A stretch of 64,000 nt of DNA from Hexactinellida sp. DTS-2022 (Eukaryota; Porifera; Hexactinellida): assembly GCA_028753945.1 (NCBI GenBank), contig JAPNXP010000014.1, positions 3,906,001-3,970,000 of the forward strand, in the 5' to 3' direction. Numbering within the stretch: the first letter of the stretch is position 1; every line of letters starts with the position of its first letter. The translations under genes were made by a program, and so were the position numbers. Under the pieces are notes generated by a model. That model saw only the letters and a program-made list of their open reading frames with translations. It made no database searches and was not told where the DNA came from. This document shows positions 1-64,000 of the stretch, piece by piece.

Positions 1-590
1 CAAAATAATAACAATAGGAGGCATATTTTATCCTAGAATAAAATTTACAAAGTGCTTTCAATTTTTTTGACCTTCTCGGTAACATACACGGTCGTATGTT
101 AAGTAGGCCGTGAGTAGAACTATTACATTTATTGAAGTGATAATTTAATGAAGCAGAAAGTAAAACGGGCTAGATATTACTCCAAAAGCTAACCGTGAGA
201 AACGCTTAACTTGAAGGTTAGATTCAATTTTGGCATTCAATCTTGAATTCATAAAAATCGGGTAACATCTCGCTCTGAAGCATTCAAACTAATTTGCAAA
301 ATCCTTTTTTGATATCTGATACCAGTGTGATTTTGTGAAGACGGAATCTAATTATCAGCCCCCACAGGTTATGTAATACCAATGACCCACGGAATATACA
401 TTCGTTTAGACTCTTGTCTCCATTGTTTATCTTAGCAGACACTTTAAAGACAATCCGTTATTTTGTGCTGTTAAGAGATTGTGAAATGACTGGATTATGA
501 GGAAGGTATTGTATTCTTATTGTTTCAGCATTAGTTTTAATGTCAGAAACCTCTAAGGTCCCACTTTTGACTCTTCGATATCATTTTGAT
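1..590. other. Intergenic, no gene seen
   Basis: No supportable reading frame was seen on either strand. A short stretch at 70-115 (GACCTTCTCGGTAACATAC followed by its near-inverted half) recurs in diverged form at 4577-4622, so it is part of a dispersed repeat. Confidence 0.5.
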
Positions 591-593
591 ATA

Positions 594-748
594 CAGTCGA
601 AATAGAGTTTTTTTGCCTCTCCGGATTATTTTGCCTCCTTGTTTCTCCTTGTTTCTCATAACCTCATAGCACTGTCTAATGTTGAATACGGGTTTTTTTT
701 GCCTCTTTTTCCATGCATTTAGGGGGCAACAAACCCCGATTTCGACTG
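594..748. mobile_element. TA-type MITE, 155 bp
   Basis: Inverted ends CAGTCGAAATAGAG and CCCCGATTTCGACTG are preceded on the left by TA; the right TA is mutated to TT. The ends fit the CAGT-initial termini of pogo/Tc1-mariner MITEs. There is no coding content. Family assignment is inference. Confidence 0.6.
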
Positions 749-979
749 TTGATAAAATATCAGGTCAAATTGCTTAATTAACGGTTTGAGACTTCCAAAG
801 GCTAAACCAAAATTATGTGGAAGTTTTGGTTCACTCTCTTTCCAATGCCAAGAAACTTTATATCGATTACTTTACGAATTTATTTATTTCATTTATTTTT
901 TGTAATGCTTTGTGTTATCTGATTTTTCATAGCAGTCCTTAATACCAAGTGTTTCTAGATTCCATTAATCCTTTTAATT

Positions 980-1440
980 GGGTGGTTCCCCTACCGCATT
1001 AATAACACTTAACATCGATCTTTCTGATCGGTTCAGCAATTCCCTGTTACTCTTCCTGAAATGATCCAACCCAATTTGGATCCAAGAAAATACAGGCCAG
1101 GAATAACTGGAATCCTCATGGGAAGTATCAATTCCAAATAAATATCACTTCCAATTAGTAAATCAATTGTAGATGATTGTTTCTCTTCAAAGAATTGTCT
1201 TCTCAAAGTATATCCTTCATCAAGAACCGCTAGTTTACCTTATTTCCTATTAAATCGGCTTTCAATGGCGTTCTGTATAATATTTCAGGTGATGTATGGT
1301 ACTGTACTTGCGTTAAAATATATCCAGATATTCTGATTATCCCTGAGCAAAATATCAAAATTAGTTGATAAGATCCGTGTTGATTTAACCTCCTCTGATC
1401 CAAATGTAGCAAGGCATATTTCCTCATTCTTTTTCCTTGC
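980..1440 (-). pseudogene. BEL/Pao retrotransposon pol relic (protease region)
   Basis: Read on the minus strand, 1180-1040 gives STIDLLIGSDIYLELILP followed by GSKLGWIISGRVTGNC. This is the segment after the aspartic protease in BEL/Pao polyproteins, where a 'DLLIG.DIY' block precedes 'LGWIISG'. Upstream (1400-1200) are weaker pieces such as GSEEVKSTRILSTNFDILL. Stops and frame changes interrupt it, for example TGA just after the VTGNC stretch. It lies downstream, in reading direction, of the gag zinc-knuckle relic at 2500-2790, the order expected for one element. No LTRs were identified. The motif match is seen; the family call rests on knowledge of BEL/Pao proteins. Confidence 0.65.
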
Positions 1441-2499
1441 GAGTTTTTAGTTAAAAATGTTATAGTAGTAAAAATGTTATAGTAGGGTCCTACTATAGTT
1501 TAATACTATAAGTGCACAGTAATGAATTTACCTCTGTCGGACTTCCGGCGTACGCGATGGCCTGACTAAACCATTGGTGATAGAGATTTTAAATTTCGCT
1601 TTTGTTCGTCTGTTATATCGAAATTCGAATTAGTTATTGAAAATATAGAGGTTGTATTCTCCTAAGGATGTTCTTTCTATATATCAATTAAAATTATTAG
1701 GTCGACAAGTGCAATGAAAACACTTGAAATTTGGAACATTTTACAAGTTGATGATGATCTCAATTCTATTTTCAAAATAGTGACGTAAATACTACACATA
1801 TTTCTAATTTCTATTTGTAATAATTAATCTTTAATTAATTTAAACATTTGAAGTCTTCACAATTCAAACATTAATTAAATTATATTACACTAAGATTAAA
1901 TGTAGTTTGAATATTGAAATTCTAGTTAAATTAAACATTGGGGAAGTGCAATCAGAAGGAGCACACTCCCATCCCATCTATGATGGGTTTTTACTAATGT
2001 AAGACTATTGGTTCATAGGTGTCGACCATGCTTGGGCGTTCACCGGCATGAAGGAATCCTGACAATGCAGCAACTGTCCCGTCTCGGCATAAATCTGCAG
2101 AAATACGGTGATTTTTGGTGGTGTTCCGTGATAATTTGGATGGATCTACAATGGATTGCTATTTTAATTGATTCTGAACTCTTTTGAACAAATTTGTCCA
2201 TATTTGGACCCACTGCGAACATCGCTTGAAAAGTGATTCATCAGTTTAGTTCTACACGATCCTAATGGCGAAAACAACTTTTCGCAAACAAGTTTTACAC
2301 TTCCTGAAATTAAAAAATCTCATATCTCGCCCCGGCATGCTTTTCCGATAATTGGTAAATTCGACTCCACTGCATTGACTTCCTTTATTAAATAAAATTC
2401 TAGCAGATATAGACGACTAGTCATCAGGATTTCTATTTGTTGCAATTGCAGTTTGAATTAATTGACACCTTTTCGTTTGAAATAACGAGGGAGGATTCT
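1441..2499. other. Decayed spacer between BEL/Pao relics
   Basis: Probably the remains of the gag-pro linking region of the same minus-strand retrotransposon, but I recognise no domain. AT-rich and full of stops. A short minus-strand frame at 2040-2222 is unrecognised. Confidence 0.35.
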
Positions 2500-2790
2500 T
2501 TATACATTGAATCTATTTGATCAATCACGGAGTGGGCGATATTTGAAAGTTCATTAGATATTTGGAATATAGTTGGGCAAAGGTTTCTATGGTGATCTTT
2601 GATAGTTCCACAATCTACACAAGATCTAACTACCCAACAATTATGCTTTTTGTGCCCCAGTTATGAACGCACATAACAACAGTTACTAATTCTGTCCTTT
2701 CGTGCTACTTCTGTTGAGTATTCCTGACATTCATCAGACCAATGACTCTGTTGCAATATCGACATTTGTTAATTATTGTTTTTCCTAGAC
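2500..2790 (-). pseudogene. BEL/Pao gag relic with zinc knuckles
   Basis: Minus-strand translation shows HWSDECQEYSTEV, then RKDRISNCCYVRS, a stop, LGHKKHNCWVVRSCVDCG and KDHHRNLCP. This succession of Cys/His knuckles ending in 'HHR.LC' is the nucleic-acid-binding tail of BEL/Pao gag proteins, which package element RNA in cytoplasmic particles. It continues into ISNELSNIAHSVIDQ without a recognisable domain. At least one in-frame stop interrupts the second knuckle, so it is dead. The protease relic at 980-1440 lies downstream in the same orientation. Confidence 0.65.
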
Positions 2791-2799
2791 CTCTATTAA

Positions 2800-3589
2800 T
2801 TATATTCCTCTCGCCCGAAACTAATGCCTCCACTGTTGATGTCGTGTAGGAAGGTTCAAAGCTTGATCACCATTTATTTCTATCGAATGAGTCGTGACTC
2901 TCTTTGAAATTTTACTACACTGAATTGGTGGAAACCACTGTAGTTCAGAGGATTATTTAGCATTAATATTTGTTTCCATACCCGTTCTTAACTTTGTCAC
3001 ACCCCTCCTTTCCTCTCTACCTTTTTGTTTTTCGAGATGCATCAATACTGGTTTAGGTAACTTCGAAATTATTATTGAGATAAAAATCTGTGATTAACAT
3101 TTTCTCCGATTGCTTCCATCCACTTAACTATTGTTCAACTTTGTCAAAAAGGTTCCGGAGTCTATCATATGAGACGCTGGAATTTGACCCAAAAATAGTC
3201 GGAATCTGACCCAAAAGTGCTATATCGGAAATTGACCCAAAATTGTCTGAATTTAACCCAAAACTGTTATATCGGAATTCGGAAATTGGGTAGGAATTAA
3301 ACCCAATAACCAAAATAAGAAATTAATTGATTGATTAATTAACCCAAATTACTATGTAGTAGTTTGACCCGACCTGTAGGATTTGATACAACTATGTTGT
3401 GATATTGTCCTAGATTTAATATTAGGTTGATTTAGGACTGATGGACATTTGACACTTATCTTATTCATTTTTAATACACAAAAGTAATATAGGAATTAAG
3501 ATAGAAGAGCAAAAGTAATATAGAAATGAGATAGGTAGTAAATATATGAGATTAGTTTGGGGGGCTACATTACTCACTGGAATATTTTA
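2800..3589. other. Non-coding stretch with degenerate short repeats
   Basis: At 3175-3300 the phrase TTGACCCAAAA with a following CGGAA recurs several times in imperfect tandem. The same kind of phrase recurs inverted at 9510-9670 (TTGGGTCAATTTCCG), hinting at a shared repeat. No gene seen. Confidence 0.45.
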
Positions 3590-5390
3590 ACCATTATATC
3601 AATCCTTCCGCGACAAATCGGGCACTCATGAATTAAGAGACTTAATTCTGTAGCACATTTTTCGCCATGTCCCGAACTTCCATGTATAAGAGAAAATTTT
3701 TCTTTCCTTTGCTGTAGGCACACATGGCATCGCGGCTCAGTACACTCATCACTTATGTCATTCTATGACAGATAAACAGTTGATGGATCCATTCTTTTGT
3801 TTTCTTTCCTATGGTTGAGGAAATACTTTTTTAGGATATTCGAGAGGTGTGCAAATGTCATTCAAATATCTAGTCTTATATTCAGCCCACTGTTGAACAT
3901 TTAAGATGGTCTTCTTTTTTGGCGCCCTTGTAATTTCTAGGCCATTATCCAGCCTTTGTAATTCCAAATCATAATCTGCCATTACACTTTTAAAGCTAAC
4001 ATAAACTTCCAAACATTAGGATTATTGATTTTATGAACGAGTTCAGTAATTTTTGAGATAATGAGATAATTAACACTTAATTCATTATTAGGTAATACAC
4101 TCATTATCTCAAATATTATTGAAGTTAGGCATATAAAATGTATCATCGAGGAATAGGAAGTTACCTATTCCGGATAGATCAGTACCAGCCTAGTTTACAT
4201 AACACTCATAGTTTTTGAGTTATGGCACAATTTAGGAAATATACATTTTCCATGGCAACCGAGGAATGTGTCAACATTCCAATTATAATTTCGATATATT
4301 TTATTCTACTACTTCTGGGTATAACCATGTTCCAATTTTGAACATTTATAACGCGTTTAACTATGTTAAAAGTATGCTAGAAAAACAAGATAATTCGCAA
4401 CCAAAATAACCATAACGTCATCAGATGATGACATATCACAATTCTGGAGGGTGCTATGTATACCTGGATACCATATTCCTATATAGTTATAATACACTTT
4501 TCAGCTCTATCATTGCCAATTATTCGAATAAAGATCAATTCTCCATTTTGAAAATTAGAAACTTGCCTCTTTGTTTTATGGCCTTCTCGGCGACATATAT
4601 AGCCGTATATTAAGTAGGCCATGTATCAGTAGATGAATCCAATTTTTGAACTCTTTTGTTTACTTGGTACAGTTTACCAAACCTAATTTTTGTTCCTTAT
4701 CGTATGCAGCCCTGGTGAAGTGGAACCAGCACCCAACAATGTTTGCTTAGGGAAACACAGAAATATATGCATTTCGTGAAGCTTTTTCAAAATCGCACAT
4801 CACTTACGATGGATTAAACTCTGAGATATAAGTACGAACTGCTGATATTACTGCTGTATATAGTTTTTCGTTCTTTGCAGTCATAGGTATGTGTAACGCC
4901 GGGACTGCGTGTCCTTTAACTTAATAAAAACCGTCGATAATTGATAGAATAATCGTGGAACGACTTTAAAGGTTGCATCAAAATGAATTACTTCAATTTC
5001 CTTTATCTTAGAAATCATTTGATCAGTAGCAAAAACAACAACTATCTCACTACCCTACTTAACTGTTAACCTGTAATTCCCTAGGTAAGGAGATTGCACC
5101 ATAAGTGCATCAAACTCCTCAGCAGATGTTGGTACTTTGGGTACCTGTAGCTTGCGTCTTTTCTATAAAGTACTTTCAATATTCTTGAAAGTTAAAGACG
5201 ATGCTCCTGAAGAATTGCGACACTCCGTGTTGAAAACCTCTCTCAAATTTACAGAAGATTCATCAGCTGCTCGTTTGATTATATTTGCTAATAAAATAGT
5301 TTCTGAATTGTATTCATTTTGCGAAAGATCATGATGTTTTGTAATGTTCAATAGGGTTTCTGAAGCCGAAATGCACCACAACCAGATTTA
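3590..5390 (-). pseudogene. MULE transposase with RING tail, third copy, broken
   Basis: The minus strand reads in order like the better-preserved copy at 49994-51604. Around 5380-5160 is the post-FLYWCH linker (ESSVNLREVFNTEC). Around 5000-4880 is the first catalytic-Asp block (EVIHFDATFKVVPRLFYQL). Around 4860-4660 are ISEFNPS and CWFHFTRAA. At 4012-3809 is a C-terminal part (VMADYDLELQRLDNG). At 3760-3590 is a RING finger with CHVC, GHGEKC and CPICRG. A fold-back repeat (about 4028-4625) sits where roughly 150 residues are missing. Several stops and frameshifts make it inactive. MULE transposases cut and paste DNA with an RNase H-fold DDE core. The alignment is by eye. Confidence 0.7.
4028..4625. 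mobile_element. Fold-back element copy (one arm)
   Basis: Same family as 28311-29000 and 33405-34488. Near 4050-4110 it contains the palindromic core GAGATAATGAG...CTCATTATCTC, followed by the long arm with GTATACCTGGATACCAT. It splits the minus-strand MULE relic. The outer end near 4577-4622 differs from the other two copies and resembles 70-115. Confidence 0.6.
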
Positions 5391-5471
5391 TTACGAGAGT
5401 GCATCGAATATATATTGTTCCTTTGTTTTCATCTAAGTTGTTTAACACGCGTGTTGCGTATAATACGTATA

Positions 5472-7366
5472 CAGTAGAAAGGTCAGTTATCCGAACATGA
5501 TGGGACCGATGGGGGTTCGGAAGAGTGAACTGTTCGGATAACTGACGCTATAATGAATCAGTACAAAATATATTAAATTACTAGTAGTATAATAGTGTAA
5601 AAAAAGGTATTCTATACATTTTCTAAATAGTCGCTAACTCTCGACTGCTTCAGAGTATTAAATCTTTTCATAGCAGTCTTATCACATTAGTTCCAAACGC
5701 TACATCGGGTTGCTGCTCCAGATACGCAAGAAGTGTTTCCAATGCCTCGCAGGCTTGTGCATGGTCACTTCATGGGTAATTACATCATAATCTTCTTCGT
5801 CAATCTCTTCAATTCTTTTTGTAACATTCGCCACTATTTCCTCATCAGTTATTCATGGTAGCCTTTATCACTATTCTCGAGCATGAGCCAATTCGATCTT
5901 TCTTCAGTTGGAACATGAAGTTCATCCATTATTGCATCTATCTCTATACTACTTTTATCGGTTTCTTCGGATTCCGGGACATCCGGAAGAGACAAGAGCT
6001 TGCTCCAGCTTCTAGCTATTGTTGATTCCTCTATCTCTCTCCAACATTTGTCAGACATCATAACAGCATCTAAGATAGTAAGGGTTTTGGTGAACTCGGC
6101 TATGTTCAACCCTTCATTCTCCTTGTTAAGAAGGCGAAGCAACAAATCACGCTTGTAACGACGCTTCATGTTTTCTATTACGACCTGATCCATTGGTTGG
6201 ATTAAAGACGTAGTATTAGGAGGAAGGGAGAGGCAAGATATTTCTCCGTCACTTGTGCATCAAGATTTTATATTAGGATGGGAGGGAACATTGTCCAGAA
6301 GGAGAATGGCTCGTTTGGGAAGACTTTTTCTCCGAGAGCTTTTTTGCATCGCGGGACAAACCTTTCGTTGAACCAATTTGTGAGATTGGAGGAATCCATC
6401 CAGGAGCTCTTTTGTGCATAATAGTCGACTGGAACATCATTTTTGGCCACATTTTTTAAAGCAGCGTGGATTGAGTGACTTGTGAATGAACAAAAGAGGG
6501 AATTTGATCAATCCAGTGGCATTTGCGCAAGGCATGACTGTAACGCGATCTTTCGGCACCTTGAAACCTTTAGCTTCTCTCTCCCTGGATGAACAAGTGT
6601 TCTATTCGGCATCAACTTCCAATACAGACCAGTTTCATCGCAGTTGAACAACTGGTTCAAAGATAAGCCCTTCTCCTCAATGAGTTTTTGCAGATGTTCT
6701 TTGAAGGGATTGATACTTTCTGAAGCTGCAGACTTCGATTCTCCTTGAACCGACAAAGCTCTAACTCCATGTTTTTCAACCTCTTGAGCCATCCTGTTCC
6801 TGCTTTGAATGAGCTAGGATCTGAGTGATTAGGATATATCAATGGATAAAGTTGCAAGGCTTTAGCCATCAACAGTGGGCCACTAATTGGAGTTCCCTTG
6901 CAACGCAGCGGAACGAACCACATATACACTGCTTTATCTAGCGGCACTAGATCATTTCTTCTAACTATTCGCCTATTATTAATACAGCCGCGTCCTGAAT
7001 TTCTGTTAGAAAAGTCTGTAGCTTATCCTGGTTATTCACTATGTCATGAATTGTATATTTCGATGTATCAAATTCTTTAGCAACGCTCGTCAAAGATCTT
7101 CCATTACTCACCATCTCACAGATCTTGAGCTTGTCACAAATAGTAAACACAATTCTTTTTATTTTCCTCCCAACAGCAGCAGAACTAGAAGCAGGAGTAG
7201 CCATTGCTTTTGTAAAACTAATAAGTTGTAAACCTAACCTAATATAAATAAAATGTAAACCTAAAATATTGGTATCAAAAGGGTTTGAGAAAAGAATGAA
7301 ATATAAGTGGGTTGATAAGATATTCGTTCGGTTAACCGACGTGTTCGGATAACTGACTTTCTACTT
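5472..7366 (-). mobile_element. Tigger/pogo-like DNA transposon, 1.9 kb
   Basis: Terminal inverted repeats CAGTAGAAAGGTCAGTTATC (left) and GGATAACTGACTTTCTACT (right) are flanked by TA dinucleotides at 5470-5471 and 7367-7368, the target duplication expected for pogo/Tigger elements. The transposase relic lies inside on the minus strand. Confidence 0.88.
5849..7204 (-). pseudogene. Tigger/jerky-type (CENPB-HTH + DDE) transposase, broken
   Basis: Minus-strand pieces in order: at 7204-6965 an N-terminal helix-turn-helix of the CENP-B/Psq type (KLKICEMVSNGRSLTSVAKE, with DTSKYTIHDIV); at 6947-6800 a second DNA-binding part (KALQLYPLIYP, GWLKRLKN); at 6792-6508 the start of the DDE core, LNQLFNCDETGLYWKLMPN, with the first catalytic Asp visible; at 6450-6268 the next segment, ending near the LLDN-like region; at 6193-5849 the part after SNQWIRS/MDQVVIENM and a C-terminal tail. 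The pieces lie in different frames, so several frameshifts and stops inactivate it. It lies within the TA-flanked element at 5472-7366. Family knowledge: such proteins excise and reinsert the element at TA sites. Confidence 0.85.
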
Positions 7367-7368
7367 TA

Positions 7369-7832
7369 ATACGTATTATACGTTAAATCTATGATTTCGA
7401 AATATATTCAATATAATATTTCTAATTCTGTTTAAATACAACATCTAGCAAATAATCATATTTGTACCATACAAACTATACTAAAGTCGATTAACAATAA
7501 AAGAATAACGATTAAACCAAAGGTTGTTCTAAGCAAATTCCGTCAGCTCGATATTATAAGTAAAGTATACGTATAATACTTATTACATTATACGTATTAT
7601 ACGTAATACTTAACCAATAAAATATGTATTAAAGAACTAAGGTTTTCATGATATTTGACATATCGATTCCCATCTGAAAGATTGTTTATCGAATTTAGCT
7701 TCTTGCTCAACTGTTGAAAATATCTTTTAAATATTGCACATTGCACAAGTTCAATGCAATTGTGTTTTAAAATCATGTAAACACTCATTAATGTACATAA
7801 CACATAATATGTATAGACTTCAATTCTCAATA
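7369..7832. other. AT-rich spacer, no gene
   Basis: Contains several palindromic TACGTATAATACGTA-type motifs (for example near 7366-7382 and 7566-7600). A minus-strand frame at 7597-7830 has no recognisable domain and is probably chance. Confidence 0.4.
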
Positions 7833-8129
7833 GATATATTTAGAGCTGTACCGGATTAGAGATTCTCTACTCCGGCCGGATCCGGATATCCGGGCTCAAT
7901 TATCCGGTTATCCGGCCGGATATTCGGCTAAATATGTATTTGACAAATGATACCATAATATCACATCAAGAACAAGTTCTGCTTATTCTTGATTATTTGA
8001 CATATACTAAGCTTGTGTTTTTTTGGAGAGGCTTCTAAAATAATCTATGTGATTCCACAATTGATGCAGTATATGAATATACTTTCAATTGCATTCACCT
8101 ATGGTAAATAAGATCTTTTCAATGACATA

Positions 8130-8316
8130 CAGTAGAGCCTCTGAACAACGGACACCTTGGGACCGGAACCGTTGTCCGTTATTTAGAGGTTGTCCGCTAT
8201 TTAGAGGTTGCTTTTCTATTAGACATATGCTAAATAAATAAATCCGTGCCACGAGGGTTGTCCGTTATTTAGAGGTTGTCCGCTATTTGGAGTGTCCGTT
8301 ATGGGAGGCTCCACTG
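8130..8316. mobile_element. TA-flanked MITE, 187 bp
   Basis: Ends CAGTAGAGCCTC and GAGGCTCCACTG are flanked by TA on both sides (8128-8129, 8317-8318). Inside, the phrase TTGTCCGTTATTTAGAGG and its variants repeat about four times. It is nested in the hAT element 7841-9444, so it inserted later. Confidence 0.8.
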
Positions 8317-8721
8317 TATTTATTTTCGATTCTTATATATTTTTTGTGATCGCTTTTCCTATTACCTTGAAAGGTTGCATTTTTTATCAATCCCAGCATG
8401 AGTGAAATTTTACATTTTTCTCACTATCTAAGAACGATTGTTTCAGAGCACTCTGTAATGAATGTGATGTGTATACATATATCAAGTGGTAAAATTTCTA
8501 AATATATAGCACGCACCACTGTAGAACCATATAAAACATTCACATCCAGAAATTTCCCAAAATAAAAAAATAAATGAACTTCCTCTTGTAGAAATTCACA
8601 ACAAGGTGATTATAGTATTTTTCAACCAACTAGTTCTGCTATTACACATTATCTATACAAGAAAACCTGTACCAGACATTAGAACGACATAAGAAATGGA
8701 CAGTTAATGATGACCCTAGAC

Positions 8722-9272
8722 CGAAAATTTGGTGGTGCACCCCCAGGACATACATAAGTCTCAAGGATTCTATTGACAAGGGCATGTCCATCGATTATAT
8801 AAACAGGATGGGGTGTGACATCATATGGTCTCATGAGGAAGGTTAATCTAAGTAACATTGATTTATATACGAGCGAACGCAGCGAGCGAGAAAAAATTTC
8901 TGAGGTGAAGAGGATTTTCAAATATCATTGAGTATTACTAACAACTTATGACAACAATATTTTGCTGATTTAGGGAGGATAAAATTATAAGGTGCACCAA
9001 TATTGGGGGGGGGGCGAATTCCCGAAGGGAGGTTGTGGTAAATTGATCAGTACGGACCAAACCCTCTTTGAAAAAGCGTCGGGCAACTTACAGAACACAA
9101 TAGTAATAAATCAATATAGTCGAGTAATCATAATTTAACTTATAGATATAACTATATTTAAAAAACTTTATTTTAAAATGCTCAATATTCACTCCACTCC
9201 TTGTCCCGTGCACCCCCGAGACGTGATCCGTGCACCCCCAAGGGGTTCATGCACCCAGGTTGGGAACCACTG
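8722..9272. mobile_element. Second hAT-type insertion nested in 7841-9444
   Basis: The right end GGTTGGGAACCACTG is a typical hAT terminus (complement CAGTGGTTCCCAACC). Octamers CCCTAGAC (8714-8721) and CCCTAGAG (9273-9280) match 7/8. The left end is diverged, but GGTGCACCCCCAGG near it mirrors TGCACCCCCGAG repeats at the right. Boundaries are less sure than for the other hATs. Confidence 0.55.
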
Positions 9273-9589
9273 CCCTAGAGCTATGGAAGTTCACTTTATA
9301 TTCGGAGAGATATTTATTCTTAAATTCATACACAAATACAATTTGACCGTTTTCCGTCCAAATAGTTGTTCATATCCGGTTTCGGCCGGATATCCGGTAA
9401 TTGGCCGGATACCGGATTAGAACCGGATATCCGGTACTGCCCTAGATATAATCCATTTAAGGCAAGTGATCACTTCAAAACAATTGGATTCATCCAATTT
9501 CAGAATTTTGGGTAAAAATCTAGTTCAAACCCTTCGGTCAAATTCCGTAATCACCATTTTGTGCCAATATACCTACTTAAGAACATTTG

Positions 9590-10320
9590 GGTCAATTTCC
9601 GTTATCACAAATTTGGGTCCAAATCCTTTTAATGTTTTGGATCATTTCCGAAGTAATTTTGGGTCTAATTCCGCGTTCCCAATCAGTATGATTTGTTACG
9701 ATGGGTAGATCAATTAATCTCATGTAGTGAGCGTTAATACCAGTTGATATATTACCAAATCGTTGTAGCAACAAATGAATTGCCACTTCGAGTTTTCGTT
9801 TATAAGGTTATTCAAGAAAATGAAAGAGCTGCTTCACCTAATATCTTGCTTCTTAAATAGTTCTCAACCATTGAAATTGAAACATTTTTATGAATTGTAG
9901 CTTCAAATGTATCCCATAAATCCTTCCATTTTAAAATATCGCCATCAAAAGTAACGATTTATAGTTTCGGCAGATTTACCGAAATAGGAGCTTGAACAAA
10001 CTTTTGAATGGGTCTTGGAGTTGAGTGTGCTAACATTACTTCCGATTTTTCTCTTCCAATCGTTTCTCAATCACATTTAGTTCAATAACTCAATTAACTA
10101 CAACATCTAAAAGTTCATTATCCTGATTGATTTCTTTAAGAAATAATTCCAATTCTTCGTTTTTCTCATCACTTTCTAATGCACTCATAATTTTTTCATT
10201 TAGACCTTCTAACTTTTCAGAATATGTTTTTAGCTTCGTATCAAGAGAATTACATGACACAAATTTTCTTCATACATCCTCCGACTTTAGAGATTCCATA
10301 AGCTTTTAACTTTATTTAAT
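9590..10320 (-). pseudogene. BEL/Pao gag relic (DUF1759-like)
   Basis: The minus strand from 10310 encodes MESLKSEDV then coiled-coil-like acidic text (SEKLEGLNEKIMSALESDEK). Near 10000-9850 it gives VTFDGDILKWKDLWDTFEA and IHKNVSISMVENY, and from 9786 VAIHLLLQRFGNI and INAHYMRLIDLP. The order 'F.G....W..F.D.F.' then 'A...L..RFGN...I..AH...L..LP' is the gag/DUF1759 region of BEL/Pao elements. Stops (for example after DV, and in VVVN-stop) and a frame change inactivate it. No LTRs or pol were found adjacent. It is a second BEL/Pao locus, separate from 980-2790. Confidence 0.7.
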
Positions 10321-11720
10321 TATTTATCAATAATATATCTGTATGTTGTTTACTGACTCGTCAAATAAACGTATTACATTATTTGAAATCTTACCTGAGT
10401 TGCCATGTCGTGAGAGATAGAAAAATATAATTTTCCTTTACAGTTATTTATATAATGATTTTCAGCTTCTACTCTCTACTTTACTTTTCGTTTATAACCT
10501 TATACAGCGACTAGTAACTTAATTATCACTCTACCTATGCTTAGATTAACATACTACTATTGCATTCGAAACAACCACGGTAGGGCCCCAACACATGCCG
10601 GAGGATGGCCATTCCTGTGAGCACTTCTAAAGATATGCACACACAATTATGATGAATTATAGTGGGAATATTATACAAATATGCATCAAGGACTGACACG
10701 CTAATGACATCGACCCACAATCAGCAGTATATTTGGTAAAATAGGCTTAGTGTCTGCAGAGATCATGAGAATTAATTTTGTGGATGCAACCAATCTTGGT
10801 AAGTAGGGAAATAATTTTCTACCATGGCCACCGAATATCTCTGCGTCAGCTCTGTAGTTCCCAAACCGAAAGTAATTGCCATTGCAAGAACACAGACGAA
10901 GTATATGTGGTATTCTGCCATGAGTTTCATTATTGTCGAAATACAGCATGAACTACTAGGCGCCAACTTCTAATGTTTTCGGGGTCGGACCCCACAATAT
11001 CTAGGATGGTGTTAGGTATAACTGACCTTTCATAGAAACTTTTCAATGGACCCACCATTTTCTTTGCATTTTGGATAATTAGTCGTATGATTTCGATGCT
11101 GTTACTAGCTATTAACTGCTTGTAACTACTCGGTATAATTTAAATTTGGAATGGTATAAACTGAATCTTTGGGGAGCAAAGTTTAAAGGTCTAGATCGCT
11201 GATAACAGAAAATTAAAAGCTGTTAACAGCATTTCTATCTACCCTGGTTTTAACACAAATAAATTTGGGTAGGGTCTTGCTAACTTTCCAATTTTACTTT
11301 AAAATAATTCTATTTTATTTTCACTTCATGGTACAACTTACAGATAAACACTTGTGAGGTCATCTAGTTAAAACTAGTTCTTAATAAATATCAGGAAGCC
11401 ATTGGCACATAATATTATCTACATGTCAATTTCACAAACAACATGCATATATTCAAATTGAAATCGTATCTCTAGTATTCAAGAAATCACTTTATTATCA
11501 AAATAGTTCCCCTAGTAGTCAACGGGATACCAACAGTTCGTCATACGACAATTCGATGCATGACATTTCGTAGGTGCACCAGATGTATCACGAAAATTCG
11601 CTATTAATTAATTCAATCAATTTATGCACACTTGAATTTTCCTATTTATATAATATCATTGCTGCCAGAATGTTATAAAATTATTTAACATTCTACACTA
11701 ACATAAAATTAATTACTAAC
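10321..11720. other. Unannotated stretch with one doubtful small ORF
   Basis: Apart from the small minus-strand frame at 10772-10966, nothing coding was recognised. The stretch is AT-rich, without detected terminal repeats or tandem arrays. Confidence 0.4.
10772..10966 (-). CDS. Doubtful small ORF with a hydrophobic N-terminal segment
   Basis: The 64-residue frame begins MAPSSSCCISTIMKLMAEY and continues with HIYFVCVLAMAITFGLG, a hydrophobic run resembling a signal peptide or membrane segment, then polar text ending in QDWLHPQN. It could be a secreted peptide, an exon of a larger gene, or chance. A second frame overlaps it on the same strand. No splice partner or homologue was recognised. 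Confidence 0.2.
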   Translation of the reverse strand: MAPSSSCCISTIMKLMAEYHIYFVCVLAMAITFGLGTTELTQRYSVAMVENYFPTYQDWLHPQN

Positions 11721-11722
11721 TA

Positions 11723-12286
11723 CACTGGCCAGCCAAAAGTATTTGAACATCAGAGATTTCAATGCACACACAATACTCGTCTAGTAACTTATTAACGGCT
11801 ATCTAAACTACTCTGAAATTACTATAAATATCTTATTATAGATATACATCACAAAATATTATGATTTCAAATAAATTCATAAAATATCCTTGAAGTGGCA
11901 TAAGTGTTTCTGCCACGTGCCACTTGTGGCATAAGTGGCACAAATTGAAATGTTACTGTATCACTGTAGAAAATATACGGATTGATTTGAAATTTTGCAC
12001 TTAGAGTCATTTAACCATGAGGAATTCAAATCTGCTATCAGAATTAATATATTAACATTGCATCTTAATGATAATAAATTAAATATTTAATTAGCTAATT
12101 AAATATTTAATGAGTTTAACGCCTCCATAAAAATTTAAATTTGAAAATTTTCCTGTTTTATTATACTTTACATATCGTTTCATGTAAATAGCCATTTTGT
12201 TGCATCTGCTAATGTTATTATGCTGGTATAACCTCAAATGTCTGAATACAAATTATTGCTGTTCAAATACTTTTGGCCGGTTAGTG
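11723..12286. mobile_element. Tc1/mariner-type non-autonomous element, 564 bp
   Basis: Ends CACTGGCCAGCCAAAAGTAT and ACTTTTGGCCGGTTAGTG are flanked by TA (11721-11722, 12287-12288). 'CCAAAAGTATTTGAAC' termini are typical of Tc1-like elements. The interior has no transposase. A second copy of the right part lies at about 54570-54985. Confidence 0.85.
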
Positions 12287-12446
12287 TATAACACCAATTA
12301 ATTAGCGCCCATATTGAAATCGTGTGCACCCCTCTTAGAAACTATTCCTACTATTTTCGTTTGCTTGCGATTTCACATTTTTGTTTTAGTGAATGAGCTC
12401 CTGCAATATATTTGGCATGTCGCACTTTGATCAAAACATCATTTAA

Positions 12447-12790
12447 TTATCACATCCGCTTGGAGGGAGTAATTAGCTAAAATTTCTCCAATTTATTTTA
12501 TGTCAAGCAGATTGCATTATCTCCTTCTGTTACTCTTTAACACCCGATATTCCTTCCGAAATATGCGTAAATTGCCACTTCCCAAAGTAAAGTCTCAGCG
12601 ATTTAAACATTATTTGATCCTGAATGCGTTAATTTACCGTATTTCCATGAATAAGCGCCCGGCGCTTATTGTTTTCGTGGGCAAAATTTGCCCTGACGCT
12701 TTGAATTCGCTGTAGCAGTGCGTTCCTATTGTTGTGTTCATGTACTGTATTTTGTTATTTCTCTTTTGCATCTATCTATTTATTTATTTA
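12447..12790 (+). mobile_element. 5'-truncated LINE tail
   Basis: Matches the 3' end of the LINE at 14440-17960: CATCCGCTTGGAGGGAG, AAGCAGATTGCATTA, TGCCACTTCCCAAAG and GTAGCAGTGCGTTC correspond to 17284-17600. A stretch at about 12640-12710 (AAGCGCCCGGCGCTTATT) is absent from the other copy. 5' truncation is the usual outcome of target-primed reverse transcription. Confidence 0.75.
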
Positions 12791-13589
12791 TGTCGGTAGG
12801 TGGTAGGTAATTAATTATTTATTTATTTACTTATTGATTTGGCAGAATGTCTATAATTTGATCAGATTGATTTGGCATTGATTGTTTTTTTGACGTCATT
12901 TTCTAACAATATTTTGGGAATTGTAATTTAGCCTACTGTCTGCTAATAAAACAATTCCTTTTTTATTTCTTTAATTTTTCCTTCTTTCTTTTCCGACACA
13001 CCCTCAATTATCAATAGTTTACAATGCCTCTCTGTTCGTTATTCAATCCTGTATGTACAGGAATTTTGTACTTTTATGCATTTTGGAATGGATTTGGAAA
13101 AATTCTCAAATTCATTCCAAAATCCATAATAGTCATATGGTAATATGGATTTTTGGAATCAAGGAATGTTCTTTGTACCATCTATATTTAATTGTAATAT
13201 AATACTTATCATAAAGATTTCTAAACCAACCATTTGGATCTAGCAATCTGTTTGTATATGTAAATCCTTATGGATTTCTTAGTTGTATAGATTAGAAATT
13301 CGTATGGATTTTGGATATCCATAGACTCCTGAACTCTTGATTGTCCACTTACATTATAGGGCAGTATTATTTAGTAATGAGCACTAATAAATAAAACTAT
13401 TCCTTAACAAACTACTCTGTTGCCCAATTGATATACCCACTTGAGAAACATTAGTTTGTTAACCTGTAAGTTGTCTTGCTCCAAATTATAATCTCGATAG
13501 TCCGAACCTGACTCTACCAAACGTATTTATCCGTTCGAAACATCTACTTTACTTCTAAAATGGATGACTTAGGCTTCTTTTTAATTGTT
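12791..13589. other. No gene seen
   Basis: AT-rich DNA with a TTTA-type microsatellite near 12778-12830 and an imperfect inverted pair around 13075-13160 (GGAATGGATTTGGAAAAATT with TTCCAAAATCCATAATAG). No coding or recognisable element. Confidence 0.4.
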
Positions 13590-14380
13590 CAATTGTCATC
13601 TACATATATTTATGATTCTTCCTCATTTATCTTATAAAGCTAGTGTATTCAATATGTATGGAAGCATTGTATTATAAAGCTGTATTTTTTAAGTCAGCTA
13701 AGCAATACTGAGTGCTCTGTATTATTATTATTATTATTATTGGTATGGACTAAATATTTTTAGCATATTTGTATGCGGAACTCCATTTTTTCAATGATTA
13801 TGAATAATTAGAACGAAAATCGCCCTAGCATATGTAAGTACACTTTATCAAGAATCTATTTAAGCATTTAATGCACATTGATATCAACAACATTGCATAC
13901 AAATTTTAACCAAATTGGCTCGGTAGGTTTGGTTAACATTTTGTTTAAGCAGCCCAGGAAGACAATTATGTGAGTTAGCTCTTGTGTCAAAGTACGCGTA
14001 AAGCAGGTTAGAGCTAAGCTCTACTTCTTCTGGATCGAAAGTTAAATTTTATTCAGTGTAATCATATATTTTCACATCCCACCACCAATATATGGCATTT
14101 AATTTATATCATACAAGAATATCTTTTTTAGAACATGGAAGTGCTTCAATAATTTAGATATATGATAAAGATATAATTAAAAGTTTAGATCTATGTTCTA
14201 CAAGAATTCGTTCAGGAGTTGGACGAATTAATTCAAAATCATTTAATAAGATTATTAATGATTTTCAATTAAGTAGTTTGGAATGGTCGGTTATGTCGGT
14301 GAAGTAATGTTTTGAAATTTATGTCACTTGCGGAATGAATAACTTTTCTAATACGCAGTATTATTCCAAAATTTTCACTA
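13590..14380. repeat. Left arm of ~0.8 kb inverted repeat around a LINE
   Basis: Matches 18335-19184 in inverse orientation from CAATTGTCATCTAC at the outside to TTTTCACTA at the inside. The match includes a TTA-repeat (TATTATTATTATTATT), GGTATGGACTAAAT, and TAGAGCTAAGCTCTACTTCT. The arms have diverged by small indels. Together they look like a fold-back element or a hairpin MITE. Confidence 0.8.
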
Positions 14381-14439
14381 TTTGGACTATTTAAACAATA
14401 TCTCTAGGATCTTAGATCTAAATTTTGTAACTTTACACA

Positions 14440-17400
14440 AACTTCAATAAAACTAAAAACAGTAAACCCTAGCTATTTAACCGCGCCTAACTGGCTGCCA
14501 GATGTCCCTGTTATTGTCTACGTGTTTGTGCTCTTTGTGATGTTGCTGCTTCAGCGCGGACTTATCTACTCCGCCAACGCCCTCTCAGTCCCTTACGCCA
14601 CCTCACTTCCTACCACACTCTCCCATTCCGACAGACTCATTGCCCCACTGCCTCTACACCCTTCTATACGCCACCCAACCCCGGAGGAATCCTGATACAC
14701 TTGCCCCACCCCTACAGACGGAAGCGAGCAGGCAGACGGAAGAAACCTATTCCCGTCTTCGTGACTGATGTATCTGAGCGTAAGCTTAATTGTGTTAATT
14801 CATTTTCTTACAGTGAACCCCATAACATGGTCTGTATACCTACTACCAACTGGCATCTTCCCACTATCCTGAATTTGAATTCTAGGAGCGTGGTGAATAT
14901 ATTAGATGAATATACCCACCTCCTTGATTTCCACTGTGTCGATATAGCCGGTGTCACTGAGACATGGCTATCCGACACGGTCCCTCCATCCATCACTACA
15001 ATCGATGAATACTCCTGTGAGAGGAGGGATAGAGTGGAAAAGAAAGGCGGCGGAGTGCTAGCCTACATTAGAGAAAATATTCCGTATAACAGACTGGGTT
15101 ATTTGGAGTGTAATGATGTTGAGTCTCTCTGGGTCTTGGTTAGGGACAAATGTATGCCCACCAATTCTCACATATTCTGATTGTCGTTGTTTACGTTCCG
15201 CCCAATGCATTCGATTATACCACCATTAATCATATTGTTGCCGGCGTTGATGACACCCTTAGAAAACGCCTTCACGCTGGCTTATGCTAATCGACGATTT
15301 TAACCAATTTAACGACACCCACCTTAGGAATTACCCGCTCAGGCAGGTAGTCCGACGGCCAACCCGCGGTAGGGCAGTCCTTGACCAGATATTCACTAAT
15401 ATGAGTACCTTGTATTGTGAGCCAGTTGTACTCGCACCCACGTCTGATTCCGACCATAACACCATCATTTTAGAACCAGCTTCCTCCTCTAAGTTCGACA
15501 AGGGCAAAATAATTTCCCTTGTCACGCGGGCAAATAGCCCGCGTGATAAGGAGTCTCTAACATATTCCCTTTCTAACTTCGACTGAACCTCAAAATACCT
15601 TGAATCAACTTGCCAGTCGAGGTTCGAATTCTTTAGAACTCAATAATTTCTCTCATTAAACAACACCTCCTACCAACAGGTTAGGCTCCATTCCACCGAT
15701 AAGCCTTGGGTTATTGATCACTTCCGCTACCTTAGCAATCTGCAGCAGTATCCATTTCTGTCTGGCAATATAACACTCTTCCGCAGCCTCCGTAATAGAG
15801 TGATTAGGGAGGATAAAAGCATCAGAGCTTCATACTACCATCAGAGGATCTAATTACTCCGTAATTGTGATCCTCATCGCTGGTAGAAGCATACCAAAGC
15901 CATTACGGGATTTGGGTAAGAAAACCAATGAATTTACCGTGATGGCAAATTTATTGTGCGATGAAAAGATGAGTTCACTCGCTGAGGAGATCAACTCGTT
16001 TTTCGAATCAGTTTGTAGTGAATTGAATCCTCTTGACATGGGTACTCTGCACACCAACTGCAGAGTCCCTGTGACGTATATCATTAACACCGATAGTTTT
16101 AAAGCTTCTAAATGCCATCAAAATCAACAAGGGTATAGGCCCTGATGTCAGATGATATACCTAATTGGATTCTCAGAGACCATGCCATTAATTTGGCACC
16201 TCCTATTTGTGCCATATTTAATGCGTCAATCAGAGAGGGGTATGTTCCAGCACTCTGGAAATGTGCCACCGTTATCCCCATTCACAAAGTTATCCCCGCT
16301 CGTAAGATATAAGAAGATCTGAGACCTATCTCGCTCACTGCTGTGCTATCTAAGCAATTATAGAGCATTGTATTAGGTGGGTATTATTTGAGATCATAGT
16401 TGATAAGTTAGACGTTCGTCAATATGGAGGTATGAAGGGCCTGTCCACCACTCATGTTTGGTTGATATGGTTCATAACTGGCTCGTCGCTGCAGATGAAA
16501 GGATGGCCTCACACGTAGTCCTATTTGACTACCGAAAGGATTTTGACCATGTTGACCACACAGTGCTGATCAACAAATGTAAGATGTACGAATTACCCGG
16601 ATTCATTATCAGATGGATAGGGGCTTTCCTTTCCGACAGGTCCCAGAAGGTAATACTAGGTCAGGAGCTCTCTGACTGGGTCCATCTGAAGGGATCTATA
16701 CCACAGGGAGCATGGCTTGGGCCGCTCCTCTTCGTTATCCTGATTAATGACCTGACTCCTCCATGTGCTACTCACAAGTACATGGACGACACAACGTTAA
16801 CGGTCAGGGTTGGGAAGGAGAGTGTTAGCTCAATGCAATCCATCATGGACATTACCACTTCATGGTCCTCTGCTAACAACATGTTTCCAACATTAGAAAA
16901 ACGAAAGACATGGTCATATGTTTCCATAAAGAACCAACAGCTATCCCGCTTGTAACCATCCAGGGATGGAGAGATTGCGAGTGTCTTCCATTAAATTGTT
17001 TGGTGTCGTTATTAATGACAAGCTAACCTGGGGCGATGACACCAACTATATATACTCCAAGGCCTCTAAACGTTTCTACCACCTAAGGCAGTTTCGCAGG
17101 GCGGCTAGAGAGCCTAGACCTGCTGATGCAAGTCCGGTTATTAAATATGCCTGTCCCGTTTGGCATAACTCTTGTCCGAAGGCGATTCAGCTAACCTCGA
17201 AAGTATTCAGAGGAGGTCGATGAATATCATCGAACCGAATTTGACATACGAGTTGGCATGCGCTAAACACAAATTAATTAAGACATCCGCTCGGAGGGAG
17301 AAATTATATCTAATATATTATCGAAAATTTGTATGAATTCAAGCAGATTGCATTACCTTCTACCGCAACCTATCAATACCAGGTACTCCCTCCGAAATAA

Positions 17401-17960
17401 GCGTAAACTGCCGCTCCCCAAAGTCAAGACTAACCGATTAGAAAAAATTATTTGATCAAGCATGGGTTATTTAACTATCAATAATACACCATTAACCCCT
17501 CTGTCTGAGTCTCCCCTTTAGATTCAAAACACCTGGAGTGAAGAAGACTGAGCGGAAGTTCGGAGGTGGGATGAACTCGTTGTAGCAGTGTATTCGTGCT
17601 GTTTGTGTCATGTAACGTTTTGTTTTGTTTTTGTTTTTTATTTTTCATTTATTTATATATATATATTTTTTTTATATAGTATATATTATATATTTTGTGT
17701 ACATTTTGAAATCCGTCCAAGGATTTCTGATCAAGGTGCTATCTGTGGGATAATCCTGGTGCAGATATATAGCTGGTTTTCCAGCGTAAACCCTCCAGGC
17801 TCCAGGGGATCAGGATGCCTGCCGATTAATTGGCAAAGGGATGTATTTTTTAAAGGGATGTTTGTTTTTTTGTAAGTACTTTTCGATCATTTATTAATCT
17901 ATTGTGTAAGAGCAATTTAGCATACGGGATGCTAATTAAACCTTTCTTTCTTCTTTCTTA
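14440..17960 (+). mobile_element. CR1/L2-like non-LTR retrotransposon, ~3.5 kb
   Basis: It carries endonuclease and reverse transcriptase domains in order, then a long 3' UTR ending in a CTTT-rich tail (CCTTTCTTTCTTCTTTC) rather than poly(A). The 5' boundary is approximate; the GC-richer segment begins near 14480. It lies exactly between the inner ends of the two arms of an inverted repeat. A truncated relative lies at 12447-12790. Confidence 0.8.
14701..17340 (+). pseudogene. LINE ORF: APE-type endonuclease + reverse transcriptase, broken
   Basis: At 14860-15180 the AP-endonuclease region reads ILNLNSRSV, AGVTETWLSD and a GGGVLAYIRENIPY block (the conserved 'TETWL' and 'GGG' motifs). At 15284-15586 its C-terminal part follows (LIDDFNQFN, DSDHNTI with catalytic-type DH). 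At 16458-16955 the reverse transcriptase contains VVLFDYRKDFDHVDH (first catalytic Asp), GSIPQGAWLGPLLF, INDL and the active-site motif KYMDDTTL. From 16966 the thumb region follows (LFGVVINDKLTW), with KTSARREKLY near 17280. Frameshifts separate the pieces and an in-frame stop ends the first. The normal role is reverse transcription at a nicked genomic target. The motif set fits the CR1/L2/Jockey side of LINEs; subfamily is uncertain. Confidence 0.85.
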
Positions 17961-17972
17961 TATAGTGAAATT

Positions 17973-18334
17973 AGGGCTGAAACGAATATTCGAAATATAA
18001 CGAACGAACATTTTTATAAGGGGACAAATATTCGTTCGTTTGGATGACTAAGCATTAAATCAATTTCTAGAGACAAGATGCATTACAAAATAGGTTTTTG
18101 ATAATGTTACAATGGTATAATAATAGTTACAAAGTGTATTACACACAAGTGAACTAATAATCAGCTAGTTTAAGTGGGAATTTATATTTACGATATCTCT
18201 AAGCTATACAAAAGTATTTTTTGTTGCCCAAAATTAGTCAACCAATATCCGTTTCAATCTAATATTCGTCCAAACGAACGAATATTAGTTCAATCATTTC
18301 GAACGAAAATATTTGGTATATTCGTTTCAGCCCT
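17973..18334. mobile_element. hAT-type MITE, ~362 bp
   Basis: Ends AGGGCTGAAACGAATATTCG and ATATTCGTTTCAGCCCT. Flanking octamers GTGAAATT and GTGAAAAT match 7/8, with a one-base ambiguity in the boundary. Subterminal GAACGAATATT motifs repeat at both ends. It inserted at the junction of the LINE tail and the right arm of the large inverted repeat. Confidence 0.7.
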
Positions 18335-19184
18335 AGTGAAAATTTTGGAATATTACGGGTATTAGAAAAGTTATTCACTCCGCCAGTGATATAAATTTAC
18401 AAACATTACTTTACCGACATAACCGACCATAACTCTGAAAATATTATTCCAAACGACTTAATTCAAAATCATTTAATAATCTTATTAAATGATTTTGGAT
18501 TAAGTCTTCCAACTCCTGAACGAATTATTGTAGAACTTAGATCTAACCTTTAAATATATCTATATCGTATATCTAAATTATTGAGCACTTCCATGTTCAA
18601 TAAAAGATATTCTTGATGATATAAATTAAATGCCATATATTGGTGGTGGGATGTAAAAATAAATGGTTACGCTGAAGGAAATTTAACATCGATCCAGAAG
18701 AAGTAGAGCTTAGCTCTAACCTCCTAGAAATATTTGTAATCAACTTCAAGACCCCGAGCTGACTTTTGGAGGTTTGAACAAGTTATTTGTTCCAATTTAC
18801 GCGTATTTTGACACAAGAGGTAACTCACATAATTGTCTTGCTGGGCTGCTTAAACGAAATGTTTAACCAAACCTACTGAGCCAATTTGGTTGAAATTTGC
18901 ATGCAACTTTGTTGATATAAATGTGCATTAAATGCTTAAATAGATTCTTGATAAAGTGTATTTACATATGCTAGGGCGGGTTTCGTTCTAATTATTCATA
19001 ATCATTGAAAAAATGGAGTTCCGCATACAAATATGCTAAAAATATTTAGTCCATACCAATAATAATAATAATACAGAGCACTAGTATTGCTTAGCTGACT
19101 AATCAGAATACAGCTTTACAATTGAATACACTAGCTTTATAAGAAAAGTGAGGAAGAATCATAAATATAGGTAGATGACAATTG
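18335..19184. repeat. Right arm of ~0.8 kb inverted repeat
   Basis: Inverse partner of 13590-14380. Outer end GTAGATGACAATTG; inner end TAGTGAAAATTTTGG. It contains about 80 bp near 18720-18800 that the left arm lacks. Confidence 0.8.
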
Positions 19185-19360
19185 GTTATTCGATGAAATT
19201 TCACATGAGCTGTTTATTTATTAGAGAACAGAAGTATCAAGTTGTACATGTAATTTTATCTTAACTCACTGTCGCGCTTCGCTTGCTAGGTCGCTTCGCG
19301 GCAGCACACAACCACATACCATCCGTTTCGCGGTTGGTGTGTGGTAAATATACTTCTAAC

Positions 19361-20499
19361 CACAGTGGCACGAAACAGCCCAAACCTGGAACTAGACATT
19401 AGGATTGCTGATAACATTATAAACTATATTATTGACCTATGGGAAATCGTCCCCAAGGAATCATTCGTGTATTCAGAATTATTCTATCGTTTCAGGTGTG
19501 AAATTTATGACGTCAATGTCACTTTTCGAGAACCCTGAAAATTCACTTAATCTCACATAATTCGCGCCCTCTAAGAGATAAAAATCTGAATTTTTTATAG
19601 AACATGTACATTAATGATGCGGACACGTTGGTCACACCAGATTGCCAATATGCTTACTCATTGTCGCATGATGACGTAATTACTGTTATTTCACATTGTT
19701 AAGATTGACTATTTAGGCTTATTTACGCTTTATAACCAATGGTAGAAGTATGTAAAGCACACACCAACCGCGAAGAGTTTGGTACTATTTGGTTGTGTTC
19801 TGCCGCTAAGCGACCAAGCAAGCGAAGCGCGCTAGTATAAATTAAAGTACTCTAAAATCCATAATTTAATCCTATTTATTATGTTTAAATTACTAATAAT
19901 AAAGAACCACAATATTTATACTATATTTTGACATGCGAAATTTGGAAATTTATGTCTGGTAATGAAATTGAAATGATCTTAAAATTTTCAGACCTCTTCA
20001 GAACACAAGGTGATAGTCTTATCAAATAAAGATATTAAAATACTATTAAATAAAACTTGTGTGTAAAGTTGACAGAGCGCGACAAATGAAGTTATTAAGG
20101 TTCGAAGTTGTGTTATATAATGCAGAAAATGTTTTTCCAAAAATAGCGATAGTTACAATGAAAATATTGGTTATATACTGAGCTATTCTTTTATATCTGA
20201 AACATTCCTGCAAATTTTAATAATTTACAGCCTTGAAATTTTTCAATAATATGCTCTCTTTACATTTCACACTATAATCTTATCAAATAATAATTGTGGT
20301 TTTTCAATCAATAAATTCCAATTGAAATTAGTTGTCGTTAAGACGAGTTTGAAGTCCTAATATTCCAAGAAGCTGTATTGTTTCGAGAAAATTTAACTGC
20401 AACCTTAGATATTAGACAATGCTCTATCAGATAGACAACGTTTGGATATTTTATAAGATGGTAAAAATATTTCCTAGTTCCAGGGGTTGTGCCACTGTG
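19361..20499. mobile_element. TIR element inside the Helitron (CACAGTGGCAC ends)
   Basis: Perfect 11 bp inverted ends CACAGTGGCAC and GTGCCACTGTG, followed by a second match GGAACT/AGTTCC. The sequence CTAAC lies on both sides, but the target duplication is unclear. Comparison with 27645-27670 shows the target was intact (TTCTAACTTTGATTATAAA). It encloses a Helitron fragment at 19494-19835. The superfamily is probably hAT, not proven. Confidence 0.55.
19494..19835 (+). mobile_element. Helitron 3' fragment (plus)
   Basis: Same family as 27563-28042 in opposite orientation. It shares AACATGTACATTAATGATGC, GGACACGTTGGTCACACCAG and the terminal AGCAAGCGAAGCGCGCTAG, which ends with the Helitron CTAG at 19835 followed by T. 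The 5' part is missing. Confidence 0.7.
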
Positions 20500-20596
20500 A
20501 GCTAACATTGATTATAAAACGTAAATAGGCCTAAAATAGTAGTATTTAACAATGTGTATTTTTGTGATTACGTCATCATGCGATAATGAGCAAGCA

Positions 20597-21431
20597 CAGG
20601 GCCGGATTTATAATTGTGGGGGCCCCGGGGCAATCAATCTGTGGGGGCCCAGAAATTTCGTCATTGTTCGATAGCTTGAATCTATCGCTAGTACTTTTTC
20701 TATTAACATTCTCCTGCAACTCTTACTGTACGGTGGAAGGTATGTCTAATTAGCCCAAACACATACGTTGAAACCTCAGGGATTTTAACCATTTTGCTTG
20801 TTCTGTACAGGCGTACAGGAATTATTTCTTGCATTTGTCAGGGTTTTTAGATGGGACAATATTACTGATTGTGAGTCTAATATTACCTAAAAATGTAGCA
20901 TTCTGTTTTGTGTAGATCAACATTTCTTATTCAAGCGTACAGGGATTCCCTGTACAGTCTATATAATACAATGTTTTCCCCATTCCAAAGTGATTAATTT
21001 GATTTATGTCAAACTTAATAAATATAAATAAAATGAAAGTATCTCTTTCCATGCATTCTGCATTGACCACATAATGAAATGTCTTGGTTAGTATAATTCC
21101 TCTTAGAATAAGTGTATGTGAGATTTCTTAGACGAGCGAGTGTTGCGAGCGAGAAAAAGTTTGGGTGTCCACGGATTTTGGCCAATGTACAGGGTAAATG
21201 GAGCCCCATACAGGGATATGACTCAAATAGGTTGGCAGTTATGCAACAGTAAACGGAAAAACACACAAAATAGATATTTAGGCATCTCATTAATACAATA
21301 ACTGTGCGCCCCCTAGCAACTTTATCGCGCTGTACCCCTTCCAACACCCTATTATTGATTATCTTTACTCCTGAAGTATGTGGGGGCCCCGGGGCAATTG
21401 CCCCGTTTGCCCTGCCTTAAGTCCGGCCCTG
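20597..21431. mobile_element. hAT element, 835 bp
   Basis: Ends CAGGGCCGGATTTATAATTG and TTAAGTCCGGCCCTG. Flanking octamers AGCAAGCA (20589-20596) and AGTAAGCA (21432-21439) match 7/8. The empty site survives in the related Helitron at 27733-27752 (ATAATGAGTAAGCATATTGG). Subterminal GGGGGCCCCGGGGCAA blocks lie at both ends. No transposase was read; the frame at 21015-21347 is unrecognised. Confidence 0.88.
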
Positions 21432-21621
21432 AGTAAGCATATTAGCAATCTGGCGTGAACAACGTGGATGGAAACCTCAAATTGTTGGCGGGTGTCAAAT
21501 GTTGCCCCCATATGCCAAAAATCACATTTGGAAACCGTCCAGTTTCTTCAATCAACTCGTAACATACAAACATATATATATATATACACACACACACAGG
21601 TTTATGTTTTAATAGTATAGA

Positions 21622-22179
21622 TTCTCGAATTACCTTCACACGACTCAAAAATTACATATTGATCTATGTATATGTAATTAATCACTTGAGACGAGTTGCC
21701 AAGCGCAACCACCCATCAGGCGAACTCCACTAATAATGGACGATTTGTAATACAATGGACAATTTTCCTTTGTCTTAGGTAATTGAAATGTCTTTTGCCA
21801 CGCAATAATCATTTCTAGATGAAAAATAGAATCTCCCACTGACATTAATCTATTGTAGAAACATGGTCTTATAAAATCCAAAAACACTAAGTTATATATC
21901 AGCCCTTCGAACCATACAAAACAATTTATTTTGTCAAAATATCGCATAACAAGTACTTTATAATTTTCGAGATTCTAATCAAGAATTTATATTATCTATA
22001 TATAGAAAAAGAGTGCCTAGATCTCCTTAAGTGTGTCGTATTGTTATTATCCAGCAAAAGTGTCTTTAATCGGCAAAATGAGCCATAGGACACGCTTTAG
22101 TTTTGCCTAGGCAAAACTGATGATATGGGGACATTTTGGATTTCTAGGGACAAAAACAATGCTCTGGGGACAGTTTTTA
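21622..22179. other. Spacer between two Helitrons
   Basis: A minus-strand frame at 21678-21947 (89 residues) shows no recognisable domain. No other element detected. Confidence 0.35.
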
Positions 22180-22641
22180 TCTATACTATTAAAACACAAC
22201 TCTGTTTGTATATTTATATATACATACTATATAGGAGACAAGTATTCGAAGGATTTAATAGCAAATTGATAATAAGATGGTGATATATAACTAAACTTTC
22301 GTCTAGGCACATCAGAATATTACACGTAATAGGTTAGTTAGAGATCTAAGAGGGTTGACTCAAAGTTGAAGGTATACTGCCTTTCACAGGCTCCGTGGTG
22401 GTTTGAAGGATCTATAGAAGTTGTCAGTTCCGAGTTGATTGAAATAACTGGACGATTTCCAAAAGTGATACTTGGCATATAAGGGAAACTTTTGGTACCC
22501 GCCAACAAGGTGAGGTTTCCACTCAAAATTTCTCACACCTCGACATGTTTTGACGTCATTGTAAACTACACATCAATCGCGAAGCGTTTGATGTGTGGTT
22601 GAGTTCTGCCGCAAAGCGACCTAGCAAGCGAAGCGCGCTAG
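22180..22641 (+). mobile_element. Helitron, 462 bp, both ends preserved
   Basis: Begins TCTATACTATTAAAACACAA after A and ends GCAAGCGAAGCGCGCTAG before T. This matches the canonical Helitron pattern: TC start, CTAG end, insertion between A and T, no target duplication. The terminal AGCGCGCT is self-complementary. Internal blocks (GAGTTGATTGAA, TTGGCATATAAGGG, CACACCTCGACA) are shared with 27563-28042. Confidence 0.78.
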
Positions 22642-23745
22642 TATTATATATATAATTACTTGCTATTGATTGCAATTAATTCAATTGACTCAAGTCAGTT
22701 AAACTTTGAGCCTGCTGAGCTACTGTTTCAATGTTGTTGGCTAAGTTATTTTATTTTGTTCGTTTGTAGGTGTTTACAAGCATCCGGAAGTTTTCAAGTC
22801 GAAGTTTGATATACGTCCAGTCCAGTTTGGAGTAATGTATGCACCAGATCTTCATTTTATCGTATTTGACATTGCTATATATCACAGTATGAATGAAAGG
22901 GGTAAGTTCCCTTTTTCTAAAAATGTGCACAATAAATAATTTATTTATTACTTGTAAAACGAACCTTTTTGATGACACCGAAGGTAATTTATACACCATA
23001 TTATATTCTTTTGATAATCAGCCTTAGTTATCTTATACAGTGATATCAGGCTTTCATCCAGGAAAAATTTAGCGCGCTCCTAGATTTAGTTTGAGCTCGT
23101 TCAGTTTTCATTTTGTACACCTAGATTAGTCAGATTGTGTTAAGTCTATGTGAAAATGATCACATCAGCGTAAAGAGGAATGTGAAGGCATTCCATATAC
23201 CATCCAAAAACGCAAAAAATTCCCGCTATCCATTAACTCGGATGTGCTAGCTTCGATAACCTAAGACATGCTTTCATAGGCGACAAGTTTGGAATCTGAG
23301 GCCCCCAGGTGTGAAACTGAGGCCCCCAGGTGTGAAACTGAGAGGAGTTTGACACACATTTAGTTAATATAATTAACTTTAAACTATATGTAAGATGTTT
23401 TATGCCTCTAGGCGTATGATTTGGGTATATTCTATGTTTAGGAGCGCGAAAATTTTACATCTCCTATACCATAACACTAAATTAGTGAATTAGTAGCATG
23501 AAAATTTGCTTGGATACTGAAAAGGAACTTATCCTCAAATTCTTGTATAAGACCCAGATTGCAATCAATATCTTCCATAAAGTTACAACTGAAGTAAGAA
23601 CAGACTCGGACGGATACTTAAGTCCGCCACGATCTGTTAATTGTAAAAGCTTAAACTCAGTATGTGATTCAACATCAAAAACAAATTATTTATCATAAGT
23701 TAAAGTATCAGTGTACACATAACACATGGCATTCCTGAGATCTTT
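22642..23745. other. No gene; short direct repeat
   Basis: At 23298-23341 the phrase CTGAGGCCCCCAGGTGTGAAA occurs twice in tandem with period of about 22 bp. Nothing else recognised. Confidence 0.4.
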
Positions 23746-26130
23746 TTAAGAACTTATGGACCGTATAACCTGCGATAAAAGAAACGACTGAAGGATTTGT
23801 TGAGAGCATTCAATGGATGATAGATCGCCAATTTCGTCAAGAAAAGGCATTACAACTATTTCATCATCACTAGATGTTTCAGAGGGGGAAGAAAAAGACT
23901 TTACAAATGTCTGATTCGATTGGAAAGAGTCTTCTTGTTGTTGGTCTGCAAACATGTTTAGTATACTAGAAAGTTTAAAACGACTCTCGGTTTCAGGAAT
24001 ATGAAGATAATTAGTTGGTAATTCGAACCCGTCATCATACGGTATAGTCCAAAATGGTGTTCCAACGGGTCAGTTTGCAAAAAGGATGATAATACGTAAG
24101 AAAGCCACAATATTCAATTAGATGGTTAGTTAAGTGGTAAGGCAGTACCTGCGTGTCTAAAACTAGTATACGTTTGCTTACTCAATTTACCCGTTTTGTC
24201 AGGTAAATCCTGCCAAGCATCTAGCCAAAATACTATATGTGTCAAAAATAAATCGTTCATCGTTTAAGATCAAGGGTCTTGAAAGGCTATCGTTTAAACT
24301 GGTCCCTTTCAACGGCGTATTAATATTGAATATTTTCTAAAGAGATTGAAGGATACTTACGAAAGTAGATGTATTGTTACGATACTCCGGACAACGACTT
24401 TTCATTTTGGATTTTAAGAGCAGATAGTGTAAGGACGCTAACAATCTTCAAAAACAATTTGACATTTTTCCTCTCTAAACTAGAAGGAAAACAAGTTTAC
24501 AGTCAAGTGAGGGGCTAGTTTTGCGAAACTGTATCTTTCATATTTGTAGAGAGGCGTACATTTTGAAAGGAAGCAGAATGGACACTAAGGGTTTAACTGC
24601 ATCTATCAATCTCAATATGTTCAAAATTTGGATAGCGAATTGTTTTATCAAAAAAATTCTCATTTAACTAATTATTGCGTATACTTTTCAATATATGGAC
24701 AAAATAAAATGGTAAGGAAGAGAGGTATATTTTCATCAAAAGGGTGGGGTACTCTAGTTTACAGCTTTCCACTAAGAGAAAACAATTTCAACAAGTTTAC
24801 ATTCAATGGGTAGTTATCGGTAGAAATTATTTGGACCTTTATACCACAATGCTCAATATCGATTATACAAGATTTGATAGTGGGAAAGATTTTTTAGCTG
24901 AGATAGATGCACATGGTAACAAACAAGTAAACAAGACCATTCCCTATGCAAACTAGACATCATAATCGCGAATACAGTTCTCGTCGGATCCTCAGGGTTC
25001 AAATTTGGTGCAAATATTTTCCCCCGTTAATATCCAATATTAGATTTAACATGGATTTCTTCCATTTGAATGATTACATTTTCCCTCAGAACTAAAGCAA
25101 GATGTAGTCTGGGTGAGATAAGTGCAAAAATCACTTTCAATCCGAAGGAAGAATACAACTTGTCTAATGTATGGAGATTTGGTAGAGTAATACATTCTAG
25201 ACTCTGAAGATAAATATAACAAGCTGGAGAAATGAGATGAGTCTTAATGGACATAATTTGTGTAATTATATTGTATCTTCGCCTGTCTTTAGGAATAAAT
25301 GTATTATCTAATTGCTGAGGAGAAATTGAAGCTTAGCTAAATCTTAAGAATCATATTGCAGGTCCGTCGATACCCGCTAAATCATCAACAAAGCATTATT
25401 TATCTGGAATATGGTATGAATGTGAGTTCCAACTAGAATCAGAGACAGATTTTAATGAGATTTCATGCAGTATAGATTCAATTTGTCGAATATCATTAAT
25501 TGAATTTACCGAAAGAGGAATACTTTGTCCATGGAACCAGGCGGATACAGATAAAAATTATTTACTTCCAGATATAAATCGACAGAAACAGTCTTATCAA
25601 CCATGTTGGGTTGAATGAACCTAGTATTATGATTATCAGGATACCATACTAACCAATCATCAGGTAATGCAATCAAGATTAACTTAGCTTTTAGATCCTG
25701 TAAATTTCAGATGACGTACTTATGTTTCTCCTCACTAACAGATAGTAAGCTAAGCTGTAGTGTCTGATTCATCAATTCTTCTTCTTTTGCGTAATAAGAC
25801 AAGCGAGTCCGTTAGATTGTTGTGGTTGTAGAATAGTAGTATGGACAAGCAGGATGTAAGCAGGGAACTACGTGGGCTCTCAACTTGGGCTTGGCACGAG
25901 GTATTTCAATGAAAGTTCCGTCTCCATTGAGATCATTGTGAGAAACTTCGACAAATTCTTCTCGAAAATGCATAACTCATACGTTAACTACCTTGAGGTT
26001 ATCAATATTCTCTCGGTGAAGAGCCCGTACCCAAGCTTTAGTTCTGGTGGATGTTCAGGCATCCTGAATATAGGCAATCTATGATATGGGCTGTAGTTAC
26101 TTCTGCAACGTGGGCTGAGCAACTGCTGGG
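23746..26130 (-). pseudogene. THAP/P-element-like transposase relic
   Basis: Minus-strand blocks in order. 26130-25830: THAP zinc domain with SPRCRSNYSPYHRLPIF, MPEHP, AWVRALHRENID, MHF and a GDGTFIEIPRAKPKLRAH stretch; the third zinc Cys before 'VMHF' is a TGA stop. 25700-25500: DDWLVWYPDNHNTR and PPGSMDKVFLFR. 25254-25027: LITLP-type region and QMEEIHVKSNIGY, the first catalytic acidic block (Asp replaced by Glu here). 24440-24230: FNIFNINTPLKGTSLNDSL. 24110-23950: YVLSSFLQTDPLEHHFGLYR. 23955-23746: the C-terminal region. Many stops and frame changes. The family (THAP9 and Drosophila P) is a GTP-using cut-and-paste transposase. No terminal repeats were found for this copy. Confidence 0.75.
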
Positions 26131-26415
26131 CATAATGTAACTATAAACGAATATATTAGTTAGAAGTGAATAGGAACAGTAAGTGGACAAGAAAATGACA
26201 AAATAAATAAAAAGGGAGGCTAATAATATAATCAGTAAAATAAAAACTTAGTTTTTAGTGGGATAATTGTTACAAAAAAATGTGGTTCATTATAAATAGA
26301 AATATGGGATAAAATATTGTGGTTGGATAAATATTACCATCTATTTAGTATTAGTGCATCCATAGTCCATAATTTCAAGGTTACTGTTAGGCCTTATATA
26401 GAGTAGGCTATGATA

Positions 26416-26731
26416 CAGTCAACTTCCGTTATAACGAAGTGCTCGGGACCGTAGGTTTCATTTCGTTATAAGCGGAGTTCGATCTTTAAAGAATCCATTA
26501 CATGTTGAATTTCGTTATAACCTGAGTTCGTTATAAGCAGAATTTGTTATAACCGGAGTAAAATCAATAATTTAGAGGCTACATGGAGTTTAAATAACTT
26601 CGTTATATGCCGAATTTCGTTATATCCATTTCGTTGTAACCGAAATTTATACGCATAATGTAAAAATATATAAGGATTTCCGGACCACAGGCACTTCGTT
26701 ATATCCGACTTGGTTATAACGGGAGTTAATG
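26416..26731. mobile_element. TA-flanked MITE, 316 bp
   Basis: Ends CAGTCAACTTCCGTTATAAC and GGTTATAACGGGAGTTAATG with TA on both sides (26414-26415, 26732-26733). TTCGTTATAA recurs many times inside. Tigger/pogo-like by its ends. Related in style to 61703-61923. Confidence 0.78.
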
Positions 26732-26733
26732 TA

Positions 26734-27562
26734 CATTGCATTCTTGAACGTATTTGTTCAGAGGAAGCAATCGAAGTGTGCAATAAATTAATTCGACGAT
26801 ACAGAAAACTTTATCAAGAAAGATTCATTTTTCAAAATAATAAGGATGTATTCACCTGTACAAATAGCTCATATTGGATTCAGAAGTGTAATATTGCAAT
26901 ATAATTGCTTAATTCGAGGAAGATAAAGTAGTCCCATCCCTGCTTTCAATGCAAAATCTAGTTAATTTGTGTTTGAATATTATATTAATTATGACGGCAT
27001 AATTAATATAATGACCCAACTAGTGTTTTAATTACTATTTAATTATTTTCTCCTATTTGATGAATATATGTCGATAAATTATTATCAATATGGGATTTAT
27101 CTGTCATATATATACCTATAGTATTTCTATGAATAGATATAATATGGCCTGATTAATATTTTCACTAAATTAGTTTCTCGACTATGGGAACATCAAAATG
27201 ACAACCGTCGCAGAGTAGTGGTGTAATGTATATAGTTTATAATTCAAGGTATCTATATAGGCTCGATATATAAATAAACTAGAAAAAACTGCACTACGCT
27301 GCACTGTAAGTTTGGCTACTTTGAATATATATGGACCACCTGTCCGGATATTAATACTTGACAATTTTTTAGATAATATAACTGGGCTAAAATTATTCTG
27401 CCCTATGCAATTAGCATAGGGCAGATTAATGCCTATTCCAAATATCAGGAAACTTATTGTCATATCTCATTGAGAAATCACGAAATATCTTGAGTCTAAA
27501 TATGAAAACAACAAATCATCATAATGTATATTGTATGAACGCCTTTGTAAATTATATACTAA
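26734..27562. other. No gene recognised
   Basis: AT-rich; frames at 26710-26904 (+) and 27182-27463 (-) show no domains. A short inverted pair, TATTATATTAATTATG and CATAATTAATATAATG, lies near 26980-27013. Confidence 0.35.
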
Positions 27563-28042
27563 CTAGCGCGCTTCGCTTGTTAGGTCGCTTCGCGGCAGAA
27601 CAGAACCACACACACCAAACGCTTCGCGGTTGATGTGTGGTTTACATACTTCTAACTTTGATTATAAAGCGCAAATAGCCTAAATAGTCAAATTTAACAA
27701 TGTGTAATTTAGTGATTACGTCATCATGCGATAATGAGTAAGCATATTGGTGATCTGGTGTGACCAACGTGTCCGCATCATTAATGTACATGTTCTATTA
27801 AATTTTCACTCTTATAAGTTATAGGGCGAATTGTGTGCGATTGAGTGAATTTTCATGTTTCTCGAAATGTGACAATGACGTCATAACTTGTCGAGGTGTG
27901 CGAAATTTTGAGTTGAAACCACAACTTGTTGACGGTGGCCAAAAGTACCCCTATATGCCAAAAATCAGATTTGGAAACCGTCCTGACTCCAGTTTCTTCA
28001 ATCAACTCGGAACAGTTTACCCCTTGTGTTTTAATAGTATTG
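27563..28042 (-). mobile_element. Helitron (minus), uninterrupted relative
   Basis: The 3' end (minus) is GCGAAGCGCGCTAG at 27563 followed by T. The 5' end near 28042 reads ACTATTAAAACACAAGG but its first bases are altered. It shares the CGGACACGTTGGTC and ATCGCATGATGACGTAATC blocks with the split copy at 19269-21621 and preserves the target sequence hit by the hAT insertion there. Confidence 0.75.
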
Positions 28043-28310
28043 CAATATTGATGTTGCAGCGTTATCGCGTTAACGCGTTCACACCGGTTTCATTGGTGCG
28101 AGCGCGTTCACACTGCTCATTTTGTTGTGAACGCGTACCTATTGATTTCAACGGATTGTGGTTAAATTATATAAAGTTTTATCTATCAATTTATTTATTT
28201 CATCATGTTTGCTGGATTGTATTATAATAAGGAAATTTAAACTGTATTTGCAGTTGGGATATAATAGGCCGGTTCCTGGTTATATACTAACACACTTTCC
28301 CTATTTATAA

Positions 28311-29000
28311 CCCGAACCGTGACCTACGTTATATAAGGCCTATGCACCAACTTTGTGAAGCTAGTACTGATCTATCCGCAATAGGTAACTTCCTATTCAT
28401 TGATAATACATTAAATATGCCTAACTACAATAATTTTTGAGATAATGAGATAATTAGCACTTAATTCCTTATGAGGTAATACACTCATTATCTCAAAAAT
28501 TATTGTAGTTAGGCATATATAATGTATTAACAATGAATAGGAAGTTACCTATTGCGGATCGATAAGTACTAGCCTAGTTTACATAAAATCGATAGTTTTT
28601 AAGTTATGGCTCATTTAGGAAATATACATATCCATGGCAACCGAGGAATGTGTCAACATTCCATTTATAATTTCAATATATTTCTTTTAACAAGTCCTGG
28701 GCATCATCATGTTCAAATCTTGAACATTTATAACATGTCTAACTATGTTAAAAGCAGGCTATAAAAACACCATAATACCCACCAAAAATAGCGATTACGT
28801 AAACAAATGATGACATAGCTCAATTCTGAAAGGTGCTATGTATACCTTGATACCATGTTCCTATATAGTTATAGAACATTTATGAGGTCTATCACTACTA
28901 GTTATTTAGATAACGATAAATAACCTATTTATCAATAGCCTTCCTTTAATCCATGGTCCAGTTTCACAAAGTTGGTGCATAGGTAACGTAGGTCACGCCC
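28311..29000. mobile_element. Fold-back element, ~690 bp
   Basis: Inverted ends CGTGACCTACGTTATATAAGG and GTAACGTAGGTCACG, then CACCAACTTTGTGAA with TTCACAAAGTTGGTG. The centre (28436-28510) is the palindrome GAGATAATGAG...CTCATTATCTC. One arm carries an extra block (GTGCTATGTATACCTTG) that the other lacks. Same family as 33405-34488 and 4028-4625. No coding. Confidence 0.75.
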
Positions 29001-29597
29001 AAAATAACTAACTATGTTTATACACATGGTGATAGCTGAGTTATAAGCATGGTTATGATTTGTATAACCTGATCCAGGTTATAATGTTGAAAACAAAAAG
29101 GCTTGACTACAAATTTCTTATTTACAAGTCTATTCTAGTAATAATCTTCTTCATTTTGTTGACAAAAGTTGTAAACAAATTGATGAAATAGAAAACATTG
29201 ACTAGCTAGCTATCAACGGGTATAATGTAAACAGTATGTTACGTGTAATTACAAATTTAGTAACTATAAAGGTAGCGATTGTGCTAATTAAATAAGGCGA
29301 GACCGGATGGTGTTTGCGTGCTACATAGCGAAGTGACCGAGATCGAAAGGGTTGTTTTATTCACACTTCAATGGATAAAACAGACTACATAATATCTGAA
29401 AATAGTCAAGTCCCAAGGGGCTATTAGTTAACAGGTGGGAACTGATTTCTTGAAATTACACCGATAAATTAACACAATTTGTAGATATATTACTACAGCT
29501 TAGTGAGGAAGGCTAAGTAAAATTAAACTTATTGAAACAAGTGCGACCCTCATGGCACTTGGAGTTACAGTTTCTAGAGGACTTCTTGCAAGGACAC
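29001..29597. other. Possible 3' flank of integrase relic
   Basis: No recognised gene. At 29298-29345 GCGAGACCGGATGG and GAAGTGACCGAGATCGAAAGG resemble the GC-rich tail of Helitron-like ends (compare 32330-32357). Confidence 0.3.
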
Positions 29598-30971
29598 CTA
29601 AGAGTTCTGCAATGAACACCTGCATGCTGATCCAGATGATATGCCAAAAGAATCACTTTGCATTGCCTGAGTTTGTGTGATAGTAACATCTGGAATAGAA
29701 TTACAGCTTAAGAGATTGGTGTGGCACAATTCAAATTGGTTTCTTGGATAACCAACAGAAAGTGTACCTTGCGAGGTAAATACCCTATATGTTATCTCTC
29801 CCTTTTCGGTAATGCAACCTAACACATTCCTTCGGCCGAGAGAATTGACTTTGTCAGGATGTGCGATGGGAATTAAAACAGTATCGCCAAATTCTGCTTG
29901 CACATTTTTAAAGCTGGTGTTTAGCAGCCTTTCTTGTAACCTTTCTTGATTCCGTTTGATACCAGCACGCATGGAATCGAAAGGTATTCTCCTTTCAGCT
30001 AGGTCACATGCTGGACAAACAACAGAGCTGCCATAACCTTCTTCGCCTTCCAGTCTTTCCCAAATAGAGTGGATATAATGATGACAGCGAGGACACGAAT
30101 GAGCTCCTGAAGTAAGTAGACCATAAGCAACACAGTTCATAGTTGTATCGGAGGCAACACTTCTCATCTCACTCGAAAGTTCAGAAGAGAATCTGTTGTA
30201 ATCACTGGGATCAAGATTAATCATGTTCTCTAAAATTATCTGGTTCCAAATGGTGGTGGTAGGGAAATATCGTCATGGTACTGATCGACGAGAGGTGGAA
30301 ACTTAGATGGTGGAGACGGAGGTAGATCATTATCAGAATGGGAAATGTCGGATAAAATTAATTCCTCTGCATCTTCTACCAGTATGTCCCGACTCCCGAA
30401 TATCATTTTGGTAGCTATTGAGGTCTTATTCAGAGTTTATTTGGTCCCAATATTCATGAGGAAATCCAAAGTGTGCGAGGCCGAACGATGGTTTCTTATT
30501 ATACACTGCCTCATAAGGAGTCATCCTGATGCTAGTGTGATAGCTGATGTTCTTGTGCAACTGAACCCACCTGAGGTGTTTGACCCAACACTCATCATTG
30601 GAATTATCGTGCATAGTCGTAAATAGAGCGTCCTTGATGTCACGATTCGCTCTTTCCACTGCTCCTTGTGACTCAGGATGACGAGGCTTTCCATGGATGA
30701 TCTTTTATGTCGGCCATTTCTGTGTTAGTGCAGAGAACAATAGTTCATTCTTGAACTCTCTTCCATTATCCGAATGGAAAATATGAGGAAGACCAACATC
30801 ACAAAATATATCTAATAAAACATCTGCAACTTCTTCGGCACATTTGCGTTTAAGTGGAGATATATTGACCTTCTTAGTAAAGTGGTCCAGATACACTAAG
30901 ATGTATTTGTACGGCGTCACGCCATCAGGGGAGAGATTTGCTTGCAAATTCATATCACTCATGTCTATCAA
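29598..30971 (-). pseudogene. KRBA2-like DDE integrase relic
   Basis: Minus strand, one main frame. IDMSDMNLQ carries the first catalytic Asp. PYKYILVYLDHFTK is followed by LPHIFHSDNGREFKN (second Asp) and HGKPRHPESQGAVERANRD (catalytic Glu), then SIRMTPYEAVYNKKP. After a frame slip come LSDISHSDNDLPPSPP-type acidic text and, from 30224, a Cys/His block CPRCHHYIHSIWE...VVCPACD and VFTSQGTLSVGYPRNQFEL. The DDE spacing and zinc tail resemble KRAB-A-domain-2 and Gypsy/Ginger-type integrases. A TAA at 30703-30705 and a second in-frame stop near 30426 break it. No reverse transcriptase is adjacent. Whether it came from an LTR element or a Ginger-like DNA transposon is open. Confidence 0.75.
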
Positions 30972-31794
30972 ATCAACCTGACCACGACAGTGATAATTAG
31001 TGGAGACAATCAGCTTTACAACAATGGACTTGAGCGATTTCTAGGACTTTCTTTAAGGTAGCAGTTTGAACAAGTTTTCACGAATAAGCCACATATCTAT
31101 TCAGTCACTCCGTAAAACTCTTGAGATGCTCTCTTATATAGTCTAGTCCTGCCTGTGTAGTCAGCTTCAGCCGTTCGAGTGTATCAAACAGCTCGTCTGT
31201 TTACAGAACTCGTCTCGCTGGTTTGTCTCCATTGCCACACAAGTACATAATCTCAGCCCCATGATGAGTATTTATCTTGAACCTCTCCTGTACGCGTTGC
31301 ATCCGAACAATCTCTCTCTTAGGGCCAGGGGGGCGCCAAGGGGCTCCATGGCTCCCCTTGTGAAAATATTGGAGTCCCCTTAGGGAGCGCCATCTTTCAA
31401 TTAATTCAACATCAAAATTTCATAAACATCAATTTTGATTAAGATAACAAACAGATTTATAATATCTTTAGGGCAGCTAACAATTGACTAAAAGAAGTCA
31501 CGGCCCTGGGTGTTTGAACAATCATAACAACCATACAGTGTATTATACAGCTATTTATAAATACGCTCCTAATCCTGGTCTGATCCCATTTTCATACGCC
31601 TAAATCGCAAATTTATGTTACGGTATCGGAGAGGATTCCAAATTTTCACGCTCCTAAATTCTAATTTTCCAAAAGTCATGCTCCAAAAGGAGCGTCTCGC
31701 GGCTCTGGATAACTCGTTGCAACCATATAATATATAACTTTATCAACCAACTTCTACCAATGTATTCACTGACATAATTTTAAATAATGTCACA
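30972..31794. other. Low-information stretch, possible hAT-like remnant
   Basis: CAGGGGGGCGCCAAGGGGCTCC-like text near 31329 and CCAAAAGGAGCGTCTCGCGG near 31690 are GC-rich and look like diverged element ends, but no matching target duplication could be found. No gene. Confidence 0.3.
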
Positions 31795-32357
31795 ACTATA
31801 TTATTAAAACTCGATTGTGTGTGTTCTTGTGTTTGTTTGTCCGGATTGTATTAAAGTGATGGGGGAATAGAAACCACATTTATAATTGAGATATAACTAA
31901 GTTCCAACTGTTATAATAGGTAAACAAATGTTATAATACGTAAACAAATTAATGAAAATTCAAAATCAACCTAGAAGTTTGCTTTAAACGGATTTTATTG
32001 GTAAACAAGTATACTGTACACGAATTTCGCATTTAAACATTTCAAATATGAATATTTCTTGTTGTTGTGTAAACTAGGTAAACAAATTAACTAAAATTCA
32101 AATTCAAGCTAGAAGTTTTCTTTCAACTGGGATTATAGGTAAACGGGTATGCTGAACACGGATTTCGCATTTATACATTTATAATATGAAAAACAAGTTA
32201 AAACTATGAAATCTTATAAAGGTATGTATATAATGTCCCTTTCTACAATTTTCCAAGACAGAAATGGCAGGAGTAAGGCCGCACAGCGGCCTTTAACTTG
32301 AGATGCGTACCACCGGTCCGTCCCAAAGCGACCGAGACCGAAGGACTCGTTATAGAT
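31795..32357 (+). mobile_element. Helitron-like element, second family
   Basis: Starts TATATTATTAAAACTCGATT and shares about 150 bp of its 5' region with 48177 onward (GTTTGTCCGGATTGTATT). A candidate 3' tail is AAGCGACCGAGACCGAAGG followed by ACTCGTTAT near 32357, but no CTRR end is clear, so the right boundary is tentative. A repeated block, AGGTAAACAAATTAA...CACGAATTTCGCATTTA, occurs twice at about 31916-32180. Confidence 0.5.
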
Positions 32358-32872
32358 AAAATGTGGAGCCCCGTGGCGGCCCCAGATCGCCAAGGCTGGC
32401 GCCGCCCCTGCTTAGGGCCGAGAAGCCTTGGGGCAAGTAGGAAGGCAATTTTGTTGTTGATATCAGTCGAACTGAATATTTCAGAGGACGGATCCTTCGT
32501 CAAAGAGTCAAAGAGAGGAAATCAACTCTGGATATGTTAGTTGACCTAGAAGGCAGATCCTAATGTAAGCTAGCAATAATTATTCCTTTATAATTGCTAC
32601 GGCTATTTATGCACTTTTTAATGTTTATACACCCGACGAAAGCACCTGACTTTTAACATAACTGTCAACAACATATACAGTACAAAAAAGATAAAACAAA
32701 TTCAAGATGACAATATCCATTTATATAACCTCTTAGATCTTTCTAAAGAAGTTTTCCCGGTGGACGGACATCTACGAACATCGGATTATGTTTCAAAGTT
32801 TTATACGGAGTGGTAGTTACTACCTAGTTCAAATATTTATATTCTATTTTTAGAGTGAATATAAGTAGTATA

Positions 32873-33029
32873 CAATGGAAGCCGCTTAACCGGGACGCCT
32901 CGGAAGTAGGCATTTAGTCCTGTTTATCCGGTTCTCCCGATCAACCGATATACATTATACTATTTGATACAAATTGGTTTCCAAAGCCTTGTCCCGATTA
33001 ACCGACTCCCGATTAAGCGGCTTCCACTG
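32873..33029. mobile_element. MITE, 157 bp
   Basis: Ends CAATGGAAGCCGCTTAACC and GATTAAGCGGCTTCCACTG; TA on the left, CA on the right. TCCCGATTAACCGA repeats inside. Pogo/Tigger-like ends. Confidence 0.7.
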
Positions 33030-33163
33030 CATAATGTCATTGAACTTCCTTTCTAGGCAATATAATTTCTTGAGAATAAGCTGAAAGATATTCTAGTAGA
33101 TGTCTCAATATTTGGATTATTTCACTTATCCTCTGAGGCGATTATTTCTAACTCCAGTATTGA

Positions 33164-33358
33164 GTGGCAGAAGAACAAATGCGTTCTATTAGAAATTACA
33201 CTATCACGAATATTGAACAGCAATCAAGCCTAAATGGGCAAAAACAAGAAGATTTTAAACAAAGAATGTGCGATGACATCGTCGGTGATGGGAATTGCTT
33301 ATTTAGATGTATTTCTAAGGTTATATTAGTGGAAGTGAAGAATACCACGTTAAGTTGA
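33164..33358 (+). pseudogene. OTU cysteine-protease fragment
   Basis: The 64-residue frame contains DDIVGDGNCLFRCISKVI, the OTU active-site segment with catalytic Asp and Cys (GDGNCLFR). The protein stops shortly after, without the helices or the C-terminal His that complete the catalytic triad. OTU domains cleave ubiquitin linkages and also occur in transposon proteins. Compare the fuller OTU at 62269-62952. It is a fragment, either an exon or a relic; the following sequence did not give the rest. Confidence 0.65.
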
Positions 33359-33404
33359 GTGGGGAGATTTTCTGCTATTTAATTAATCAAGTGAGAAAAA
33401 CTAT

Positions 33405-34488
33405 GGGCGTGACCTTCGATATATAAGGCCTGAGTGCTAAGCGAAAAATTGTGTTCTGTGGATTATTAAAAGTGCATTGAAAATTTAGAATTGATCTTTA
33501 TTCCAAAATTTAGCAATGATGAGCTGAAAAGTGTATCATAAGTTATAAATATATAGGAATATGGTATCCAGGTGTACATAGCACCCTCCAGAATTGTGAT
33601 ATGTCATCATCTGATGACGTTATGGTAATTTTGGTTGCGAATTATCTTGTTTTTCTAGCATACTTTAACATAGCTAAACGCATTATAAATGTTCTAAATT
33701 GGAACATGGTTATACCCAGAAGTGGTAGAATAAAATATATCGAAATTATAAATCGAATGTTACACATTCCTCGGTTTCCATGGAGAATGTATATTTCCTA
33801 AAATGTGCCATTACTCAAAAAATATGATTCTTATGTAAACTAGGCTGGTACTGATCTGTCCGGAATAGGTAACTTCCTATTCATTGATAATACATTTTCT
33901 ATGCCTAACTTCAATAATCTTTGAGATAATGAGTGCATTACCATATAAAGAATTAAGTGCTAATGATCTCATTATCTCAAAGATTATTGAAGTTAGGCCT
34001 ATAAAATGTATTATCAATGAATAAGAAGTTACCAATTTCGGATAGATCAGTACTAGCATAGTTTACATAAAGAAGTAGTTTTTGAGTTTTGGCTCATTTT
34101 AGAAAATATACATTTCCCTGGCAACCGAGGAATGGGTTAACATTCCATTTATAATTCCGTTATATTTCATTCAACTAGTTATGGACATCCTCATGTTACA
34201 ATTTTGAACATTTATAACGCGCTTAACTATGTTAAAAGCAGGCTATAAAAACACGATAATTCCCACGAAAATAGCGATTACGTAATCAAATGGTGATATA
34301 TCACAATTCTAAAGGGTGTTATGTATGCCCTGATATCATGTTCCTAACTTCCTATACAATTATAATGCATTTCTCAGGTCTGTCATTGCTAGCTATTGAG
34401 ATAAAGATATGTAAGCTAATAATCAATGGCCTTTTAGTAATCCATGGTTCGGAGTACTAGTTAGGCCTTATATAACGAATGTCACGGT
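33405..34488. mobile_element. Fold-back element, near-complete ~1.08 kb palindrome
   Basis: Left end GGGCGTGACCTTCGATATAT; right end ATATAACGAATGTCACGGTT. The two halves are inverse copies of each other around 33935-33950 (core GATAATGAG...CTCATTATC). Arms carry ATGATATCAGGGCATAC/GTATCCAGGTGTACATAG and AGGAAGTTACCAATTTCGG blocks. No coding content. The most symmetrical member of the family. Confidence 0.75.
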
Positions 34489-34765
34489 TTAGTGGATATT
34501 CTTGAGAAAATAAGCTTGACATAATTTTTTTATGATTTTTTGCAATTTGTGTGGAACGTGCGTATGTGGGGCGATGTGGAACTAATGGCTATTTCAGCAA
34601 TATTAGTAGAGTGCGATGTCTATGTAACTAATCGCTACAATTAAACAGGTAATTCTTTTGAGGTATAAGGCCGCGAATTAGATCATCAGATAATTCAAGA
34701 ACGAATGCGATCAACTCTATAACATCTCAAATTTTGACTCTCATTATGCTCTCATTATGCACCAG

Positions 34766-35055
34766 CAGTGGGGCGCGCGGGGGAGGGGAACTCGCTTGTC
34801 TAATTTAGGAGTACTTAATGTTACTGCGGAAATGCTATGCGCCCTGGCAGGGAGTCCATATTTAGCCGTTTTGCTAAGATGCCCCACCGTATACTATTAT
34901 AGGACAGATTATTTAACTAAGTTAGTTATTAAAATTATCGATTTTGGTTTGAATGTGAATTTTTGGAATGTTTACAACAATTGGGTTTGCCCCTCCAGTG
35001 CATTGGTCCGCCCCCTTTCGCCTCCCCCAAGGGGGCTGTGCTGGCGCCGCCCCTA
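34766..35055. mobile_element. hAT-type MITE, 290 bp
   Basis: Ends CAGTGGGGCGCGCGG and GGCGCCGCCCCTA. Octamers TGCACCAG (34758-34765) and TGCGCCAG (35056-35063) match 7/8. GC-rich ends against an AT-rich interior. The plus frame 34757-35137 spans it and is not credited as a gene. Confidence 0.65.
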
Positions 35056-35177
35056 TGCGCCAGTGTGTAAAATGAACACAGCACCACGAAAACCTACTTT
35101 GCTAAGTCGACAGTTTTCAAGAAGCAGTTTTATGTGAATATTTTCTTTTTTTGTACGTAGTATTTACTATATAACTA

Positions 35178-35581
35178 CAGTGGAACTCGCTTAGTACGTA
35201 CTCTCGGATATTACGTACTGTTCTCTAATAACCGATTTTCCCTCCTATCTGATCCATTATAAATGATTCGGTTAATACGTACTCGGATAAGACGTACCAA
35301 TTTATATTCCCAATTAAATAAAATGTATGTGTTTTAATTCGGTTAGTACTATCAGCAGAACTCAGGTATTATTTGGTTTAAATGAGTAGGTGACAACTAA
35401 AATACTTTAATCATATCGTTAAGTAGTATGTTATATACTTGTATACCATACGTCGATTCACATCATTGAACAAGTCATTATTTCGACTTGTGGATTATGC
35501 ATACGGAATTACGGATAAGACGTACCTCGGTTAGTACGTACTTTTTCTCCCAAGGTGGTACGTCTTGACCGAGTTCTACTG
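35178..35581. mobile_element. Pogo-like MITE, 404 bp
   Basis: Ends CAGTGGAACTCGCTTAGTAC and TTGACCGAGTTCTACTG; TA on the left. Internal GGATAAGACGTACC and GTTAGTACGTAC repeats. The same family lies in inverse orientation at 47282-47711. Confidence 0.75.
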
Positions 35582-36099
35582 AAATGTAAGACATATTTTA
35601 GAATATTTTTCATTTATACTAGTACGTATATACATTGTTAATAAAATTGTATTGAATTAATGTGTATTAAATATTATTAAATTAAAATCACTTCCAAAAA
35701 GGATAATAATACTGTATGTTGAACCAGGGACTTCTTTAATATAGGGACTGTACACTTCGTTTACGGTAAATTAGCGTAGGCCGTGAACTACGCTATACAG
35801 GACTGTTCACTAGTTTGGAACATGGATTGTTTGAAGTCTGAATACACCAATATTGAAATAGTTTTGACCCAACTGTATACCCATAATCAAGCATTAGAAC
35901 ATGCCTAAAATGTTAAGTTGATCTCATTTTATTAATTTCAATAACTTTAGAGAAATTTGTATGTTAATAATGATACTTGACATATTATGGGAGGAGTATC
36001 AAACCTAATATAATTTATTCCTAAAGAGATAAACTAGAATCTAGATTGATTTGAACTTTTTAATTTTCCGTGTATCATCATTGTTTCTTTGAGAAGAGT

Positions 36100-36455
36100 T
36101 CATGTTCCTAACTGTATTGAAAAGAATACAATTGATGTAGTAAAAATAAGTTTCTTAAGTATGTCCCAACGGAAGGTTTCACAGCTTGAACAATGTGTGC
36201 GCCATATTTCATCATGTTCTGCCTCAAAATGAAAGAGAGTCAGCCTCACTAATGTACTCCGTGAATGTTCTGTAAGTAGCTTATCGAATAATTCTGGGTT
36301 AGATTCAATCGAAGTATAAATGCTCCATAGCTTCAGTATTACATCAAGGACTGGTCGAGAAGGCCATTTCAGTGATCCATGATCTATGATTTCAATTAGT
36401 ATATAAGCAGATTGATAACACTGGTCAACACGAATTTTCCTGCATCTGGTTTTTA
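36100..36455 (-). pseudogene. Probable C-terminal exon of the P-like transposase
   Basis: An open minus-strand frame of about 118 codons ends in TGA at 36102-36100. It reads RKIRVDQCYQSAYILIEII, DHGSLKWPSRPVLDVILKLW, HSRSTLVRLTLFHFEAEHDE and HCSSCETFRWDILKKL. 'DRGGLKWPS'-like text is common near the C terminus of THAP/P-type transposases (from memory). It lacks its own start, so splicing from 38778 across about 2.3 kb is inferred. This is the only open frame in the left 1 kb of the transposon and was not called separately because it begins without Met. Confidence 0.5.
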
Positions 36456-36744
36456 TATGGATTTTAGCTAACTTTTGGGCGCTGAATCCTAATCTGGCGT
36501 TTGTTTTTTCCTATCACATCATTTATTTGAGATTTTGACTAAAATTATTAGCGAAAAATCCATGGTTGCACACATTTTACCTAAAACTTTCTCATATTTT
36601 TAATGTATCATAATTTCCAACTAATTGATGTAAGTATAATTTATTACGTAATTTACTACTAACAGACATAAAAATTATAATAAATAGTTAGAGCCACTTG
36701 AAGGCATAATTATCCAAAGTTACTAAGTTATAAGTGAAATCTTG

Positions 36745-38446
36745 TTACACCATCTTAAATTTCCTCTTTGCGGACAATTTCTTATGCACTGCGCCTGGAA
36801 CATCCCTCATCAAGTTCCAGCAGTAGTCTGCCATCATATTTGTATCCCAACGACCTTGATAACGTTCTTCCATCACATTAATATCTTGGTGGAAACGTTC
36901 ACCCTGCTCCTCGCTTACATCGCCAAGGTTCTCTGGGAACACGTTCAGGTCACTATGCAAATAGTGAACCCTGATGCTCATTTTACACCCTAGTGCTTGC
37001 AGACTAAGAAGCAGCTCCCCCACAATATTTCGGTAGTTGTCATCTTTCTTGTTCCCAAGGAAGTTCTGAACCACACTAGCGAATGCATTCCACGCTCGAG
37101 ACTCAACAACGGTCATCGTCGTAGCAAACAGTGGGACCCTTAGCAATGTTCTGATCTGCGGACCGTCGAATATCCCTGCTTTTTTCTTCTCGTCGCTAAG
37201 ACTCGGAAAAGTTGAACATATATAGCAAAGCATTCTGAGTTATGTTTTAGAGCTTTAACAAATTGCTTCATAAGCCCGAGTTTGATGTGTAATGGTGGTA
37301 AGACTATATTTTTCCGATCAACTAGTGGGTCATTAATGATGTTCTTGTCACCAGGTATCAAACTATCCCTTGATGGCCATTCCTTTCTCACCCAGTGCTC
37401 CTCTTTAGCCCTACTGTCCCAGTAGCAAAGGAAACAGGGATATTTGGTGTAACCTCCTTGTTGACCCAAAAGGAAGTTTACCATTTTCAAATCGACACAT
37501 ATCAACCATTCATGATCAAGGTACTTCAACTTCTCCAGTACTACCTTGATGTTTGTTCCTTGAGGGTCACTGAGTGTCCTATTGGGATGGATCCATAGAT
37601 GTTCCCGTTGTGAAGTAAAACACAAATCAAACTCCTTTTCGACCTGTCAATAAAGAGTCTCCACTCGTTTGAATGATACGCATGCAATCTCATACCGAGA
37701 AGAAGCCCTTCAATATCATTGCAGTATACAAGTTGATCATCCGAGTGGAAGTACTTCCTCAGTTCTGCCTCCCTGTTTCGATAAAATGACAAACTTGTAC
37801 CTGGTTTAAGAAGGTTTTTCTCTTGCAGCCTGGAAGCCAATAAATCAGCTGATTGTTTTGGCAAATTCAATTCTCGCACTAGATCATTCAATTCAGGCTG
37901 ACTATAGAAAGAAGGTTGATCAAATAGCAACTCCAATGGCTGGTATTCTGCACCTGATTCTTGATCATCATCAGTTGGTGAAGATGTAGATGAAGCGAAT
38001 ATTTCATCATCAATATCTGAGACATCGGTGAAAACAGGTACAGGTATCTCGTGACAATGAGGAACTGGTCGTATAGCAGAGGGTATACTAGGGTATTTCA
38101 AGTATTTCTTGTTTTTCTTATTGAACCCTTTGACATTTACAAGGCAGAAGTAGCAGTCATCTAGATGGTTTTTTTGTTCTCTCCAAAACATTGGTACGCC
38201 AAAGTTGAGCTTAACATTCTTTCCCATAGACCATGATCTCAGAGTTTCGACACAAGTCCTGCACACTTTATGAGGCGCCCAGCTTTTGTCCTGGTCTCCA
38301 AGCGGTACATTAAAGTAGGCAAGGCACACTCTCTTGATAAAGCTAGTGATGCTGCGACTTTGAGGTGCTAAAGTGAAGCATCCACAAATATAGCAGAAGA
38401 TATCTGGGTCATTACAACACTTTCTTCTCTGTAAAGCTGTACACAT
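36745..38446 (-). pseudogene. Unknown zinc-binding gene inside P-like transposon, two frameshifts
   Basis: Three overlapping minus-strand frames (38446-37541, 37625-37140, 37233-36745) join into one protein of about 560 residues if two frameshifts are allowed. The N-terminus has paired Cys motifs (CYICG, HKVCRTCVETL, DDCYFCLVNV), suggesting zinc binding, followed by an acidic linker. The middle has VLLHNGNIYGSIPIGHS, then ICVDLKMVNFLLGQQGGY and PCFLCYWDSR. The end has LPPLHIKLGLMKQFVKAL and a SEEQGERFHQDINVME block, then RYQGRWDTNMMADYCW. I recall this layout as a widely repeated, unnamed protein in arthropod and cnidarian genomes, but give it no function. Conserved D, H and E positions would fit an RNase H-like nuclease; that is inference. 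It lies on the same strand as the flanking transposase exons. Confidence 0.7.
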
Positions 38447-38777
38447 TGCTAGCTTACTGTTTAAAGTAGAAGGTAACAGTATGTATAATTAAGAAAAAGC
38501 ATAACAGTAGCAGAAAATAAAAGTTTAACAAAGACCTAAAAATATCATTTAAGGCTCTAAATAAGTTGTTTACTGCGAATAACCAACCTTATGTTGATTT
38601 ACCCCAAACTATTTTTTCCACATTTAAGGTAAATTTTTGTGTTATCAATGAAAATGGAGCATACATGTAGCACATAACCCGGATGTGATAGATCAAATCT
38701 GACATCTGGTTTTGTATCAGCATCCCAAAAATACCCCAAAACCAATTTCAAAGTTCATGCAACAAAGAATTTTTTAT

Positions 38778-40907
38778 TTATTGTACACTAGTGTAATCAA
38801 CGAAGTCAATAATTTTGTCCTTCGTTAGAAATATCAAGCAATCAGCGCATTTTTTCTTTGATTTCTTAAGTAAAGAATGAATTGCGTATCCTCCTATAAA
38901 TGCCATAGACTGAATAATGGAGAGAGGTGGTTCTGTTATCTCTTCTTCAAGAATAGGAATGAACATCTCCAAATTAACATTCTCTTCGTCTTCTTTGAAT
39001 GTGGATGAGAAGGTATCAATGAATGTTTTTAATGACACGCTGTTGTTTGAAGTTTGTTTCGAAAAAAGTCTGAGGATACTAGAAATTTTCAACCGTCGTT
39101 CACTTTCATAAACTTGACAAGCAGTTACTTGATATTGTGCACCTGATAACATTCTGTATAGTCCGAAATGATGCTCAAGTGAATCATTCTGCAAAAATGA
39201 ACTGAGGACGTAATCAAAACCACAGCTATTTGTCAAATAATTGGCAATTTAGGGAGACACATAGAGGTATGGTGGAAGCTAGTGAAGGTCTGTGGACTCA
39301 ATTTTCCATATTTCCCAGGTATTTTTTTCCACTGTTCGAGCCAATCAGCAATGCGTGAAAGGAGTAAAAACCTTGAGTCATTATATGTTAGAGGAAGCGA
39401 TAAGTTATTTCTGAGACGGAGTCCCTTTGTAGGCGTATTAACGTTGAAGACTTTCCACACACTACAGATTAATCTGATAAAGTCTTCCGTCTGAGATTTA
39501 ATTTCTCGATTGGAGTTTTGAATTTGTATAGCTGCGGCAGTTTGATCATTGAAAATTCTCAAAGCCAGATGTACAGTCTGACGTTCAAGTTTTGTTGGCC
39601 AGCAAGACTTAGCAGTTAGCTTGGGTGCTTGTTTGACTGAGGCAAACTGTTCTGATTTGAATAGTAACCTGACATCTTCCATTGTAGCTGTATTTGTAAT
39701 AGAGAAGTTATCAAACGAGGGATAAATGAATGTCCGGTTGTAGTCTGTTTGATTGAGCCAATTGTTTCTGATTGTTTTCAGTATGTGAACAAAATCAAAC
39801 AAGAAGAATAAATAACGACTAGGGCAGGGCCGGATTAACTGAGGTGGAGGCCCTGGGGCAACCAGTGTTGTATAGGCCTCTAACTCCTTCCACTACAATT
39901 GTTCAGTGAAAAATGAAGTACAATTATTCCAGACACACGAAGTTTTTATGGAATATAAATCGAGGTAAGTAAGTAAAACTAATAGTTTGAAGAAAATGAC
40001 TTTCTTGCTTTCATAATAACAAAATCAGTAATTAAACTTGAGAAATCAATGTCTCGCATAACATCGTGCTCAATTGACATAAGTGTAAGTTTTTTCAACC
40101 TTGTTTGCAACATTGAAGGCGGCAAAGGAGCTGCAAACCAATTTCAATTTGGAGAATGACCATTCTCCGCTACAGTTAGTGATCATTAGCACCAGGCATA
40201 TGCTCAAAATGGTCAGAATGTTAGGAAATGTAGAGCTCACATTTTTGTCAATTATGAAATTGTACCAGTAATGTTTCCAGAGACAGAGGATCAATTATTT
40301 GATTATAATTTTCAGGAAAACAAAGCACACAATAAAATGATAGTGACCTTAGTAAACGAACATTCTATATTTTAAAGTAAATAATCTAAAATATTTTACT
40401 TTGGTGGTGGAGGCCTTTGGTGGTGGAGGCCCCGGGGCAGTTGCCCCGGTTGCCCATGGGTTAATCCGGCCCTAGACTAAGGTGAACCGGGTGAGGTACG
40501 CAGTGTTCTAGTTGTGAAGTATTTGAGAATAATTTGAAGAGACGAACATTTAAGGGATAATTATCAGTTATGAGAGTAACAACAAAAAGCTCACATGATT
40601 CAATATCGGATATTACCTTCTTGGTGATTGGGAATATTTCGGATGCACTAGTTTCGGAACAAGGCAGAAGTCGGACGATAGTAGACCATTTAGTGTATAG
40701 GCTTGAAACCATAAAAGCTAGTATTGTTTTCGCAGGGTTGTTAGATGTATCAGAAGATCCAATAATATTCCCACCTTTGTAGCTATATTCAGCTTTCAAA
40801 TGAATTTCATCCATGTGAAGCGAGACATGGCGCTGTTGGTAATTAAATCCCGAAGTTAATAGAAACCCTATGTAAGTTGTTAAATTGGGACCGTAGGATT
40901 TGTTCAT
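38778..40907 (-). pseudogene. P-element/THAP9-like transposase, core exons, disrupted
   Basis: Minus strand. 40907-40484 has RHVSLHMDEIHLKAEYSYKG (first catalytic Asp of the RNase H fold), MVSSLYTKWSTIVRLLP and VTLITDNYPLN (second acidic block). A 650 bp hAT element then interrupts the frame. From 39802 the text resumes with FDFVHILKTIRNNW, WPTKLERQTVHLALRIFND, VWKVFNVNTPTKGLRLRN and WLEQWKKIPG. The 39236-38778 frame follows after a stop, with SSFLQNDSLEHHFGLYRM, SGAQYQVTACQVYESERRLK and IIQSMAFIGGYAIHSLLKKS. The N-terminal THAP domain was not found upstream. Excision by this protein would act on the 35725-42351 element, but this copy cannot be made intact. Confidence 0.8.
39825..40474. mobile_element. 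hAT element, 650 bp, inside the P-like transposase
   Basis: Ends CAGGGCCGGATTAAC and GTTAATCCGGCCCTA; octamers GACTAGGG (39817-39824) and GACTAAGG (40475-40482) match 7/8. On the minus strand it holds a hAT dimerisation fragment (FPNILTILSICLVLMITN, then SGEWSFSKLKLVCSS; 40294-40070). The ends resemble the element at 20597-21431. Confidence 0.9.
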
Positions 40908-41046
40908 AATAAAAAATCTTCATATTAAGCAGACGAAATCTTGTTCATAATAAGCAGACCTGAATGTATTTAAATATTTAATTCCAGGAATTGTGGTTCG
41001 TAAAATTGAAAATTTTCTTAATTCCTTAACTAAAATTCCTCAAGTA

Positions 41047-41226
41047 CAGTAGAACTCGAATAAGATGTAGACCCTCGGGGAATAAAAATTAGTATGTACT
41101 ATATCCGAGTGTACGTGCTAACCTGATACTACATAGAGATACATATAAATTTACAAACTTGGTAAATAAAAATTAGTACGTAAAAACCCCGAAGTACGTA
41201 GAAGGACGTACTAACTGAGTTCACTG
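41047..41226. mobile_element. TA-flanked pogo-like MITE, 180 bp
   Basis: Ends CAGTAGAACTCGAATAAG and TAACTGAGTTCACTG with TA on both sides (41045-41046, 41227-41228). Related by its ends to 35178-35581 and 47282-47711. Confidence 0.75.
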
Positions 41227-41407
41227 TATTCCAAAATGAAATTGATTGTTGTATTGTTTTTATACTGCTTATCTTGAATTGATCCATTTTGGCTCATCTA
41301 TTTCAGTAAATCTAGATTATAAGATTTTCTGACCTCAAACAATCCATGGTGTGGTAGTTCATTGACTAGTCAACAGTCCTGTATAGCGTAGTTCACGCGT
41401 AGGCCTA

Positions 41408-42290
41408 AAACAGTATTGTTACTTATTGATATCCCGTTTTCCGCTAATACTAGACACAGGAAATGTATTATCGTCGTATAGGAAGTCATATTTTGGGAGT
41501 CCAACGGTCATATTGGTTTATCGAAAATATTTGTGGAATGTAACTTATGCGATTTTCACACCTTTCCATATATGGTAATATTGTTAAAATCTCGAGATTA
41601 GTTAACTTTATCCATATGAAATTTATTATTAGCGAATGGGAAATGGGAATTTTTTCATTAATCGGAACAGAAGATTTTTGAATCGGAACACCTCTGTTCG
41701 GATTAGCGAGGGTGTACTGTATCAAGATTTTTTAATAAACAACATAATGACAGATATCTGATAGGTAAGAATTAGCTAAGCTACAAAACAGGGTCGGGGC
41801 AATCCTCCTGTGGAGAGTGCCAAAATAATAATATAAGCTAAGGGGAACACCTTAGGTAAATCAATGTGATCTACTGAGTCCCTAAATATGAATTCCCATT
41901 TCCCATTCGCCAATAATAAATTTGATATGTATAAAACTTTCTAATCTCGAGATTTTAACATTATTACCATATATGGAAAGGTGTGAAAATCGCATAAGTT
42001 ACATTCCACAAATATTTTCGATAAAACAATATGACCGTTGGACTCCCAAAATATGATTCCTGTACGAAAATGATACATTTCAGATGTATAGAGTTAAGTA
42101 ATCTCGAGATTTTAACAATATACCATATATGGAAAGGTGTTAAAATCGCATAACTTCCATTCCACGAATATTTTCGATAAACCAATATGACCGTTGGACA
42201 CCCAAAATATGACTTCCTATACGACGATAATACATTTCCTGTGTCTAGCATTAGCGGAAAACGGGATATCAATAAGTAACAATACTGTTT
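41408..42290. mobile_element. Fold-back element with 8 bp duplication, 883 bp
   Basis: Ends AAACAGTATTGTTACTTATT and AATAAGTAACAATACTGTTT are perfect inverts. Both flanks are TAGGCCTA (41400-41407, 42291-42298). Arms continue inverted for over 200 bp (GGAAGTCATATTTTGGGAGTC, TCGAAAATATTTGTGGAATG), and one arm block is present a third time at 41935-42060. It splits the right terminal repeat of the P-like transposon. Confidence 0.85.
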
Positions 42291-42358
42291 TAGGCCTACG
42301 CTAATTTACCGCAAAACGAAGTTTACAGTCCCTATATTAAAGAAGTCCCTGGTTGAAC

Positions 42359-43514
42359 TAAGAATATCCTTAACCAACAGGGACTGTAAATGTACGAACA
42401 TGGGGTGTCTATGGAAGTTCGTTATGAAGAGTTGAATAATATCAATACATACTGGTTTATCTAATATTCCACCAGTGGGCTAAAGCCTCAAGGTGGACTA
42501 TTAGAAATAGTTATTTTTGGATCAGTAGAGAAGTGGACTATTAGAGAAAAAGCTGTACAAATTGTGGGAAATACACATAATTAAAAAATGAAATTTCTAA
42601 CTTTCAATAACGTTGGTGAATATAATTAATCTTGTAGCTCATATACCTACCAAGTTACAGCCAAATATATGAACCTGTTGACAAGTAGTTGTGAGCATGA
42701 TTTGTCTATTTTTGTATGGATTTAACAACTTATAATATTAGCAAAGGTTGCTGTATGAATCATAATCGTACGTAACAGTACTGTATACTAAACCATCCGG
42801 TAGTATTGAAAACCCGGGATCTCTATAAGACGCCTTACCAAAATGATCTTGACTTAGAAATAAATGACCCTCTCTCCAAACTGCGATATTAATTCTTTAA
42901 ATATTTTACTAAAATACACATCAACACTAATTTTTCAAAAGGATGGGATCTACTATATTTCCACTATGAACTTTGTTGACTACAGCTTCTCGAAATTAAA
43001 TATTTTGAATGCATTTGTGCCAGGAATTCATCCAAACTAAATTTCTACCGTGCCTAGATATATTTTAACTCGCACACGCGCCTTAATCACTAATTTTGTA
43101 TCAAGTCTATGCGAGTATTCGATTTTCGCGCTTCTAGAAAAGTTTCCTTCCAAATTTACGCGCTTCCAGGCGCGTTGCATAAGCCTGAATGAAAACCCTG
43201 ATTTGGGCATTATCGTGAAGAGTTTCACTAGTATTAACCGAATATTCACAACTCAGTGCTAACGAGCCCTTCGGTCTATCTTTTTTCAATAGACACTAAT
43301 TTTGAGAAAATTGAATTCGTAATCAGCATACTTGTTTATCTCTCTAAGTTCATCTTGAATATTAACCCTCTTTGCTAAACAAAAAAATCAAATGTTCACA
43401 TGTAGACTATAAATTTGTAATCAGCATGATTGTTTCACTATAATCCCCGCTTGAAGCTATCCTCTAGGTTAATTTTGAATTTCCAAGAGTTCTGGATGTG
43501 AGGTAAAATTTTCA
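42359..43514. other. Upstream region of RNA-ligase frame, no exon found
   Basis: Searched by eye for an exon carrying the KxxG nucleotidyl-acceptor motif expected upstream of the ligase frame; none found. Frames at 43037-43262 on both strands show no domain. GTGGACTATTAGA occurs twice near 42490-42545. Confidence 0.4.
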
Positions 43515-43548
43515 GTGAAAATTACTATTTATCAATATTGCGTGGTCC

Positions 43549-44247
43549 ATGATTTCTTACTTAATTAATAATGTTCCTGCTTTGATTTTATCAAATAATT
43601 TATTATATTTAGCGTTTATATGTATCTATGATGTTCCTTCCTTAGAATTTTTAGACTATGACACTGTAATGGATATTTGTCATGATTACAATCTACTATG
43701 TTGTTCGCCTCTTTTGAGGGGAAATTTCAATGAGGCAATTAATGTTAGTTTACAATTTTTGTCTACAATACCCTTAAAATTTTCTCTTCCTCAGATTTCT
43801 GCATTTCCTAATCTTGCAGAGGGAGTTATTATAAAACCACTTAAAAATACTTTTAAAATTACTTCTAAAGGAATGAAGAGGTTGATATTCAAAAGAAAGC
43901 ATCCAAACTTTGTTGAAAAGAAATTTCACCGTGCTGATGTTCACAATGTTCCATATAATTCAAAATTTGATATATTCATGGTAGCTAAGTACGAACTATT
44001 TGCCCTTATTAACTCAAACAGAATTCAAAGCGCAATTTCTAAGTTAGGATTCCCAAGCGCTGATTCAGAACTCTATAATATTATTCAGTGCGTAATTGAT
44101 GATATTTTTGTGGAATTTCTTGACGAACAGAGTGAAACTTATTCACTTTTAAATGATGGGGAAGTTTTTCAACTGCGATCATTATGTATATCACAAGTGC
44201 AAGCGATTTTAGATGGAGAGTTTACTATTACTATCAAGAAAGATTAA
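43549..44247 (+). CDS. Rnl2-type RNA ligase-like protein, 3' half
   Basis: An open frame of 232 codons, long for this window and without internal damage. LAFICIYDVPSLEFLDYDTV resembles the motif III/IIIa region of Rnl2-family ligases. STIPLKFSLPQISAFP is followed by NLAEGVIIKPLKN (motif IV, conserved E and K) and RLIFKRKHPNF (motif V, KxK-like). The tail LINSNRIQSAISKLGFP fits the helical Rnl2 C-terminal domain. Such enzymes seal nicked or broken RNA using ATP through an enzyme-AMP intermediate on a Lys in a KxxG motif; that motif lies upstream and is not visible. An acceptor-like TTTTCAG ends at 43514, but TGA follows it in frame, so the true start or splice site is unclear. The family assignment is from memory of conserved blocks. 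Confidence 0.6.
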   Translation: MISYLINNVPALILSNNLLYLAFICIYDVPSLEFLDYDTVMDICHDYNLLCCSPLLRGNFNEAINVSLQFLSTIPLKFSLPQISAFPNLAEGVIIKPLKNTFKITSKGMKRLIFKRKHPNFVEKKFHRADVHNVPYNSKFDIFMVAKYELFALINSNRIQSAISKLGFPSADSELYNIIQCVIDDIFVEFLDEQSETYSLLNDGEVFQLRSLCISQVQAILDGEFTITIKKD

Positions 44248-45720
44248 TGTATTATTTTACATTCTTTGTGTATAAAATCTATTATTTTCAGCGATTCGAA
44301 TCTGTTTGAGAAATTTTGTATTTCCAAATATCTATTCACTTTCGCGTACACTACAACATATTAATTTTTAACCGATGTAGATACTTCACAAAGATTCAAA
44401 CTAAGCATTTACATTGGCAAATATTTTGGCTTGAAGAACTTTCGAAAATTAAATTTTGATTTTATGAGTGTTAATTTTGTTAATCAGTTTATCAGCTAAT
44501 TCCATATTTCATCGCTAGCATCTTTGGGGAGGAATGCTCATAGTGATTTTAGTTAGGTTTAATCTCTGGAGCAGGGCTTTGCATAAATCTTTGATAATTT
44601 AAAGAAAAAATCAAAACAATGATTTATGATTGATGTCTGGTAACATTCATGGTTTGCTGATTGATTTTTCGATCTCATTTTTTGAATGATTTTATTTTGA
44701 TTGATTTAAAATCAAATCATTTTACAATCTATAGTATTCTAAACTATATTTATGTTATATTTTCTTCCACTCCAGGACGTAGTATGAACACGGTAACTAC
44801 AATAGCAGGCCTATGCAATTTTATCATTTTATTTACCCCGTTTGAAAGAACAGTCACTCCGCTAAATCGAAACCCAAGTTAAATGCGAGCGGTGGTTACT
44901 TGTTGGTCTGGGAAGCTTCCGCCAGAAATTTCTTTGAATTTAGACTAAATATCGATCTACAGCATTTTTTGTCACCTAATGAAGCACAATTTTAACTAAA
45001 TAATCTCATTTGGCTTATTAATTAGAGAATGCTTATACGTATAGAGCTGAGCTCTAGTACTAAAACCCCAGGCTTACTTTCTAGAGGTCAATTTCAAACC
45101 CTGGGAAAAACTGACCTTTCTCAGTGCCTGAATACACATACTGAAAAACTGAACTCTACTAGAGCTGAGCTCTATATAAGTTATTTGTATTAATTAATTT
45201 TAATTAACTCGCGGATTCCCTGGAATATGAAAGTTAATTGAATTTTTTTTCTACTTAATTAATCATTCATTTGGGCCAAAAAATTCTCTGCTTTTCATGT
45301 GTCACCGAGTCATGTGACTCCACAGTGTGGCAAAATGGCGATTTAGGGGTAATAGGTATTTACGATAATGGTACGCATAAAAGTTTCATTAGAACAGATA
45401 GGAAATCGACTCCGTAGAATCCAAAAATATTGTTATTTTTTTTCTAACTCAACTAGAAATATGTGAAAATGACATCATTCATTTATTTCGATTTTTTTAT
45501 TGGGTCAATAATAATCAAATATCTATCACTCTATATTTCATGGTAATTCGTAAAATTGATCATGTATCATGTGCGTAGGCTTCGGTAGGTTTGGTGGAGC
45601 CATCGTTCTACCAATAATTTACACAGAATCAGTATTTTCTATTTAAACATAATCAAAATTGCCCCAAAAGGCACTATCGAATGATGAGTCAAGTCAATAA
45701 ATTGTCATAATACATAATAC
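44248..45720. other. No gene; one short inverted element
   Basis: At about 45042-45175, TAGAGCTGAGCTCTAGTA and CTAGAGCTGAGCTCTAT bracket a small inverted-repeat segment. Around 44590-44720, ATTTATGATTGATT-type phrases repeat loosely. No domain in frame 44661-44882. Confidence 0.4.
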
Positions 45721-46265
45721 CAGGGAATGAAAGGTTCACGAACGAACTTATTGAACTCGAACTGAACGCAGGGCTTTAAAGGATTCACGGTGAACGAACT
45801 GAACGAACGCCAACGGTTTCCGAATGGCAATTGAACGAACTGAATTCAACGGATTGAACGAACTGAATTCAACGGATTGAACGAACTAAACTGAATAAAG
45901 ATAAATTAGTATTGATATGGATCCATTAAATATTTTAGGTGACTGCAAAAGTGCTAATTCCGGACATCCCTAGTGGACTCATGTCTCTTAGCTTAGATTC
46001 TAGCTTCTTAACCTGAACTTCAATATCAGCTTGTAGGATCGAACAATATCATAAACGGAATAGTTCGACCCGCTCACTGTACACTGAACGAACTGAACTA
46101 AACGAATTGAACGAACTGAACGTACGCGGGTTAGCCCGTGAACGAACTGAACGAACGCTGGTGGAGCTGAAGTTAGGAGGTGAACTTGAACGAACTGAAC
46201 GTGCGTAAATTTGAGATGAACTGAATTACGTAAATTCAGTCAGTTCGTGAACCTTTCATTCCCTG
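45721..46265. mobile_element. hAT element, 545 bp, GAACGAACT-rich
   Basis: Ends CAGGGAATGAAAGGTTCACG and TGAACCTTTCATTCCCTG; octamers CATAATAC (45713-45720) and CATATTAC (46266-46273) match 7/8. GAACGAACTGAA recurs more than ten times in the subterminal and internal parts. No transposase. Confidence 0.88.
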
Positions 46266-46327
46266 CATATTACCAATTTTTAACTCGAGGCTTCGCCCTA
46301 TGTATGACACTGCAACAGCTACTCTAC

Positions 46328-46982
46328 TAGAGGTGAGCGTCGTGTTGAAATTTGTCTTTTACACTAACACGAACACGAAACATATGACACGAACACGACA
46401 CGAACACGAAATTCGCCACACAAACAGAACACGACACGAACACGAAACACGAAACACGAATATCAATAAAAAACTCGAAACTCGGACACCGAATACATAG
46501 TTTTGAAAAATCAAATTAATATATATAAATTAAGAAATCATAACATTCATAATTATATTTGAATGTAAATAAGTCGAAGCGTGGACCACGGTCTAAGTTA
46601 TGAACGCAATATGGAAGAATTGTCTCAAATACTAGTGACAATATAAGAAAGCAATTGTGGTTGAACAACAATTTAACGGGAACACAAAAGTGAAATAGGA
46701 ATACAATACAATAACTTGAATACCACAAGTATTGTATAATTTTAATAACAAAACCTCGATGAATTTTAACCCAACACCACACGAAGACGATCAAGATACA
46801 TGAACTTTGAACACGAAAACGACACGAACACGAAAGTTTTGGCACAACACGACACGAACACGACACGAGACATATACCTTGAACACGAACACGAAAACTT
46901 TGGTCTAACACGACACGAACACGAATTCGTGTCGTGTCGTGTTCGTGTTCGTGTCGTGTTCATGTATTGTCGCTCGGCTCTA
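46328..46982. mobile_element. hAT element, 655 bp, ACACGAACACGA-rich
   Basis: Ends TAGAGGTGAGCG and CGCTCGGCTCTA; exact 8 bp flanks TACTCTAC (46320-46327 and 46983-46990). Both ends hold arrays of ACGACACGAACACGA. The AT-rich middle encodes nothing recognisable. Confidence 0.88.
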
Positions 46983-47019
46983 TACTCTACCTTATGTTAA
47001 TATTGACCCAGGTGGACTA

Positions 47020-47192
47020 CAGTAGATGTCGGATATAAGCACACCGGTTATAAGAACATATCGGATGTAAGCACACTATGTTGGAAAACGGTTGCCATAT
47101 GCCCTGTATAATTTATATCGGTTATAAGAACATGTCGATTATAAACACCTTAAGTGCAGTTCCCGACGATGTGCTTATAACCGGCATCCACT
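47020..47192. mobile_element. TA-flanked MITE, 173 bp
   Basis: Ends CAGTAGATGTCGGATATAAG and TTATAACCGGCATCCACTG with TA both sides (47018-47019, 47193-47194). GGTTATAAGAACAT repeats inside. Confidence 0.78.
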
Positions 47193-47281
47193 GTATTAGG
47201 GAACATGCACTATTAATGAATTTAGCCTTAAGTAAACATAAAATATATATAATATACTAACATACGGTATAAGTTAGAGTA

Positions 47282-47711
47282 TAGTAGAACTCGGTTAAGA
47301 CGTACCACACTGGGAAACAGGAAAAAGTACGTTCTAACTGAGGTACATCTTATCCGTATGCATAATCCACAAGTCGAAATACTGAATTGTTCAATAATAT
47401 GAATACTATGTTGAGTATACAAGTCTTTAACATACTGGATTAATACTTAACGATGAGATTAAACAATTTTAGTTGTCACCTACTCACTTAAACCAATTAC
47501 TAACTGAGTTCTGCTGATAGTTTTCTAAAGTACATACTAACCGATTTAAAATGCATGTATTTTATTTACTTGGGAATATAAATTGGCACGTCTTATCAGA
47601 AGTACATCTTATCTGAGTACGTATTAACCGAATCATTTATACTGGATCAGATAGGAGGACAAATCGTTTATTAGAGTACGTAGTATCCGAAAGTACGTCT
47701 TAACCCTACTT
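47282..47711. mobile_element. Pogo-like MITE, ~430 bp
   Basis: The left end TAGTAGAACTCGGTTAAG and right end AAAGTACGTCTTAACCCTAC match, inverted, the element at 35178-35581, with the same internal blocks (ATCCGTATGCATAATCC, CACCTACTCA). The right terminus is decayed. Confidence 0.65.
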
Positions 47712-48060
47712 CATGCAGCTGTAGGAACAGAGCTCTGTACATGTCCATTTAGTTTTCTTACATCCACAACTAGCACCACAACTATTCTTAATCTTATAGC
47801 TACACCTTACAAGTTCTGCATATGCTTCGCCACCAATGGGTAGTACTGTCCACACAGGAATCCATGATAATATTTCATCATCCCAACTCCAACCGACCAT
47901 ATGGAGTAGGCATCTCCTGTTTGGTCAATTCACTGGTAGTCCACTTGATATATTGCATGCTTTAAATGCTGTAAAAGAGCTCCTTGTGTCGGTGGTATTA
48001 AAGCGTGAAATGCACAAGTCGGTGTGTGGACATCTGTTCCTGCAGCTGCATTAAGTAGGC
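47706..48060 (-). pseudogene. Cys-rich C-terminal fragment of a transposon-type protein
   Basis: The minus strand from about 48055 reads CRNRCPHTDLCIS, SSFTAFKACNISSGLPVN, a stop, and then GWSWDDEILSWIPVWTVLP, ELVRCSYKIKNSCGASCGCK and KWTCTELCSYSC. A 'GW....G.L.P.....P.....L..C.CK..C....C.C.K....CT..C.C' tail is familiar from repeated invertebrate transposon-associated proteins, whose role I cannot name. At least one stop. The gene body is not present beside it. Confidence 0.4.
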
Positions 48061-48176
48061 TTATCTCCATTTGCTATAGATAATTTCGTGTGTGTGAAAT
48101 TTGTCGGGACCTAGCAGCAATATTTCTAAAACTCTGTTAAGTTAACTATAAGATTTGAGTGCTTAAGTCCAGTATA

Positions 48177-48370
48177 TCTATATTATTAAATCTCGAGTGT
48201 TGTTTGTTTGTTGTGTGCTTGTGTGTTTGTCTGGATTGTATTTATTAGGGAATCGAAACCGCAAATATAATTAAGATATAAACTAACTTCCCAATGTCAT
48301 AATAGATGAACAAGAATGCTGAACACGAATTTTCGCTGCTGGTGAAGCTGGATATTATCAGGTAATCCCA
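48177..48370 (+). mobile_element. Helitron-like 5' end
   Basis: TCTATATTATTAAATCTCGA after A, then GTTTGTCTGGATTGTATT, matching 31795 onward. The 3' end was not located, so the extent is a minimum. Confidence 0.5.
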
Positions 48371-49577
48371 TATCGATGTAAATATCCTTCAGATTCTGAA
48401 TAACTTGTTGCTGCAACGGTACTACAACATATTTACTTAGATAGCATACAGTTACTAAAATGTGTTTATAGCCATCTTAACTCTCATGTAGGTCGCATAT
48501 ATGGCTTCGAGTTTTAGGAGGTTGGATTAGTTGAGTTTCTTTTTGCGGTTGAGGTGGCAAGGTCGCTGTAATCTGACATAATGGCAAGTCTTTACCTTTA
48601 TAATATCAGAAGCCATTACTAACACCCTCGATAATCCGAACTGTTGCTAGTTGAAACAGAAGATCCAAAACTATTTTTCGCATAAATTTGGCTGAAAACA
48701 TCTAATAATTTTGTATATTACAATGGAATTACAGTATACATAAATAAGTTTCAGGCAAGTATTATGTAGTATACTATACTTCTGTAACGATTATAATGTT
48801 ACCAGCACTCGCGTTTATACCACCTGACTTGTTGGATGGCCGTTTGATCATCTTGTGACGATATTTCCCGAAATGCTTATCCCCTTTGTAAGTGGTCCGT
48901 AGAAACCCTCCTATATTCCCCGTTGATCTTTGGAATATTTTCCATCTTGAAGCTCAACCTGGGACTACTAATTTGTCGAGGCATGGCACCGATATTAGAA
49001 CAATTATTTTAAACACTCTGGGATTCCTGTCCCCTAAACAATATTTCCCTTGGATACGCCTGGCCTTTTTATTCTATACGTTTAGGTCCCTCTAGCCGAA
49101 GATGGGCACTTTAACTAAGGCCAGGAAAAGAAGATTCCCTAAAGGAAAACAATATTTCCTAAGAAATATTGTTCGGGGAACAATTTTCACGGGAGAACAG
49201 GATCTCCTCTGGCCCCTGGATCATTTTTGTCGCCATAACTGATTTGACTACTATCTATTAGAGAATAGCAAAATGGGGTTCGTAACCGTTCGTTATGTGA
49301 TCAGTTAACGGTGCCATATCCATTCTGGGCTCGTTCGGATATGAACGGGATCACCTATGGTGTGACTGGTCTAATTGGTACAATAAATGCAATAAGCGCT
49401 AATTGCATTTATGGCACGGGGTAGACAGACGAAAAGTTTTTCTAGAGGCGCGAAGAGAAAACTCTAGGAGCGTGGTACCCCTTCTGTCTGTAGTCCGTCT
49501 TCTGGTGATGATTAAAGTAGTTCAGATAAGTCGACAACCCTTTGTGCCATATGCAATAAGAGAGTCTGACCCAGTAG
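48371..49577. other. Mostly unexplained; possible MULE scrap
   Basis: Plus frame 48892-49095 begins RNPPIFPVDLWNIFHLEAQP, with TTNLSRHGTD after it. This loosely resembles the 'P..LWN......RTNN..E.WH' region of MULE transposases. Too short to call. Around 49120-49200 there is a small inverted segment (AACAATATTTCC / AGAAATATTGTT). Confidence 0.3.
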
Positions 49578-49586
49578 GGGGGCGCT

Positions 49587-49790
49587 GCATTAGTGCGAAT
49601 TTCTAGAGTTGTCATTAGTGCGAATTTGAAGAGTTGGCATTAGTTCTACTCGAGATTTAGAGAGTTGGCATTAGTTCTACTCAAAAATTGGAGATTTGGC
49701 ATTAGTTCTACTCGAGATTTAGAGAGTTGGCATTAGTTCTACTCGAGATTTAGAGAGTTGGCATTAGTTCTACTCGATTAAGGCCAAAAA
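49587..49790 (+). repeat. Left terminal array, 31 bp units
   Basis: Two shorter leading units (CATTAGTGCGAATTT) are followed by about five units of 31 bp, each holding GTTGGCATTAGTTCTACTCG and ATTTAGAGA; one variant has AAAAATTGGAGA. Each unit restates the GCATTAG motif of the terminus. Confidence 0.85.
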
Positions 49791-49993
49791 GCGGGAGAGT
49801 CAGCAACCCTATACTGTTGTTAGTGAGCTTTAGGTTTCACATAATTATATCGTTAGGTTTCACATAATTATATCTTAGGTTCACATAATTGTTCATGATT
49901 TTGCGTGTGCGATTTAAAAACTGTGAAATATCAACACCCCATAGATTCCTATAAAGTAGAACACAATGTGCATACCCAAAAGAAATTCGGAAA

Positions 49994-51604
49994 ATGGAAT
50001 ACAAAACAGACAATTATAGACGCATGAGTGGGCATATTCTCACTACAGCAGATGGTCATAAGTATCTTAAACGGAAATATACAGTTAAATCAGTCGGTAC
50101 CTCAAATGTGCGGTATTCAGAGATGGATGGAAAGCAACGGCTAAAGTGGATAGGGACAGGGATTTGATTACCCCAGGCAACGTACATAACCACGAAATCA
50201 TGAACTACCATTCAGAAACCTTTGACCTAAAGAAGAAATGCAAAACCAAGGCACGTACCTCACAGGATCCTCTTCGAAAAATATTCGATGATACGACTAG
50301 AGAGGATTCTTTTGCAACAGAGGTATCATTCCCTCAAATCGAATCTTCAATGTTTCGCTCAAGAAAGAGTTTAGAGCCGAAAATACCTTCAAACGCTACA
50401 GAATTATCTCTGTTATTACCGACTACCACCTTTGGAAAGTTCCATAAAAGTAAAGTTACAATTAATGACCAAACAGCTCTCATATTCTTCTCTGATAAAA
50501 TGATGGATTTAGTATCATAGGCACCTGATATTCAGTTCGATAGAACTTTTTACTGTGTTCCAAAGCAATTTTATCAACTGTGGACCATTTTTGTAAGAGT
50601 TGAAAGGCACTCCTTACCTGCAATCCATTGTCTTTTGACAGGAAAAGAACAAGGGCTATACAAATGCATTATGGAAAGTATTCGCAATCTTGTACCACAG
50701 TTCAATCCTATGTCATGTATGTCAGACTGGGAAATCGCTCCAAGAAATGTAATGAAGGAGCTTTATCCAGATATTAATATCAAAGGCTGTTGGTTTCATT
50801 TTACGCAACGCATCTGGCATCAAACCCAAAAACTCGGACTTGTCAACAGTTTTCACAGCAATCGAGACTTATCAACATTTGTCAGCACTTGATGGCCATT
50901 CCCTTCCTCCCATCTACACTGATACAACCAACTTACAGTCTTCTAAATTCTCCTACGACACTTACTGATACAGATAGGGTCAATTTAGATAAACTTAAAA
51001 GATATTTTACGAAGAGATGGCTCTGTCAGGTTAGTCCCGAGGAATTATCAGTTTTTATATAAAATCAACTACAAATAATTGAGCTGAAAGCTATCATGCA
51101 AAGCTCAAGACAAGAATTCAGGCTGGTCATCCCCGAATTTGGAAATTCTTGACAGTTTTCAACGAAATAATTGCGGATACTGATCCCGACTATGCAAGGT
51201 TGTCAAGTGGGAATGAAATAAGTAGGCCAAGAAAACTTAAGAATATTATCAATGATGAGCGACGATCAACATTTAAAAATCAATTGATTAACGGTAATTT
51301 TACACCTCGGGAATATCTGGAGGCAATAAGTAGTACAATTGGTAAAAACGAAAATAATTTTGGATACACTGATGACTCAGAAGATATTACTGATACTGAC
51401 AACTTGGAAGTGGAGGATAATCCAGAAAGTACAATAAGTCACATTTGTGTGATCTGTTTGAAGCGTAGAACCTCAACTTGGATCTTTTTACCATGCAGAC
51501 ATGCTAACTGCTGTGGTGAATGCAGTAACAAGATTGAAGAACTCGGCCAAACTTGTCCCACATGCCGTTCTACTTTCGTGGATAGGTTCCAAATATATAA
51601 TTAA
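49994..51604 (+). pseudogene. FLYWCH-MULE transposase with C-terminal RING finger, broken
   Basis: From 49994: MEYKTDNYRRMSG and ADGHKYLKRKYTV (FLYWCH-like start, frame lost near 50155). From 50146: TPGNVHNHEIMNYHSETFDL (HNH end of the zinc domain) and PTTTFGKFHKSKVTI. Then IQFDRTFYCVPKQFYQLWTI, where the first catalytic Asp is kept but the usual Gly after it is Arg. Next come SCMSDWEIAPRNVMKEL, KGCWFHFTQRIWHQTQKLGL and AIPFLPSTLI. After more stops, GNEISRPRKLKNIINDE precedes a RING: CVICLKR, CRHANCCGECSN, CPTCRSTF. It needs frame repairs at several points, for example TAG at 50518. RING tails would bind E2 enzymes; their use by transposons is unclear. Confidence 0.85.
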
Positions 51605-51769
51605 CCATCAACTTTACGTGGCCCCTTTTCATTACTCTTTTTTTCTTAACTTATTTATTCATGAAGTAATTTATATTTCATCAATTTCTATTCACCAAGT
51701 TATTATTTCATTATTCTTTATTCATTAAAATCATTACTTCATTATTCTTAATAATTGATGTATTTAAAG

Positions 51770-51966
51770 AGAGTTCTCCCAAAATCAAGTCCAACTCTCT
51801 AAATCTCGAGTAGAACTAATGCCAACTCTCTAAATCTCGAGTAGAACTAATGCCAACTCTCCAATTTTTGAGTAGAACTAATGCCAACTCTCTAAATCTC
51901 GAGTAGAACTAATGCCAACTCTTCAAATTCGCACTAATGACAACTCTAGAAATTCGCACTAATGCA
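51770..51966 (-). repeat. Right terminal array, inverse of 49587-49790
   Basis: Units CTCGAGTAGAACTAATGCC with CAACTCTCTAAAT in 31 bp period, then two short units with AATTCGCACTAATG. The unit order, including the CCAATTTTTGAGTAG variant, mirrors the left array. Confidence 0.85.
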
Positions 51967-52821
51967 TACGCCTCCCCAGTAGCACTCAGACGAGTCGGGA
52001 AGAAGATAGATTCTCATTGGGTTCAGACTGGGTACATTGCTTCTGTGCTGATGTTGACCACAAGCTGTCTCTGCTGGCTCTTCTGAGTTGATGAAATTTT
52101 TGCCTTCCATTTATTCATCAGAACAAGTTCGAACTTAGAACATTGCAGCAGAGATGCAGCGGTCTAGACTGGGACGGGTCGGTCTCAGGTAGGTCCGGTC
52201 CGCTTATTTTCAAGTGTGGTCTGGACCGGTCCAAACTAGCGGTTTAACGGTCTGTACAGGATATTGGTCTGGTTCAAATCAGTCTGGACTCGTCATAGAT
52301 TAGACAAACGATCAGGCTCCAATCCGTTGTTTCCCATTGTTTACAAGCACATAAGTAACAAGTATTTTGTAAACACAAGTAATATACATTGCTTCTCTAC
52401 TATACGATCTGGAACGGTCCAAATAAGGGATGTAACGGTATGAACCGCTTCATCGGTCTGAACAGGTCTAAATTAGAGGTGTACCGGATAGGAAATTTTG
52501 ATATCCGGCTAAAAATTATGCGGGTATCCGGCCGGATACCGGATATAAATATCTAAATTTATATTTATATTTGAATTTATTACTAAATCAAAATATTGTA
52601 TCTAGTCAAGTTAGCAAAGAAGTATCTATGTGCCAGTGGCGGTCGCAGGATATGATCAGCCCGGGGCAGGGCTACGATTAAGCCCCCGGGGCATGTTTTG
52701 CTTTATGTTCTAAGGAACAGTGCTTCTACATCACAAACGTCCAACTGGATGAAAACCACCCTTAATACCATGGATCACCCTGGTACTTAGGTAATTCCCA
52801 CTCAAATTATATATACTAGTA

Positions 52822-52983
52822 CAGGGGTTCCCAACCTTTTCTCAGGCGCGTACCCCTTATATACAAATGTAGTGATACGCGTACCCCTTATATACAAATG
52901 TAGTGATACGCGTACCCCCTCCCATTAACAGTAATGCAGCCTTTTTAGCTTCCACGTGACCTATGTTGGGAACTACTGCACTG
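52822..52983. mobile_element. hAT-type MITE, fourth level, 162 bp
   Basis: Left end CAGGGGTTCCCAACC; right end GTTGGGAACTACTGCACTG; octamers TACTAGTA (52814-52821) and TATTAGTA (52984-52991) match 7/8. The segment CCTTATATACAAATGTAGTG is tandemly duplicated inside (period 37 bp). Confidence 0.8.
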
Positions 52984-53169
52984 TATTAGTAGTTTGGAAT
53001 ACGATTATCATATAATCATTCCTTTCAATAATGTTAATTTACTTAATAGGTATAAGTTTGGTAAATATAAAAACATCTTAAGAACAGATTTTTGATAGTC
53101 GCTTTTGTTCGATGAATTGAATTTACGAGGTTCAAGTTCAAAAGAATCAATCAATTAGAATATTCCATC

Positions 53170-53336
53170 CAGGCCCGGCGGAAGCTCGTGAGAGGTGGGG
53201 CGGCCTTGTGAGATGTGGGGCAGCCTTGTATAATATTATTACGAACCACGCCCGCGAAATTTCAAAGTATCATACAAATCACAGAAAAAGTGGGGCGGCC
53301 CAGGCCGCCCCAACCGCCCCTCTTCCGCCGGCCCTG
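53170..53336. mobile_element. hAT-type MITE, fourth level, 167 bp
   Basis: Ends CAGGCCCGGCGGAAG and CTTCCGCCGGCCCTG; exact flanks ATTCCATC (53162-53169, 53337-53344). GTGGGGCGGCC recurs at both ends. Confidence 0.92.
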
Positions 53337-53563
53337 ATTCCATCACAGGAATATTCTAATTGATTAATGTAACAATTGTAAATTCTACAAAAAGATTAGG
53401 ATGGCAATTCAACCCGATCTCTACCCGGGACGAAAAACAACTAAGAATCCGGGGCAGGCCCCGGGGCGAAAAGCAACTCAGGACCCGGGGCCGGGGCAGA
53501 GTCTACTAGATCTGGGGAATTTGCCCCGGTCGCCCCACCCCCTGGGACCGCCACTGCTATGTG

Positions 53564-53686
53564 CTAAACCAACTTCTATTTATAGCGAAAGATTATTCAG
53601 CACTGCTGAGATAATCTTCGAAGAGAAGCGTAGTAGACTAGTACCAGAAAACGGAGAGAGTCTTCTCTTTATTCAGAAATACTAAC
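53564..53686 (+). pseudogene. hAT transposase dimerisation-domain remnant
   Basis: The reading SIYSERLFSTAEIIFEEKRS then RLVPENGESLLFIQKY, ending in TAA, is the C-terminal hAT dimerisation segment ('SERLFS.A..I...RR..L.P......LF...'). It belongs to the second-level element at 52474-53955. The rest of the transposase is absent, cut off at the third-level insertion. Confidence 0.8.
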
Positions 53687-54544
53687 CACTCTTAGATTTC
53701 ACCTATTAGCACGACTAGGTTTGAGATATAGCATCATAATCCTTATTTAGATATTTTAGTTTGCTAGATCAAGATATTATTTCGCACAAATTTCAATAAA
53801 TTGAGTTCAGGTGATGTGTTTTCTATATTTATTTTTTCAAAAATGGTCGAGATTGTTATTTTATATATCCGGCGGATATTGATCATATCCTGCCGGTCCG
53901 AATATCCGGGAAATGGCCGGATATAAGCGGATACCGGATATCTGGTGCACCTCTAGTCCAAATAAGGGATGTAACGGTATGGACCGCTTCATCGATCTGG
54001 ACTGGTCCAGACCGATTCAATATTTTGATCTTACGATCTGAACCGTTCAGAAAAAATCAATGACGGTCCGATCCGGTCCATCAAATTGCCGGTACGCTGC
54101 ATCTCTGCATTGCAGCCATTTAGTACGACCATTTCAGTTTTCGGTCGCCTAGCGATGGTTTATTTCTTAACGGAGTCCGTTTCGCCTACTTTGTTCGTCC
54201 GTATTTAGCGCAACTTGCCTCAGTCAACCACCGTTACTTGTGTAACAACAACAATATATTTCTTACTTGTAATTAATAATTATACAATTCGTAGTCACTT
54301 ACTTGTATCAAAATTCTTAGAATTTTCCCGGGTCACATTGAATATCAGCAGGGCACTTATACACTCAACTACTTAGACTTAAACTAAGTAAATCTAAGTA
54401 CAAATTACAGCTGTGCCAACTGCACTTCATTTGGAGGTAACTTATTCGGTGATTTAATGGTTAATAGTGCCTCAACCAAAATTTTCTGTCTGTACAGCTG
54501 TAATTTTGTTTTTTCACACCTAGGGTGGAATGTATTATCAATCT

Positions 54545-54985
54545 AACGAGTCCTTCGGTCTCGTCCGCTTCGCGATGATTCACCTAACCGCTAAGCATTT
54601 AGATAGATGCCACAGATACCACTTGTGGCACAAATGGAAATGTGGCTGTATCTCAGTAGAAATATTCGGAATGATTAGAAATTAAGTACCTATAGTAATC
54701 CGACCATGTGGTATTCAAATCTGAAATAGGAATTTGTATATTCTCATTGGCTCATAATGATCAGAAATTATAGACTTAATTTGCTAATTATATGGTTAAT
54801 GAGTTTAACACCTCCATAAAAATGTAAATTCAAATATAATCTTATTTTATTTTAGTTAACATATCGTTTATGTCCACATCCATGTTGAAGCATCTACAAT
54901 TATTATTATCCTGCTAGTAGCTTGAATGTACGATTACAAATTATTGTTGTTCAAATACTTTTGGCCGTTTGGTGTAGAATCAGAT
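54545..54985. mobile_element. Tc1/mariner-type copy joined to a Helitron-like tail
   Basis: From about 54600 the sequence follows the interior and right end of the 11723-12286 element (CCTCCATAAAAAT, CATATCGTTTATG, TTCAAATACTTTTGGCCG). The left Tc1 end is missing. In its place at 54551-54580 is AACGAGTCCTTCGGTCTCG with CGCTTCGCG, a Helitron-like 3' tail on the minus strand. Confidence 0.55.
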
Positions 54986-56856
54986 TTAACTGTTTTACTG
55001 AAACTGAAGTGTGAGTAAACAAAGAAATTCCAACATCTATTTATGGCATGAATTAAACCCTTTATTAAAATTTGTCTTCCCCCAATTGACGCATAAATTT
55101 ATGATGAATCCAATGGTGAAAAAAGAAACATTAGGGTTGAGTATAACATTTTTGCGTTATCGACCAGACAAATTTTGGAAGGTGCCAAATTTGTTAAGCA
55201 AATATTGTAATCCAAGATGCAAAATATACGGTCACTCCGCACCTACATGCCAAGTTTCACCAACTATAAAGCTCTGGCCAGGGGACCGTTTAAGGAGAAA
55301 AAAAAATAATAAAAATATTAAGGCAGTGAGATTAGAACTGGGCCACTATTCTATAGTATAGTCGGCACAGTAATTAGTAATGGTCTACCACAATATGTTG
55401 TGTTATATTAATAATCATCCATAAACACCGAAATAAATACCTGCTGAATACTAGTAAGCTAATTCTGATTTTTTTATATTGAAGCCAAAGATATCTACTT
55501 ATTCTATCATACCTCCTAATACGTTCAGGTTAACAACTTGATAAATTCTCGCAATATATAAAACTATGCTTAGACTCTAATCAAGGGTCAAAGAGTTGTA
55601 AACCACTTTCCACTGGAGGACGTCCACCTATAATGTTAGCGTCATATGCTTGTCATATTCGACGAATCTCTAAATATGGGAGGAATAGCAGATTTTCTTT
55701 TGTAGCTTCATGTACTGTAAAGTTATTTGTTATGAAGTGGTTTGGAACAGTCCTGGATATAATATGCTGCGAAGATCCGAAAGGGTGAGATCTATGAAAA
55801 TTAATAGAGGTATTTCTGAATGTGAAACAGTAAAACCGGTGTCTTTCTCCCTAACATGTGTTTTGTCGCACATTAGCTTTTTATGAAATGTATTCATAGA
55901 ATTGCTGTATAATATTTAATTGAATTATTTGAGAATTTCATTCAAATACTATTTGATATGAATTATAGTCATTCAATATAATCTTATGAAGTATTTTATC
56001 ATTTCTTTTGTTCATTTGAGTATCTAGAGTAATGTCAAGTTGTCAACAGTAATTGTATATGTATAGAACTTGAGCAATTTTCTAGAAAACACATGAAATT
56101 GTGGATTACTGTAAAAACAATACAAATGACACCATTAGAATCGTGAGAAACTCAATTTATTGAATGTATCTCTTGTTTATAAGATGCATCCATAATTGTA
56201 ACTGAACAGATTTGAGTTCCAAATTACGTATGATTCTATTTGTTTACAACTCCTGATCAAAGTGATCTATAAACAATATAAAAATAGTCATTCGCATTCG
56301 AGCTGTATTTCTCTTCAACTAATCTACATTTTCTATCTCTAAAATTCTAATTGCTACACATGGTAAACAAACAGAAACACTAATAATATTGAATAATGGC
56401 ATCGAAGGAACCACGAAACGTAGAAGAGTGCTGCTTCGGTGAGCGGACCTTCTCTTGTATCTCAATAATCGGAGCTTATTGAGTTAGACTCTTTGGATGT
56501 GACCAGTCAACTCTAAGATTCTGCTACGGAAACTACATCCATGTTAACAAAACCACGCACAAGTCTTAGAGGAAATAAGTTGAGTAGTTAAACTTTCTCC
56601 CGGATAACAGATGGCTGGATTTAAAGATGAATTTATAAATTGATTTGGATTTAAAGATTGAGGAAAGTCCACTTATAAATATGCAAAATGTTTATCCATT
56701 ATCTAGTAATTATAATGTTGATCTTGCTGCGATGGTTTCATCTATGTCAGAAATTGGTTCATGAATAAAGTACACGAAAGGGCTAATGGATTATTTGAAA
56801 TTAATTGTATTGGTACTTGTGCTTCAAAGCTATTGTTCAGGTGCAGTGAGTGGATA
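54986..56856. other. Mostly featureless stretch
   Basis: Contains the doubtful frame at 55011-55361. The remainder is AT-rich with no detectable repeats, domains or element ends. Confidence 0.4.
55011..55361 (+). CDS. Unrecognised ORF, 116 codons
   Basis: Starts MSKQRNSNIYLWHELN, contains NPRCKIYGHSAPTCQ (two Cys and a His close together) and a basic stretch RLRRKKNNKN. No family recognised. The ATG overlaps an in-frame TGA-rich leader just after the Tc1-like right end, and base use looks like the surrounding non-coding DNA, so it may be chance. Composition is moderately basic and no membrane segment is seen. Confidence 0.2.
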   Translation: MSKQRNSNIYLWHELNPLLKFVFPQLTHKFMMNPMVKKETLGLSITFLRYRPDKFWKVPNLLSKYCNPRCKIYGHSAPTCQVSPTIKLWPGDRLRRKKNNKNIKAVRLELGHYSIV

Positions 56857-56867
56857 GGGAGGTTCAT

Positions 56868-57200
56868 GCATTTGTCCGAATCAATATTTGATCGACTGTC
56901 ACTTGTCCGAATCAAAATTTAGATCGACTGTCACTTGTCCGAATCAATATTTGATCGACTGTCACTTGTCCGAATCAATATTTGTTCGACTGTCACTTGT
57001 CCGAATCAAAATTTAGATGACTGTCACTTGTCCGAATCAATATTTGTTCGACTGTCACTTGTCCGAATCAATATTTGATCGACTGTCACTTGTCCGAATC
57101 AATATTTGTTCGACTGTCACTTGTCCGAATCAAAATTTAGATCGACTGTCACTTGTCCGAATCAATATTTGTTCGACTGTCACTTGTCCGAATCAATAAT
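56868..57200 (+). repeat. Left array of second MULE, ~11 units of 31 bp
   Basis: Units run CACTTGTCCGAATC followed by either AATATTTGATCGACTGT, AATATTTGTTCGACTGT or AAAATTTAGATCGACTGT. The three variants alternate in a way that suggests expansion by multi-unit blocks. The first unit starts GCATTTGTCC, equal to the element terminus. Confidence 0.9.
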
Positions 57201-58094
57201 TAGTTTGAATATGAAGTTACTTATCAGACCAGTAAATTATCAACTGTTACTTGCTTGAGCACAAGGATCATAAAATAGGAGTTATTTATTAAATTACTTA
57301 ATAGAATGTGAAAATAATAATATAATTAATGTGTGGAAATATGAAACCTAGACTCTATAAAGGAACGGCACATGGGACAGGGTTGACCAAGGTCAGCGAT
57401 TCTTTGGACCATGGCCTACTACATTATACGGCTAGATAAGCCAAGTATTTGCTCATTTCATTTCCATGCCAGTGTTAATTTCTAATTGCTCGTAAAATAA
57501 ATTACCTATTGTTATGGAATAAACTAAACTTAGGTTTTCAAATACGCTAGAAACATCTAAATACTTTTGAGAATGATTTCACATCGGATTTAACCACAAT
57601 TAAGTAATCATCATTTTAAGGTCTTTCTTCTTTCTAGGTATGGATATTTCTCGCCCATGGCGTAAGCGTCCAATTTCATTGTCCTTATCTGCAATTAATT
57701 CATTTAGTATCGACATAAACGTCCAAAATAGTGGGTAGCAAGTTTTTACTATCGACTTGAACTTTGAATGGTAGCTTTCGGCCGCATTGTTAGTATAAAT
57801 ATTCAGTTCATATGAATTGATAGCTCTTCGGGTGATAATTATTCGGGTTAGCCATCTCTTTTTAAAATATTGGTTTTAATTTTTGCATCTCAGAATGTTC
57901 GATACTAGGCATTTGAATTAAGTTTGCAGTGGAAGTAATCAGAGGTCCTGGCAAAATAGGGATAGCCATCAAATGTTTGATGAAAGATCTTGTGTCTGCG
58001 TTGTTTCTGGATGCATTAGCCAGTCCTAGTTTATGTGTTTTTGCCCATAAACGTTGTGATAGTGGAACCAGCAGCGATATAACTTCACCTGGGG

Positions 58095-58860
58095 CTAAAC
58101 TTCTTTTAGTACATTTCTAGCTACAGGTTCCCAATCTGACATGGAGGCTGAAGGCTGGTGTTGAGGGACATATACGGTAATAGTTTCCAACACCGCTTTA
58201 TATAACTCCTTACTCTTTCCCGTCATTAAGCAGTAAATTGCTGGTAAAGTATGACGTATACCAAAACAAAAATAGTCCACAATTGAGCGAATTGGATAGG
58301 AACTGTATAAAACGTTCCATCAAATTGAATAATTGTAACATCACTTAGCAATTTGGCCATTTGTTCAGAAAAGAAAATCACTCCAGTCTGCTCACCACAA
58401 GTCACCTGAATTTTGAAATATTGGCCATAAGGTGTTGTTGGCAACATACTACAAAATTCATCAGCTGAATCTTTGGTTGAATCTTCTTTCTAGCCAGGTA
58501 CATGGATTACTCACATTCCGGAAAGGAAATATCGCAAGAATGAGGATCAGTTCTAGTCGTATCATCGAACACTTCCCTGAGATTTGATTGCGATGATTTA
58601 GCAGTGGATTTGCATTTGGATTTAAGTTTAAAAATTTCCGACGTATAATCATTCACAGTATGGTTGTGATCTCGCAAAGGGGTAATTAAATTAGTTTCAC
58701 GACTAATCCTGCTAGTTCCCTTGCAGCCAGTACGAAAGATAGCACATTTAAGGAAAATATATTTGTCCGTAGGTTTTGACTGAATGTATTTATTTCCATC
58801 ACAACTTGTTAAGACTTTTCCAAAGCTGCGTTTATATTGTCAATAGTATATTCCATTGTA
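58095..58860 (-). pseudogene. FLYWCH-MULE transposase of second MULE, broken
   Basis: Minus strand from about 58860: TSCDGNKYIQSKPTDKYIFL, CAIFRTGCKGTSRI and PLRDHNHTVNDYTSEIFKL (FLYWCH-like zinc fold with C and HNH residues). From 58447: MLPTTPYGQYFKIQVTCGEQ and IQFDGTFYTVPIQFAQLWTI, with the catalytic Asp and its usual Gly both kept. From 58280: LPAIYCLMTGKSKELYKAV and SASMSDWEPVARNVLKE. Below 58095, AKTHKLGLANASRNNADTRS and LMAIPILPGPLI can still be followed to about 57900. The CWFHF segment is deleted. No RING was found. About half the residues differ from the 49994 copy, by eye. Confidence 0.8.
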
Positions 58861-59000
58861 TTTTGGACAACAAATTATTTCGTAGTATTTATGCATTCTA
58901 TAAGAGATTAGATTGGTGTCTGGAATAAATAAGAAGCCGAAGTATTTTCGATTAACGGTGTGAACTCAAAATACTAAGTATACCTTCATATTCAAACTAA

Positions 59001-59172
59001 TTATTGATTCGGATCTAAATATGTATTCAGACAAGTGACAGTCGATTTAAATATTGATCCGGACAAGTGTCAGTCGATCTAAATATTGATTCGGACAAGT
59101 GACAGTCGATCAAATATTGATTCGGACAAGTGACAGTCGATCAAATATTGATTCGTACAAGTGAAGGTCATT
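59001..59172 (-). repeat. Right array of second MULE
   Basis: About five to six inverse units, each with GATTCGGACAAGTGACAGTC; both the AAATATTGATTCGG and TCTAAATATTGA variants occur. Shorter than the left array. Confidence 0.88.
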
Positions 59173-59601
59173 ACTCCAAAATTCTGACAAATGCAGCTCC
59201 CCCTAGGCGCCCAAAGAGGGGAGGTCAGAGGGGGTTTCACCATCCCTGTTTTTTTTCAGAAAGGGTTTCATCCCACTGGCTGGGAAAAAGTCAGGGAGGG
59301 TATAACCCTCCTGGTTAGTAATCTAACTAGCATTGAGCCTATTGTACATGTATATAATACAAATAATTTTTTCAAATGGTTGTGTGTAATAATTAGAAAT
59401 ATTTCAAATTTTCGTTTCTAAAAATTATACTGATCCTGTTAGTTTATGAATTTCGAATTAGCTACCATATTACTTATTCCAAGCACTCTGATTGTATGAA
59501 ATGTATGATGTCACAAGTACAAATAACGATCCAGTTGACGATATTCTTTATTACGAATACAATGAAGAGCATGAAAATACTGCGAAACGTCATTTATTTA
59601 T

Positions 59602-59838
59602 ATGATCCCAAAGAAAGAAAGAGCTGGATTGGATGCTAAAAAACTGGGAGCTGCGTGGGCCATCATCCGGTACAATGATGAATATACAGCTGTACAGAAT
59701 ATTTACAAAAGCTTTTCTCTATCGAATCCTTCATATGTACAAAAGAGGGATTATAATAAACTGGTCATGACTAGCAAAAATCTCATCCTTTGGAAAATAT
59801 ACTTTTTACGAAGAGGAAATGAATACACAAATTGCTAA
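59602..59838 (+). CDS. Unrecognised ORF, 78 codons
   Basis: Reads MIPKKERAGLDAKKLGAAWA, then TAVQNIYKSFSLSNPSYVQK, and ends in LRRGNEYTNC. Polar and basic, with no signal peptide or membrane segment. No family recognised and no splice context found. Possibly an exon or chance. Confidence 0.2.
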   Translation: MIPKKERAGLDAKKLGAAWAIIRYNDEYTAVQNIYKSFSLSNPSYVQKRDYNKLVMTSKNLILWKIYFLRRGNEYTNC

Positions 59839-59899
59839 ATACATAGTTTAAATAGTATCATCCAAGTCTATTTAATTGAAACTAGCAGTAGACCTGTTG

Positions 59900-60330
59900 C
59901 ATGATATTTTGAGACGCCTATGTGATACACTAAATACACCATGGATGTGCTATTACAAATTATACAGTGATATTTTGAGACGCTATAAAAGGAAATTTTT
60001 CGCTTATTTTTACTTTTTAATATGAATTTAAGAATAATATAATTTTGATTCGCGTGAGATTTTGAGACATTGTATTACCAAACCATGGATGTACTATTAG
60101 AAATTATACAGTGATATTTTGAGACGCGTGAGATTTTGAGACATTGTATTAGCAAACCATGGATGTGCTATTAGAATTTATACAGTGATATTTTGAGACA
60201 CTACTATAAAACTATTTTTTGGCTTATTTTTACTTTTTATTATGATTTAAAGATTCTAACAATTTTGAGACGATAGTAAAGATAAACCAGAGACATAGAT
60301 GTGCTATTATATATTCTTTTGAGACGCTGG
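59900..60330 (+). repeat. Irregular tandem repeat, ~100 bp units
   Basis: GTGATATTTTGAGACGC, GAGATTTTGAGACATTGTA and ACCATGGATGTGCTATTA recur three to five times. The longest match is between about 60050-60120 and 60121-60200. Non-coding. Confidence 0.75.
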
Positions 60331-60907
60331 TATATAACAATTTCTGAGTGAATACCTGTTTTGAACGTCTCACTATATGTTATATTCTATCTGCAATAAG
60401 TATCCCTTTTAAATAAATTTAAATTACTGATAATTAAAGCAAACTTAAACGCCCAATTTCCAATGTATATCTGATTTGACTAATTTCCCAATTCACCATA
60501 TGGTTATACTAACAATTGCAGAGACACAACTTTAATTAAGTAAAACAAAAACAACTATTACAAACAAACAGAATAAACATACTAAATTAATATAAATGAA
60601 ACCTAATAATAAATACATAAACTAAATAAAAAAAACACAACATTAAATAAATTATTATAATATCCCCATCAAAACCCCCCTTCTTCTCCACAGCCTCCTC
60701 CTCCTGCTCATCCTATGTCTTAGTAAACCCCTCAGGGTTAGAATTTCCCCCTCCTTCCAAAAGCTTACCTCCCGCTATCCCCTTCTCTCCCCTTCCCAAG
60801 CCCTTTCTTCCCCTTCCCACTTTCTTAAGAAAAATAATAATAAATATAATAGTAACATTTAAATTATGTAGCTTTGTTAGCTATTACTTATAGTTATTAA
60901 ATTTTCA
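60331..60907. other. Pyrimidine-rich stretch, no gene
   Basis: 60660-60830 on the plus strand is strongly C/T biased (CTTCTTCTCCACAGCCTCC, CCCTTCTCTCCCCTTCCC). No open frame or element ends seen. Confidence 0.45.
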
Positions 60908-61195
60908 TAGCCAACCTACGAAATTCTAATATACAGTGTCAATTACTTCATTTGTCAGCACATACCTTATCTGATTACGATTAACAAAATAATACAAACA
61001 AAATATTTCTAACAAACTTTGTTGTTAAGTTAGGTAAGTTTGTTACCTATTACTTTAATTAAAGTAAACTTTGTATTGCCCACATACGGAATTATAATAC
61101 AGTGTCAATTACGTCAATTGCCAGCACTTACCTTATCTGATTACGATTAACAAAATATTTCTAACAAACTTTGTTGTTACGAAATAAAACGATTT
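60908..61195 (+). repeat. Direct repeat, two copies ~170 bp apart
   Basis: ATACAGTGTCAATTAC, CACATACCTTATCTGATTAC and TTCTAACAAACTTTGTTGTTA occur at about 60930-61027 and 61095-61180 in the same order. Confidence 0.75.
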
Positions 61196-61486
61196 TTATA
61201 AAATGTCTAAACCTTTTTATTTCTCCTGAATTTCTATAATATATTCCTAGATTTTTGACGACTTATGGTTACTAGCCTACCTATATAATAGCTAAAATAA
61301 ATAATCACAACGATTAACTTCTTTCTAATGTATCATACTTAAACTTGGAGATGTCTAGAATATACATATATTTTTAACATAAATAAATGGTAAACTATTT
61401 TTTCAATCAGTTTTGATTGTATTAGCCAATTACTTTTGGGGGCCTCCTCTTTTCCCCACACAGCCGCCCTATCCTCTCCATTCATA

Positions 61487-61620
61487 CAGTGGAAACCGCA
61501 TATCTATATCCATTCAATCGGCCCCAATTTTTAAGTTAATTAGCCTTCGTTCGTATGTGTTGTAACGACATAACAGAATGAGCATCGCATTGATGCGCCC
61601 TGATAATGCGGTTCCCAGTG
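61487..61620. mobile_element. TA-flanked MITE, 134 bp
   Basis: Ends CAGTGGAAACCGCAT and ATGCGGTTCCCAGTG, TA on both sides (61485-61486, 61621-61622). Confidence 0.8.
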
Positions 61621-61702
61621 TACAAAAAAAACTCTCAAAGGAAAATAGGTTAAGTTACAGTAAATTACTCAAACTATGAAATTAAACACTATTACACTAT
61701 TA

Positions 61703-61923
61703 CAGTCGGCTATAAATCGGCTTATAACAAAGTTCAATGGTCCGGACATCCTTATATTTGACTATACTATAGTCAAATAAATTGATATATGTAATCTCTT
61801 TATAACGAAGATATTTCTTACCCCATAAATTTCTGAGTAATTAATTTTAATCAGCCTATAACAAATTTGGTGTATACAAATATGAAATCGATGTCCGCAA
61901 TTCGTTATAACGGGAGTTCACTG
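61703..61923. mobile_element. TA-flanked MITE, 221 bp
   Basis: Ends CAGTCGGCTATAAATCGG and CGTTATAACGGGAGTTCACTG-like text, TA on both sides (61701-61702, 61924-61925). Similar in style to 26416-26731. Confidence 0.75.
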
Positions 61924-62268
61924 TACTTAATAATATACGATGTAACAAAGTTACATCGTGTATGGTGGACTTACTAAATAGAAACTAATTAATTACTTAG
62001 TATAAAGTATATTAGTAGATAATTAAAAATGTTAACTCACTTGATTCCACAGATAATTTACCTACATACTAGTCGTCAGTCTTTTGCATCGTAGATCGTA
62101 GATAACAGCTCGTCTTTCGCCACTGGGGATATGCCGTTGCAGGTCACGTTTCCATATTCTGGGCTCGGGATGATTGGGATTGCGTTGCCTGAATAACCTC
62201 GAGCAGAGGTCCCCACAAAGTTCGATGTACCTTGCCTTTGAGCGCTTTCGATAGAGTGTTGTGAGCTG

Positions 62269-63946
62269 TTATTCAATCGTTTGGACATCATCTGAAATAG
62301 TTCCATAAGTCTTGTAATTCGTGATCAGCATTGATACGACAGGTTGATAGTGGTCGAAGTAGTTTTGGATATAAAGGATGGCTGTAGGGTTATCTGTGGC
62401 TCTGTGCAAACTCCAACGCACCTCGCGAATTACTGATTCTTTGGTTGTGTAGCAGTTATTGGCAATGTAGACATCGGCATCAAGAATAGCAGAAGCAGCA
62501 TAAATTTCCACATCTGTTCCCAAAATGGATTCACGATTCATAAGTCTTTGTGTGCTAAGGTATTCACACGGTGTCGTTCGTTTGGTTTTAAAATACCATT
62601 CTAGTTTCCTTGTTCCTTCACTGGCGATAAAGCGAGAGATGATGGAACGAAGATGTAGGTGGCTGTTTTCACTCCCAGTAATTAATTTGGATATGCATCG
62701 AAATAGACAATTACCATCTCCTTCGATATGTTCCGCTTCGCAAGGTTCAAAATCGCTAAGTAACTTCCCAACGCTATTAAATGGTTGTCTACAAACTGAT
62801 TCAAATGATATCCCCAACATATCGCATTTACTTCGCTGCCAATTTTCATCTATCACTGTGATCCTTGGGTCCATCGGTGTGTCGTAGGGATTACGAAGCG
62901 GAACTGCGTCGTGAAATGATTCCCATAGCATTGTGTTTAGATACTGCATTCCCTAAAATATTAATTTGTTTACAATTTAATAAATATGTATAAGAATTAT
63001 TTTAATGTCACAACTTGCTTTGATATACTAAACAAACATACTAATTTAAATTGAATAGGGTTATATGAGTGTATTGTTAGATTATTTTAACTTACCACGA
63101 AATACAGTACTTTGTGGGTGTATCTAGCACGTTGGGTATCTGTATAGCTGGGGTAGAGATCTGTTGTCCATCCGAGTATAATCTCCATAATATCTCTCTT
63201 CTACAATAAATGGGTAAAATGATAATTTGTAGTTATCGTATGAATCATTGTTAATTAACTTACAACTTCCTCTTCTTTTCCACCATCCAAATACTCGAAT
63301 AACATCGTGTTGGGAGTGTAGTTGTGCGCTTTGTATAGCAAGTGGTCCAGCTCTTCATGTAGAGGAGTCATGAAGGTCTGCCCACGATATTCTGCATTAG
63401 GATTTCCTACAAATGACAACATTGTAAGAAAAATATTACGGAATGTTACAAATATTCTGGATTGACGTCAAGTGAAGGTGTAAAGCGAAAATAACAATGA
63501 GTGTCAATAAAGATTACACTCAATGAATTATACTAAAGATGTGAAAACGGGAAGCTTACTTTTAAGTTATTAAGGTGTTGAAATATAGATTCCGTAGAAA
63601 ATCCGAAGAGATTCTGGTACATCTAAAAAAGGAATATTTTACTATTAACACTATTTTATCTTTTAAATAACAACTCAATCACAATGAATTTACCTGTGAG
63701 GTGTTGATTCCGATGCTAGTATCGAGGCTTACTTTCTTCTTAGTATTATTGGGACTTGAGGATCTTTCGAAGTAAGGTCTTGTGATATGGATTGGAATCT
63801 TTTTGTCCTTCTTTGTTCCTAATTCTGTTTGAGAAACATGGCTTTCTGTGGCTTTCGACACCGTGTAAGGCCCGAGATGTTTAGTTTGCTTCTTTTTTTT
63901 GGGCATGTTGGTATAGATGATCTTATCATCCTTCTTTAGAGGTGTA
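62269..63946 (-). CDS. Integrase-tail / OTU protease gene, five exons, partial
   Basis: Minus-strand exons with consensus borders: 63946-63694, 63622-63560, 63406-63264, 63200-63096, 62952-62269; each acceptor ends in AG and each donor starts GTAAR. Exon 1 contains DDKIIYTNMPKKKKQ and KHLGPYTVSKATESH, the GPY/F module at the C terminus of Gypsy/Ginger-type integrases. Exon 5 holds an OTU domain: HIEGDGNCLFRCISKLI with catalytic Asp and Cys, AILDADVYIANNC, and IQNYFDHYQPV with the catalytic His. Exons 3-4-5 join in phase, and 1-2 join in phase, but 2 to 3 is one base out. There may be a frameshift or an unseen junction there, or two transcripts. The DDE core would lie beyond the right edge. 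OTU enzymes cut ubiquitin chains. I recall OTU domains in some Ginger-type transposons. Confidence 0.7.
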
Positions 63947-64000
63947 CTAATTACAGAGAGAATAATTATGAAAATAATTATAATCGAAGGAAGGAATCGA

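Follow-up and report, generated by a model that had tools for sequence, protein, structure and literature searches.

Two Mutator-like elements with repeated ends

What do the tandem repeats at the ends of two transposons do, and what holds their spacing? The question is raised by two Mutator-like elements (MULEs) in the window, the whole 64,000-nucleotide stretch of a Hexactinellida genome analyzed here. The original prediction of two MULEs with mirrored terminal arrays of 31 bp period is borne out by the TRF arrays, the 176 nt arms of element 1, and the protein domains. Their approximate spans stood, but the limits are now 49578-51974 and 56859-59202 rather than 49578-51973 and 56857-59205. 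The 31 bp period applies to the inner units, but element 1 has 25 bp for its two outermost steps, and the units of element 2 are 31 or 32 bp long.

Element 1 (49578-51974, forward strand, 2397 bp) is a MULE, probably of the Phantom type, with a broken transposase frame. A perfect 8 bp target site duplication, CCCAGTAG, flanks it on both sides (49570-49577 and 51975-51982). Outer terminus A (GGGGGCGCT) lies at 49578-49586 on the forward strand, and outer terminus B (GAGGCGTA, read from the outside inward) lies at 51967-51974 on the reverse strand. The left array (49587-49777, forward strand) has seven core sites, at 49588, 49613, 49638, 49669, 49700, 49731, and 49762, giving steps of 25, 25, 31, 31, 31, and 31 bp. 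It is mirrored by the right array (51791-51966, reverse strand), with steps from the terminus of 25, 25, 31, 31, and 31 bp. The parts with a period of 31 are 49630-49777 and 51791-51922, and the 176 nt arms are 99% complementary. The interior holds a piece of the MULE transposase domain (50521-50892, forward strand; PF10551, 35.8 bits, E 1.1e-8) and a C-terminal piece with a RING finger (51083-51604, forward strand; PF13920, 43.8 bits, E 2.2e-11). Six genome copies of this family are 0.2-1.1% diverged between the arrays. The first frame break is common to all six and the second is matched in five, and one copy (L003) has the same frame ends. Because the transposase frame was already broken as this family multiplied, an enzyme from another family presumably acted on its ends in trans.

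Element 2 (56859-59202, reverse strand) belongs to a second MULE family and is a badly broken, rearranged copy in which no target duplication was seen. The left array (56869-57208, forward strand) consists of 31 and 32 bp units and is missing the outer 24/25 bp units of its family, while the right array (59012-59195, reverse strand) has steps from the terminus of 30, 31, 31, 32, and 32 bp. TRF places the tandem arrays at 56872-57198 and 59012-59164, with periods of 31 and 32. Transposase remnants occupy 57600-58839 on the reverse strand, as open pieces at 58507-58839, 58226-58489, 58095-58319, 57862-58116, and 57600-57875. A domain scan of these pieces found no RING match, and the MULE match of the window copy is weak (16.0 bits, below the cut-off of 27.6). 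A close copy, L022, scores 42.2 bits for the MULE domain (E 1.1e-10), and there are four related copies (L022-L025) at 88-92%. Element 2 was considered as the representative of a family without outer units, and this was rejected because L022, L023, and L029 begin with steps of 24 and 25 bp. Among other relatives, L024 deviates (step of 16 bp), and L030 has a first visible step of 25 followed by 31. Degenerate half-site matches in this family (16+15) were merged to 31.

The repeats of the two elements had been thought unrelated in sequence, but this is wrong. One core, CAYWWGTNMGAAT, is repeated in the arrays of both, and CATTAGTGCGAAT from the outer units of element 1 is identical to CATTTGTCCGAAT of element 2 at 11 of 13 letters. 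A GC-rich outer terminus is also common to both and differs between the two ends of an element. The canonical end consists of this asymmetric terminus, a terminal copy of the core, and then cores in the same orientation, with the opposite end mirrored. The units do restate the terminal motif, as originally proposed. Both termini were located in 12 of the 16 loci tried, including the window copy of element 1, while the pair was not found in the other four (L008, L009, L014, and L024). Each of the 12 has one A and one B terminus. In 11 of them all 8 bp of the flanks match, and in one 7 of 8 do.

The domains, target duplications, and end structure place both elements among the Mutator-like DNA transposons of the foldback type and probably of the Phantom type, the latter with a weak FLYWCH match. 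The target duplications of these loci agree with the roughly 8-11 bp of MULEs, which is not the case for element 2 in the window, and long inverted repeats of mirrored tandem units are the structure of foldback elements. Open frames of 544 and 539 amino acids lie between two canonical ends (L083/L075 and L085/L077), and PF10551 scores are 52.6 bits in L083, 48.1 in L084, and 34.1 in L085. The conserved transposase blocks are QFDGTF, MSDWE, and NN-AESYH, which presumably hold the catalytic triad. Intact relatives combine the MULE domain with unexpected RING finger domains. FLYWCH matches in RING-group proteins fall below the Pfam cut-off of 23.6 bits (L085 20.7, L066 17.9, L065 17.5, L084 16.0, and L057 16.0), and the profile scan gave no FLYWCH match in L083, L022, and L007, the last of which has a frame without the N-terminus. 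FLYWCH scores exceed the cut-off in five of seven scanned MULEs without RING (26-46 bits). No relatives were confirmed in viral contigs and none were found in phages, and Rfam had no match at the gathering score in the whole window.

Spacing of the core sites across families

Pairs of cores occur at a few preferred distances in the genome. There are 509 core pairs 11-41 bp apart, and 448 of them are at 24-25 bp (209) or 31-32 bp (239). Only 3 are at 11-22 bp and 15 at 26-30 bp, and by subtraction the remaining 43 are at 23 or 33-41 bp. The pattern read backwards has no match in the genome. Within the window a related core-pair pattern has 11 matches, all in element 2, against none in 100 shuffles. 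Chance is therefore excluded. The first 100 of the 209 matches at 24-25 bp form 94 clusters. Among these 100, neighbors within 6 kb comprise 12 inward-facing pairs 0.8-3.5 kb apart, one outward-facing pair, and no same-strand pair, a predominance of inward-facing pairs that is expected of transposon ends.

The steps inward from the terminus are nearly the same in 16 families with this core, although these share ancestry, which reduces the effective sample below 16. The first step is 24 bp in 13 families and 25 bp in three, the second is 25 bp in 14, and the median inner step is 31 bp in 14 and 32 bp in two. Spacer identity averages 50% among the 16. Exceptions include L081, with a second step of 34 bp; at the opposite, left end of this element (L084) all steps are 31 bp, and the stretch contains no terminus. 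The first steps of the window copy of element 2, 31 and 30 bp, also break the order. The steps were collected manually from the output of scripts. The table leaves out L073 and L079, in which no array is clear, as well as L078 (terminus not seen, since the array runs out at the stretch edge), L010, and L019.

RING-MULE families with other motifs keep the first step but not the inner one. In fourteen such sister families the first step is 22 bp in one, 23 in seven, 24 in five, and 25 in one, while the inner steps differ from 31. Medians of the inner step are 21-29 bp in 13 families, with 25, 26, and alternating 24/29 bp among them. L094 and L102 alternate 26/38 and 25/37 after beginning with 24 and 25 bp. 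Steps in FLYWCH-MULEs without RING are 14-16 bp, about 15/16. A universal step of 31 bp is thus rejected. The 13-family table leaves out L087, whose terminus is outside the stretch; L092 and L095, which have no terminus (four units in L092, and 32 bp units read as 12+20 in L095); L098, which has no array; and L094 and L102. L058, L059, L062, L066-L068, L091, and L101 were merged with a listed row or assigned to its family. Its means and phases were computed with L052/L062 as 25,23 and without L094 and L102, while the first-step counts use 14 corrected families, in which L052/L062 is 23,25.

Unit length is tight within families, and arrays are present at 27 of 30 3' ends taken from among the 100 matches listed, a clear array not being seen in L073, L079, and L098. 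Across families and at both ends, the distances between sites are much better conserved than the sequence between them. Selection on spacing rather than chance satellites, as originally proposed, is therefore supported.

Explanations for the conserved spacing

Neutral inheritance, in which arrays are copied and homogenized like satellites and the 31 bp period is shared through a single common ancestor, is unlikely. Homogenization is real, as units are 91-98% like the consensus of their own array while families differ. The period could also survive slow divergence with few indels (P = 0.13 at a pairwise distance of 0.5 and 0.094 indels per substitution). However, small indels inside these elements occur at 0.094-0.156 per substitution, and the probability of 31 being retained in 14 or more of the 16 families falls from 0.015 to 7e-7 at spacer distances of 0.8-1.2 in a rough star-tree model. 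In addition, the first step of 22-25 bp is found in families with a different motif.

The cause given in the original prediction, that 31 bp is kept as three helical turns so that sites lie on one face for cooperative binding, is similarly doubtful. The inner steps of 31 and 32 bp do come close to full turns (phase of -13 degrees with 10.5 bp per turn, R 0.98), but R within the 31 bp group mostly reflects conserved length. The first two steps (24 and 25 bp) are about 2.3-2.4 turns, a rotation of roughly 100 degrees or more, and are kept as strictly as 31. Conserved steps of 26 and 29 bp are not whole turns either, and phases of the 13 sister families scatter (R 0.40 at 10.5 bp per turn). The alternation in L094 and L102 and the 14-16 bp steps of FLYWCH-MULEs without RING also depart from this cause. 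For the inner 31 bp zone alone the same-face model is neither shown nor excluded. Reading 31 bp as two half-sites of 15.5 bp is not favored, as the z score of a second half-site at an offset of 16 bp within the unit (3.4) does not stand out from those at offsets of 5, 13, 24, and 25 (3.1-3.4).

It is quite improbable that the arrays serve instead as promoter or enhancer, as a hairpin of the inverted arms, or as a target of host silencing. The available text of PMC3310237 describes long terminal inverted repeats (TIRs) of plant Mutator elements that hold promoters together with transposase binding sites, and element 1 has arms of 176 nt that are complementary to each other. On the other hand, the arrays lie at both ends, including behind the gene, with their sites mirrored, and family 1 retains them despite its broken transposase. 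A hairpin requires complementarity, but not a fixed core and step.

The ends are probably multi-site recognition platforms for transposase, with putative binding to the repeated cores judged from the sequence. The conserved steps suggest that the transposase acts to preserve the spacing as such. The core would be bound by the FLYWCH-like domain at the N-terminus of the transposase, with TTGKCAYTWGTYMGAAT as the putative site protected at each step. The geometry of the active end complex may fix the first two steps, which would account for their constancy across the sampled RING-MULE families. Further transposase would load on the inner array, so that a short motif could still confer specificity, and the inner step may be a property of each transposase lineage. 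Against this, according to the available part of PMC11707139, subterminal repeat arrays are generally assumed to be required yet can be inhibitory, as in piggyBat. More tentatively, the ends may carry a heritable spacing code, with outer steps of about 24 and then about 25 bp from the end complex and lineage-specific inner steps of 31, 26, 24/29, or 15/16 bp. Spacing and repeat sequence would then decide which enzyme pairs with which end, and the RING finger could ubiquitinate and clear a crowded complex. Literature searches found no RING finger reported for this MULE group.

Long repetitive ends are present in several transposon superfamilies. The many families here that change motif and spacer while holding the steps amount to a natural mutagenesis experiment. 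This genome predicts which property of the ends matters and supplies matched ends for comparison, and the RING-MULE fusion is a testable link between transposase and ubiquitin.

Comparison with known systems

NOF, a MULE-type enzyme, is linked to the Drosophila foldback element FB. Like the window elements, FB has mirrored blocks of 27-31 bp repeats around a middle region, a structural likeness by the description in the accessible text of PMC7642927, but its repeats lie inside end sequences of 467-479 bp and in blocks of five. Galileo, a foldback element of the P superfamily, also has long, internally repetitive TIRs. Its THAP domain binds several sites within them, as found by footprinting and EMSA, and this THAP-type transposase belongs to another superfamily; the same source calls it untested whether Phantom/Foldback repeats serve as transposase binding sites (PMC3688188, available text).

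Two known relatives have FLYWCH-MULE transposases. Tm1, a Mutator/Foldback element of Meloidogyne, has variable numbers of tandem units in its TIRs and asymmetric 7 bp outer motifs outside the inverted repeat, resembling the asymmetric termini of the window. It differs in its 13-15 bp units and 9 bp target duplications, and the accessible text mentions no RING (PMC3169594). Muta1, under the grouping used in the available part of PMC6446971, is like the window group in its MULE transposase with a FLYWCH domain, which is weakly matched in the window group, in target duplications of 8-9 bp, and in long TIRs where short tandem repeats follow a terminal motif. A word search of the Muta1 paper found no RING, and the available text does not mention two-zone spacing. 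The 12 bp repeats of Muta1, with 3-4 bp spacers, give steps of 15-16 bp, near the 14-16 bp seen in this genome for FLYWCH-MULEs that have no RING. The window group in contrast has a C-terminal RING finger, steps of 24/25, 25, and 31 bp, and two different outer termini.

Results

The repeat-array ends noted in both Mutator-like (MULE) elements are real, with 31-bp units in element 1 and 31/32-bp units in element 2, in each case at both ends. The window (C6:3906001-3970000 in an assembly of 112.4 Mb and 18 contigs) was analyzed with a tandem repeat finder and by inverted-repeat, profile, and whole-genome searching. Element 1 (49578-51974, 2397 bp) is flanked at both ends by CCCAGTAG, and its arms of 176 nt have 99% complementarity in the inverted-repeat search. 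Its units are preceded by two outer steps of 25 bp, a step being the distance between successive core motifs counted inward from the terminus. By profile search, element 1 contains a MULE domain and a RING domain; element 2 (56859-59202), around which no target duplication was found, has a MULE match under the cut-off. A weak 31-bp repeat inside element 1 by the inner edge of the right array (51674-51749; 2.5 AT-rich units, 78% match) is perhaps a decayed extension of that array. Outside both elements, 52847-52918 holds 2.3 identical units of a 31-bp tandem repeat (CGCGTACCCCTTATATACAAATGTAGTGATA) with no evident likeness to the arrays of elements 1 and 2. Within element 2, a 200-bp stretch (57406-57610) has dozens of genome matches at about 93%; these frequently form inverted pairs spaced by about 0.6 kb, and the stretch is probably a separate small transposon inserted there.

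Recent spread of the element 1 family involved a form whose transposase frame is broken. Its six copies (fetched loci L001, the window copy, to L006) differ by 0.2-1.1% between the arrays, and each has an 8/8 target duplication. Of the breaks in the transposase frame, the first is common to all six and the second is matched in five; L003 has the same frame ends. The near identity and common breaks therefore indicate recent spread without an open frame, and the ends of this family are therefore presumably used in trans. The element 2 family has four further copies (88-92% identity), two of which, L022 and L023, have 8/8 target duplications. About 160 bp from the family 1 copy in L003, another array follows the spacing ruler described below (L003:1138-1328; steps 24,25,31,31,31,31), so two related elements adjoin. 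A relative of element 1 at L007:310-3818 has an open MULE-RING frame of 427 aa and an inverted repeat of 581 nt (96%), whose left side holds about 22 units of 32 bp and whose right side holds 9. Two inward-facing ends with first steps of 24 bp lie only 0.83 kb apart at G000:C6:4138581-4139447, probably a short non-autonomous element. MULEs are very numerous in this genome, with at least 150 PF10551 matches, many in long open frames (150 of 961 candidates scored; all 150 listed matches above the cut-off).

The two repeat sequences, originally described as unrelated, have a common core. This core, TTGKCAYTWGTYMGAAT, is found over 13 families, in which a TT 18-19 bp past its first base is invariant and other positions are variable; mean pairwise identity is 50% at +13 to +23 versus 63% at -7 to +12. 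Both termini were located in 12 of 16 loci tried, and all 12 have two different termini, A (e.g. GGGGGCGC) and B (e.g. GAGGCGTA or GAGGTGCA), with TGCAYTWGTYMGAAT or a close variant inward. In all five elements compared (window elements 1 and 2, L022, and the paired ends L083/L075 and L085/L077), terminus A lies 5' of the gene.

Array presence and step length were followed across related transposases. A protein search with L007 as query (98 of 2157 candidates scored) listed 100 matches, from which 30 3' ends (12 + 18) were fetched, covering a range of identities and with frames mostly open or nearly so. Arrays, defined as a tandem repeat finder array or a chain of at least four units, occur in 27 of these 30 ends, as the original prediction would have it. 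L073 and L098 have none and L079 is degenerate at best; L073 has inner sequence in common with L072 and has lost its array. Among fetched ends the inner step tracks protein identity to L007: 48-55% for 11 of 12 ends with 31-bp steps (L103, 43%), 44-45% for 24-26-bp ends (L087-L092), and 37-41% for 24/29 ends.

Families with the core use a two-zone spacing ruler. In a table of 16 such families, hand-compiled from fetched ends and other loci, the first step is 24 bp in 13 and 25 in three, the second is 25 in 14, 24 in one, and 34 in one, and the inner-step median is 31 in 14 and 32 in two. Fourteen further RING-MULE families with other motifs have first steps of 22 (one), 23 (seven), 24 (five), or 25 bp (one) and second steps of 23-27; their inner steps vary, often alternating 24/29 (26/38 in L094, 25/37 in L102). 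Ten FLYWCH-MULE-type loci without a RING match (L049-L051, L053-L056, L061, L064, L069; Pfam run on four) have steps of 14-16 bp and some gaps of 30-32. Genome-wide, TGCAYTWGTYMGAAT followed by another core 11-41 bp on gave 509 matches, non-independent within one array and missing the other-motif families and the whole of window element 1; the pattern read backwards gave none. Steps of 24-25 bp (209) and 31-32 bp (239) make up most of these, with three at 11-22, 15 at 26-30, and 43 at 23 or 33-41 bp.

The transposases of three elements carry a RING. L083 (544 aa), L084 (538 aa within its stretch), and L085 (539 aa) have MULE domains at 34-53 bits and RINGs at 30-45 bits, that of L084 cut short. 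FLYWCH matches are sub-threshold in L084 and L085, and the profile search gave none in the L083 frame. The best solved relatives of the L083 RING are those of MGRN1, CGRRF1, and XIAP. Canonical outer steps are present at both ends of L083/L075 and L085/L077 and at one end only of L084/L081, with a second step of 34.

Discussion

The conservation of spacing favors selection. As predicted, spacing is kept: the first step is 22-25 bp across families with differing motifs, and the median inner step is 31 or 32 bp in the 16 core families. Small indels per substitution number 0.156 among family 1 copies and 0.094 among relatives, and the probability of 31 bp being retained in 14 or more of 16 families ranges from 0.13 to 7e-7 across the distances and rates tried (star tree, 14 free spacer positions). 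These figures are support for selection on spacing, not proof, because the model ignores the true tree; the retention of the first step across differing motifs is the stronger point.

The cause originally proposed, three helical turns placing sites on one DNA face, is unsupported as a general rule. Taking 10.5 bp per turn, the inner step of 31 bp is -13 degrees off whole turns, but the first step has a phase of about 100 degrees and inner steps of other families scatter (R 0.40). Only in the inner 31-bp zone, then, could the sites lie on one face. No inference is drawn from a second half-site at offset 16 in the unit (z 3.4), since offsets 5, 13, 24, and 25 score about equally (z 3.1-3.4).

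The elements are foldback MULEs, probably of Phantom type, a known kind. In the literature found, including PMC6446971, one Phytophthora element is said to have a C3HC4 RING. Against that literature, the RING in these MULEs is provisionally new. With that proviso for the RING, the two-zone spacing ruler and the RING-bearing transposase are new variant features of this known kind.
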